This document shows, piece by piece, positions 1-37,132 of a stretch of DNA of 37,132 nucleotides. A model generated the notes under the pieces. The model made no database searches and was not told the origin of the DNA. It saw only the letters and a program-made list of their open reading frames with translations. The translations under genes were made by a program, and so were the position numbers. Origin of the DNA: a virus. Every line of letters begins with the position of its first letter. Position 1 is the first letter of the stretch. The DNA lies in IMG/VR virus record IMGVR_UViG_3300046796_000451, positions 1 to 37,132 of that record; one strand, written 5' to 3'.

Positions 1-529
1 TCTTAGGCTCGACAATGGGATTCTTATCTACGAAGGTTGGACCACCATGGATACCATGAGCCACACCTACTCCACCCATGAGGGCGTTAGCACCACCCAT
101 GACACGCTCTAGTGGCTTCTTCTCGGTGTCTAGGGCCTGTGCCGCACCATGAGTGCCGATGAGAGCATTAGCTCCCATAGAGGCTGCTTTGACCGGGAGG
201 CTCGCTCCACCTGAGCCAAACATAGCAAGGATATTGGCTACGGTTTCTGGGTTGATGGAATTAGCCGCACCTGTAACGAACCCCTTTAGCTGCTCCCTAA
301 CCTTGTCGTGCAGGAATTTGTTAGGGTCTTCGGCTGGGTTGGCGATGTCCTTGGTTTGGGCTGAGCTGGCAAACTTCTCCAAAGCTTCCTTAGCCTTAGG
401 GAAGTGCTCGGTGATCGGAGTTTCAGCAAACTTCTCTACAGACTTCACTCCAGGCTTGACAAAGTTCATCACCTTGTCGATGAGAGACTGTTCGTCTGGA
501 GGTAGAGGGACATTCTTATTACGAGGCAT
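1..529 (-). CDS. Partial late virion protein (N-terminal 176 aa), probable ejection protein
   Basis: The frame is open from an ATG at 529 to the left window edge, so the C-terminus is missing. It begins MPRNKNVPLPPDEQ and continues with a Lys/Glu-rich, helix-prone stretch, then an Ala/Gly/Met-rich part with short repeats (GANALIGTHG, GGANALMGGVG). The start overlaps the stop of the upstream gene in a TAATG junction, which implies translational coupling. It is the fourth gene of a run of low-complexity proteins at the end of the late operon. In short-tailed phages such genes usually encode internal virion proteins ejected with the DNA; that role is inferred from position and composition, not from a recognised domain. 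Confidence 0.75.
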   Translation of the reverse strand, partial: MPRNKNVPLPPDEQSLIDKVMNFVKPGVKSVEKFAETPITEHFPKAKEALEKFASSAQTKDIANPAEDPNKFLHDKVREQLKGFVTGAANSINPETVANILAMFGSGGASLPVKAASMGANALIGTHGAAQALDTEKKPLERVMGGANALMGGVGVAHGIHGGPTFVDKNPIVEPK

Positions 530-1731
530 TATTTGGCTCCAATAGCTGTCATGGCTTCTCTAACCTTCTCACGATATAACTCGGGATCTTCGCCTGGGGG
601 TGCAGTATATAGTCCGGCGTCGAAGAACTGGTCTACGGTGAGGGACTTCTTTCTACCGTTATTGTCTTGGATCATCCCACGAACATCTGCCTGGACATTT
701 CTATCTGTGATGGAGTTGATTAGGGCTGCAGCAACCTGAGGCTTGTCTTGAGGTTTAGCTGAGGAGAACTTAGATGCAAGAGCTTTATCGTAGAGGCCTA
801 GGGTAGCTGCACGAGGAGCAGGCTCATTGCCCTTCCTAAGGGTCTTTGGGTTCATGTCGGTTGGGAATGCAGCTCCAGGTTTAACCCAGACTGTCTTATG
901 GTTACCTTGGGCATCATCGTATTGGAAGAACTCTGGGGCTGGACCCTGGGGACCAACAGGTGGTCTAGACCGAATAACTGGTCGTTCACCCTTCTTGCCC
1001 ATAATAACATGACCATTTTCATCTTTGGCAGTCTCATACTTACCTGTAGCTTCGTTGAAAGTCATGAGGGGTTCTTCAAGCTCCGCTGGGGTGGGCTTGG
1101 GATGGAAGATGGCTTCTGCTGGAGGATTCTCACCTTTCTGCATAACAGATCTCATCATGATCCATCGTTCGAGGTCGGTTCCCTGTTGAAATTCTGGAGA
1201 CTTAGTAAGGGCCTGTAGTTTACTATTTCTATCCTGCTCCATGCGATAGTCAGCTGAACCCTTATAGGTCTTGGTGATGGGGACTGAGGAATCTGCAACG
1301 GAGGGGGATTGGGTGTCCTGCATGGGAGCTACTTGACCTAGTGGGGCACCTACTCCTGTCATCTGCTTGGATGGGAGTGTGGCTCCTCCAGTTACATCTA
1401 CGGAAGATGGGTCAATCTGTTGGAGTCTATCGGCTGTAGCTCCAGTGACAGCACCTGGGGGAATTCTATTCTGGAAGACCTGATCTGCTTTCTCTTTACG
1501 CTCTAAGGCTAGAGCATTCCTCTCCTCAGCTAGAGACTTGGCATTCTCATCTCTATATGAGATCATACTCTCTTTATCCCTACGGTCAAGCTCATCGAGC
1601 ATAGCTTGTCTAGCATCCATACGCTTACGGGCGAGGATGTTCTGGAGCTGTGTAGAGACAGCTAGACCAGGTGAGACATACTGATGGTATGCTGAGTATG
1701 GTTCAGGATCTTCGTAATCGTTGTTTGCCAT
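529..1731 (-). CDS. Putative ejection/internal virion protein, coiled-coil N-terminus (400 aa)
   Basis: The first 30 residues are polar, followed by a highly charged segment (about residues 30-90, rich in R, E, K, D, with runs such as LDELDRRDKES and LAEERNALALERKEK) that should form a long helix or coiled coil. The middle is Pro/Gly/Ser-rich and disordered-looking, and the C-terminus is mixed alpha. No enzyme motif is visible. The ATG at 1731 has AAGG 6 nt upstream. It follows the Gly/Ala-rich 397-aa gene by 8 nt and is coupled to the next gene by TAATG. Context and composition suggest a DNA-ejection protein of a short-tailed phage; I do not recognise a specific family. Confidence 0.8.
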   Translation of the reverse strand: MANNDYEDPEPYSAYHQYVSPGLAVSTQLQNILARKRMDARQAMLDELDRRDKESMISYRDENAKSLAEERNALALERKEKADQVFQNRIPPGAVTGATADRLQQIDPSSVDVTGGATLPSKQMTGVGAPLGQVAPMQDTQSPSVADSSVPITKTYKGSADYRMEQDRNSKLQALTKSPEFQQGTDLERWIMMRSVMQKGENPPAEAIFHPKPTPAELEEPLMTFNEATGKYETAKDENGHVIMGKKGERPVIRSRPPVGPQGPAPEFFQYDDAQGNHKTVWVKPGAAFPTDMNPKTLRKGNEPAPRAATLGLYDKALASKFSSAKPQDKPQVAAALINSITDRNVQADVRGMIQDNNGRKKSLTVDQFFDAGLYTAPPGEDPELYREKVREAMTAIGAK

Positions 1732-1739
1732 TGTTAACC

Positions 1740-2933
1740 TTAGGAGAAGATACCCTTAATGAAGTGTCCAGCCTGAGACATCCAGTTGGGATCAGCTTGG
1801 GAGAGTGCACCAATGCCTCCGGTGATTAGGGAGCCTGCATTGGCAATGTTGTCGGCTGTGGTTGGACCTTCCGGCCACACACTTCCACCTGGAGCTAGTC
1901 TCTGGGTAAGCATGGGTTCTAGGGTGCCTGCAGCCTGCTTCTGTGCAGCTGAGGGGGCTAGGAAGCCTGCCCCCATGTCGGGGAGTTTAATCTGCTTACC
2001 ATTGAAGGAGCCAATGGTTGGGGGTTGGTAGCCGTGGGTTTGGTTGGTAAGGTAGTTGGTAACCATCAACTTACGTAGGGCGTCAGACTCGTTAGAGTTA
2101 CGAGCAGTCTGGGCCGCGATTCTATCTCTATCTAGGTTACGTTGATTGTTAACGTTGGTGTCAGCATAGGTGCCTAGAGACTTGGAGATCTGGTCCCAGG
2201 CATCTGAGGCAGTCTTTCCCTTCTTCATGAGGTCTTCGATCTGCTGACCAATCTGTGCTTTACCTGCGGCAGCTCCCACACCACCTACGGCAGGGTTAGT
2301 GCCTCCTGCTGTTAGGGCACCATTGTTGAGGGCTACCTCACCACCTGCGGAGTCTGTAAGGGGGCCTGAGGCAAGTGGAGCTAGACTTGCTGCTCCACCA
2401 GCACCTCCTGCAGCAGCACCTGCGGCGGCTGCGGCACTGAAGTCTGCTCCAGCTGTCGAGGCGAGGCCTGTGCTAGCAAGAGGAAGGGAGATAGGGGTTG
2501 AGGCTAGGGTTCCTCCGGCTGCTGCGCTTCCTGAGGCACCACCCATCGCTCCAGCGTTTCCGGCCATAAGAGCTGGAGCTACTACGCCACCAAGTCCTGC
2601 ACCGAAACCTACCTGTAACCATGACTCTGGATGGGACCAGAAGCCGTGATGCTCCTTAGTGTCCCAATCACCTGTTGTGGTGTTGAACTCTTTGAAGTGA
2701 TCTTCATCTCCATTGATCTCAGAGCCATGAGAATAGTCTGCGAATGCCTGAGGATTATCTTTATTTAATCCTATCATGCCACCGCCGATATCCTCAATTT
2801 CTTCTGGGGTTGTGCCAGGATTGGGGACGAATGGCTTGCCGCTATTTACTTGATCGTAAAAGCCAGCCCTCTTCCTAATATCATACCACTTAGCAAGAGC
2901 CTGTTCGGTTGTTAGTCCTGTATATAGTCCCAT
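1740..2933 (-). CDS. Putative ejection protein with hydrophobic Gly/Ala-rich core (397 aa)
   Basis: The N-terminal 100 residues are ordinary globular sequence (MGLYTGLTTEQALAKWYD). Residues about 108-230 are strongly Gly/Ala-rich and hydrophobic (for example GFGAGLGGVVAPALMAGNAG and AAAAAGAAAGGAGGAA), a composition typical of phage internal virion proteins that insert into or cross the cell envelope. A polar helical region with TYADTNVNNQRNLDRDRIAAQ follows, and the protein ends in a Gly/Ile-rich tail. SD AGGAT precedes the ATG. The antisense plus-strand frame over the Gly/Ala region stays open by composition and is not a gene. Function is inferred from composition and operon position. Confidence 0.8.
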   Translation of the reverse strand: MGLYTGLTTEQALAKWYDIRKRAGFYDQVNSGKPFVPNPGTTPEEIEDIGGGMIGLNKDNPQAFADYSHGSEINGDEDHFKEFNTTTGDWDTKEHHGFWSHPESWLQVGFGAGLGGVVAPALMAGNAGAMGGASGSAAAGGTLASTPISLPLASTGLASTAGADFSAAAAAGAAAGGAGGAASLAPLASGPLTDSAGGEVALNNGALTAGGTNPAVGGVGAAAGKAQIGQQIEDLMKKGKTASDAWDQISKSLGTYADTNVNNQRNLDRDRIAAQTARNSNESDALRKLMVTNYLTNQTHGYQPPTIGSFNGKQIKLPDMGAGFLAPSAAQKQAAGTLEPMLTQRLAPGGSVWPEGPTTADNIANAGSLITGGIGALSQADPNWMSQAGHFIKGIFS

Positions 2934-2945
2934 TATATTATCCTG

Positions 2946-4052
2946 TTAGATTCCTGGAGGGGTGCCTGTGGAGTTGAGCCAGTTCCAACGGTTCGCCCAG
3001 TTCTGGGAATCGAGACCGAGTTGGCCCGAAGCAAGCATTGCATTGATTTCGCCTAGCTCCTTCTGTAGGGCTAGTTGCTGATCGGCTGTGAGGAGGGTGC
3101 CCATCTCTTGGAGGGCCTGAGTGATTTCACCTCTACGGGCTGTTAGCTCATTTTGCATGAGGGAGGCCTGGAGGGAGCCTGTAGCCTGAGCTGCGTGTTC
3201 TGAGGAGAGTCTACGCTCAGCACCTAGATTAGCATCAGGACCCTCTGATTCAGCCAGCTGGTCAATGTAGTCTCTAGCACCTCTAGTCTGCTGGGCACCA
3301 AAGGCGTTGACCTGGTTGGCAATGATTGGGTCTTTAGGGTCTAAGGCTAGAGACTGTGAGGCCCTGCTCATGAGCATGTTGTAAAGATCATTTGAGCGGG
3401 GGTCTCGGCCTGAGGTGAACATCGAAGAGATATCTCCGAAACTAGATCCTGCTTGTCCATTAAGACTGCCTGCACCACCGGCACCGCCTCCGCCCCAAGC
3501 ATCACCATTAGCATTAGAGACAAGTTTCCAATTACCCTGACTATCATTAACACGATATAGCACACCATTAATATAAAGGGAGTCTCTACGACCATATTCG
3601 TCAGTTGGGCCATCTTGGGTAATATAGCCCTTCTGCTGTAGGCTATTCTTAAGCTGGTCAATCCCTGTATGATCTTTGTTATCATTGCTAAGCGCGTTGT
3701 TTGGTAACGACTTTGCAATATCGTTAAAGTCATTCGAAAGTTTTGTGTTATCCACCTGTGGCATCGGGATGGTACCAGAGGTCGAACCATCGGGATTCTT
3801 CGTGCCACCTTGGATAGGAGTCGTACTACCACTACCAGCTGGAACGCCACCAGAGCCAGGTTGTGGGGTTGTTGTACCTGGATAAGTTCCACTTGTACTT
3901 GTAGAAGGAGTAGTAGTAGTGTCAGGCGGTTGGGTAACTGGCCCATTAGATCCAAACCCACCAGGTCTTAGCCCTGTAGGTGAGGAGGTAGGCTGGGTCG
4001 TATTAGTGGTACGCTGGTTAGCTCGGGTAATTGTAGGATCGTCTAGGGCCAT
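2946..4052 (-). CDS. Putative ejection protein with Thr/Pro/Gly-rich N-terminus (368 aa)
   Basis: Residues 1 to about 100 are low-complexity T/P/S/G sequence. A small globular segment around 125-180 (RRDSLYINGVLYRVNDSQGNW) follows, then a Gly-rich linker. The C-terminal 150 residues are helical and contain an AQQTRGARDYIDQLAE / GAERRLSSEHAAQ / RRGEITQALQEMGTLL pattern, which I have seen in terminal late-operon proteins of uncultured podovirus-like phages. SD AAGGA lies upstream of ATG 4052, and the gene is 13 nt ahead of the Gly/Ala-rich protein. Together with the next three genes it makes up the likely DNA-injection module. Family assignment is from memory of the pattern, not from a search. 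Confidence 0.78.
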   Translation of the reverse strand: MALDDPTITRANQRTTNTTQPTSSPTGLRPGGFGSNGPVTQPPDTTTTPSTSTSGTYPGTTTPQPGSGGVPAGSGSTTPIQGGTKNPDGSTSGTIPMPQVDNTKLSNDFNDIAKSLPNNALSNDNKDHTGIDQLKNSLQQKGYITQDGPTDEYGRRDSLYINGVLYRVNDSQGNWKLVSNANGDAWGGGGAGGAGSLNGQAGSSFGDISSMFTSGRDPRSNDLYNMLMSRASQSLALDPKDPIIANQVNAFGAQQTRGARDYIDQLAESEGPDANLGAERRLSSEHAAQATGSLQASLMQNELTARRGEITQALQEMGTLLTADQQLALQKELGEINAMLASGQLGLDSQNWANRWNWLNSTGTPPGI

Positions 4053-4061
4053 TATAATTCC

Positions 4062-4601
4062 TTAAGAGGTTGGCTCGATATTGTAGGACACAATGATCGT
4101 TAGGGTATTTGCAGCGTTGCCGCCAGTGAGCACACCTGAACCATTGTTATCCATGAAGACTTGTAGGGGTGAGTTATCGTTAGATGCCTTTGCAATGGTG
4201 GCTGCAACGGAGATCGACCCATTTGCACTTGGAAAGATGGCTACTGGGGACAAGTCCACACAACTCACGTAACCGAGGGCAAGGAAGGTGCTTACATCCG
4301 TAATAGCTCCTGCCGTGCTATTGTTGACAAGGGGGTTACACATGTAGTCGGTTGTGGTGTTCTGAACCCCTATAGCAGCAAAGGTCGTATTAATGTTCGT
4401 GTAGGCCCCAGCTGCAAAACTTCCTGTTAGGGAGACGGCTATGGGCTTAATCCTAAAACCAGATCCAGGTGCTGAGACAATGTCAATTGGAGTTGTAGGG
4501 AGTGCTTTGATTTCGGCATTCGTTAGGATGGCCCGGACAATATGATGTCTGGCTGTGCCACCAGCACTATCAGCCGAAAATATAGTAGAAAGACTTGCCA
4601 T
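4062..4601 (-). CDS. Beta-rich virion protein, tandem paralogue 3 of 3 (179 aa)
   Basis: This shares a fold-defining pattern with the two genes upstream of it: an N-terminal LTNAEIKALPTTPIDIV segment, then APGSGFRIKP, then FAAGAYTNINTTFA, and a C-terminal MDNNGSGVLTGGNAANTLTI ending in a short beta strand. Alternating hydrophobic residues and many Thr/Gly/Asn suggest a single beta-sandwich domain, such as a decoration or fibre protein. Its ATG overlaps the stop of the gene at 4601. The function is unknown; triplication next to fibre genes suggests exposed virion proteins that form hetero-oligomers or bind different ligands. Confidence 0.82.
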   Translation of the reverse strand: MASLSTIFSADSAGGTARHHIVRAILTNAEIKALPTTPIDIVSAPGSGFRIKPIAVSLTGSFAAGAYTNINTTFAAIGVQNTTTDYMCNPLVNNSTAGAITDVSTFLALGYVSCVDLSPVAIFPSANGSISVAATIAKASNDNSPLQVFMDNNGSGVLTGGNAANTLTIIVSYNIEPTS

Positions 4602-5110
4602 TAGACAGGCTCCGCAACATAGTAAAGGGTAACTCGTAGGGTGTTGGCAGCATTGCCTCCGGTAAGGTTACCGCTACCGTTGTTATCCATAGAGATTCTG
4701 ATAACCTGGTTATCAACATCGGGGATACCAGGTGAAGCTGTGGGATAGTTCCACTCAGTAGAGCCAGAAGCAGCTCCTGAACCTAAGATAGTGGCTAGAT
4801 TAACCAAGTCAATTGGGTGGTTCTGGGCGTTACCAAAGATAGCTGATACTGCTGTGGCCGCTGTATTCATGCTATTGTCATTGACACAGAGGGGGGCCAT
4901 TACCCAGTAGCCACTAGGAACATCTAATTGGACTGTAGAATATGTGGTGTTAATGTTGGTGTAGGCACCTGCAGCAAACTTCGTTTCAGCTGTCCCACCT
5001 AGGATACGTGTACGGAATCCTGAACCCTGAGCCGCAATCACAGTGATTGGTGTGGTAGGAAGGGCCTTAATTTGTGCGTCAGTGAGAATAGTGATTGAAC
5101 GTTTTAACAT
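4601..5110 (-). CDS. Beta-rich virion protein, tandem paralogue 2 of 3 (169 aa)
   Basis: Same family as its neighbours: ILTDAQIKALPTTPITVIAA, QGSGFRTRIL, FAAGAYTNINTTYS and the C-terminal MDNNGSGNLTGGNAANTLRV. It is the shortest copy and consists of the shared domain alone. Divergence is concentrated between the N- and C-terminal conserved blocks (roughly residues 60-130), as expected for loops facing solvent or ligand. It lies 4 nt after the stop of the 218-aa copy and overlaps the start of the 179-aa copy, so all three should be made from one message. Confidence 0.82.
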   Translation of the reverse strand: MLKRSITILTDAQIKALPTTPITVIAAQGSGFRTRILGGTAETKFAAGAYTNINTTYSTVQLDVPSGYWVMAPLCVNDNSMNTAATAVSAIFGNAQNHPIDLVNLATILGSGAASGSTEWNYPTASPGIPDVDNQVIRISMDNNGSGNLTGGNAANTLRVTLYYVAEPV

Positions 5111-5114
5111 GATG

Positions 5115-5771
5115 TTATGGGAGGGTAATGGTTTTATAGTCTACAATGACTACTAGACTATTAGCAGCATTTCCACCTGTGAGGTTACCTAAAGCTGCGT
5201 TAGAGATAGTAAGTTTTAAGGCTGTATTTGCATTAGTAACTGACTGCCCAACAAAGGTTGTTATACCCCAATCATTAAAGTCTTCATTCTCAGAGGATGG
5301 ACAAGTGATTGACTGGATAACACCTGTAGTTGATGTAAGAAGATCACTTAATTGGGTAAACCCTGCAATTGTCGAGTCATTCCCAATATAGTTACTAGCA
5401 TCATCTACCCACTTAGCGAACATATAACCATCTGGACTGATGTTTGTATAAGCAGTTGCTCCTGCCTTAAATACGAAGGTGATAAGGGAGGGCCAGATAA
5501 TCTTGCCTGCCCCAGGCGCTGCTACTAGGGTGATAGGGGTGGTTGGGAGGGCTAGGATATTGGCGTTAGTGAGGGTGACTGTGGCTGAGCCTGAACCTGT
5601 GGAGCCTGTTCCACCAATCTGGAACCATGCACCACTATACCAGATGAACACACTCCCGGTGTCAGTCTCATAGAATTCTACGAGGATGTTGACAGGGGGG
5701 TTGGGGACGAACGCTAGTCTGTCAGCGTTGGTGCCATAAGTGAGGAATTTGTCTAAGGTAGTATCTGACAT
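5115..5771 (-). CDS. Beta-rich virion protein, tandem paralogue 1 of 3 with extra N-terminal fibre domain (218 aa)
   Basis: Residues 1 to about 60 form an added domain (TYGTNADRLAFVPNPP ... FYETDTGSVFIWYSGAWFQI) resembling the small domain that often begins phage fibre proteins. The rest is the shared paralogue domain: TNANILALPTTPITLVAAPG, then AYTNISPDGY, and C-terminal GNLTGGNAANSLVVIVDY. A Gly/Ser linker (GGTGSTGSGS) joins the two. It is the first of three tandem copies, so the extra domain may anchor the group to the particle. No catalytic motif is visible. Confidence 0.82.
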   Translation of the reverse strand: MSDTTLDKFLTYGTNADRLAFVPNPPVNILVEFYETDTGSVFIWYSGAWFQIGGTGSTGSGSATVTLTNANILALPTTPITLVAAPGAGKIIWPSLITFVFKAGATAYTNISPDGYMFAKWVDDASNYIGNDSTIAGFTQLSDLLTSTTGVIQSITCPSSENEDFNDWGITTFVGQSVTNANTALKLTISNAALGNLTGGNAANSLVVIVDYKTITLP

Positions 5772-5772
5772 A

Positions 5773-6273
5773 TTATGGTACGAATGGGACTAGGACTGGA
5801 TGACCTAGGCCGTCTGAGATGAATGTTAGAGGTTCTACGCCTGTGGCTAGGGGGATGTATGAGACGGAGGAACCTGTGGCTGAGAGGGTGAGGTTGGTCA
5901 TGTCTAGACCAACACCTAGAGCAATTTGTTGCCAGTCTCCTCCACCAAATAACTCACCTCTACCTAGGAGGACAGAGTTTGTAGTAGCCTGGGTGAAATG
6001 GTTATAGGCGAGTCTAGACTTAACACCTGTAGCTACGTTAACTTTATCCCAGGTAGGTTTAAAGTGAAGCCCCGTGTTAGAAACATATTGGGGAACAATG
6101 GTCTTATTTCCACCAATAGCATCACCTGTAAGGGTGCCATCATCATTGAAAGCTACTGCCCATTGCCTGGAGATAGCAAGTCTAAGCTGTTCGAACTCTT
6201 CTGCTACGAAGGTTCTAGCCTGTTCCCAGGGGAGGTTAAGGTAGTCGCTAAAGATACCGCCAAAGGTTGACAT
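5773..6273 (-). CDS. Putative tail-associated/fibre protein (166 aa)
   Basis: The N-terminal 40 residues are helical (SDYLNLPWEQARTFVAEEFE) and the remainder is Gly/Thr-rich beta sequence with GDWQQIALGVGLDMTNLTLS near residue 115-135, a pattern common in short phage fibre proteins. The ATG sits on the stop of the nozzle-like gene (overlap at 6273), and the gene is followed immediately by the three paralogous beta proteins. Position after the nozzle suggests it attaches to the tail tip or links fibres to it; this is inference. Confidence 0.75.
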   Translation of the reverse strand: MSTFGGIFSDYLNLPWEQARTFVAEEFEQLRLAISRQWAVAFNDDGTLTGDAIGGNKTIVPQYVSNTGLHFKPTWDKVNVATGVKSRLAYNHFTQATTNSVLLGRGELFGGGDWQQIALGVGLDMTNLTLSATGSSVSYIPLATGVEPLTFISDGLGHPVLVPFVP

Positions 6274-8156
6274 TAGGTGTCCGAAATCTCAATCTGAAGA
6301 GTTTTCATAGAGGACATATCAAGGTTATCGAACACCTTGATAACAGTGTTCTCATTGTTCTCAGGAACGAGATCAGTAACTACGCTGTTAACTTCTTTGC
6401 CAAAGTCCCTGATGAATCTGACATTGAGGGTGGTGCCTGGGTCATCTACTGGGAGGGCTAGGAGTGCTGCAGTCATGGCTCCCCACCGATTAAGGAGACC
6501 ATTAGCGATGTAGGGGCGGGTTAAAATCTTAGCCTTATAGTCCACGCCATTGTCTTGGTTGGTGATGTCGATACGCTGGATGAAGTTAGGCGCAACGTAG
6601 CCGCCATAGGGCCTAAACGACAAATGTGGCACCCCTGCATCGTCCTCAATAATCTCTGGGACAATGGTAGAGCACCATGCTTCTGTAATAGCCCCTGTAA
6701 CTACGGACCAACCACAGTGGGTACCATCTGGCTTGGATTCGATCTCAGTAATCTGAGAGACTAGACCAAAAGCTGGTGCGTTTGATCCGTCATATGCTAC
6801 CCACCACTTTACCTGGCGTAGGTCAGGGTAGTAGACGCCGTGAGCGATAACCTTAGTGGCTGAGGTGTTGATGTGAAGCCAGGTATCATTAAGGTCTTGC
6901 ATGTACTGCAAGCCTCCTGAGCCAATTCTGGCTGGTCCAGCTTGTGGGTCGAGGAAGTAAACACATGCTCTACCATATTCGTCTACTCCGTTTACGATAG
7001 AACCAATGATTGCACCACGGGAAGGAGAGATTAGAAATGACTCGTAGGCACCATCTAACTTACCTGTACGCTGAATCTTATAGATTCTATTATGTTTGAA
7101 TGCGTAAAAGGAGCCGTTGATGGGGGCTGAGATGCCTGTAAGCTGACCGCCATCTAACCAGTCTAGGTCGATAAAGTTATCAGTTCGTAGTGGGATACGC
7201 TCATCGTTACCAAATCCTGTAGCTGCATAGACTGGTGTCCAGTAGAGTCTGGAATCATGCTCAGGATCTTCCCAGGAACCACCAAAGATAACCCGGTCCT
7301 GATCCTGGGTACAGAACCGGACAGAGGGAATGAGGTCATAGTCGCCAATTTCAGCTGAGAGTTCACCTAAGTTGGCATAATCAGTGGCTGGAATTGTAGT
7401 GTCTGTGTAGGTAGTTGTTCCAATTGGAACGGTAGCAATAACATAGAAGTCACCATCTCCATCAGATGCTTCTACTTCCCAAAAATTCTCACCTTCGTCT
7501 ACGATAGCTGGGCGAGTGATAATAACTCCTGCTCCAGCACCAGAAGGGGTGAACGATAACTCAGGGGACGGCTCACTTCTTCTTAGAATCTTAACTCCCA
7601 CCTTCTCAATGAACCTAACACGGTAGATGCGGACATCGGTAAATGCTCCACCACCTGTATCTACTGCTGTGGGAGCTAGGATTGGTTCAGCGATGCCTGT
7701 TCTACGAATAGTGGTTCCATCCCATACGTGCATTCTGTCTACACCACTCTTGTAGGCTACGAACCACTTACCGTGGATGGAGGTAGTTTGGATCTGATAG
7801 ATATATGGGTTATTCGTATTGATATCATCCTTAACTGTGGGGATGGTCCACACGTTCATATTGCGGTAGGCGATAGAGTAGGAGGTACCTTCGGTAGCAG
7901 CAATGGCCCATAGCCAGCTGTCTTTAATCTCGGCAAACTTAGGCTGATAAGTTGATAGAGATACAACAACTGCCTCATCATCAAGACTAGAGTCACCTAG
8001 ATCAATAGGCTCCATACCTCTTCTACGCTCACCTAGAGTTGAGCTGAAGAACTCTACGTTCTCCGCCAACACGCATTGGTTGTCTGGGAGAGCATGAGCT
8101 GGGTCTGTATTATTCATGCCGCCTTTGATGTTAGCGATGATTAGGTCTTTAGGCAT
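6273..8156 (-). CDS. Putative tail nozzle / DNA-stabilisation protein (627 aa)
   Basis: The N-terminus carries GGMNNTDPAHALPDNQ followed by AENVEFFSSTLGERRRGME, a signature I associate with long beta-rich proteins that follow the head-tail adaptor in short-tailed phages. The whole chain is rich in W, Y, D and G with repeated strand-turn patterns (DSWLWAIAAT, GKWFVAYKSGVDRMHVWDG, DQDRVIFGGSWEDPEHDSRLYW), consistent with a beta-propeller such as the P22 gp10-type nozzle, although 627 aa is longer than the about 470 aa of P22 gp10. A fibronectin-like insertion may lie around residues 165-255. It is 3 nt downstream of the adaptor gene. Nozzle function is inferred from order and fold pattern. Confidence 0.7.
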   Translation of the reverse strand: MPKDLIIANIKGGMNNTDPAHALPDNQCVLAENVEFFSSTLGERRRGMEPIDLGDSSLDDEAVVVSLSTYQPKFAEIKDSWLWAIAATEGTSYSIAYRNMNVWTIPTVKDDINTNNPYIYQIQTTSIHGKWFVAYKSGVDRMHVWDGTTIRRTGIAEPILAPTAVDTGGGAFTDVRIYRVRFIEKVGVKILRRSEPSPELSFTPSGAGAGVIITRPAIVDEGENFWEVEASDGDGDFYVIATVPIGTTTYTDTTIPATDYANLGELSAEIGDYDLIPSVRFCTQDQDRVIFGGSWEDPEHDSRLYWTPVYAATGFGNDERIPLRTDNFIDLDWLDGGQLTGISAPINGSFYAFKHNRIYKIQRTGKLDGAYESFLISPSRGAIIGSIVNGVDEYGRACVYFLDPQAGPARIGSGGLQYMQDLNDTWLHINTSATKVIAHGVYYPDLRQVKWWVAYDGSNAPAFGLVSQITEIESKPDGTHCGWSVVTGAITEAWCSTIVPEIIEDDAGVPHLSFRPYGGYVAPNFIQRIDITNQDNGVDYKAKILTRPYIANGLLNRWGAMTAALLALPVDDPGTTLNVRFIRDFGKEVNSVVTDLVPENNENTVIKVFDNLDMSSMKTLQIEISDT

Positions 8157-8159
8157 AAG

Positions 8160-8882
8160 TTAAGCCCACATACCAATACGTGAGAACCACTGGCGATACC
8201 AGAGTTGATTAGGTCGATTTTTGCCTTGATAGAGGTCGAGGTAGGCTGACTTGGCAATGAACATGCGGAGGTCGGAAAGTCTAAGCTGGTAACTTTGCTC
8301 TCTAACCTGAGCTAGTTCAGGCTTTTCCATCTTATTTAGTTCATCTGCCATAGCACCTTCGATGAGGATGTCATGGTAGTCAGTAGGCATGAAGGGGACT
8401 GCGTCATCTTCTAGGATGGGAGCTACGTCGTAGCCTTCAAAGTTGAGGGTCTGAGAGTCTACAGTGGAGTCGCCAGTGGGAGTGGCAAAGCTGTCCAGGC
8501 GGATAGTGGACATGCCAGCACCCATGCGCTTGAGTGCCCATCCTCTGGCGGGCCGCTCTAGATCTCTCATGTTATCTAGCTCGTCAAAGGTAAGTTCTTT
8601 GAGAACTAAGATACCTTCAGGGTCATCTCCTGTGCCGATGGTGGTAATCTTCATGATCTTCTCTAGGCCAATAACATCCATCTCTGGAAGATTAGGCCAT
8701 CGAGCCGTGTCATTAGGATCTACTATGAGGGTGAAGGTCGCTCTTCTAGATGTGATTAGGCCAATAGAGGAAGTTGTCTTCTTGTAACGTTCATTAACCC
8801 TCTGACCTACACGAACTCTAGCATCCTCAGAGGTGAGGTTAAGTCTAGTCATTACGTCTTGTACGATTTCGTCAAAGGTCAT
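8160..8882 (-). CDS. Putative head-tail adaptor (240 aa)
   Basis: It starts MTFDEIVQDVMTRLNLTSEDARVRVGQRVNERYKK, an alpha-helical opening typical of adaptor proteins that dock under the portal, followed by a small beta domain (residues 45-150) and a C-terminal helical region with DYHDILIEGAMADELNKME. Length and order (adaptor directly before the nozzle-like protein) fit a P22 gp4 / T7 gp11-type connector role. No catalytic residues are apparent. The gene overlaps nothing and is followed by 3 nt before the nozzle gene. Confidence 0.72.
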   Translation of the reverse strand: MTFDEIVQDVMTRLNLTSEDARVRVGQRVNERYKKTTSSIGLITSRRATFTLIVDPNDTARWPNLPEMDVIGLEKIMKITTIGTGDDPEGILVLKELTFDELDNMRDLERPARGWALKRMGAGMSTIRLDSFATPTGDSTVDSQTLNFEGYDVAPILEDDAVPFMPTDYHDILIEGAMADELNKMEKPELAQVREQSYQLRLSDLRMFIAKSAYLDLYQGKNRPNQLWYRQWFSRIGMWA

Positions 8883-8894
8883 TAGAGGGTCCTA

Positions 8895-9029
8895 TTACTT
8901 CTTCTTGTTAGACTTGCCAGCTTTACTTAAGGCGATAGCAACTGCCTGCTTCTGAGGCTTACCAGCTTGCATCTCGGCCTTGATATTGTAACTGACTACT
9001 GATTTACTTGATCCATTGAGTAGCGGCAT
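8895..9029 (-). CDS. Small basic protein (44 aa)
   Basis: This micro-gene fills the gap between the 712-aa fibre gene and the adaptor. It reads MPLLNGSSKS, then YNIKAEMQAGKPQKQAVAIA, and ends KAGKSNKKK. The KAEMxxGKPxKQAVAIAL pattern is one I recognise from very short proteins in phage structural operons; their function is not known to me. The ATG lies 2 nt after the stop of the 712-aa gene, so translation is probably coupled. It is basic, lacks a membrane segment, and could bind nucleic acid or a virion partner. Confidence 0.75.
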   Translation of the reverse strand: MPLLNGSSKSVVSYNIKAEMQAGKPQKQAVAIALSKAGKSNKKK

Positions 9030-9031
9030 GG

Positions 9032-11170
9032 TTAAGCTCTTTCTTCTTCGCGTGTCTTGATGTCGAATCTAATGAGTTCCCAACGTGGGACTGTGGAGAT
9101 AGAAGGGGGTGGAACTGGAGGTACCGGAGGTAGAATTGCCTTCCTAGTGATCCATATTGGGCAAGACTGTGAAGCTCCAAATCGAGCTGTGGGGGCTATG
9201 GTAATTTGTGGAAGGAAGGCGGCGTTGGTATCTCCCCCAGGTGCGTAGCGAGCAAACTCATAATTCGGGATGAGATCACCAGTGGTAGAGATAGTTGAAA
9301 CATCACTCACCTTAACATTGCGGTACTCGCTGAAACCACTCTGAGTATAGCTGCCAAGAAAGTTGAAGGCTTCCTGAATCCAAACCCAGTAGGAATTGGG
9401 ATCGTCTAAGGCGTGAGTAAGGCGGTCTAGGAGGTTAGGTATGGCTAGTGAGCTAACTAATGCCCCCGCTGGGGTGTAGGTGTTGACAAGACCATCGTGG
9501 TTATTCTTGACAAAGGGGACTACGATATTTCCGTCCTGTAGGACTAGAATGTCGCAGGAACCACCTGAGATGTTTGGCCTAGTGTGGTAACCTACAGGGG
9601 CAGCCGTAAGGTCAGACATTGCAATGTTATTGACAAGGTCCCATCTCTTAATAGCGTTGTCGGTATTGGTTCCAACTGTATAGTAGAGGATGGTGTCGTC
9701 TAATGATACAGCCATTCCCATAAACACAAAACCTGTAATTGGGATATCCCAAATCGTAGCACCAGGTAACCCAGTAACAGAGTCAATAGTCGTAACTTTA
9801 GCTAATGTATTGCTCATTGCCTGTCCGACATAGAACGTATCGCTTCGATTACTTGTTACAAGGTAACCCCTATTGGTCATCGGAGGAACAGCTATTCTGC
9901 TGAAGAGGAGGTTTAGATCCGCATCATACATGAATAGGTATTCATTCGCGTCGATGACATCATCACCACTTAGAAGTAGAGTACCATTCGGCAGGCATTC
10001 TGTGTTGTTGGCGATAGGGAAGAGGTTCTTAAACTTAAGAGGTTGCCCTGTTGATGCACTTAGGAGAGCTAGAGGAAGCCCAAACTCACCATCTCCGTCA
10101 TCTGTAATAGCAAGAGAGCCTATTGGCACAACTTCATCAGGTGCTTTTAGTCCTGTATATAATAGGACGGCAGGGGTAACCGCTGTACCACCATGCGAGT
10201 GTACTTGGCAGTAGTAGGTATGGCCTTCAAAGACTGGGACTTGGATGGGAGCATTGAAGTTGCTACCATTGATAAACACTATGTAGTAGACACCATTGTT
10301 AGCGTTGTCTAAGCCATCATAGATATAGGTTTCTGGAACGTAGCCTGTGTTAAAGGTGCCATAGTTACAGAGACCAATGACCGTGTCACCTGCTACTGCG
10401 GTGTACTTAAACCATACATCGTGGGTGGTAGTGTCTCTTACATTCTCTACATAGGCTACAGGGAGAGCACCTAGGTCAATAGCGGTGGCAGGGGTAAGGT
10501 TGGGGATACCGCTGACAATGATTGGACCGTCAGATAAGGTAGCAGTTCCGACTAGTGTCCAGGTTCTATTGTTACCTGATACATCTGTGAGATCGGCTGG
10601 ACCTGTGAGAGGGGTGTCACAGAAGGGAGTCGCGTGGACGGCTGTAGCCGAGCACATTTCCGCTTTGATCTCGGTGGCCGTGAGCTTAGCTTGGAAGGAA
10701 CGGTAGTATTGGAAGGCAAGATTAGGTGAGACACCCGTTAAATCAAATCCAAGTCTTTCAGCAGCAAATGTAGCCGCACTAAGGTCTACAGCAGTGGCAG
10801 CCTGAAAGAGATTCCCATTCATATAGTATGAAGCTATATGAGTAGTGGCATCGTAGGTTACTGCAATGTGCGCCCAGATAGTTTGAATCTGAGTAGCAGG
10901 GTTTGTACTCGTTGTTGTCGGGACATTATTTTGTGAGAATAGAATTAAGTTGTCACTTAATGCTTCTGTAGAAAGATTAGAAGAGCTAATAGTTACTGCT
11001 GCTGCAGCAAATGTAGCATCTCCTAGAACTGATGCAGTCCTATTGTTCCCACTAACACGAGGTCCAGTAAAAGTCACCCAGTACATGAACGTGAAGTCAC
11101 TCGCAGGACTGAGGAAGCTGCCAGTTGTGCGGGCAAGGCCATTCCCTGTAGTGGTAAACTTAATCGCCAT
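9032..11170 (-). CDS. Receptor-binding type protein: LamG-like + PPC-like + beta-propeller-like (712 aa)
   Basis: Residues 1-215 look like a concanavalin/LamG sandwich (FTFMYWVTF, TIWAHIAVTYDATTHIASYYMNG, CDTPLTG). Residues about 225-345 fit a bacterial pre-peptidase C-like (PPC) domain: LTPATAIDLGALP, HDVWFKYTAVAGD, HTYYCQVHSHGG. Residues about 360-650 contain propeller-like blades (LPNGTLLLSGDDVIDANEYL, DDTILYYTVGT, LQDGNIVVPF). A Pro linker (PPVPPVPPPS) leads to a C-terminal tag ISTVPRWELIRFD...EERA. The downstream 3' neighbour is the 44-aa gene. The 978-aa gene just upstream has the same C-terminal plan and the same tag, so these are paralogues with exchanged N-terminal domains. Likely role: carbohydrate or surface binding on the tail. 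Confidence 0.78.
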   Translation of the reverse strand: MAIKFTTTGNGLARTTGSFLSPASDFTFMYWVTFTGPRVSGNNRTASVLGDATFAAAAVTISSSNLSTEALSDNLILFSQNNVPTTTSTNPATQIQTIWAHIAVTYDATTHIASYYMNGNLFQAATAVDLSAATFAAERLGFDLTGVSPNLAFQYYRSFQAKLTATEIKAEMCSATAVHATPFCDTPLTGPADLTDVSGNNRTWTLVGTATLSDGPIIVSGIPNLTPATAIDLGALPVAYVENVRDTTTHDVWFKYTAVAGDTVIGLCNYGTFNTGYVPETYIYDGLDNANNGVYYIVFINGSNFNAPIQVPVFEGHTYYCQVHSHGGTAVTPAVLLYTGLKAPDEVVPIGSLAITDDGDGEFGLPLALLSASTGQPLKFKNLFPIANNTECLPNGTLLLSGDDVIDANEYLFMYDADLNLLFSRIAVPPMTNRGYLVTSNRSDTFYVGQAMSNTLAKVTTIDSVTGLPGATIWDIPITGFVFMGMAVSLDDTILYYTVGTNTDNAIKRWDLVNNIAMSDLTAAPVGYHTRPNISGGSCDILVLQDGNIVVPFVKNNHDGLVNTYTPAGALVSSLAIPNLLDRLTHALDDPNSYWVWIQEAFNFLGSYTQSGFSEYRNVKVSDVSTISTTGDLIPNYEFARYAPGGDTNAAFLPQITIAPTARFGASQSCPIWITRKAILPPVPPVPPPSISTVPRWELIRFDIKTREEERA

Positions 11171-14106
11171 TAAGCCCTCTCCTCATCTCTAGGCTTAGCA
11201 TCGAACCTATGAAGTTCCCATCTAGGGATTGTGGAGATAATGGGGTTAGGAGGGTTAGGTGGAGCGAATGGGTTAGCTCGATAGAGGACTATGGAGGTGC
11301 AAGAAGCATAACCTAGCTGTGTCCAAACATCCACAACCTGTGCTCCGGTCTGCATGTCGAACTTGAAGAGGGAGGTGGAGTCCTGGTCGAGGACCCAGAA
11401 GAATCTACCGTCATCTTGAAGTTCTACGTCTGCTAAGGAGAGGGAACGATCTGGAGCATTAGTCGTATAGGTTGTTACAATGTTACCAGCTAGATCTGTA
11501 CGGTAGATATTAGAGCCGTTGGTGTAGAGCATCCCTCCATTAGGTGTGGTCGCGGTGATGGGTAGGGGGAAGACACCTTTGAGACCTGGGTTAGGACCGG
11601 TACCGACAGGGACTGTGGCAAAGTCGGGGAGTTGAGTATTACCTGCTACATCATAAGCTTTGATCTTGACACCACCGTTAGGTAGATACCATCCACCTGA
11701 GGTGTAATAGAAGATAGTACCAGTTGCTGGATCAAGCTGACCATAGTTGGATCCACCGACTTCCATAGCAGTTGTGCCAATGGTAGCTTCTGGGAATGGA
11801 GCACCTGGTTGATCATCAGCATGGATACAGTCTATGGTGTTAAGATCCCCTGTCCCATTAAGAGCTACAGTATCTTGGTAAGAGAAGAGGTTATCATCTA
11901 CGTGCTTGAAGCCATCTCCGAACCATCCCGCTGTGAGCATACCTGTATCGCGGGCAATATCGATGGCTGCGAGGTGGACATTATGAAAAAATGGATAGGT
12001 GCCGAAGTGTGAGCCTAGTGGGTCGCTCATGAAATCGATTTCAGCTGTGCCAATGTTAAGGGTGGCGAGGTCTACGATTTCAATAAAATCATAACCCTGG
12101 CCGAAGATCGCACAGTAGAGCCTAAGACCTGTATGATCTGGGGGACCATTGAAGTCCGTCATTGGACGAAGAGTGTAGTCGATGGCTAGCCCAGAGACAG
12201 CGAGTCCACCGAAACCGCTAGTAATGGCAGCAAGAACACCGTCTTTTGTGTAGCGGGCTACGAAACTTGCAGAGCCTAGAATAACATCCCCATCAGCTAG
12301 ATCTTGTGCATAGAGGACTTGGAACCGAACCATTCCGCCTGCAGAGGGTGAATGGTAAATATCACTATAACCTTCGACATAGAAGTAGTAGGTAGTACCA
12401 GCTACAGCATTAAAAATGCTATTAGAACAAGAAGTGATAGGAGTGTGTGTTGTGCCGTCAAGGAGGGTAACTCCTGGTCCACCATTGCCTGTCCAGACAT
12501 GGATATTTGTAGGCTGGACACTGCCAATTGTGTGAGGAATGACTTGACCATCACGCTCAGCTGTCCACTTATACCATAATGAACGAGTACCCTGATCGGT
12601 AGTGCGGTTGTCTAGGAAGCCACTATCGAATGGAAGGGTGCCGATATCCTGGGCAGTAGCAAAGGTGTTATTAGGAAGCGGGGTAATCGTGACTGTCTGC
12701 TCGACAAAGGTATGAGAGAAGTCAAAGTAGGATAGTCTCGGGAAACCATCGTTCTGCTCTGCATCTCCAGCAGTTGCATCAGCACATCCAGGACTATTGA
12801 TATCTAGAACACCATTACCTGCAATAGCAAGGCCACGATAGTTAGAGCAGCCATAGTGCATCCTTGCTACGTTCCATTTATTAGGTGGGAAGACAGGTGC
12901 TGGAAAGGAGGTAGCATTGGTTGCATGATAACCAAGTTCAATACAGACTCTATCACCAGCTTGACAAACTACTGAGTTGAGTGTCTGAGCACCTATAAGG
13001 TCACTGAAGGTAAGAGTGATAGGATTCCAAGGCTTGGTGTCTGTATACTTGTCTAATAGGGTTCCTCTAATAGTGCAGGAGTCACCAACTGAGACATACA
13101 TGTGGACTCTAAAATAACCTGTAGGGATTGGGTTACCCGTAGATGTATCATTTCTAACAATACCTACAGCAACACATAGGTTGAAGGTGCCATCTATGGT
13201 TTGAGCGGCTAGAGGAGGAGTGAAGTATCTAAACTGGAGTTCGTTAACTGTGTCTTTGTTTGTAGAGATCTGGTAAGCTTGGATGATTCCCCCATCACTC
13301 TTAAACTGGGAGAGTTCAAAGGGTCTATGCCAGTTAGAATATCCACCTGGTCCATCAGCGTTGCCGTCCCACTCACCATGCAGGGGACCATAGATGAAGG
13401 TTGGAAGACCTCTCGTAGAAAGGTAGTAGCGAGTACCGGATGAGGTTGAGGTGATGTCTTGCTGAAAGACAGCAATGATCCCTACGTTATCACCTGTGAC
13501 TGTACATTTCCATACATCAGTTGTACCTGGAACAGCTTTAGTTACACAGCCACTTGTAAGAGATGCCGCTGTCGCATTGCCACCAGTGTTCTGGGCAAGA
13601 TGGTTAATAGAAATATCTGCGTAGACTTGAACAGCTGGAAACTGATAGGGTTGAAAGATGTTGCCAAAGTTGTTGGCTGAGCCAGCTGCAACCATCCCAA
13701 AGATAAGTTGATGTGGTAGAGTTGTAGTAACAGCTGGGGCAATGTTAGCTGGGGCTGTAGCATTGGCTTGGGAGACAGCACTTACTACAATATCTCCACT
13801 TGTAAGACCGCCTGTGAAGGTGACGATATGTCCCTGTGCAGCTGTGGCTAGTCCTGTGATTGAGTAGCTAGCACCTTCGCCTGAGGCCCTCCTCCAGTAC
13901 ATCTCCCCACGAATAGCGCTACTAATATTCTGAGCTACAAGGGTCCAACCTGCAGGCATGGTCGCGTAGCTCGTCCCCTTGTGGGAGAGGCACATGATCA
14001 TGATATCACCATCAACTGTAGTGTTTGGTTTGGTGATAGAGAGGGAGGTTGTTCCGGTGGCTGAGATTGAGCGCTGTTTGATTCCCCAGCCTGGGGCGAT
14101 AGGCAT
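11170..14106 (-). CDS. Large receptor-binding type protein: beta-sandwich + PPC-like + propeller-like (978 aa)
   Basis: Residues 1-215 are a beta-sandwich like those in the 217- and 241-aa genes (TTSLSITKPNTTVDGDIMIM, MPAGWTLVAQNI, GHIVTFTGG). Residues about 225-465 form a second beta domain (TRYYLSTRGLPTFIYGP ... FSHTFVEQTVTI). Residues about 470-600 fit a PPC-like domain (NNTFATAQDIGTLPFDSGF, RSLWYKWTAERDGQ, TTYYFYVEGY). The next 300 residues are propeller-like, and the chain ends with PPNPPNP and IISTIPRWELHRFD...EERA. The SD of the next gene (GAGGAG) is embedded in the codons for the C-terminal EER, and the stop overlaps the next ATG as TAATG. Likely a tail fibre or spike component with ligand-binding function. 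Confidence 0.78.
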   Translation of the reverse strand: MPIAPGWGIKQRSISATGTTSLSITKPNTTVDGDIMIMCLSHKGTSYATMPAGWTLVAQNISSAIRGEMYWRRASGEGASYSITGLATAAQGHIVTFTGGLTSGDIVVSAVSQANATAPANIAPAVTTTLPHQLIFGMVAAGSANNFGNIFQPYQFPAVQVYADISINHLAQNTGGNATAASLTSGCVTKAVPGTTDVWKCTVTGDNVGIIAVFQQDITSTSSGTRYYLSTRGLPTFIYGPLHGEWDGNADGPGGYSNWHRPFELSQFKSDGGIIQAYQISTNKDTVNELQFRYFTPPLAAQTIDGTFNLCVAVGIVRNDTSTGNPIPTGYFRVHMYVSVGDSCTIRGTLLDKYTDTKPWNPITLTFSDLIGAQTLNSVVCQAGDRVCIELGYHATNATSFPAPVFPPNKWNVARMHYGCSNYRGLAIAGNGVLDINSPGCADATAGDAEQNDGFPRLSYFDFSHTFVEQTVTITPLPNNTFATAQDIGTLPFDSGFLDNRTTDQGTRSLWYKWTAERDGQVIPHTIGSVQPTNIHVWTGNGGPGVTLLDGTTHTPITSCSNSIFNAVAGTTYYFYVEGYSDIYHSPSAGGMVRFQVLYAQDLADGDVILGSASFVARYTKDGVLAAITSGFGGLAVSGLAIDYTLRPMTDFNGPPDHTGLRLYCAIFGQGYDFIEIVDLATLNIGTAEIDFMSDPLGSHFGTYPFFHNVHLAAIDIARDTGMLTAGWFGDGFKHVDDNLFSYQDTVALNGTGDLNTIDCIHADDQPGAPFPEATIGTTAMEVGGSNYGQLDPATGTIFYYTSGGWYLPNGGVKIKAYDVAGNTQLPDFATVPVGTGPNPGLKGVFPLPITATTPNGGMLYTNGSNIYRTDLAGNIVTTYTTNAPDRSLSLADVELQDDGRFFWVLDQDSTSLFKFDMQTGAQVVDVWTQLGYASCTSIVLYRANPFAPPNPPNPIISTIPRWELHRFDAKPRDEERA

Positions 14107-14108
14107 GG

Positions 14109-14285
14109 TTAGGGTTGGTCCTTATACTTCTCTATGAACTTATGAGCGTGAGAGACTAGATCTTTGACTGGAGTGCCTGGGGCATACATCCTACGAATGG
14201 TGTGGACAATAAGACCCATCTTCTTGGTTTTAGTGGCGTCTTTAACAGTCATGTACTGAATGGAGCGGGGGGATCCTATCGGCAT
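14109..14285 (-). CDS. Small basic hypothetical protein (58 aa)
   Basis: This is too short for usual ORF cut-offs, but it fills the space before the 978-aa gene with 2 nt to spare. The product starts MPIGSPRSIQYMTVKDATKT and has a central VHTIRRMYAPGTPVKDLVSHA stretch and a Lys-rich end (FIEKYKDQP). It is helical, basic and has no membrane segment. No clear SD precedes the ATG; a promoter (14340-14368) and the stop of a 35-codon frame lie immediately upstream, so it may be the first gene of a new transcript or be translated by re-initiation. I do not recognise a family. Confidence 0.65.
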   Translation of the reverse strand: MPIGSPRSIQYMTVKDATKTKKMGLIVHTIRRMYAPGTPVKDLVSHAHKFIEKYKDQP

Positions 14286-14383
14286 TGGAGTGAGTGGATG
14301 AGGGGGTTGATGAGGAAAAGGCGGCAGGTAATGACAAATATTATACCATAAATGACCCAGAATAGCAAGTATTTAGAGGGCAT
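14276..14383 (-). CDS. Candidate 35-aa single-pass membrane micro-protein
   Basis: The ATG overlaps the stop of the 106-aa gene in a TAATG junction, the same arrangement used by several certain genes here. The peptide is MPSKYLLFWVIYGIIFVITC followed by RLFLINPLIHSLQCR: one strongly hydrophobic helix (about residues 5-25) with basic flanks. Its stop overlaps the next start by 10 nt. No holin or other lysis gene is visible elsewhere in the window, so a membrane role is worth considering. Against it, a sigma70 promoter lies inside the same bases, which could explain the sequence without translation. Confidence 0.42.
   Translation of the reverse strand: MPSKYLLFWVIYGIIFVITCRLFLINPLIHSLQCR
14340..14368 (-). 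promoter_or_regulatory. Sigma70-type promoter for the tail-fibre segment
   Basis: On the minus strand, TTGCTA (14363-14368), a 17-nt spacer and a perfect TATAAT (14340-14345) preceded by TGG (extended -10). It lies in the only non-trivial gap in the fibre block and would drive the 58-aa gene and everything downstream (978 aa, 712 aa, adaptor, nozzle, ejection proteins). It overlaps the candidate 35-aa membrane ORF. Confidence 0.6.
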
Positions 14384-14703
14384 TAACTGGTTCTCACACC
14401 TGGCTTTACGGTGAATGTGCCTATCGACAAAACAGAGTAGTCATCGGTATTGGTACGGACTACGTCATAGACATAGGATCCTGGCTGGATTGAGGTGTTG
14501 TCTCTATCTATGATGACTTTGAAAGTGCCATTGGTAGGATCTACAAGGCTTCCATCAATGGAGCAGATGGCCGAGTTTGAGGTGTAACTTTTCTTCAGGG
14601 TGAAGGCGACAGTCCAATCAGTGATATCTTCAACTGGACTCATAGTGAAGTCGAGTTCGATGTCTTCACCCTTGTAGATTATGATGTCTTGGACTTTAGC
14701 CAT
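14383..14703 (-). CDS. Ig-like fibre/baseplate accessory protein (106 aa)
   Basis: Sequence pattern VQDIIIYKGEDIELDFTM, ITDWTVAFTLKKSY, GTFKVIIDRDNTSIQPGSY and VLSIGTFTVKPGV matches the small Ig-like domain that starts many phage upper-baseplate or fibre-linked proteins (BppU N-terminal-like). The length equals one domain. It sits 3 nt after the 933-aa repeat protein and couples by TAATG to the 35-aa frame. It probably mediates assembly of a fibre component; the exact partner is unknown. Confidence 0.75.
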   Translation of the reverse strand: MAKVQDIIIYKGEDIELDFTMSPVEDITDWTVAFTLKKSYTSNSAICSIDGSLVDPTNGTFKVIIDRDNTSIQPGSYVYDVVRTNTDDYSVLSIGTFTVKPGVRTS

Positions 14704-14706
14704 AGT

Positions 14707-17508
14707 TTAGCAGTGTGACTTGAGGGTGACTGTGGTGCCGTCTTCAGCGATTAGGATGATATCTGTGTCGCCATGAGCACGGAGGGTGACGGTAGTTCCA
14801 TCTGCAGCAATCATGTTAAAGGAGGTGAGGCTTGCTGCGAGTAGGTGGATGTTGGTGGAGTCTACCCCTATGAGTGGGATGACTACGCAGGGAGGAGCAG
14901 GAACTGGCGGTGGAACGAAGGGGATTGGGAGCCAGAACCCTGTCCATGGAGCCTCATACACTCGTGTTGGGATACGACGGATGTCTGGGCTTAGGAAGCT
15001 TGGAGTGTCACGATTTACCCTCTGGTCGAACTGTGGGAAGATGGTGACAGGTGTTACACGCTTGTAGTAGTTGTAGACAGGCTGTGAGAGGGTGAAGTGA
15101 TCGGTTTGTCTAACTGCGACATCCGGTGGGTACTTCGCCGCTACTTCATAACGTAAGAACTGCTTGAGTAAGTATGATCTAAACTCTGGTTGAAGAAGAG
15201 TGAAGTGATCGGTCTGTCGAGTGGTGTTATCAACAGGATACTTAGCTTCAACTTCATATCTAGGCCACTGCTTTAGGAGATAAGATCTAAGCTCAGGCTG
15301 GGATAGGAGGAATTCGAAGGTTGCCTGAGTTGTAGCTCCTGGGATTGGGTTGATTGAGCCTACAATATAGCGGTTACGTTCCTTGTTTAGGTATGAACGT
15401 CTCTCAGGTTGACCTAGAAGGAACTCGTAGAGTTGTTGGGAGGTTGCCCCTTCTAGCCTCTTAACTACATCAACTAGATAGCGGTTGAGGTTCTTGAGGG
15501 CGTAGCGAGCTTGGTCAGGCTCGTTGGTTGGGAAAATGTAAGAGTTGTTGTCCCTAGTAGCTCCGTCGAGTCGTGGTGGGGCTGGAACCTGGTATCTCTC
15601 TAATTCCTTGAGTAGGTAGGATCTAACTTCGGGCTGACCTAGAAGGAACTCATAACTTTGAATGTTAGGAGTGGTTCCTAGGATGGGCATGATTGCCTGA
15701 GTGATAAACCTATTTAGCTGAAGCTCTCTGTACGAAGCCATCTCTGGCTGAGAGACTGGAGGAATAGGTGAGGTGTCCTGAGACGTAGCACCTTCTAGCC
15801 TCTTAACTACGTCTACGATGTAGCGGTTGAGGGTAGACTTCTCTAGGTAGCTCCAGATTTCTGGCTGACTTAGAAGGAATTCATAGGTCTGCTGAGCAGT
15901 TGGCTCCTGAGGAGACTTGATTGCCGCTGTAATATAGCGGTTGAGTTGGAGAAGAGCATAGCGACGTAGTTCAGGTTGATTTGGGAAGAACTCAAACGAA
16001 CCCTGAGTAGTTGCCCCTTCTAGTCGTGGAAGGGCATCTACGATACGTCTAGCAATCGGATACCAGCGGTCGGGGATAGAGCCGTTGATTAGGGATGGGA
16101 TTAGCTGCTGAGAGGTAGCTCCATCGAGACGGGGCGGAGCACCTACAAGGTAGCGACTACGTTGAGTTAGCCTAGAGAACCAGTTAATCTCTGGTTGGTC
16201 TGGGAAGAACTCATACTTCTGTTGAGAGGTTGCACCATCAAATCTCTTGATGGGATCAACGATGTATCTATTTCTCTGGATGAAGCGGAGGAACTGTGTA
16301 GTCTCAGGCTGACCTGGGAAGAACTCATATGTCTGTTGGGCAGTGGGTTCCTGTGGACTCTTAATTGCTCCAACGATGAACCTATTGAATTGCAGACGTA
16401 GATACTGTGATAGCTCTGGTTGGGAGACAGGTGGAACTGGGAATGTTTGTTGAGAGGTTGCACCTTCGAAGCTCTTGACTGTGTCAACGATGTAACGGTT
16501 CCGTTGGATGAACCGTAGGAATGAGCTAGTCTCTGGCTGTGATGGGAAGAACTCGTAAGTTTGCTGAGAGGTGGCTCCTTCGAATCTTGGAAGTGCATCT
16601 ACAATCCTACGAGCAATTGGATACCATCTGTCAGGGATGGAACCATTGATTAGAGAGGGAATGAGTTGCTGATTAGTTGCACCCTCAGTGCGTGGGGGTG
16701 GGGCTGTGTTGAAGCGGAGGAACTGCTTAAGTCTATCGTAACGAGATTGATCGGGCTGGCTCTGGGTATATGGTGGATGTGTGTCGGTTACTGTTGTTAC
16801 GTCAAGGGCTGCTCTAGATGTATTGTAGACGAATTGACGCTCCTCAGCACCTATGATGAGAGTAACAGAGGAGCCTGTAACTGCTGTTACTGTATCAGTA
16901 ACTGTTGAGGGGTGGATGAGGATAGATGGCTGAACAAAGGGACGCTCATCGATTCCAAAGATGATGAGAAGGGGAACACCTGCTACGCTATCAGTGACTG
17001 TGGCTCCGCTGTGGATGGAGATGGGTGGAGCGAAGACGAACTGATTATCCTTCTTACCTCTTGGGGTGTTCGTTGGGAGGTTGAAGACATCTGTTTGAGT
17101 AGGTGCAGTTACGGTGACATGGATGGCAGCTGGAGAAGCAGGGTAGACAAACTGAGTTTCCTCAGGTCCCATGCTTAGGAGTAGGAGGACCCCTGTGACA
17201 TCACTCGGAATAATAATAATTGGGTCTACTTGAGGAGTTGGCCCAGTAAAGGATCTACGAATATTTTTAACAAGCTCAAATCTATTTATCTGGGGTTGAG
17301 AGATAGTAGATGGGAGCGTTGGGTGAGACTGTTGAACAGTTGCACCCTGATGAATCTGTGGAGCTGCAGCTACAATATAACGGTTATACTGAAGAAGAGT
17401 ATACTGAGACCGTTCAGCAAATCCTACTGGTGGAGTAGGGTGGGTTTGTTGGCGTGTTGCGCCTTGCTGCTCAGCGAGGGAGCGTGGAGCTGGAAGCTGG
17501 CGTAACAT
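14707..17508 (-). CDS. 933-aa repeat protein, candidate fibre shaft
   Basis: The protein is built from about 17 copies of a 33-40 aa unit with consensus GATSQQxYEFxxxQPExxxYL followed by RYIVDxxKRxE: two copies at residues 16-94 and fifteen in tandem at 276-829. Between them (about 95-275) are beta-rich segments with a different short repeat (LLLSMGPEETQFVY, LLIIFGIDERPFVQ, VTLIIGAEERQFVY). The C-terminus contains a Pro-rich linker (PFVPPPVPAPP) and two copies of AEDGTTVTL/AADGTTVTL. Nothing resembles an enzyme. Located between fibre domains, it is probably an elongated, flexible virion fibre or shaft. I do not recognise the repeat family. Confidence 0.8.
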   Translation of the reverse strand: MLRQLPAPRSLAEQQGATRQQTHPTPPVGFAERSQYTLLQYNRYIVAAAPQIHQGATVQQSHPTLPSTISQPQINRFELVKNIRRSFTGPTPQVDPIIIIPSDVTGVLLLLSMGPEETQFVYPASPAAIHVTVTAPTQTDVFNLPTNTPRGKKDNQFVFAPPISIHSGATVTDSVAGVPLLIIFGIDERPFVQPSILIHPSTVTDTVTAVTGSSVTLIIGAEERQFVYNTSRAALDVTTVTDTHPPYTQSQPDQSRYDRLKQFLRFNTAPPPRTEGATNQQLIPSLINGSIPDRWYPIARRIVDALPRFEGATSQQTYEFFPSQPETSSFLRFIQRNRYIVDTVKSFEGATSQQTFPVPPVSQPELSQYLRLQFNRFIVGAIKSPQEPTAQQTYEFFPGQPETTQFLRFIQRNRYIVDPIKRFDGATSQQKYEFFPDQPEINWFSRLTQRSRYLVGAPPRLDGATSQQLIPSLINGSIPDRWYPIARRIVDALPRLEGATTQGSFEFFPNQPELRRYALLQLNRYITAAIKSPQEPTAQQTYEFLLSQPEIWSYLEKSTLNRYIVDVVKRLEGATSQDTSPIPPVSQPEMASYRELQLNRFITQAIMPILGTTPNIQSYEFLLGQPEVRSYLLKELERYQVPAPPRLDGATRDNNSYIFPTNEPDQARYALKNLNRYLVDVVKRLEGATSQQLYEFLLGQPERRSYLNKERNRYIVGSINPIPGATTQATFEFLLSQPELRSYLLKQWPRYEVEAKYPVDNTTRQTDHFTLLQPEFRSYLLKQFLRYEVAAKYPPDVAVRQTDHFTLSQPVYNYYKRVTPVTIFPQFDQRVNRDTPSFLSPDIRRIPTRVYEAPWTGFWLPIPFVPPPVPAPPCVVIPLIGVDSTNIHLLAASLTSFNMIAADGTTVTLRAHGDTDIILIAEDGTTVTLKSHC
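15022..16683 (-). repeat. Fifteen tandem 33-38-codon protein repeats
   Basis: These bases encode residues 276-829 of the 933-aa protein. Units are 38, 37, 36, 35 or 33 codons long. Two units (16579-16683 and 16018-16122) are almost identical in protein (both contain NGSIPDRWYPIARRIVDALPR with the same flanks) yet differ at many third codon positions. Two others begin EPTAQQTYEF. Similarity is therefore at the protein rather than DNA level. Confidence 0.9.
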
Positions 17509-18234
17509 TTAGACCATATGCCAATCATGGCGGTAGTGATTAGATGGTTGCTGAACAGGGAAGTAGGGTTCTAGGGCTGTTAAGGTTGAGATGTCTACTT
17601 CGATAGCGCCAGAGGAGAATGCAGATGGTGATGTGCCTCCCCATGTAATAGTGGCCGAGGTTTCTCCAGAGTCTATAGTTGCTACGTCTAGTCCAGTCGC
17701 GGGAACGTTATAGCCTAGGTCAGCTCGTGAAGTGTAGGCAGGAGAACTACGAACTGTAGTGCCAGCTGTGTTCGATCCGTTGAAGACGTAGGTGATGATA
17801 GGATTGGCTGGAGCTGGGGTAAAGGTGAAGGCGGGGGCTGGGGTGCCTGAAGCAACGTTTGATTGGAAGGTAGACTGTCTGATGAGAGGTAGGCCAGTTC
17901 GGGTTGTTGAGGTAACCTTGAGGACAACACCTCCTCCTCCTGTGCTACTTGCTCCAGTGATGGTAAAGACTGTGGAGGTGGCTGAGCCAACTCTAGAGTT
18001 TCGCATGAAGATGAAAGCAGAGTCAGCACTAGTGTTCTTGACTGAGGCAGCACCTGTGATATTAGTATAGACTCCGAGGGTATCCGTGTTGTTATCAGAG
18101 ACTGTAGGAGTGGTGACAATGCCTGAGTTACCACAGACAATAATAATCATATCCCCAACAGCGGGAGTGGCTGTAATGGTATGGGAACCTGTTGTGGTAT
18201 TCCATGCGTTGCCTAGGGAGGTAACTGCGGCCAT
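17509..18234 (-). CDS. Beta-sandwich fibre domain protein (241 aa)
   Basis: The whole protein is beta-rich and Thr/Ser/Gly-rich: SHTITATPAVGDMIIIVCGN, TSADSAFIFMRNSRV, VFTITGASSTGGGGVVL, TSATITWGGTSPSAFSSGAIE. The pattern matches the N-terminal domain of the 978-aa protein and the 217-aa protein. Unlike the three genes upstream of it, it does not end in an Arg tail but in QPSNHYRHDWHMV. Its ATG overlaps the stop of the 349-aa gene (TAATG). Likely a receptor-binding or adhesin-like virion protein. Confidence 0.75.
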   Translation of the reverse strand: MAAVTSLGNAWNTTTGSHTITATPAVGDMIIIVCGNSGIVTTPTVSDNNTDTLGVYTNITGAASVKNTSADSAFIFMRNSRVGSATSTVFTITGASSTGGGGVVLKVTSTTRTGLPLIRQSTFQSNVASGTPAPAFTFTPAPANPIITYVFNGSNTAGTTVRSSPAYTSRADLGYNVPATGLDVATIDSGETSATITWGGTSPSAFSSGAIEVDISTLTALEPYFPVQQPSNHYRHDWHMV

Positions 18235-19283
18235 TATCTACGTCTACGCTGAATCATGATTGTAGGGCGGGCGATATAACCTAAGGATGCGGCACCTGAG
18301 CTAAATGGTGTTAGCGCACCCCATGAGAGAAACGTTGAAGAAACTTTCTGGTTGTTGTAGCTGGCGGTGATGTAGTCGTCCGACCGCTTGATGGTCGAGA
18401 CACGGACCTCGTCAAGATCCCCGTCGAAATAGACTTCATCTAGTGATTGCCGGTTCCCTAAATCAAGTATCCCTGCGGCGGTCCCAGTTCCACCCGTTGC
18501 GCCAGCAGACGCTGATCCATTGTTCCACGTCTTGATGCCACCAGCACCTGTGCGCTGAAGGACGATGTGTAGCCAGCCACTCTGACCTATGTTGGCGTCG
18601 AGCGAACCTCTCACCTGCGTGATCACGCCCGTCGCATTATACTGCTGGATCTCGGCTCCTCCAGATGTATTACCGATAGCAAAAATGCCGCCAAAGGGAG
18701 TCGGCGCCACACCGCTATACTTGACAATAACCTCCATCGTGAAATCACCAGAACCGAGGTTCGTGGAAACCCCCTCCATGTATTGTGATGACGCCGCAAC
18801 AAAGTGGGCGGCTCCTCCAGCAACTTCTGCTGCTGAGGCCGTTGCGCCGTGATTCGTGAGCGTATGACCGCCGCTCACTGAGCTATTCAGGCCGAGTGTG
18901 GTGCCATCGCCGAAATGGTAAACTTCCAAGAAGCTGCTGTCCCACGCCGAGGTTGAGGAACCATCAGTTGAGAGACTAGAATTACCAAAGGCTAGATAGA
19001 AGACTACGTTTGTTGAGGCGTCAAGGGTGGGAATCTTGACATGCATCTCTAGCTGTCCTGTGATAGGAGTGTAGACTACAAGCTCAAAGGTAAGGGCTGT
19101 GGTGAGGGTGATGTCTGAATAGGGCCGGATGTCGAAGCCACTGCTATTGAGGACATACCCACCATTACCTGTAGTTTTAAGATCGGCGTCGGTGACATAG
19201 ATTGCGACTGGGAAATCAGTAGAGTTCGATGACCCACATTGGGTGTGATCTATTGTTACTGATTTGTAGTAAGTGAAAGCCAT
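18234..19283 (-). CDS. DUF2341 + LamG-like receptor-binding protein (349 aa)
   Basis: The N-terminal 120 residues match the DUF2341 pattern: YYKSVTIDHTQCGSSNSTDF, NSSGFDIRPYSD, FELVVYTPITGQLEMHVKIP, FYLAFGNSS. A LamG-like sandwich follows (FLEVYHFGDG, GDFTMEVIVKYSG, GWLHIVLQRTG, YFDGDLDEVRVS). It ends PTIMIQRRRR. It is a paralogue of the 358-aa gene at 19939. The junction to the next gene is CGTAGACGTAGATAATGGC, shared at DNA level with the junction upstream of this gene. Such domains bind glycans, so host-surface recognition is the likely role. Confidence 0.82.
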   Translation of the reverse strand: MAFTYYKSVTIDHTQCGSSNSTDFPVAIYVTDADLKTTGNGGYVLNSSGFDIRPYSDITLTTALTFELVVYTPITGQLEMHVKIPTLDASTNVVFYLAFGNSSLSTDGSSTSAWDSSFLEVYHFGDGTTLGLNSSVSGGHTLTNHGATASAAEVAGGAAHFVAASSQYMEGVSTNLGSGDFTMEVIVKYSGVAPTPFGGIFAIGNTSGGAEIQQYNATGVITQVRGSLDANIGQSGWLHIVLQRTGAGGIKTWNNGSASAGATGGTGTAAGILDLGNRQSLDEVYFDGDLDEVRVSTIKRSDDYITASYNNQKVSSTFLSWGALTPFSSGAASLGYIARPTIMIQRRRR

Positions 19284-19936
19284 TATCTACGTCTACGGTA
19301 TTGGATGGTAGGGCCTAGTGAGATAAAGCCTGCTGAACCTGACCCAGAAATAAATGAAGCAATTGTTACTTTACCGTCGCCAACTGACCATGTGACATTT
19401 TCAGAGGTCGCTGTGGTTTGGATTAGGTAGGCAATGCCATTTCCTATATGTTGGGCTGTAACGTTAGGTACGGCTATACCAGTAAATCCACTATCTACAG
19501 TCGCTGTAGCAGAGTCTATCGAACTCATCCCAGATACGACAACCTCATTATTCTGGGTAGGTGTAATACTTCCCGATTGGCCCGAGAAGTTTGAATTAAA
19601 TTGATCTAGTGGTGATCCTGAGGCCCCAGAGAATGCCACTACACCTATTGATGGAAATGAGCCAGCGCCAGGGCTAGTGAGTGTAAAAGTATGGCTTGAG
19701 TCTATAGTAGGTGAAACACAATAGTATAGTCTATCGGTGCTATCTGTATTACCAATACTGACAATGGAGGTCCATGTATTTGACTTACTATCACTAAGTA
19801 TTGGTTCTGTGGCACCGGAGTACCAAGAAGAACTAATAACTATAAGGTTGGCTCCAGTTGTATTGATGGCCCCGGTTGTTATATTAATGCTATCTGTTGA
19901 ACCAGCGATTACCGAGGCAATAAAACTATATGCCAT
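19283..19936 (-). CDS. Beta-sandwich fibre domain protein with Arg tail (217 aa)
   Basis: A single beta-rich domain: INTTGANLIVISSSWYSGAT, LYYCVSPTIDSSHTFTLTS, SIGVVAFSGASGSPLDQF, ENVTWSVGDGKVTIASF. It resembles the 241-aa protein and the first domain of the 978-aa protein. The C-terminus PTIQYRRRR matches the end of its neighbours (PTIMIQRRRR, TTIMHYGRRR). It sits between the two DUF2341/LamG paralogues and overlaps the next start. Probably part of the same fibre or adhesin set. Confidence 0.76.
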   Translation of the reverse strand: MAYSFIASVIAGSTDSINITTGAINTTGANLIVISSSWYSGATEPILSDSKSNTWTSIVSIGNTDSTDRLYYCVSPTIDSSHTFTLTSPGAGSFPSIGVVAFSGASGSPLDQFNSNFSGQSGSITPTQNNEVVVSGMSSIDSATATVDSGFTGIAVPNVTAQHIGNGIAYLIQTTATSENVTWSVGDGKVTIASFISGSGSAGFISLGPTIQYRRRR

Positions 19937-19938
19937 AG

Positions 19939-21015
19939 TTATCTACGCCTACCATAATGCATAATGGTGGTGGGGATCGAACTTACACTAGCGCGAAGAG
20001 CAGAGGTTAGGGGACCAAAAGTAAAGAAGGTTGATCCAGGTTTCTGGTTGTTGTACTCAGAAAGCATCCAAGAGGTTGAGCGTACCACACTCGACTGTCT
20101 GATCTCGTCGTAACTTCCTTCCCAGTTATTACCGAGACCACTAGGACTCGTTCCAAAAAAGGACTGTGCAGCTGATCCTACAGTAGCTGTAAGTGCTGCA
20201 GTAGTGTTGTCGAGGACTCCATCAATATAGTAGGAGGTTGTTCCACCAACACCAGCCACTACTGGTCTCGTAATATGAAGCAGATGCCAATTGCCTGTTG
20301 TAACAGTGATTGTACCTGTGATGGTTGCACTACTCGTACCCATAGCACCAATACTAAGGAGATTGCTATTAATGAAGACTCCTAGGGATTTATCAAGGTT
20401 ATCGGCGACTGCACGATTGGTGCCTGAGGAGGTAGGCTTGATCCACACTCCTAGAGTAAAGTTGTTGTCCGTATAGTTAAACACTGCAGCAGGGAAACTA
20501 ACTGAGGTGCCTCCTGTAACTGCTGCTCCCCCTCCACCTTGAACCCCTGTGACGGCTGTAGCACTATTATTGGTGCCATCAAAACCGTTTAATGCGGAAT
20601 CCGCCACACTGACTGAGGAACCATTTCCTAAGTGACAGACAAGGCCATAGTCATTAATGGACCAGAGTGTAAAGGTACCATCGGTACCATCTGTATTAAG
20701 ACTGGGATTTCCTACAGCGAGGTAGAAGACTGTGTCAGTAGAAGCAGAGAGTGTAGGAATCCTAATATGCATCTCAAATGCACCTGTCGAGGCGACGTAG
20801 GTGCTTGGGACTAGTTCAAAGAGTAGTGGTATACTTAAAGCTATATCTGCATAAGGACGGATATCATAACCGCTCGTGTTCTGGGCTTTTCCTCCGTTAG
20901 CAATCGTGGCGAAGGCACTGTCCGAAGACCAGAGAGCTGCAACGAAGTTCGTAGAATTGATCGATCCACATTGCGTGTGATCGATGGTAACCTTTTTATA
21001 GTGAGTGAATGCCAC
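19939..21015 (-). CDS. DUF2341 + LamG-like receptor-binding protein (358 aa), GTG start
   Basis: Paralogue of the 349-aa gene: HYKKVTIDHTQCGSINSTNF, NTSGYDIRPYADI, GAFEMHIRIPTLSASTDTVF, then LamG-like DYGLVCHLGNGS, NFTLGVWIKPTSSGTN, HLLHITRPV, SYDEIRQSSVVRS. It ends TTIMHYGRRR. The start codon is GTG, 3 nt after the stop of the zinc-binding gene. The two paralogues keep the same order of elements but differ in loop sequence, as expected if they recognise different surface sugars. Confidence 0.82.
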   Translation of the reverse strand: MAFTHYKKVTIDHTQCGSINSTNFVAALWSSDSAFATIANGGKAQNTSGYDIRPYADIALSIPLLFELVPSTYVASTGAFEMHIRIPTLSASTDTVFYLAVGNPSLNTDGTDGTFTLWSINDYGLVCHLGNGSSVSVADSALNGFDGTNNSATAVTGVQGGGGAAVTGGTSVSFPAAVFNYTDNNFTLGVWIKPTSSGTNRAVADNLDKSLGVFINSNLLSIGAMGTSSATITGTITVTTGNWHLLHITRPVVAGVGGTTSYYIDGVLDNTTAALTATVGSAAQSFFGTSPSGLGNNWEGSYDEIRQSSVVRSTSWMLSEYNNQKPGSTFFTFGPLTSALRASVSSIPTTIMHYGRRR

Positions 21016-21018
21016 TAT

Positions 21019-21366
21019 CTATCCATTCAATACAACTATACCTGAGGGGAGGACTTTGTATCTAGGATCATGATCATAAGCGTCACGCTGACGCTCGACT
21101 ACGTCAGTGAATGGGATGCAGTGGCGGTCAGTGGAACCGTGGAGGTGAGAGAACTGAGCTAGGAGACGCTTCTGCTGGATCTCACATTCATCTCTACCAC
21201 ACAAATGGGCATCGCACCGCAGGCAGTAGCCTCGGCGTATACCAGAACCAGGTTGGGGAGTCCATGTGTACTGACAATGGCAACACTGCTCCTGCTCGCC
21301 TTCAATCTTATTTCCGTCTCCATCATAGGTGACGAAGTAGGCTGAAGGTTTATGTCCTCTTATCAA
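21019..21366 (-). CDS. Zinc-binding virion-operon protein (115 aa), TTG start
   Basis: The open frame extends to 21462, but a TTG at 21366 has AGGAG five nt upstream and begins just after the stop of the preceding gene, so I place the start there. The 115-aa product has Cys 28, 29, 31, 48, 51, 56, 61 and 83 with His 30, arranged as CCHC, CLRC and CGRDEC, consistent with two bound zinc ions. WTPQPGSGIRRGYC is a recognisable pattern from small phage zinc proteins near head genes. The function is unknown; perhaps virion assembly or a structural zinc knot. Confidence 0.75.
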   Translation of the reverse strand: MIRGHKPSAYFVTYDGDGNKIEGEQEQCCHCQYTWTPQPGSGIRRGYCLRCDAHLCGRDECEIQQKRLLAQFSHLHGSTDRHCIPFTDVVERQRDAYDHDPRYKVLPSGIVVLNG

Positions 21367-21382
21367 GGGAACTCCTGAATTG

Positions 21383-21691
21383 TTATTGGGGATCTGGGAC
21401 TGAGTTGGGGGCGGGGTCGGGGACTGAGGATCTGATATCGATACGATCTGGTCCTGCTGCAATTGCTAGTGTGATAGCTTCTCTCTGTTCGTCCTCTGAG
21501 AGGAATGACATGAGAGTAGGGTTACTAGCAAAGACAGCTTTGATGGTGAGCGGCTTTCCCATTGATGGACACTTGCCACAACAGAATCTACGCTCACCCT
21601 CGGGCATGGTTGGAGATCCACAAGGGAAATCCATATATTCGTCCGCATGGAGCTTCATGTCCATGCGGTCGTGCTTTAAACAGCAACTCAT
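21383..21691 (-). CDS. Cys-rich small protein (102 aa)
   Basis: The ATG at 21691 (inside a slightly longer open frame) has AAAGG upstream. The protein starts MSCCLKHDRM and has Cys 3, 4, 24, 37, 38 and 41 with His 7 and 15, so a zinc site is likely in the first 41 residues (CCGKCP). The second half is a short helix (SEDEQREAITLAIAAG) and a Pro/Ser tail. It lies between the 40-aa micro-gene and the second zinc-binding gene. I do not recognise the family. Confidence 0.7.
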   Translation of the reverse strand: MSCCLKHDRMDMKLHADEYMDFPCGSPTMPEGERRFCCGKCPSMGKPLTIKAVFASNPTLMSFLSEDEQREAITLAIAAGPDRIDIRSSVPDPAPNSVPDPQ

Positions 21692-21693
21692 AT

Positions 21694-21816
21694 TTAACCT
21701 TTCCACACTCTGGGTTCTCTAAATACCCATCTGAATACCTTAGCGAAGAATGAATTAGTTCTATCGAACCAAATATCCCCACCTGTGTGATGGGCTGAAT
21801 AATGATGGTTAAACAT
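21694..21816 (-). CDS. Micro-protein (40 aa), TAATG-coupled
   Basis: The ATG overlaps the stop of the upstream 152-aa gene (TAATG) and the frame ends 2 nt before the start of the Cys-rich gene, so it exactly fills the gap. The product is MFNHHYSAHHTGG followed by DIWFDRTNSFFAKVFRWVFR and EPRVWKG: His-rich at the start, then an amphipathic aromatic/basic helix. It might bind metal, membrane or a virion partner. No family is recognised. Confidence 0.55.
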   Translation of the reverse strand: MFNHHYSAHHTGGDIWFDRTNSFFAKVFRWVFREPRVWKG

Positions 21817-22274
21817 TATTCGTCGAAGTAGATGGACCAGTTGAGGACGTCTGAACCCTGGGCGAAGGTTGTAACCCAATCGATTCCGTTTGAGAAGGTC
21901 AATGGAACGACTAGTTCTCCGCCTGGGATTGAGACCCACCGATAGCCACCACGCATATGGAAGCCCCAACGACCAAGCTCAACGCCTAGGGTTGGTGCAG
22001 TTGTCTGTGTGTTGTTGGCTAGGGTGACTGAGGCACCTGCCTTAGCGTCAAGGGGCGATGGGGTGATTGCGTTGGTAAAGACGCCGACAGTTGACTGACG
22101 ACTTGCTTTGATGGTGTAGGTGTTGTCTGCTGAGTTTGCAGCAGGGCCTGCCGACCACTCATAGACCTTCGACGCAGCCATTGTTGCTGAAGCTGGGTTG
22201 AGGATGTTAACGTTACCGGCTGTTGCTGCTGTGGTGTTCATGCCAGGGCCGATTGTTGATGAGACGTAGCGCAT
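21816..22274 (-). CDS. Virion structural protein (152 aa)
   Basis: The start is taken at ATG 22274 because AGGAG lies 6 nt upstream; the longer frame to 22325 would overlap the previous gene and has no SD. The product begins MRYVSSTIGPGMNTTAATAG and has beta-rich content with YEWSAGPAANSADNTYTIKA and LGRWGFHMRGGYRWVSIPGG. This pattern is familiar from small head-gene-cluster proteins of uncultured phages, but a precise function is unknown. Likely a capsid-associated or decoration protein. Confidence 0.75.
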   Translation of the reverse strand: MRYVSSTIGPGMNTTAATAGNVNILNPASATMAASKVYEWSAGPAANSADNTYTIKASRQSTVGVFTNAITPSPLDAKAGASVTLANNTQTTAPTLGVELGRWGFHMRGGYRWVSIPGGELVVPLTFSNGIDWVTTFAQGSDVLNWSIYFDE

Positions 22275-22302
22275 GTAATTCTCCTGAAAGTTGTGAAGGG
22301 GA

Positions 22303-22644
22303 TTAGGTCCAGATGAGGCGAACACCCTCTACGTCAATATCTACGTTAAGGATGATGGGAGCGAGAGGGTCAATAGCAATGCTTGATGGGTGAGTTGCGT
22401 GGAGGACTATGCCTGTGTCGCCTGAGGAACCTTTGAGTGTGAGGACTGCTGCATTGCTTGCTGGAGGAACAAGAGTAAGAGCAACTGCATCAAGAGGAAC
22501 ATCAAGGGTATTATCTCCTGCTGCGAAGAACATTAATTCAGCCTGGACTGGGCTGGTTGGATTGGTAGCTCCGAAGGGAAACTCTGTACCGTTGAGATCT
22601 CCTGAGTAGGAGATGTTGATAACTCGGCGGGATGTGGTGGACAT
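22303..22644 (-). CDS. Virion structural protein (113 aa)
   Basis: A single beta-rich domain: VINISYSGDLNGTEFPFGAT, LMFFAAGDNTLDVPLDAVAL, VLTLKGSSGDTGIVLHATHP and DIDVEGVRLIWT. It overlaps the stop of the 71-aa gene at its start and precedes the 152-aa gene by 28 nt. The fold pattern resembles a jelly-roll decoration protein. No catalytic motif is visible. Confidence 0.72.
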   Translation of the reverse strand: MSTTSRRVINISYSGDLNGTEFPFGATNPTSPVQAELMFFAAGDNTLDVPLDAVALTLVPPASNAAVLTLKGSSGDTGIVLHATHPSSIAIDPLAPIILNVDIDVEGVRLIWT

Positions 22645-22859
22645 TACTTTCTACCGATTCCGGAGTCTACTTTGATAGCTGGATACTTGGCTTTGACTTT
22701 GGCTCGGACTGTGGCTTTCTCCTGAGCAGATCCGAAGGAGGCTACGCGGGCTAGAGCGTTTCTGGCGTGGTTAGCGTCTTCGATAGGGTATCTGCCACCA
22801 GCCAGGGCGAAGGAGGAGCTTGGAATCTTTTTGCGGGCTGCTGCTGTTAGCTTAGCCAT
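22644..22859 (-). CDS. Small basic head-operon protein (71 aa)
   Basis: The sequence LTAAARKKIPSSSFAL ... GGRYPIEDANHARNALARVA ... KATVRAKVKAKYPAI is a pattern I recognise from many phage head modules, either as a free small protein or fused to capsid or protease proteins. The core RYPIxDxxHARNALARV is diagnostic. It is strongly basic and helical, and might bind DNA or the inside of the capsid. Its role is not established to my knowledge. Confidence 0.8.
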   Translation of the reverse strand: MAKLTAAARKKIPSSSFALAGGRYPIEDANHARNALARVASFGSAQEKATVRAKVKAKYPAIKVDSGIGRK

Positions 22860-22861
22860 GA

Positions 22862-23296
22862 CTAGTTCTTAACCACACCTGTAAGGGTGATAGAAGAGGC
22901 TCCTGTGTAGGTGCCTACAGTTGTGTACTTGACTCTAAGCTGTGATCCTAGGAGACCTGTGAGGATAGTGTTGACTGTGAGGGCGCCGTCGCCTGGGGTG
23001 ATTGCTGGAGCTAGGGCGATGCAGGTAACAACCGCTGAGACCTTCGTGGCTGTTGTGGTTGCGAAGCTAAACTCCATGATATCGATCCAGGTGTGACCGT
23101 TATCGAGGGTGGTTTGGACGAAGAAGTCTGCTGAGGTTCCACCACCAACACGCACGAAAGTAGCCTGAACAGCAAGATAGTTCATGCCATCAAGGTTCAG
23201 GATTGGAGTAGAGGTTGATCCAGTTACAGCAGCTGCTAAGGTTGTAGTAGGGAGAAGTGTGAGAAACCTTCCACCTGAGATTGTATGTGATAGCAT
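22862..23296 (-). CDS. Beta-rich virion protein (144 aa)
   Basis: Pattern LDGMNYLAVQATFVRVGGGT, ADFFVQTTLDNGHTWIDIME, LLGSQLRVKYTTVGTYTGAS indicates a small beta-sandwich of the type found among head decoration or fibre proteins. The N-terminus includes a hydrophobic stretch FLTLLPTTTLAAAV, but this is too weak for a signal peptide. It is 2 nt upstream of the 71-aa gene. Function inferred from context only. Confidence 0.75.
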   Translation of the reverse strand: MLSHTISGGRFLTLLPTTTLAAAVTGSTSTPILNLDGMNYLAVQATFVRVGGGTSADFFVQTTLDNGHTWIDIMEFSFATTTATKVSAVVTCIALAPAITPGDGALTVNTILTGLLGSQLRVKYTTVGTYTGASSITLTGVVKN

Positions 23297-23305
23297 TACT
23301 AAACC

Positions 23306-23539
23306 TTATGTGAGGTTAATGAAGGTCTTCCAAACTGAGCCGTCGAAGATAGCTACTGAGGTGTGGGATGAGCCGCCTGCCGAGATTGTACCTGAGGTTG
23401 TAGTAGCGTCTGTTACTAGGGTGATGGTGCCAATTGTGGGAGCTGTTGGGAGCTTTGTAAAGGTACGACCCTTAAGACGTAGAAGCCCACGTAGGAAGAC
23501 GTTTCCTAGGATGGTTGGATTCTTAGTCGATGTTGACAT
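23306..23539 (-). CDS. Small fibre/decoration domain protein (77 aa)
   Basis: The chain begins MSTSTKNPTILGNVFLRGLL and ends with GGSSHTSVAIFDGSVWKTFI, the short beta motif that often ends or begins phage fibre proteins and helps trimer assembly. SD AGGA precedes ATG 23539. A strong terminator hairpin lies directly upstream, so this gene and those after it may depend on read-through or another promoter. Confidence 0.72.
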   Translation of the reverse strand: MSTSTKNPTILGNVFLRGLLRLKGRTFTKLPTAPTIGTITLVTDATTTSGTISAGGSSHTSVAIFDGSVWKTFINLT

Positions 23540-23549
23540 GAATAGGTCC

Positions 23550-23603
23550 TAAATAAAAATGGGCCTACCTTTCTAGAAGATAGGCCCGTGACGTGGGAAA
23601 CGT
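23550..23603 (-). terminator. Intrinsic terminator inside the late operon
   Basis: On the minus strand, GGGCCTATCTT pairs with AAGGTAGGCCC across a short loop (23561-23587; one G-U pair) and is followed by ATTTTTATTT (23551-23560). A second small hairpin, GACGT/ACGTC with a 5-nt loop, lies just before it at 23589-23603. The site separates the 163-aa gene from the 77-aa gene. Confidence 0.8.
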
Positions 23604-23621
23604 CAAGTTGGTAGATGGAGG

Positions 23622-24113
23622 TTAGTCGTCTAGTTCGTCAAGATTCTCGGAGAATCTGGGCTTAGCGGCTTCGTCAATACAATGGGCAGCAATCTCTTTT
23701 AGATTTCTTAATCCCCATACAGAGATTAACTTGAGACGCTGCGAGACTTCCTTTACCGGCCAGTCAATGTCGATTCCCTTATCTCTACGCCTTGTAACTT
23801 TGACTAGGCCACCGCAGAAGGAGCCTGGTTTGAGCTTGTTGATAAGGTTGATCTCTTCGCTATCGAGGAAGGCAGGATCAACTATGAGGCCGTGCTGGTG
23901 AAATACTCTCTTGAGCTTTGGTTTGGGTGAGCCATCCTTATTGTCCCAAGGAGTCTTACCCTTACGAGTAAAGATGTTAAGTTTGGTAGGACGGGCTGTT
24001 TCAATAGCCTGTGTGAGGGCGGAGGCGAGTTCGTTGACTGTGGTCTGGTTGTTTGTCGGGTTTGTCGGAGCGACTACGGGTTCGACGACGGCGATTGCTT
24101 TCTTACGTGGCAT
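23622..24113 (-). CDS. Hypothetical late protein (163 aa)
   Basis: I take ATG 24113 (MPRKKAIAVVEPVVAP); a GTG at 24149 would add 12 residues and neither has a good SD. The first 50 residues are Thr/Asn/Pro-rich and flexible. The rest is a basic globular domain: RKGKTPWDNKDGSPKPKLKR, FCGGLVKVTRRRDKGIDIDW, GLRNLKEIAAHCIDEAAK. It is more basic than its structural neighbours and could contact nucleic acid. It stands alone between two hairpin regions. No family is recognised. Confidence 0.7.
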   Translation of the reverse strand: MPRKKAIAVVEPVVAPTNPTNNQTTVNELASALTQAIETARPTKLNIFTRKGKTPWDNKDGSPKPKLKRVFHQHGLIVDPAFLDSEEINLINKLKPGSFCGGLVKVTRRRDKGIDIDWPVKEVSQRLKLISVWGLRNLKEIAAHCIDEAAKPRFSENLDELDD

Positions 24114-24164
24114 GGTGTGGATGGAGGAAATGAGCCTTAGGGTTCCCACCCTACCGGCACAGTT

Positions 24165-24208
24165 GTCTCAATATGAGACGGTATGGGGCTAGTTAGAGTC
24201 CAGCCCCA
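24165..24208 (-). other. Two intergenic hairpins
   Basis: GTCTCA/TGAGAC around ATA (24165-24179) and GGGGCT/AGCCCC around an 11-nt loop (24185-24207). They lie between the 166-aa decoration gene and the 163-aa gene. Neither is followed by a U-tract on the minus strand, so they may act as RNA-processing or stability elements instead of terminators. Confidence 0.45.
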
Positions 24209-24220
24209 AGACTGAGGTTA

Positions 24221-24721
24221 TTAGCCAGCACCGTTCATGAATGGGTAGCTTAGGTATACTGCACCTGCTCCCGAACCTGAAACGGTTGTGCCTACAACTG
24301 CACCATCTATCTGGTCGCCCGACACAACTGCGTCGTCGATTTTGCCAGTTGAGGCCGAGTAGACCTTAGCGTTTGCAACTGCAGCACCGTTGTAGAGTGC
24401 AGTTGTTGATAGGCCATAGATCTGATACCAACCAGCTTTCGCTGTGGTGTCTACGATGGCGTTGGCAATGGCTACTGGACCACGAACGCCAGTGACCGAG
24501 AGAGCGGACTGGAATACGTTGGTTGTTGAGAGGCCAAAGCTGACAAGTGAGCCGTCTACAGTGGAGGCAACTCCCTGTAGGAAGACATACTCGTTGCCTG
24601 CAGCATCTTTCTTTCTAGTGCCTAGGCGGAAGTCATAGACTGTGGTTCCGTGCGAACCGATTGCTGTTGGTGGGTGTTCCCACTGTGTGTAGACGGTTGT
24701 TACCCAAGCTGGACGTGCCAT
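24221..24721 (-). CDS. Capsid decoration-like protein (166 aa)
   Basis: A single domain rich in Ala/Val/Gly: TTVYDFRLGTRKKDAAGNEY, VFLQGVASTVDGSLVSF, KAGWYQIYGLSTTALYNG, GDQIDGAVVGTTVSGSGAGA. The turn-strand pattern and location three genes after the major capsid gene suggest a decoration or cement protein on the capsid surface. SD AAAGG lies 9 nt before ATG 24721. Hairpins flank the gene on both sides. Confidence 0.72.
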   Translation of the reverse strand: MARPAWVTTVYTQWEHPPTAIGSHGTTVYDFRLGTRKKDAAGNEYVFLQGVASTVDGSLVSFGLSTTNVFQSALSVTGVRGPVAIANAIVDTTAKAGWYQIYGLSTTALYNGAAVANAKVYSASTGKIDDAVVSGDQIDGAVVGTTVSGSGAGAVYLSYPFMNGAG

Positions 24722-24785
24722 GTGATGAGCCTTTCTGTCTAGACAATCAGGGACACCTAATGGTGTTTAGACTAGAGTAAGAAGT

Positions 24786-24803
24786 GGGGGGCCGAAGCCC
24801 CCC
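24786..24803 (-). terminator. Strong UUCG-loop hairpin, probable terminator
   Basis: On the minus strand, GGGGGGC-TTCG-GCCCCCC: seven G-C pairs closed by a UUCG tetraloop, 10 nt after the stop of the 67-aa gene. The following sequence ACTTCTTACT is only moderately U-rich, so termination may be partial. A weaker hairpin (ACACC/GGTGT, about 24751-24764) lies further on. Confidence 0.6.
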
Positions 24804-24813
24804 TGAGTGAGGG

Positions 24814-25017
24814 TTATAGAGTACCGAGTGAAGCGAGGATTGCATCAGCTTCTGCCTTGAGAGCGTCTAGCTGATCCTGAGAGACCGGAGTGCCTGCAGC
24901 AATCTGTGCCTGAAGGTCTACAATGGTCTGGTTTAGGGCTGAGAATCTTGCAGGTAGTGCGTCAACGGCAGCTTTGATTGCATCTAGATCTGCCTGGAGT
25001 TCCTGTTCTGTTGCCAT
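24814..25017 (-). CDS. Small coiled-coil protein (67 aa)
   Basis: The start is ATG 25017 (MATEQELQADLDAIKAAVDA) because AAAGGTGG lies just upstream; the longer frame to 25110 has no SD. Heptad-like spacing of hydrophobic residues runs almost the whole length (ALNQTIVDLQAQIAAG, ALKAEADAILASL), interrupted by a Gly-Thr-Pro-Val turn, suggesting a helical hairpin or trimeric coiled coil. Such small proteins often accompany capsid fibre genes. A terminator hairpin follows. Confidence 0.75.
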   Translation of the reverse strand: MATEQELQADLDAIKAAVDALPARFSALNQTIVDLQAQIAAGTPVSQDQLDALKAEADAILASLGTL

Positions 25018-25186
25018 AATCTTATCCACCTTTCTATGGAGTGTTAGTAGTAGTTCTAAGACAAGTATTAGAGGATCATGTTGACTGAACTTGTTGCCAT
25101 GATCATTCACATAGTCTCTACACTTTCTAAACCACTGTTGTGGTTGGTTATGGTGAGTGACAGTGCGACGACGACGAGGAGAGAGG
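25018..25186. other. 169-nt intergenic gap with a small hairpin
   Basis: Between the 254-aa gene and the 67-aa gene. It contains the inverted repeat AACCAC/GTGGTT around TGTT (25130-25145). I see no convincing promoter or gene; the longest frame on either strand lacks an SD and runs into neighbouring genes. Confidence 0.4.
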
Positions 25187-25951
25187 TTATGTTCCGACTG
25201 CTACCCAGGCTACGTTTTCTGTGCCTGCGGAAGCTGAACCTGCGAGTACCCATCCATATACGTCTACCGAGCCACCAGTGATGGTGCCGTAGGTTACGAA
25301 TGCTGTACCTGCTGAGACTGCTGTAGAACGGTTGAGAGCGACTGCGAAGCCTAGGACAGTTGTTAGACCTGTTGCGACTGGGGTTGGGTTGGAGCCGTCA
25401 AGAGCTGTGATACCACGAGCAACCTTATAGCCTGCGGCTACACCTGTGGTTAGGAGGTTTGTTGTGATACCTGTGGCGATTGAGGAGACACCAGCGTTGG
25501 TGATAGCAACGTCGCCTGTGAGGGGTACGTCTGTGGCTACGTTAGAGCCATTACCGACAAAGAGGTGGGCTGAGGTTAGAGTTGAGGTTAGAGCCGAACC
25601 ACCACCTGAAGTTGAGGAGATGGAGTGCCAGGCTAGCTTGTCGCAATAGAAGATGACAGAGGCTGATGCTCCCTGTGCGAAGGCAGCGTTTGTACCACCA
25701 CCATCTACTGTTCCACCAATTGGTGGATAGACTTTGAGGATAGCTGCGTTAACGTTGAGGATGATTACGAATTTTCCACCAACAGTTGGGGGAACCTTAG
25801 GGAGTCGAACTCCTTTAGCAGCATCTGCGCCTGTGACGCGATAAACGGTTTCAGAGAATGGGGTGAGTGAGGTTGCGTCGGTGTTAACTGTTCCTAACGC
25901 TGCTACCGTTCTTACTCCCATCGTCTGACCCATCATTGGAGCGAAATTCAT
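25187..25951 (-). CDS. Capsid-associated beta-rich protein, head fibre-like (254 aa)
   Basis: N-terminal half: YRVTGADAAKGVRLPKVPPT, VIILNVNAAILKVYPPIGG, AFAQGASASVIFYCDKLAWH, a beta-sandwich common in phage capsid-fibre proteins. Residues 120-175 contain LTSAHLFVGNGSNVATDVPL and GDVAITNAGVSSIA, a motif found again and again in phage fibre repeats. The C-terminal domain (about 180-254) is beta-rich and ends NVAWVAVGT. SD AAGGA precedes ATG 25951. It is the first gene after the major capsid gene and its hairpin, so a head fibre or decoration role is likely. Confidence 0.75.
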   Translation of the reverse strand: MNFAPMMGQTMGVRTVAALGTVNTDATSLTPFSETVYRVTGADAAKGVRLPKVPPTVGGKFVIILNVNAAILKVYPPIGGTVDGGGTNAAFAQGASASVIFYCDKLAWHSISSTSGGGSALTSTLTSAHLFVGNGSNVATDVPLTGDVAITNAGVSSIATGITTNLLTTGVAAGYKVARGITALDGSNPTPVATGLTTVLGFAVALNRSTAVSAGTAFVTYGTITGGSVDVYGWVLAGSASAGTENVAWVAVGT

Positions 25952-25970
25952 GTTGAGTCCTTATAAAGAG

Positions 25971-26005
25971 AGTCCTCCCCACCTAGTTTATAGATGAGGA
26001 GGACT
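25971..26005 (-). terminator. Hairpin after the major capsid gene, probable (partial) terminator
   Basis: AGTCCTCC (26005-25998 on the minus strand) pairs with GGAGGACT (25978-25971), 8 bp with a 19-nt loop, followed by CTCTTTAT. Located 15 nt after the capsid stop codon. It would let the capsid message accumulate above downstream genes. Confidence 0.55.
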
Positions 26006-26019
26006 GTTGGAGTTAAGAG

Positions 26020-26967
26020 TTACGGAGCCTGCGAGATAACTGCTAGACGTGACTTGTTATTGGTCACGAACTGTAGTGCAGAGTAGATCTTGAACACGAA
26101 TGCGTTCTGATCTGGGATCTCGATGGTGTTACCCTTGTCGCGGAAGTACTGCTTCGAGCAGACTAGGTTGTACGACTTGGGGTTGAGGAAGTAGATCTTG
26201 TCTGCACCGTACTGAGAGTAGACATAGCGGCTGGTCTTGAACGCGAGGACCTTGAAGCCTGCGTCGGCTTCGCTGGTGTCGTTGAACCGCTGTAGGGTCT
26301 GTAGCTGCGACTCGTAGAGAGCCTGAGCTGTTGCACCCGAGATTAGGAACTTAGGTGCGAGAGTTGACCCGCTACCCTTTGCCGCTGTATCCCACGCTGT
26401 TGTCATTGTGGCTTCGATATCAGTTGCATCGGTGTATGTGGTTGCGTAGTTTCTCCACCATGTTTCCACGGCTGAGTCGATGGCTCCGACAACGCCCTGA
26501 CCTGTGGTAGGTACTAGGTTGTCTAGACCCTGGAGTTCGTCTCCACCTGCAGTCGAGGTTGTGAAGATGTTGCGCTCGATGAGGTCGTCATGGGTATTGA
26601 TTGCATTCTCAAGGATCTGCTTGACTAGTGCAATCTTCTGGTTCTCGGAGGGGTTCTTTGCGTCATCGCCCTTGGTCCAGACCACGGGAACTGAAAGCTG
26701 AGCAACTGGGTAAGATGCCGAGGTGACTACGATTGTCTTTAGGAGCGAAGCCGTGTCCTGGTCTGAGGCGAGGATGGCTGCGTCTGGGTTCGGACGGTAG
26801 TCTAGGGGTGCTTCGATGTGGTCGCCTAGTGAGACACGAGTAACGGCGCCCTGGCGCTCTAGTTCTCGCATTGCGGCAGACTCAACCCACTGGTTGGCAG
26901 CCTTTCTCATCTCCGCTAGAACAGCTGGGTAGCTGACTGCGACAATCTGTTCAATATCTAATGCCAT
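26020..26967 (-). CDS. Major capsid protein (315 aa)
   Basis: It follows the scaffold gene and has the composition of an HK97-fold capsid protein of the type beginning with helices (AVSYPAVLAEMRKAANQW) and containing the GAIDSAVETWWRN segment with NLVPTTGQG just before it. The C-terminal part has GADKIYFLNPKSYNLV and FVFKIYSALQFVTNNKSRLA, like the last beta strands of the P-domain. No protease is nearby. The SD is AGGT, about 9 nt before the ATG. The gene has a dedicated strong promoter, a long structured leader and a downstream hairpin, fitting the need for hundreds of copies per particle. Confidence 0.88.
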   Translation of the reverse strand: MALDIEQIVAVSYPAVLAEMRKAANQWVESAAMRELERQGAVTRVSLGDHIEAPLDYRPNPDAAILASDQDTASLLKTIVVTSASYPVAQLSVPVVWTKGDDAKNPSENQKIALVKQILENAINTHDDLIERNIFTTSTAGGDELQGLDNLVPTTGQGVVGAIDSAVETWWRNYATTYTDATDIEATMTTAWDTAAKGSGSTLAPKFLISGATAQALYESQLQTLQRFNDTSEADAGFKVLAFKTSRYVYSQYGADKIYFLNPKSYNLVCSKQYFRDKGNTIEIPDQNAFVFKIYSALQFVTNNKSRLAVISQAP

Positions 26968-27424
26968 GTGTGTAGGTACCTATAGAAAAAGGGTTGTTAA
27001 AGGTTAACTTTTGGCTCATTGACGGGGAGTAGAACCCGATAGTTGAACTTTTAACCCTAGTTCTAGGGCACTAACAAGGAAGGACTCGGTCGCAAGCTAC
27101 TCGCTATGGTTGGCTTTGGCTATATTAACGTCCCGTACCGAGGGAAGGACGAAGAGATTATCTAAACAGGGTTCCCTGTCTATTGAAGCAGGTTAGCAGC
27201 CTTTAGCCGGGTATGCCGGTCTACCCACTGATCAGTTTAGATAAGGTGGCGGTCCATCCCCGGCAAGCCGCCGTTCCAGCATCCCTTTCGGGACCGGATA
27301 TGGCAAACCAAGGATGGGCCATATAAAATTTGTTCACTGTAACCCGGTGAGGGGGCGGTAAAGGCTTTATCGGGTGGGGTTTGGGTGATAAAGCCCGTAC
27401 CTGGAGGAAGGAGGAGGGGGAGCT
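26968..27424 (-). ncRNA. Highly structured ~457-nt leader RNA of the major capsid gene
   Basis: No gene fits here on either strand. Read on the minus strand from the predicted start near 27424, it contains a 20-nt polypyrimidine tract, then perfect stems GGCTTTATC/GATAAAGCC (27387-27395 with 27363-27371), ATATGGC/GCCATAT (27318-27324 with 27298-27304), a GAAA-tetraloop hairpin TCCC-GAAA-GGGA with outer pairs (about 27275-27299), GGCGG/CCGCC (27268-27272 with 27248-27252), a 10-bp closing stem TTATCTAAAC/GTTTAGATAA (27235-27244 with 27158-27167) around a multi-branch, CCCTA-GAAC-TAGGG (about 27055-27069), and GTTAAAAGTT/AACCTTTAAC (27046-27055 with 26996-27005; the last two are partly exclusive). 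CCATCC in one loop is complementary to GGATGG in another (27312-27317 and 27254-27259), a possible pseudoknot. The class is unknown; it could be a cis-regulatory leader or a separate ornate RNA. Confidence 0.6.
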
Positions 27425-27430
27425 TTATAC

Positions 27431-27459
27431 ATAGTAGCACATCTAGTACTAAATGTCAA
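27431..27459 (-). promoter_or_regulatory. Strong sigma70-type promoter of the capsid leader
   Basis: Minus strand: perfect TTGACA (27454-27459), 17-nt spacer, TACTAT (27431-27436). It starts 23 nt after the scaffold stop codon and points at the major capsid gene. Predicted transcription start near 27424. Confidence 0.85.
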
Positions 27460-27481
27460 GTCCCCTACCATTAGGAGTGTG

Positions 27482-28552
27482 TTATTTGAGGGTCTGCACC
27501 TGCTCTGTGATGATATCCTCTAGACTACGATTGCCCTTAGACTGCGAGGGGGATGGTCTTGAGGCTGAGGTGGGGGCTGAGGTGGAGGTTGGGGCAGCCT
27601 TGAGTTCTGCAAGGACCTTCTTACGGGTTGCAGTCTCGACTTCCTTGACCTTCTTGTCGAATTCTGCCTGGGCTGAGGCTAGCTTCGGTAGGACTACGCG
27701 GCGGTAGGCTCCTTCTAGAGAGAGGCGTCCGTCATGCTGCAAGGCTCGGACGATGTCGCCTTCGTTCTCGTTGAAGTGGGGCCACCGACGGGCTTCATCG
27801 ATCTCGGCCTGGACTTTGGGAATGAGCTGCTGAACCTGCTGATGGGCACGATACTCCTGCTCGATTGGACCGAAACGTTTGTCCACTTCCTGGAGGGTTT
27901 CCTGGCGGGCTTGCATGCGATTCCAGGCGTTGAGGGCCTTGAGTCCGTCCATGGAGTAGACCATGGAGCCATCTGAGAGGCGCTGGTCGGGCTGAGGCAT
28001 GTCGTCTACGACTGGGCCTATGGGCTGCTGTGTCTGGACTACTGGGGGCTGGGCTGCTGCCTGGGATTGTGAGGCGATGGCCTGGAAGATCTCCCGATAG
28101 GCTGGGATGGTTGCTAGCATCTCTAGGAATCGCTGAGGATCGTTGGCTAGAACCTGCTCGAACTGGGCTACCTTTGTTAGTCTACCTTCGTAGTCCTTGA
28201 CCTTAGCCTCATATTGGTCGAGCTGGGGCTTGTAGGTGGACTCGACCTCCTTGGCCTGGCGTTCAACGATCTTCTTGACGCGTGAGTAGGGGATCCTGTT
28301 CTCACGGCCTGGGGAAGACTGGGAGGGGATACCGAACTTCTTGGAGAACTCGTCTTCCTCCTTAGGCTCGGCTGCCTGGGCTACAGGAGAGGCGGCTTCG
28401 GGAGCTGGGTCAGGGGTAGGAGTGTCGGAGAGAGAGGCATCTGGGGCAGCCTCGACGGTTTCAGGGGTATCTGAGGAGGTGTCGTCGGCTGGGGTGACGG
28501 CATCTTCAATGGAGCCTGTGATGACGTCTTCGAGGTCGATTGGGTCTGACAT
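27482..28552 (-). CDS. Capsid scaffolding protein (356 aa)
   Basis: Located between the portal module and the capsid gene. The first 65 residues are acidic and Pro/Ala/Thr-rich, followed by EFSKKFGIPSQS and a long charged coiled coil (about 85-135: RVKKIVERQAKEVESTYKPQ, YEAKVKDYEGRLTKV). A central Gln/Pro-rich linker and a second helical half follow (LQEVDKRFGPIEQEYRAHQQ, ASAQAEFDKKVKEVETATRK), ending in a basic tail. This is the classic composition of a phage scaffold, which guides capsid assembly and then leaves. SD AAGGA precedes ATG 28552. Confidence 0.82.
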   Translation of the reverse strand: MSDPIDLEDVITGSIEDAVTPADDTSSDTPETVEAAPDASLSDTPTPDPAPEAASPVAQAAEPKEEDEFSKKFGIPSQSSPGRENRIPYSRVKKIVERQAKEVESTYKPQLDQYEAKVKDYEGRLTKVAQFEQVLANDPQRFLEMLATIPAYREIFQAIASQSQAAAQPPVVQTQQPIGPVVDDMPQPDQRLSDGSMVYSMDGLKALNAWNRMQARQETLQEVDKRFGPIEQEYRAHQQVQQLIPKVQAEIDEARRWPHFNENEGDIVRALQHDGRLSLEGAYRRVVLPKLASAQAEFDKKVKEVETATRKKVLAELKAAPTSTSAPTSASRPSPSQSKGNRSLEDIITEQVQTLK

Positions 28553-28684
28553 TTGGTTTCCTTTTTGACGGGTTGGACCGTCTGGTTACGCTCAGTTGGC
28601 GATACGGTTGAGGTTGATGGGACTGAAGTACCTCAAAATGGAGCTGATGTACATCAAGTCTTAACTGACTTACGTTTACGATAT

Positions 28685-28758
28685 GCAAAATTGTTAATGA
28701 TTTTAACGATTTGCGTGAGTGAGTTAACTCAACCCTAGTGTATGAGTGATTAACTCAA
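28685..28758. promoter_or_regulatory. Palindromes upstream of scaffold and HNH genes (operator-like)
   Basis: 28685-28714 is an AT-rich inverted repeat (GCAAA ... TTTGC and TTGTTAA ... TTAACGA, one bulged A). 28720-28731 is the perfect palindrome TGAGTTAACTCA, and a related half-site TTAACTCAA recurs at 28750-28758. They lie between the divergent scaffold and HNH genes. Binding protein unknown. Confidence 0.45.
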
Positions 28759-28773
28759 ACTCACTAAAGCTAC

Positions 28774-28798
28774 GGACAACCCTTTAGGAGGGTTGTCC
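28774..28798. terminator. Perfect 10-bp hairpin between HNH and scaffold
   Basis: GGACAACCCT and AGGGTTGTCC separated by five bases. No U-tract follows on either strand, so it may be a terminator that needs help, a processing site or a protein-binding site. It isolates the HNH promoter from transcription arriving on the other strand. Confidence 0.5.
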
Positions 28799-28834
28799 TC
28801 GCAAAGAGCTAGTTAAGTAGAAAGTAAACTAGGA

Positions 28835-28863
28835 TTGACTTACGTAGAAATCTATGGTATGAT
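28835..28863 (+). promoter_or_regulatory. Sigma70-type promoter of the HNH gene
   Basis: Plus strand TTGACT (28835-28840), 17-nt spacer, TATGAT (28858-28863). An AAGGAG Shine-Dalgarno site follows 5 nt before the HNH ATG. Confidence 0.85.
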
Positions 28864-28885
28864 CCTTTCTTTTTAAGGAGTTTAT

Positions 28886-29302
28886 ATGACCGAAGCTAAG
28901 AAACTATGTATTAAGTGTGAGCTACGAGAAGTAATGATGGACTATGTGAGACAGAAGCCTGGAGTATATTGCCATAAGTGTCAAGATGAGATATACCGGG
29001 AAGAGTACAAAAGAAATAGACCAGGGCGATTAGTTAAGTTGAGAAATAAGAGCAAGGAGAATAAAGCTTTTATTCGGGAATTAAAGACTAATGCAGGATG
29101 TATGGACTGCGGAGAATGCTATCCTTTTTATGTTATGGAGTTTCATCATCTTAATCCGCAATTCAAAACTAAATCTATTTCACAAATGATGGGGTATACA
29201 CGAGAGACACTCCTAAAAGAAATTAGTAAATGTGTATTACTATGCTCTAACTGTCATAGGATTAGATCCTACAGTGAAGGTTATGATGATAGTGTAGATT
29301 AG
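28886..29302 (+). CDS. Free-standing HNH endonuclease (138 aa)
   Basis: An N-terminal zinc ribbon (Cys 8/11 and 29/32) is followed by a basic region (45-65) and an HNH nuclease domain: Cys 72/75, EFHHLNP with His 87/88, and LLCSNCHR with Cys 120/123 and His 124. This is the metal-bound beta-beta-alpha fold of short phage HNH enzymes, which nick or cut DNA. The gene is plus-strand, AT-rich and A-rich against its surroundings, has its own promoter and SD, and its stop overlaps the convergent gene by 4 nt. No intron or intein halves flank it. It looks like a selfish homing endonuclease inserted between two late genes. A packaging-associated HNH is less likely because it is not co-transcribed with terminase. 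Confidence 0.88.
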   Translation: MTEAKKLCIKCELREVMMDYVRQKPGVYCHKCQDEIYREEYKRNRPGRLVKLRNKSKENKAFIRELKTNAGCMDCGECYPFYVMEFHHLNPQFKTKSISQMMGYTRETLLKEISKCVLLCSNCHRIRSYSEGYDDSVD

Positions 29303-29631
29303 TTAATGGAGCCGGTGGCCTTGGCGATAATCTGGGTCCATTCGGCACGTTGTTCGGGGGATAGTTCGGTGACTTGCTTGACACGATGGGAGATGGTGAG
29401 GACGTGAGCACGTTGGACGAAGATCTCCTCGCCTTGTAATAGGATGTCGGGGTTAGCAGGTGATGGCTTGGAGACTAGGGTGATGGTGATTTGGGTACCA
29501 CCGAAGACGATGGAGTCTCCGGCATCATGGTCGATGGAGACTGGGAGGAGATAGCCGTTCTCAAAGAGGAAGTCGTAGTCGTCAATGAGGTGGGTGGGGA
29601 GGTCTCCAGTTGTGATGAACATCTCAGACAT
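29299..29631 (-). CDS. Hypothetical late protein (110 aa)
   Basis: Acidic N-terminus (MSEMFITTGDLPTHLIDDYD), a beta-rich middle (YLLPVSIDHDAGDSIVFGGT, TITLVSKPS) and a C-terminal helix with TELSPEQRAEWTQIIAKATG. It overlaps the HU-like gene start by 8 nt at its upstream end and converges on the HNH gene. In the original operon it would have been followed directly by the scaffold gene. No family is recognised; co-transcription with packaging genes suggests a head-assembly role. Confidence 0.72.
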   Translation of the reverse strand: MSEMFITTGDLPTHLIDDYDFLFENGYLLPVSIDHDAGDSIVFGGTQITITLVSKPSPANPDILLQGEEIFVQRAHVLTISHRVKQVTELSPEQRAEWTQIIAKATGSIN

Positions 29632-30004
29632 TCTCTTTGTCCTTCTCTCGGATGTATTCGTAGCACTTGTAGGCGTAGGTGGGATTGAGGGGGGTGAACT
29701 CGTCGGCCTTGCCTAGGTAGGCGTCGTTGACTAGGTAGTTGACGTAGGTGCCTGGTTTGAACTTAACCTTCTTTCGCCTGGGAACCTTGATAACCTTAGG
29801 CATGAGAGGGGTATGAATTTTAACGGCCTTGTAGGTGACGAGGGAGAAGGTTCCGAAGCCCTTGATTTGGACATAGTCCCCACGCCTGAGGGCTTTGATC
29901 ATGGCCTGGCCTATGATGTACATGATCTTGCGGACTTCGTGGTCGGATAGGCCAGTGAGGGCTGAGATCTCTGAGACAAGATTGTAGTTGGCTTTACTTG
30001 GCAC
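29624..30004 (-). CDS. HU/IHF-like DNA-binding protein (126 aa)
   Basis: Helical N-terminus (LVSEISALTGLSDHEVRKIM) with helix-turn-helix spacing of HU, then the diagnostic DYVQIKGFGTFSLV (Gly-Phe-Gly at 49-51), followed by a basic arm PRRKKVKFKPGTYV (about 75-88), the DNA-intercalating hairpin region. At 126 aa it is longer than the about 90 aa of HU/IHF because of a Tyr-rich C-terminal extension (NPTYAYKCYEYIREKDKENV). HU-like proteins bend DNA; here it could assist terminase at the packaging site, condense packaged DNA, or regulate. The start overlaps the stop of the zinc-ribbon gene. Confidence 0.82.
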   Translation of the reverse strand: MPSKANYNLVSEISALTGLSDHEVRKIMYIIGQAMIKALRRGDYVQIKGFGTFSLVTYKAVKIHTPLMPKVIKVPRRKKVKFKPGTYVNYLVNDAYLGKADEFTPLNPTYAYKCYEYIREKDKENV

Positions 30005-30342
30005 TATCTTCTAGACCTTCTAGATTCTTTCTCCATCTGTCTTTGTTCTACTATACGGGGATTGGGGTTCGGGGTGTCTCCATGGACGGAGTAACCTGTA
30101 TCATAGGCTACTCGTTTGAGTTCTGACTTTGATCGGAATCGTCGGGGGGAGCCGTCAGGGTTGCAAATTCCATGACGGATTTCAATATCGATTTCGTCAC
30201 CATCAATTTGTGGGGAGTAGGGTAGCCATAGGTTGTCCAGAGGCTCACCACAAGTGGGACACTGGGGGTGTGGGGTGTAGATGGAGTGGACATAGTCTAG
30301 GAATTGGTGGCCGTTAGAGCAGCCGAGGTCATAAGTTGGCAT
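30004..30342 (-). CDS. Zinc-ribbon protein, FmdB-like (112 aa)
   Basis: MPTYDLGCSNGHQF with Cys 8 and His 12, then PQCPTCGEPL with Cys 28 and 31, is the pattern of a small FmdB/CxxC-type zinc ribbon. The rest includes GDEIDIEIRHGICNPDGSPRR and a basic C-terminus (MEKESRRSRR). Proteins like this occur downstream of portal genes in many phages, with no established function known to me. The ATG overlaps the stop of the portal gene. Confidence 0.8.
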   Translation of the reverse strand: MPTYDLGCSNGHQFLDYVHSIYTPHPQCPTCGEPLDNLWLPYSPQIDGDEIDIEIRHGICNPDGSPRRFRSKSELKRVAYDTGYSVHGDTPNPNPRIVEQRQMEKESRRSRR

Positions 30343-32519
30343 TACTTCTGGTCTCCTCTACGCTTGTTGATCTTGCCCATGGTTGACCAGGTTGGGTGAG
30401 CGTTACCTGGGGTTGGAGGTGGGGGCGGAGGGTTAGGAGGGATTGGGGTGGACATCGGCGGAGGGGCCTGAGGAAGTGGAGGTGGACCTCCTGGACCCTG
30501 CGGAGCGCCTGGAGGTGGGGGCATGCCAGGAGGTGGGGGTTGTCCAGGCATTCCTGGGGGAGGAGGCATGCCTGGGGTACCTGGTGGGACAGCGGGTGGG
30601 GTGACTGCCTCCTGGATGAGCTTCTTGGCCTGGTCGATGAGTTCCTGCTCGGGAGCCTGGCCTGATTTGATAAGGAAGGCTAGGGCGAGTGGGTTCATCA
30701 TGTCCTCGACTCCGGTGAGACGGAGGGAGATGTTGGGTTCGACTGGAGGCTTTGGAGATGGGGCCTGGATGACGACGGCAGGGTCTAGACCGGATAGGGT
30801 GGCAATCTCCTTGAGGACGGGTTCAAGGTTGATGAAGCCTGACTTGGCTGTGAAGTTGATGAACTGGAGTAGCCGCTGTAGACGCTGATTGGAGTCTAGG
30901 AGGACTGTGGAGTCAGCGAGGACGGAGTAGGCGAGGGTGCGGCAGACTGCAGGATCAAAGCCCTGACCGAATGACTCTGGTGGTTCGTAGAGACAGAGGA
31001 GGCCACCTAGGATCTCGGCGATGGTGACTAGGAACTTGGCTACCTTTGCACGTTCACGGGCAATCTGAGATTTGGGTGAGGGCGAAGCACCTTCTTCTCC
31101 AACCTTGGAGGAGGCTGAGACTTCAGAGGTCTCTTGGTTGTCGGAGAGTTGCCATGCTTCTAGGAGGTCGGTCTTGGCAATCTTGTCGAAGGTGAAGTTT
31201 TCTGTGGGCATAGCGGCACGAGAGACTTCGGTGATGATCTTGTCGCCTGCTCCTTGGACTGGGATGAAGGCCTGCCAAACTCCGCGCATGAGTCCTTGCA
31301 TAATAGCGGGGTCGACTCGGTTGACATCTACGGTGCGGACGGGGAGGGATCTCTGGCGCTGGAGGATCATCTGGGTACGAGCGGCGTTGATCTCGTTGAC
31401 CTGTGGACGACCGATAGCGGTGTCGGATGGGGGGATTGTTTCGTCTGTGAGATAGGCTAGGGTGAGGACGGGGATGGGGAACTTCATTGCCCCGATTAGT
31501 TGGCCTGAGTTTGGGTCAGTCTTCTGTCCCTTCCAGGGTTCGTCGATGACTGGTTCGGTCTTGCCCTGGATGAAGACAAGGTGGTGGATGGAGAAGTAGG
31601 ACTTCGCAGCTTCGTCGTACTGGAACTCCTTATAGAAGACCTCATCGAATCCAACCATCTCGTCTGCGATGGTCTTGTCTTTGTCGATGTCGTGGACTAG
31701 GCGGTCGAGGGTGTTACGTTCCTCACCTAGGATAGCATCTCTGTCTGAGTCTTTGAGCTTGAACCTTTGAACGGCCTGTGCCCAGGTGATTCTACCTGAG
31801 CGTCCGATCCATGGGGCCTGCTGGAAGTCTGAGCCTGTGAAGTTGATAGGCCAGAGGAGATCGGCAGGGGAGATTCTAGAGATAGTGTAGCGGTGATCGA
31901 GGATGCGGGGGATGGTGGTGGTAGGGATGGGGGAGCCGTCAGGCATAGTGGTGGGAGGGATACCATCTGGGCCTGCTGCGAGGGTGGAGGGATCGAGGAC
32001 GGGCATCTCTACGTCTTCGGTGATGGCTTCGTGGGCGATAAGGACAGCACCTATGCCCGAGGCGTTGATGACATCGGGGAGAACTTCATCTGTGGCTGCT
32101 TCTATGCCTGCGACGACTAGGGTATCGTTGAGGCGTTGTTCGAAGGAATGCAGCCATGGGCCTGCATCTAAGGTTTGTGGTGGGTGATTGACATGGACTA
32201 CAGGGACCTGGGAGAAGAGGGCTGCAACCTTAGCCTTCGTGAGTGACCAATCTAGGTTGACTACGACTCGGTCTTCGTCGGTCTGGGACTGGAAAGGTTT
32301 GCCTCTGCGGTAGTCGATGTTGATGGTCCAGTTCTGAATAAGCTTCCTGCGATATTGTTTGCAGGCGTCGATCCTAGTCATGAACTCTGACCATAGCTTC
32401 TTCTTAGCTGGGTCTACATCGGCAGACTTCTCGGCTGTAGGAGCGGTGGGGTTTTTCTGTGGGCCTGGGACGGATTCGTCTGAGGTTTGGGTTAGGTTAG
32501 TTCCGAAGTCTGATGGCAT
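30342..32519 (-). CDS. Portal protein (725 aa) with polyproline C-terminal tail
   Basis: It follows terminase and shows the length and features of podovirus portals: N-terminal disordered Thr/Pro segment, helical KKKLWSEFMTRIDACKQYRR, DEDRVVVNLDWSLTKAKVAA, DHRYTISRISPADLLWP, GRPQVNEINAARTQMILQRQ, and a long C-terminal helix region. It forms the dodecameric ring through which DNA is packaged and ejected. Residues about 640-705 are almost pure Pro/Gly with Met (PGMPPPPGMPGQPPPPGMPP), ending KINKRRGDQK; this is not typical of portals. About 24 nt separate it from terminase. Confidence 0.85.
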   Translation of the reverse strand: MPSDFGTNLTQTSDESVPGPQKNPTAPTAEKSADVDPAKKKLWSEFMTRIDACKQYRRKLIQNWTINIDYRRGKPFQSQTDEDRVVVNLDWSLTKAKVAALFSQVPVVHVNHPPQTLDAGPWLHSFEQRLNDTLVVAGIEAATDEVLPDVINASGIGAVLIAHEAITEDVEMPVLDPSTLAAGPDGIPPTTMPDGSPIPTTTIPRILDHRYTISRISPADLLWPINFTGSDFQQAPWIGRSGRITWAQAVQRFKLKDSDRDAILGEERNTLDRLVHDIDKDKTIADEMVGFDEVFYKEFQYDEAAKSYFSIHHLVFIQGKTEPVIDEPWKGQKTDPNSGQLIGAMKFPIPVLTLAYLTDETIPPSDTAIGRPQVNEINAARTQMILQRQRSLPVRTVDVNRVDPAIMQGLMRGVWQAFIPVQGAGDKIITEVSRAAMPTENFTFDKIAKTDLLEAWQLSDNQETSEVSASSKVGEEGASPSPKSQIARERAKVAKFLVTIAEILGGLLCLYEPPESFGQGFDPAVCRTLAYSVLADSTVLLDSNQRLQRLLQFINFTAKSGFINLEPVLKEIATLSGLDPAVVIQAPSPKPPVEPNISLRLTGVEDMMNPLALAFLIKSGQAPEQELIDQAKKLIQEAVTPPAVPPGTPGMPPPPGMPGQPPPPGMPPPPGAPQGPGGPPPLPQAPPPMSTPIPPNPPPPPPTPGNAHPTWSTMGKINKRRGDQK

Positions 32520-32543
32520 GATGTCCTATAATATGAAGGGAGG

Positions 32544-33965
32544 TTACTTGACGCTCTCACTGCCGAGAGTAAACTTCTGTCCACGCTTCTCTCTCATCCA
32601 GGGACGCATAGGTGAGCCACCTGAGCCTGGGCCACGACGTTCCATGGAGGATGAGGAGATGAGGAAGTAGGCGAGGGCTACGACTGCATGGTCTTCCTTG
32701 TGATCTGCCATAGCAAGGGGACGCTTGGGATTGTAGCGCATCTGTGGGATGGTCTTGACGAGGTAGGGACAGCCGTCACGACCGTGGTTGTAGATTTGTA
32801 GGCGGGGGAGACTATCACCAGCTTCTTCGGCCAAGGCAGTGTGGACGGCAGCGGCGAACATCTCCCTATCGTTAATGGACTTTTCCATGGGAATTCCACA
32901 GGCTTCGTACATATCCTTGATAGTACGGATATCAGCGGTGGTATTGATGTCCATTGTGGGGTCACAGTAGGTAATAGCGACTCGTTTGACCCCGAGTTGG
33001 TGGTCGATTTCCTTGATTTCCTCTGCAATCTCTGAGGCAACCTTCTTATACCAGAGCTTTTCGTGAAAGACGATGTAACGGTTGCCGAGATGGGCGATCC
33101 AGAGGCAGATTGTGGGGTCGGGGAACCATCCAGCATCGATTGCACGGTAGACAGTGGCATGTTTGAGGAGGGTTTCTAGGTCAATGTCGGGGATTACGTG
33201 GTAGGGTTTGCCCATGTTGGTGGGATGGAAGTCAAAGAGGGCATTCTCGAGGACGAATTCTCCATCTACCCAGGCCTTACGGACGTGTGCAGCGAGACCA
33301 GCGAACCTCTTGCGGTATTGGACAGCATCGATGGCGAGGTTATCCTCAAGGTTTGCGTGGATGGCGTACCAATCCTCAGGATTGTAGTCCATATCCTCTT
33401 CAGGATCGACGTCTTTGGCTACGAAGTACTGGAGGACTTGGGATGCAGAGGGTCCGAGGGGGTTAGTAGCCGCCCTAACCATTGCAGTAAGGCCAGATCC
33501 CTTGGTGACTCGCACCGAAGCTGCAAGTTTAGTGAACATATCCCACTCGAAGGTGGAGAGTTCGTCGAATCCCATCCAGGCGAATTCAGTTGATAGGAGA
33601 TTGAGGACATCGGCGTCTGATTGACAATGAGAGAACCAGCCAGTAGAACCATTAGGATACCTTGCAATGTGTTTGGTGGAGTTATAGGTACCACCGATTG
33701 CCTTCATCTCTCTGGGAACGTGGATGAGGTGGGACTTTTCTAGCTCAGGGAAGGTACGACGGAGGATGAGGTAGCGGAATCCTGGGTGGGAAAGCGCACG
33801 CATGTGGGCATCCCATCGGAGGGCCTCGCTTTTGCCTGAACCTCGGCCTCCCCAGAAGAGTACGTTAGGTTCCTGGCGGGAGTGGAACTCTAACTGCTTG
33901 GGGAATGGAGTGTAGAGGATCTTCTCAACTCCTAGGTCGTCAGTGATTATGATGGAGTTACTCAT
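32544..33965 (-). CDS. terL: Terminase large subunit (473 aa)
   Basis: The ATPase and nuclease that packages DNA into the capsid. Walker A GGRGSGKS at residues 39-46, Walker B FAWMGFDE at 128-135, coupling motif ATNP near 166-169. Nuclease-domain acidic residues are plausible at D277 (RAIDAGWFPD), D335 (ITYCDPTMD) and D425 (HKEDHAV). The start is ATG 33965, overlapping the upstream gene by 8 nt; a start at 33980 lacks an SD. The C-terminal 25 residues are Gly/Arg-rich and flexible. Length and motif order are normal. Confidence 0.92.
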   Translation of the reverse strand: MSNSIIITDDLGVEKILYTPFPKQLEFHSRQEPNVLFWGGRGSGKSEALRWDAHMRALSHPGFRYLILRRTFPELEKSHLIHVPREMKAIGGTYNSTKHIARYPNGSTGWFSHCQSDADVLNLLSTEFAWMGFDELSTFEWDMFTKLAASVRVTKGSGLTAMVRAATNPLGPSASQVLQYFVAKDVDPEEDMDYNPEDWYAIHANLEDNLAIDAVQYRKRFAGLAAHVRKAWVDGEFVLENALFDFHPTNMGKPYHVIPDIDLETLLKHATVYRAIDAGWFPDPTICLWIAHLGNRYIVFHEKLWYKKVASEIAEEIKEIDHQLGVKRVAITYCDPTMDINTTADIRTIKDMYEACGIPMEKSINDREMFAAAVHTALAEEAGDSLPRLQIYNHGRDGCPYLVKTIPQMRYNPKRPLAMADHKEDHAVVALAYFLISSSSMERRGPGSGGSPMRPWMREKRGQKFTLGSESVK

Positions 33966-34311
33966 CTTCCTTCTCCACATCTATCACATTAACTGCTGGT
34001 AGCTCCTTAGGCTTCTCTATGCCACCGATCTTGAAACCAATATTGATGGATGGACCGATTCTATTCTGGTCTACCTGCTTAGGTTTGTCGACTGAGATGT
34101 CTACCATGGTCACCCCATCCTCATTAGGCATGTGTTCTATGAGAAAGGAGGTAGCCTTATTAGCTGTCTCATGATCCTTATTAGCCATAGCTGCCCGAGC
34201 ATTCTCCATATGGAGTTCGAACACCTCCATAGCTCTCTCCATGATGGCCTCTCTAGCCTCCCTAACCTTGGAGAAGAAAGGATTCTTAATAGGTTCCTTA
34301 TGGATAGCCAT
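33958..34311 (-). CDS. Probable terminase small subunit (117 aa)
   Basis: Directly upstream of and overlapping the large subunit. Helical N-terminal half (SKVREAREAIMERAMEVFEL, HMENARAAMANKDHETANKA), then VDISVDKPKQVDQN, GPSINIGFKIGG and ELPAVNVIDVEKEDE, a pattern I recall from short proteins preceding terminase large genes in uncultured phages. It is smaller than many TerS proteins and I do not see a classic helix-turn-helix, so the assignment rests mainly on position. The SD is AAGG upstream of ATG 34311. Confidence 0.65.
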   Translation of the reverse strand: MAIHKEPIKNPFFSKVREAREAIMERAMEVFELHMENARAAMANKDHETANKATSFLIEHMPNEDGVTMVDISVDKPKQVDQNRIGPSINIGFKIGGIEKPKELPAVNVIDVEKEDE

Positions 34312-34439
34312 TACTTCTTACCTTCCTGGTCACTCATAGCGGGCTTCTTTGGGCCTGATGCATGCACTTGAGGTTTCCTTAGGGAGATAGCAAGCTTGTC
34401 TAATTGGGATTTAAAAAATTCTAAAAGGAGGTCAGACAT
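34311..34439 (-). CDS. Small protein, first gene of the late operon (42 aa)
   Basis: The frame is open up to 34535, but that part overlaps the promoter, so the start must be lower. ATG 34439 gives MSDLLLEFFKSQLDKLAISL followed by RKPQVHASGPKKPAMSDQEG and KK: an amphipathic helix and a basic tail. No SD is present; the preceding leader is C-rich. The stop overlaps the next ATG. Function unknown; it may help terminase or be a leader peptide. Confidence 0.55.
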   Translation of the reverse strand: MSDLLLEFFKSQLDKLAISLRKPQVHASGPKKPAMSDQEGKK

Positions 34440-34514
34440 TGGAAAGGGGGTGGGGGGTCGAAGGCGGGCCGAGATTGAGACTGAGAGGAGGGATGTACCT
34501 AATTTGTAATGCGT

Positions 34515-34543
34515 AGTATAACACAAGCATGCCAATAAGTCAA
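34515..34543 (-). promoter_or_regulatory. Main late promoter (sigma70-type)
   Basis: Minus strand TTGACT (34538-34543), 17-nt spacer, TATACT (34515-34520). Predicted start near 34508. It drives the packaging genes and scaffold. The transcript's first 70 nt are C-rich (CCCTCCTC, CCCCCCACCCCC), as in the capsid leader. Confidence 0.85.
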
Positions 34544-34563
34544 GTCTTATCTACTGTTTAGGG

Positions 34564-34569
34564 TATAAT
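34564..34569 (+). promoter_or_regulatory. Possible rightward -10 element
   Basis: A perfect TATAAT on the plus strand in the AT-rich divergent region, but without a recognisable -35 box at 17-18 nt. It could serve an activated early promoter or simply be part of an AT-rich unwinding region. Confidence 0.3.
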
Positions 34570-34610
34570 TAGGTCATTTAGCTATATACTTGGTCCCGCC
34601 CCGCCCGCCG

Positions 34611-34680
34611 AACGGACACAGGCGTACTCCAACGGACACGGGCCGACATAGGCGCACCCTAACGGACACCATATGACACC
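34611..34680. repeat. Iteron-like AACGGACAC repeats
   Basis: AACGGACAC occurs at 34611, 34631 and 34661 (20- and 30-bp steps, i.e. near whole helical turns). The last two lie in a larger repeat, GACAyAGGCGyACyCyAACGG..., with a 30-bp period. Related copies are AACGGACTA at 34763, an inverted ACGGACAT around 34691-34698 and GCGGACACGG near 35196. An AT-rich stretch (about 34500-34592) is next to them. Candidate replication origin, packaging site or operator. Confidence 0.55.
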
Positions 34681-35392
34681 ACCCGCCACGATGTCCGTCT
34701 GGCGACCATAGCCTGCCAGTGTGACTGCCGAGCTAACCCATAGTAGGCGTGAGACTTACGCCGAACGGACTAGCAGCCCGATATGACAGCGCCGACGCCG
34801 GCCAATGTGACAAGACTGTGAAAACAGGGGGATCTACCTACTTCGGGGTATAGACAGACTATTCAATCCGCCATAGGCTGAGCACTCGGTCGGGCAAGAC
34901 GGCGGCAAGGTCGCCAAGGCAAGCCAGCAAGACAAGCGGTTGACAACCGGAGCGCAGAAGGGGCAAGTCGATTACCTTCCGCCAAATACCACGATGGATA
35001 GCAGCACGAAGGGCCGAGAGCCGGACGGATACGGGAGCCTTCTCCTCATCGCCAGCCGCCTCTAAGCGCCTAACTTCCCCCATAGGGACGCCAGACAGAT
35101 CAGCCTCTTTTCAGCGTCTAGGGCCAACGACGACGCCATGCACCGCGCACCGACTGTGACAACCGACCGACTAGCTAGCGGCGGGAACCCTACAGCGGAC
35201 ACGGCAAGCGGCCTCTAACATCGCCCTAGCCTGCAACAACGCGCAACTCTACCCAGTGGCCTACCCTATCGGGCTAAGTTCACTAACGCGGAATATGCCG
35301 ATGCCGGATACCACGCTCCGGCCTTTCGTCCTGCTACCCATCCCCATGTAAGCGCCTCATAGGGCCGTCTAAGGTTCGACCTGGAGCAACCA
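34681..35392. other. About 700 nt of GC-rich DNA without a convincing gene
   Basis: Contains the inverted repeat GGCGT/ACGCC (34746-34762) beside another AACGGAC, and tiny plus-strand frames (23 codons from 34994, 26 codons from 35139) without SD sites. A 74-codon minus frame (34859-35083) has no SD and looks like chance in GC-rich sequence. It lies just upstream of the terminase promoter, so it could hold a cos/pac site. Confidence 0.5.
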
Positions 35393-35626
35393 ATGGACCG
35401 AACCAAGACGTTAAGCAGCCTGCCCCCTGCCGAACTTCCCATGCAGCTAGACAGCGCCTCACACAACATTGACGAATATCTACACAGCACACCGAAAGCC
35501 GGACAAACCATCGGAGAGATCGTCCGCATGGCACAACCGGCAATCGTCGCCTTGCAGATCCTTCGCGGCGAACTGGACGTAACCGACGCACGGATCACCC
35601 TAGAACGCGCAGAGAGACAACAGTAA
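35393..35626 (+). CDS. Hypothetical protein in GC-rich island (77 aa)
   Basis: GGAG lies 6 nt before the ATG. The product is mostly helical: LSSLPPAELPMQLDSASHNI, KAGQTIGEIVRMAQPAIVAL, QILRGELDVTDARITLERAE. The alternation of hydrophobic and charged residues suggests a folded helical bundle. The antisense frame (35266-35598) is open too, but has no SD. It is upstream of and on the same strand as the 177-aa gene, 61 nt before that gene's promoter. No family is recognised. Confidence 0.6.
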   Translation: MDRTKTLSSLPPAELPMQLDSASHNIDEYLHSTPKAGQTIGEIVRMAQPAIVALQILRGELDVTDARITLERAERQQ

Positions 35627-35687
35627 ACACTTGAGATCCTTAGACGGTCGTATCAGTCGCTTACATGGACATAACATGAGACCCCGG

Positions 35688-35717
35688 TTGACACGCCAGC
35701 CGGGACGGAGCTACAGT
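35688..35717 (+). promoter_or_regulatory. Sigma70-like promoter in GC-rich island
   Basis: Perfect TTGACA (35688-35693), 18-nt spacer, TACAGT (35712-35717). It precedes the 177-aa gene by about 85 nt in otherwise GC-rich DNA. Confidence 0.6.
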
Positions 35718-35802
35718 CCGCAAGTCGGCCACGGCATCCCGCCGAGCCGAGCGCAACCGAGCCGGGACCACGGACCCCGGCACTTGATAGGAGTTAGTTA
35801 TT

Positions 35803-36336
35803 ATGGCTGGAGAAGTAGCGCGACAGATGGCCGCGACCCCCTTGCAGAAGGACGAAGCCGCCAAGCCGGAAGCCAAGACAGAGAAGAATCCGATCTTCGC
35901 CTTGCTTGGACGCCCGAAGATCGTAGCAGGACCGGGAACCCGCTACGCGCGGACGGAAGGATGGGGCAAGGACAAGAAACCCCACCGGGACGGCGGAACC
36001 AACGAGACAATCGCTTTCGCCGTGTTCACGCCGTTTAAGGGCTTGGAATTGCCCCTTGTCGCCACGGTCTACTGCGAACGCTTCACCGCAACTGTTACCG
36101 AAGGCGGGAAAACGGTTGTCAAGAATCGTCGCAAGCTGAACGTGTCGATTCCGTTCCTGAAGCCTGAGAAGCGCGACGGGGACGGCAACAAGGCAGCGGC
36201 GCTGGCAAAGGCGGAAATCGAAACCATGTTCCGCAACTGGGAAAAGACCACGGACCCCACCGAACGCGCCAAGGGGACCGCATCCAGCTCCGACGCCGGA
36301 GAGGATGACCCCGACGCGCCGACCGCAACCGAGTAA
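35803..36336 (+). CDS. Hypothetical protein in GC-rich island (177 aa)
   Basis: SD TAGGAGT lies 8-9 nt before the ATG. The first 30 residues are Ala/Lys/Glu-rich and flexible. Residues about 30-135 look like a compact beta-rich domain (NPIFALLGRPKIVAGPGTRY, ETIAFAVFTPFKGLELPLVA, YCERFTATVTEGGKTVV, RKLNVSIPFLKPEKR), followed by a helix (NKAAALAKAEIETMFRNWEK) and an acidic tail (DAGEDDPDAPTATE). A basic core with an acidic C-terminal tail is reminiscent of ssDNA-binding proteins, but I cannot assign a family. It is a monocistronic unit with its own promoter and terminator. Confidence 0.78.
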   Translation: MAGEVARQMAATPLQKDEAAKPEAKTEKNPIFALLGRPKIVAGPGTRYARTEGWGKDKKPHRDGGTNETIAFAVFTPFKGLELPLVATVYCERFTATVTEGGKTVVKNRRKLNVSIPFLKPEKRDGDGNKAAALAKAEIETMFRNWEKTTDPTERAKGTASSSDAGEDDPDAPTATE

Positions 36337-36360
36337 CACTCTCACACCTACCTCACCAAA

Positions 36361-36394
36361 GGCTCTATAAGGATTCGTCCTTATAGGGCCTTTT
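36361..36394 (+). terminator. Textbook intrinsic terminator
   Basis: GGCTCTATAAGGA (36361-36373), TTCG loop, TCCTTATAGGGCC (36378-36390): 13 paired bases with one G-U, UUCG tetraloop, then TTTT. It ends the 177-aa gene's unit 24 nt after its stop. Confidence 0.92.
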
Positions 36395-36688
36395 CCTATT
36401 TATACCCATGTATCTATCAATTAGCCGACGGTCGTCAGGGCTGCCGAGGATGCCCCAAGACGCGAGCCGAACCGCCCAACGGGGCAAGGTGGCGGGGGGC
36501 CTGTGGAAAACCCCACCGGGCGAACGCTGGACCCCTTCCCGGCCCGCCGTGGTGCGGTTCCCGAACCGGTTCGACGGCAGTTGACAGCCGGCCGGGAGCC
36601 GTGCGAGGATTCGCAGGTCGGGCGGCGCTGCCGCTCGGCGGTCGGGGGCCAGGTCGAACGGCTGACCCGAACCGTAACCCAAACCAAT
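36395..36688. other. GC-rich gene-free stretch
   Basis: Up to 73% GC in one hand-counted line. Frames are open on both strands but none has an SD. It contains the palindrome GAACCGGTTC (about 36563-36572) and a TTGACA (36581-36586) without a good -10. The island ends abruptly around 36688, where AT-rich sequence begins. Confidence 0.45.
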
Positions 36689-36713
36689 ACTTAATAGTTA
36701 ATAACTACTAAGT
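36689..36713. promoter_or_regulatory. 25-nt palindrome, operator-like
   Basis: ACTTAATAGTTA-A-TAACTACTAAGT: 11 of 12 positions symmetric about 36701. It lies 28 nt before the ATG of the last gene, in an AT-rich leader, a typical position for a repressor or activator site. Confidence 0.55.
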
Positions 36714-36740
36714 AACTTATTGAGAAGGGAGTTAGATACA

Positions 36741-37132
36741 ATGAATTGCATCGAATGTTCTAATGACCTTGGAGATAAGGGATTTGGGATCTTCACTTGT
36801 GATCAGTGCCTCACATTGTTGAAGTTCTCAGCTATTGAAGGATTGACACTCTATTCCAAGTCTATTGGAACTAAGAGTGGATTGACACTCCAAGAGAAAG
36901 AGGAACGATGGAATAACCTTACTCCTAAAGTTGGGATCTTGTATGACGATGGTATCAATGTTGAGGCTACTGAAGCTCTTAACTTTGATCCCAAGTGCAT
37001 TAGTTGTTATAACCGTCTTGAGAGTGTCAACAATGTCTACGGTAGAATAATTGTTGGTAGTTTCAAGGTTGTTAAACAGTATCTTGAGACTGTCTCACTT
37101 AATCCATTGGTTGAAGTTCCTACCATGAGGAT
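36741..37132 (+). CDS. Partial Cys-pair zinc protein, plus strand (first 130 aa)
   Basis: The frame runs open to the window end. SD GGGAG lies 9 nt before the ATG. CxxC pairs at 3/6, 20/23 and 86/89 (CIEC, CDQC, CISC) indicate zinc binding in two places. Between them is a mixed alpha/beta region (SAIEGLTLYSKSIGTKSG, EERWNNLTPKVGILYDD). The DNA is about 40% GC in a sampled line, much lower than the island to its left. It probably belongs to the early/middle gene set that continues right of the window. No family is recognised. Confidence 0.75.
   Translation, partial: MNCIECSNDLGDKGFGIFTCDQCLTLLKFSAIEGLTLYSKSIGTKSGLTLQEKEERWNNLTPKVGILYDDGINVEATEALNFDPKCISCYNRLESVNNVYGRIIVGSFKVVKQYLETVSLNPLVEVPTMR

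Follow-up and report, generated by a model that had tools for sequence, protein, structure and literature searches.

What is the role of the long interval that precedes the major capsid gene of this phage? The window, by which we mean the whole 37,132-base stretch of DNA that was analysed, corresponds to positions 1 to 37,132 of the phage record IMGVR_UViG_3300046796_000451. The capsid gene lies on its minus strand (26020-26967) and codes for a protein of 315 residues that matches the PHROG family phrog_9953, annotated as major head protein (E 7.9e-30). Its start is separated by 514 nt, with no long gene inside, from a 356-residue ORF also carried by the minus strand (27482-28552). The first-pass annotation had called this ORF the scaffold gene; the position fits, but Pfam and PHROG give no match, and we consider it a scaffold gene by position only. 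The same annotation had taken the gap as exceptional among late genes spaced by 0 to 30 nt. Of the 34 successive gene spacings that we picked from the ORF list of the window, 25 are indeed 30 nt or less, but nine are larger, including 465 and 746 nt; the capsid gap is thus not unique in the window.

The 746-nt gap is found upstream of the scaffold-position ORF, and part of it (28700-28799) has a local folding z of about -6 on both strands; a hairpin GGACAACCC...GGGTTGTCC is included in that region. An HU-like DNA-binding protein (PF00216, E 8.3e-16) is also encoded among the head genes (29624-30004, minus strand), between a 725-residue ORF in the portal position and the scaffold-position ORF.

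Capsid searches of viral contigs yielded 62 loci, including the twin of the window, contig L001 (97,163 bases), which is identical to it over a 6,945-base stretch around the capsid gene. In genome contigs, 68 stretches fitted the search patterns, and none of them was confirmed as a relative. The contig of L001 contains another locus, L063, where a 161-residue ORF (2992-3477) shows 32% identity to residues 5-132 of the capsid protein. The ORF directly before it weakly matches an exonuclease, and the head genes are distant; the 161-residue ORF appears to be a free-standing homologue of a capsid fragment.

The first-pass annotation had proposed that the capsid gene has its own promoter, and our analyses agree. 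A sigma-70-type promoter is present on the minus strand (27431-27459), with a perfect -35 box (TTGACA, 27459-27454), a 17-nt spacer and a good -10 box (TACTAT, 27436-27431) preceded by TG. The predicted transcription start, at about 27425, defines a leader of 458 nt (26968-27425, minus strand), in keeping with the ~457 nt first estimated. Using a strict promoter rule (TTGACA, 16-18 nt, TAnnnT), we found a promoter of the same type in the first 130 nt of the capsid gap in 13 of the 15 near loci, L001 counted (mean in shuffled sequences, 0.06), and in the capsid gap of six of the 39 far loci (shuffled mean, 0.02). Just 3' of the capsid gene, a hairpin with a 15-pair stem and a T-rich tail (25971-26005, minus strand) resembles a terminator; a scan of the window gave five such sites compared with 4.5 in shuffles, so that this hairpin alone is weak evidence. 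The best reading is that the capsid gene is a transcription unit of its own, made up of promoter, leader, capsid gene and terminator-like hairpin, of which the conservation of the promoter has been computed. In four relatives (L014, L023, L026 and L027), the -35 box of the capsid promoter lies in or beside an inverted repeat of ~10-12 bp, identified by eye, that might be an operator. A leader peptide was considered and rejected, as the window leader holds only ORFs of up to 38 residues, with no clear Shine-Dalgarno (SD) sequence by eye; a 67-residue ORF begins at 27440, before the predicted transcription start.

The leader was also described at first as structured. On the transcribed strand, its predicted folding energy is -142.6 kcal/mol, whereas 100 dinucleotide shuffles average -124.5 (z -3.20) and none of them folds as well; the opposite strand shows no excess folding (z 0.38). 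The capsid gaps of 19 relatives, analysed with 30 shuffles each, span z values from -0.0 to -6.4, with -3.7 for the gap of the window in the same run, and the folding of the window leader is therefore ordinary for its family of capsid loci. Four helices stand out as well defined: a 4+10-bp hairpin (27401-27357), an 11-bp stem (27317-27254) with a GAAA-capped arm, an 8-bp hairpin and a 19-bp pairing at the 3' end. The first two make up structured body domain 1 (27250-27403, minus strand), and the GAAA hairpin that had been noticed there is present in the predicted ensemble, its CCC/GGG stem having a probability of 0.99. Domain 2 (27110-27249, minus strand) is a multibranch region with competing pairings. 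The 10-bp closing stem reported for it, between TTATCTAAAC (from 27244) and GTTTAGATAA (from 27167), exists as letters, but the model prefers the competing 8-bp hairpin (27182-27163, probability 0.94 in the predicted ensemble).

We searched 57 loci, namely L001 and 56 others including L063, with covariance models of the two domains, R1 (27250-27403) and R2 (27110-27249); as single-sequence models, they could miss distant homologues. R1 found L001 (E 1.9e-49), its next match being at chance level (E 3.6), and R2 found L001 alone (E 1.1e-47), with nothing else up to E 5. A blastn search of the leader against the upstream parts of L001 to L018 similarly returned only L001, an all-against-all comparison of 61 gaps left L001 without a partner and showed tRNA and other fragments common to the relatives, and a comparison of the leader with phage records gave no DNA match. 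The Rfam search suggested by the first-pass annotation gave no match to the leader at gathering scores, nor at E values up to 5. As far as these comparisons reach, the two body domains thus appear to be private to the window phage. Relatives with the same promoter and unrelated leaders, which that annotation had named as the observation that would speak against its proposal, are largely what we found for the body of the leader: the promoter is kept in 13 of the 15 near loci, their leader bodies do not match that of the window, and in eight of 14 near loci this place is taken by tRNAs or tRNA-like RNAs.

The part of the leader that does have a counterpart in the relatives is its 3' end. We noticed there a predicted hairpin (26971-27076, minus strand; mean helix probabilities of 0.81-0.99), absent from the helices first listed, in which 27076-27053 pairs with 26995-26971 over 19 bp and buries the ribosome-binding site (RBS) of the capsid gene. 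The pairings are 27076-27074 with 26973-26971, 27071-27067 with 26980-26976, 27065-27061 with 26987-26983, and 27058-27053 with 26995-26990. The weak SD sequence of the capsid gene, AGGTAC (26981-26976), is within this hairpin. Opening of the SD zone is predicted to cost 9.2 kcal/mol compared with 4.4 in shuffled leaders (ranks of 1/60 and 2/200). Among 14 other gene starts of the window, that at 28552 reaches 6/200 and the next best 14/200. The suggestion that the leader is a cis-regulator of capsid synthesis would hold for its last ~110 nt, by way of an RBS sequestration that had not been listed, and not for the rest.

We asked how general this feature is by computing how much free energy it takes to open positions -18 to -5 in leaders of up to 130 nt. 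For the null, dinucleotide shuffling (60 times) was applied to the upstream part, leaving the last 20 nt of the leader and 15 coding nt unchanged. Thirteen of the 62 loci were dropped beforehand: the copies L029, L035, L045 and L050; L044 and L062, whose leaders measure just 12 and 7 nt; L013, L021, L024 and L034, whose start codon is unsettled; L025 and L049, for which the end or start of the upstream gene is unsettled; and the paralogue L063. The pairs L036/L037 and L026/L032, with identities of 82% across the gap and 86% across 155 nt, respectively, were retained with both members, and a few other loci share shorter stretches. In the remaining 49 capsid leaders, L001 among them, opening of the SD zone costs 10.2 kcal/mol on average compared with 7.3 for the shuffles, and 47 are above their shuffled mean; L040 and L052 show no excess cost. 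The mean rank fraction is 0.136 (0.5 expected under the null, standard error 0.041), with 28 of the 49 at or below 0.1. It amounts to 0.083 for the 14 near loci and 0.158 for the 35 far leaders.

This signal is local to the RBS of the capsid gene, since neighbouring gene starts are close to 0.5 and it fades with upstream shifts. Thus, the starts of the upstream genes in this set of loci (n=48, the start with the best SD being taken) have a mean rank fraction of 0.522, with four at or below 0.1, and those of the downstream genes (n=41) a mean of 0.501. In the position control, the value of 0.153 at the RBS becomes 0.243, 0.435, 0.556, 0.626, 0.552 and 0.594 after upstream shifts of 15, 30, 45, 60, 80 and 100 nt, respectively. 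The metric also flagged T4 gene e, a known gate used as a positive control (0/200), and not the capsid starts of T7 (gene 10), lambda (E) and T4 (gene 23). Among six named distant relatives of the capsid, Mx8 (2/200), Mx9 (3/200) and ctMlz233 (3/200) score, and BUCT555, ct52p938 and 45A6 show no excess cost (61, 89 and 147 of 200, respectively); p82 of Mx9, the gene next to the capsid gene, scores as well (7/200). Our first measure was the mean pairing probability of the SD, which gave a weaker contrast (0.79 vs 0.71 for capsid genes, 0.61 vs 0.57 for upstream-gene starts). As this measure saturates, it was replaced by the opening energy after the first result, and the neighbour, position and T4 gene e controls used the latter. 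The anti-SD motif CCTCC occurs 26 times in 48 leaders for 13.9 expected, which brings minor support.

At least five of 12 SD-zone bases are paired to the upstream arm in 47 of the 49 leaders. By opening cost, the window and the 47 leaders above their shuffled mean are, like the T4 gene e type of leader, predicted to pair their SD zone with an upstream strand above chance. All of this evidence comes from single-sequence energy prediction, as the leaders are unalignable and hence do not lend themselves to a column-wise covariation test. For leaders with a predicted transcription start, we also folded whole transcripts, the five longest being cut to their last 700 nt. The promoter transcript holds the arm in 17 of 18 (L024, the 19th, was left out), the exception being L020, whose pairing is lost once the whole transcript is folded.

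We therefore favour, with a probability of about 0.68, a promoter-driven capsid unit whose predicted hairpin sequesters the RBS, the pairing being kept across the family though the sequence is not. The upstream strand would fold over the SD zone and make its opening costly, its position being 96-106 nt before the start codon in the window and somewhere between 20 and 110 nt in most relatives. Capsid translation would be held low until the helix is opened; that the helix lowers translation in vivo is what we infer from T4 gene e. Against this reading, a strong block on a protein needed in bulk would be odd unless it is lifted; the gate is presumably regulated. Since the promoter transcript carries both arms of the hairpin, the choice of this promoter would leave the gate closed, unlike in T4 gene e. 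Candidate openers include a protein such as the capsid or a partner, a cut by RNase III or RNase P, or ribosome traffic. Upstream of the gate, the leader would be a free-evolving site, occupied in relatives by tRNAs, CCA-ended tRNA-like RNAs and endonuclease genes, and in the window phage by private structured sequence and one decayed piece of a tRNA.

The inserted endonuclease genes were found in four of 10 gap ORFs scanned. They code for proteins with Endonuclease VII-like (Endonuclease_7) domains in the capsid leaders of L003 and L024 and with T5orf172/MUG113 domains, which we take to be GIY-YIG-like, in those of L010 and L017. Endonuclease genes in capsid gaps are reminiscent of T4, where segD adjoins gene 23.

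The alternative that fares best is that the leader is mainly a tRNA or tRNA-like locus sharing the capsid promoter and decayed in the window phage, with the RBS hairpin as a by-product; we give it slightly less than even odds. The relatives provide much of what speaks for it. In the gaps of L005, L006, L007, L009, L011, L020 and L042, ARAGORN detected capsid-strand tRNAs; the gap of L053 has four tRNAs on the opposite strand. Seventeen tRNAs of the capsid loci, mostly from the gaps, were used to build a model, R3; their alignment has 91.5% of its cells paired and a strong covariation score (0.907 vs 0.258 in shuffles). R3 added L008, whose upstream gene ends off the contig, L010 and a second tRNA in L020, which brings to eight of 14 (L005-L011 and L020) the near loci whose capsid gene is preceded by tRNAs or tRNA-like RNAs. 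The gaps of L002 and L004 are devoid of tRNAs according to ARAGORN, and tRNA remnants in them were rejected as candidates, the best R3 scores being only 8.7 and 2.7 bits. Some of these RNAs are unusual. Those of L005 (2821-2896), L006 (2422-2496) and L009 (2654-2728) carry either an anticodon loop of 6 nt, TTTTAG, or a stop anticodon, TTA, the latter being read by ARAGORN in L005 and L006. Those of L008 (160-239), L010 (2271-2358) and L020 (2732-2814) have a normal acceptor, D-arm and T-arm and, by eye, an enlarged or hairpinned anticodon loop.

The window leader itself has a weak tRNA-like element (27012-27077, minus strand) with a GCCA end, the T-arm-like sequence GGGTTCTACTCCC and no anticodon arm. 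It is the best R3 hit of the leader (12.7 bits, E 0.0023 without filters) and of the whole window (E 0.15), the E value being 1.5 over 57 sources. It is also the single match in the window to a rule for tRNA 3' halves (T-arm, TTCnA loop, acceptor, CCA), to which four of 5000 shuffled leaders conform. The T-stem has one mismatch, the acceptor forms six of its seven pairs, three of these being G-U by our count, and the T-arm, acceptor and CCA are correctly spaced. Over 1.1 Mb of strand of the relatives' records including the twin (548 kb, both strands), the rule finds mostly tRNAs; its other matches are one minihelix (see below), the twin of the window element and, by our own count, eight non-tRNA places, a background that predicts about 0.003 matches per leader of this length. 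Neither Rfam RF00005 nor the cloverleaf search of ARAGORN recovered the element. A second tRNA in 27163-27245 was rejected: its D-arm-like stretch looks good by eye, but R3 gives nothing above 1.5 bits there on the leader strand. We consider that the element is probably a decayed tRNA remnant whose bases now contribute to the 5' arm of the RBS hairpin.

Other results speak against a by-product of a tRNA locus. The RBS signal is clear in the far leaders, in which the gap tRNAs detected by ARAGORN are confined to L042 and, for the opposite strand, L053. In addition, the signal fades within 30-45 nt of the RBS, and the window element is weak. These points lead us to prefer RBS sequestration, with the tRNAs as occupants of the upstream part of the leader.

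RBS sequestration might itself be relieved by processing: a cut by RNase P in the tRNA-like element, or by RNase III within the long stem, would remove the 5' arm and free the RBS. With 5' ends of the window RNA set at 27060, 27050, 27040 and 27011, the opening cost falls from about 9 to 2.5-4.4 kcal/mol, and it is 2.5 kcal/mol for the RNA starting at 27060. Thus, the gate would open if everything 5' of about 27060 were cut off, or if some factor captured the 5' arm. Candidate RNase P substrates came from a scan of the window and the collected loci for minihelices consisting of a 7-bp acceptor, a T-arm (5 bp, 7-nt loop) and CCA, with 6-30 nt between the 5' strands. It gave seven matches, while nine control trinucleotides gave none or one each. 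Capsid leaders contain four of the seven (L005 2767-2815, L008 241-291, L009 2524-2574 and L010 2218-2266); these four are 49-51 nt long and devoid of an anticodon arm, and each has a tRNA or tRNA-like gene as a neighbour at a distance of 1-5 nt. We took the remaining matches (two in L043, one in L051) as chance. Among the four, seven of 12 stem pairs change on both sides, and 48 of 48 cells are Watson-Crick, the pairing itself being required by the scan. A looser scan of the window and whole records (586 kb, both strands) gave five matches, three of them capsid-leader minihelices, compared with 0-3 for 14 controls. An identical copy of the L008 minihelix is present in L119 (8522-8572). As L008 and L009 are close kin, the independent evidence amounts to about three lineages. 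Among the matches listed in our literature searches, which covered titles and abstract openings and mostly excluded subscription journals, there was no description of an anticodon-less CCA minihelix in phages.

The minihelices of L005, L008, L009 and L010 have the acceptor-T-arm-CCA form of a minimal RNase P substrate. However, the arm is downstream of the last tRNA in tRNA-bearing relatives such as L005 and L009, so that tRNA excision would spare it, and in the window the tRNA-like fold, when forced, reaches only -10.1 kcal/mol, compared with -30.8 for the RBS hairpin with which it shares its bases. Processing as the opener is therefore a rather unlikely scenario. We hold in similarly low regard a broader picture, in which a lineage of largely uncultivated phages, reaching as far as Mx8, would gate its capsid by pairing, the CCA-ended tRNA mimics of its inner clade, including the 49-51-nt minihelix, would serve as RNase P handles or chargeable decoys that time the release of the capsid mRNA, and the window hairpin would be a tRNA mimic turned 5' arm.

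Still less probable is the scheme of T4 gene e, in which a second, late promoter inside the hairpin would yield a short mRNA with a free RBS and the long transcripts would be silent. It is a documented way of lifting such a block for T4 gene e, as described in PMC3014915. However, when 13 near leaders were compared over their final 70 nt, no k-mer was shared above shuffles, TAACTAT in four of them being marginal at best, and the minus strand of the window has no sigma-70-like site in that region, in a scan limited to sigma-70 promoters. Finally, a free-standing ornate RNA of the GOLLD or ROOL kind that happens to precede the capsid gene might account for the excess folding of the leader (z -3.2) and its place in a gap that is a tRNA site in relatives, GOLLD and ROOL being often near tRNA islands according to PMC12286853. 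We regard it as very improbable given the lack of any Rfam match even at E 5, the failure of R1 and R2 to find the body domains in any of the 56 further loci (bar the match at E 3.6), the absence of terminator-like sites on the minus strand within the leader, and the similar z values reached by the gaps of relatives. A packaged or scaffold RNA, another option of the first-pass annotation, is likewise unsupported by the Rfam, R1, R2 and terminator results.

RBS sequestration by pairing, our preferred reading, has a paradoxical side, as the capsid is the phage protein needed in the greatest number, yet its start site looks buried across a family with mostly unrelated leaders. Should this be so, these phages would pass a translational checkpoint during head assembly. 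The gate can be tested in a cultured system, since Mx8 and Mx9 share the signal. Comparing the opening cost of an RBS with those of shuffles and neighbouring genes also offers an approach to RNA regulation beyond alignment-based covariation. Among the matches listed in searches of titles and abstract openings, none dealt with a tailed-phage capsid gene whose RBS is sequestered; as subscription journals were mostly absent from these searches, this is weak evidence of novelty.

How does this locus compare with known systems? The leaders of relatives hold tRNAs (RF00005) and CCA-ended tRNA-like RNAs, whereas the window element fails both Rfam and ARAGORN. With GOLLD and ROOL, both of which are contained in Rfam 15, the leader shares its nature as a phage RNA and a tRNA-rich neighbourhood in relatives; it differs from them in having no Rfam match, no structural homologue in the searched loci and no sign of being a separate RNA. 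For T4 RNA C and RNA D, the role is stated as unknown in PMC3014915. In T7, promoter phi10 lies between the scaffold and capsid genes, an arrangement similar to that of the scaffold-position ORF and capsid gene of the window. T7 also has a terminator after the capsid gene. In contrast with the 458 nt of the window, the leader of T7 gene 10 is 62 nt long (phi10 at 22904, start at 22967), and its RBS is no more closed than those of shuffles (170/200 with the full upstream sequence, 62/200 from the transcription start). T4 gene e is closer: its SD zone is buried by an upstream arm, as here, and the same metric flags it. A 100-fold effect of the RBS-sequestering structure on its translation is reported in PMC3014915. 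The T4 cases named there are the genes for lysozyme (e), soc, 49 and the I-TevI homing enzyme, whereas the gene concerned here is that of the major capsid protein. According to the same paper (PMC3014915), late promoters inside the structure lift the block in T4 gene e; in the capsid unit described here, the transcript of the conserved promoter would retain both arms.
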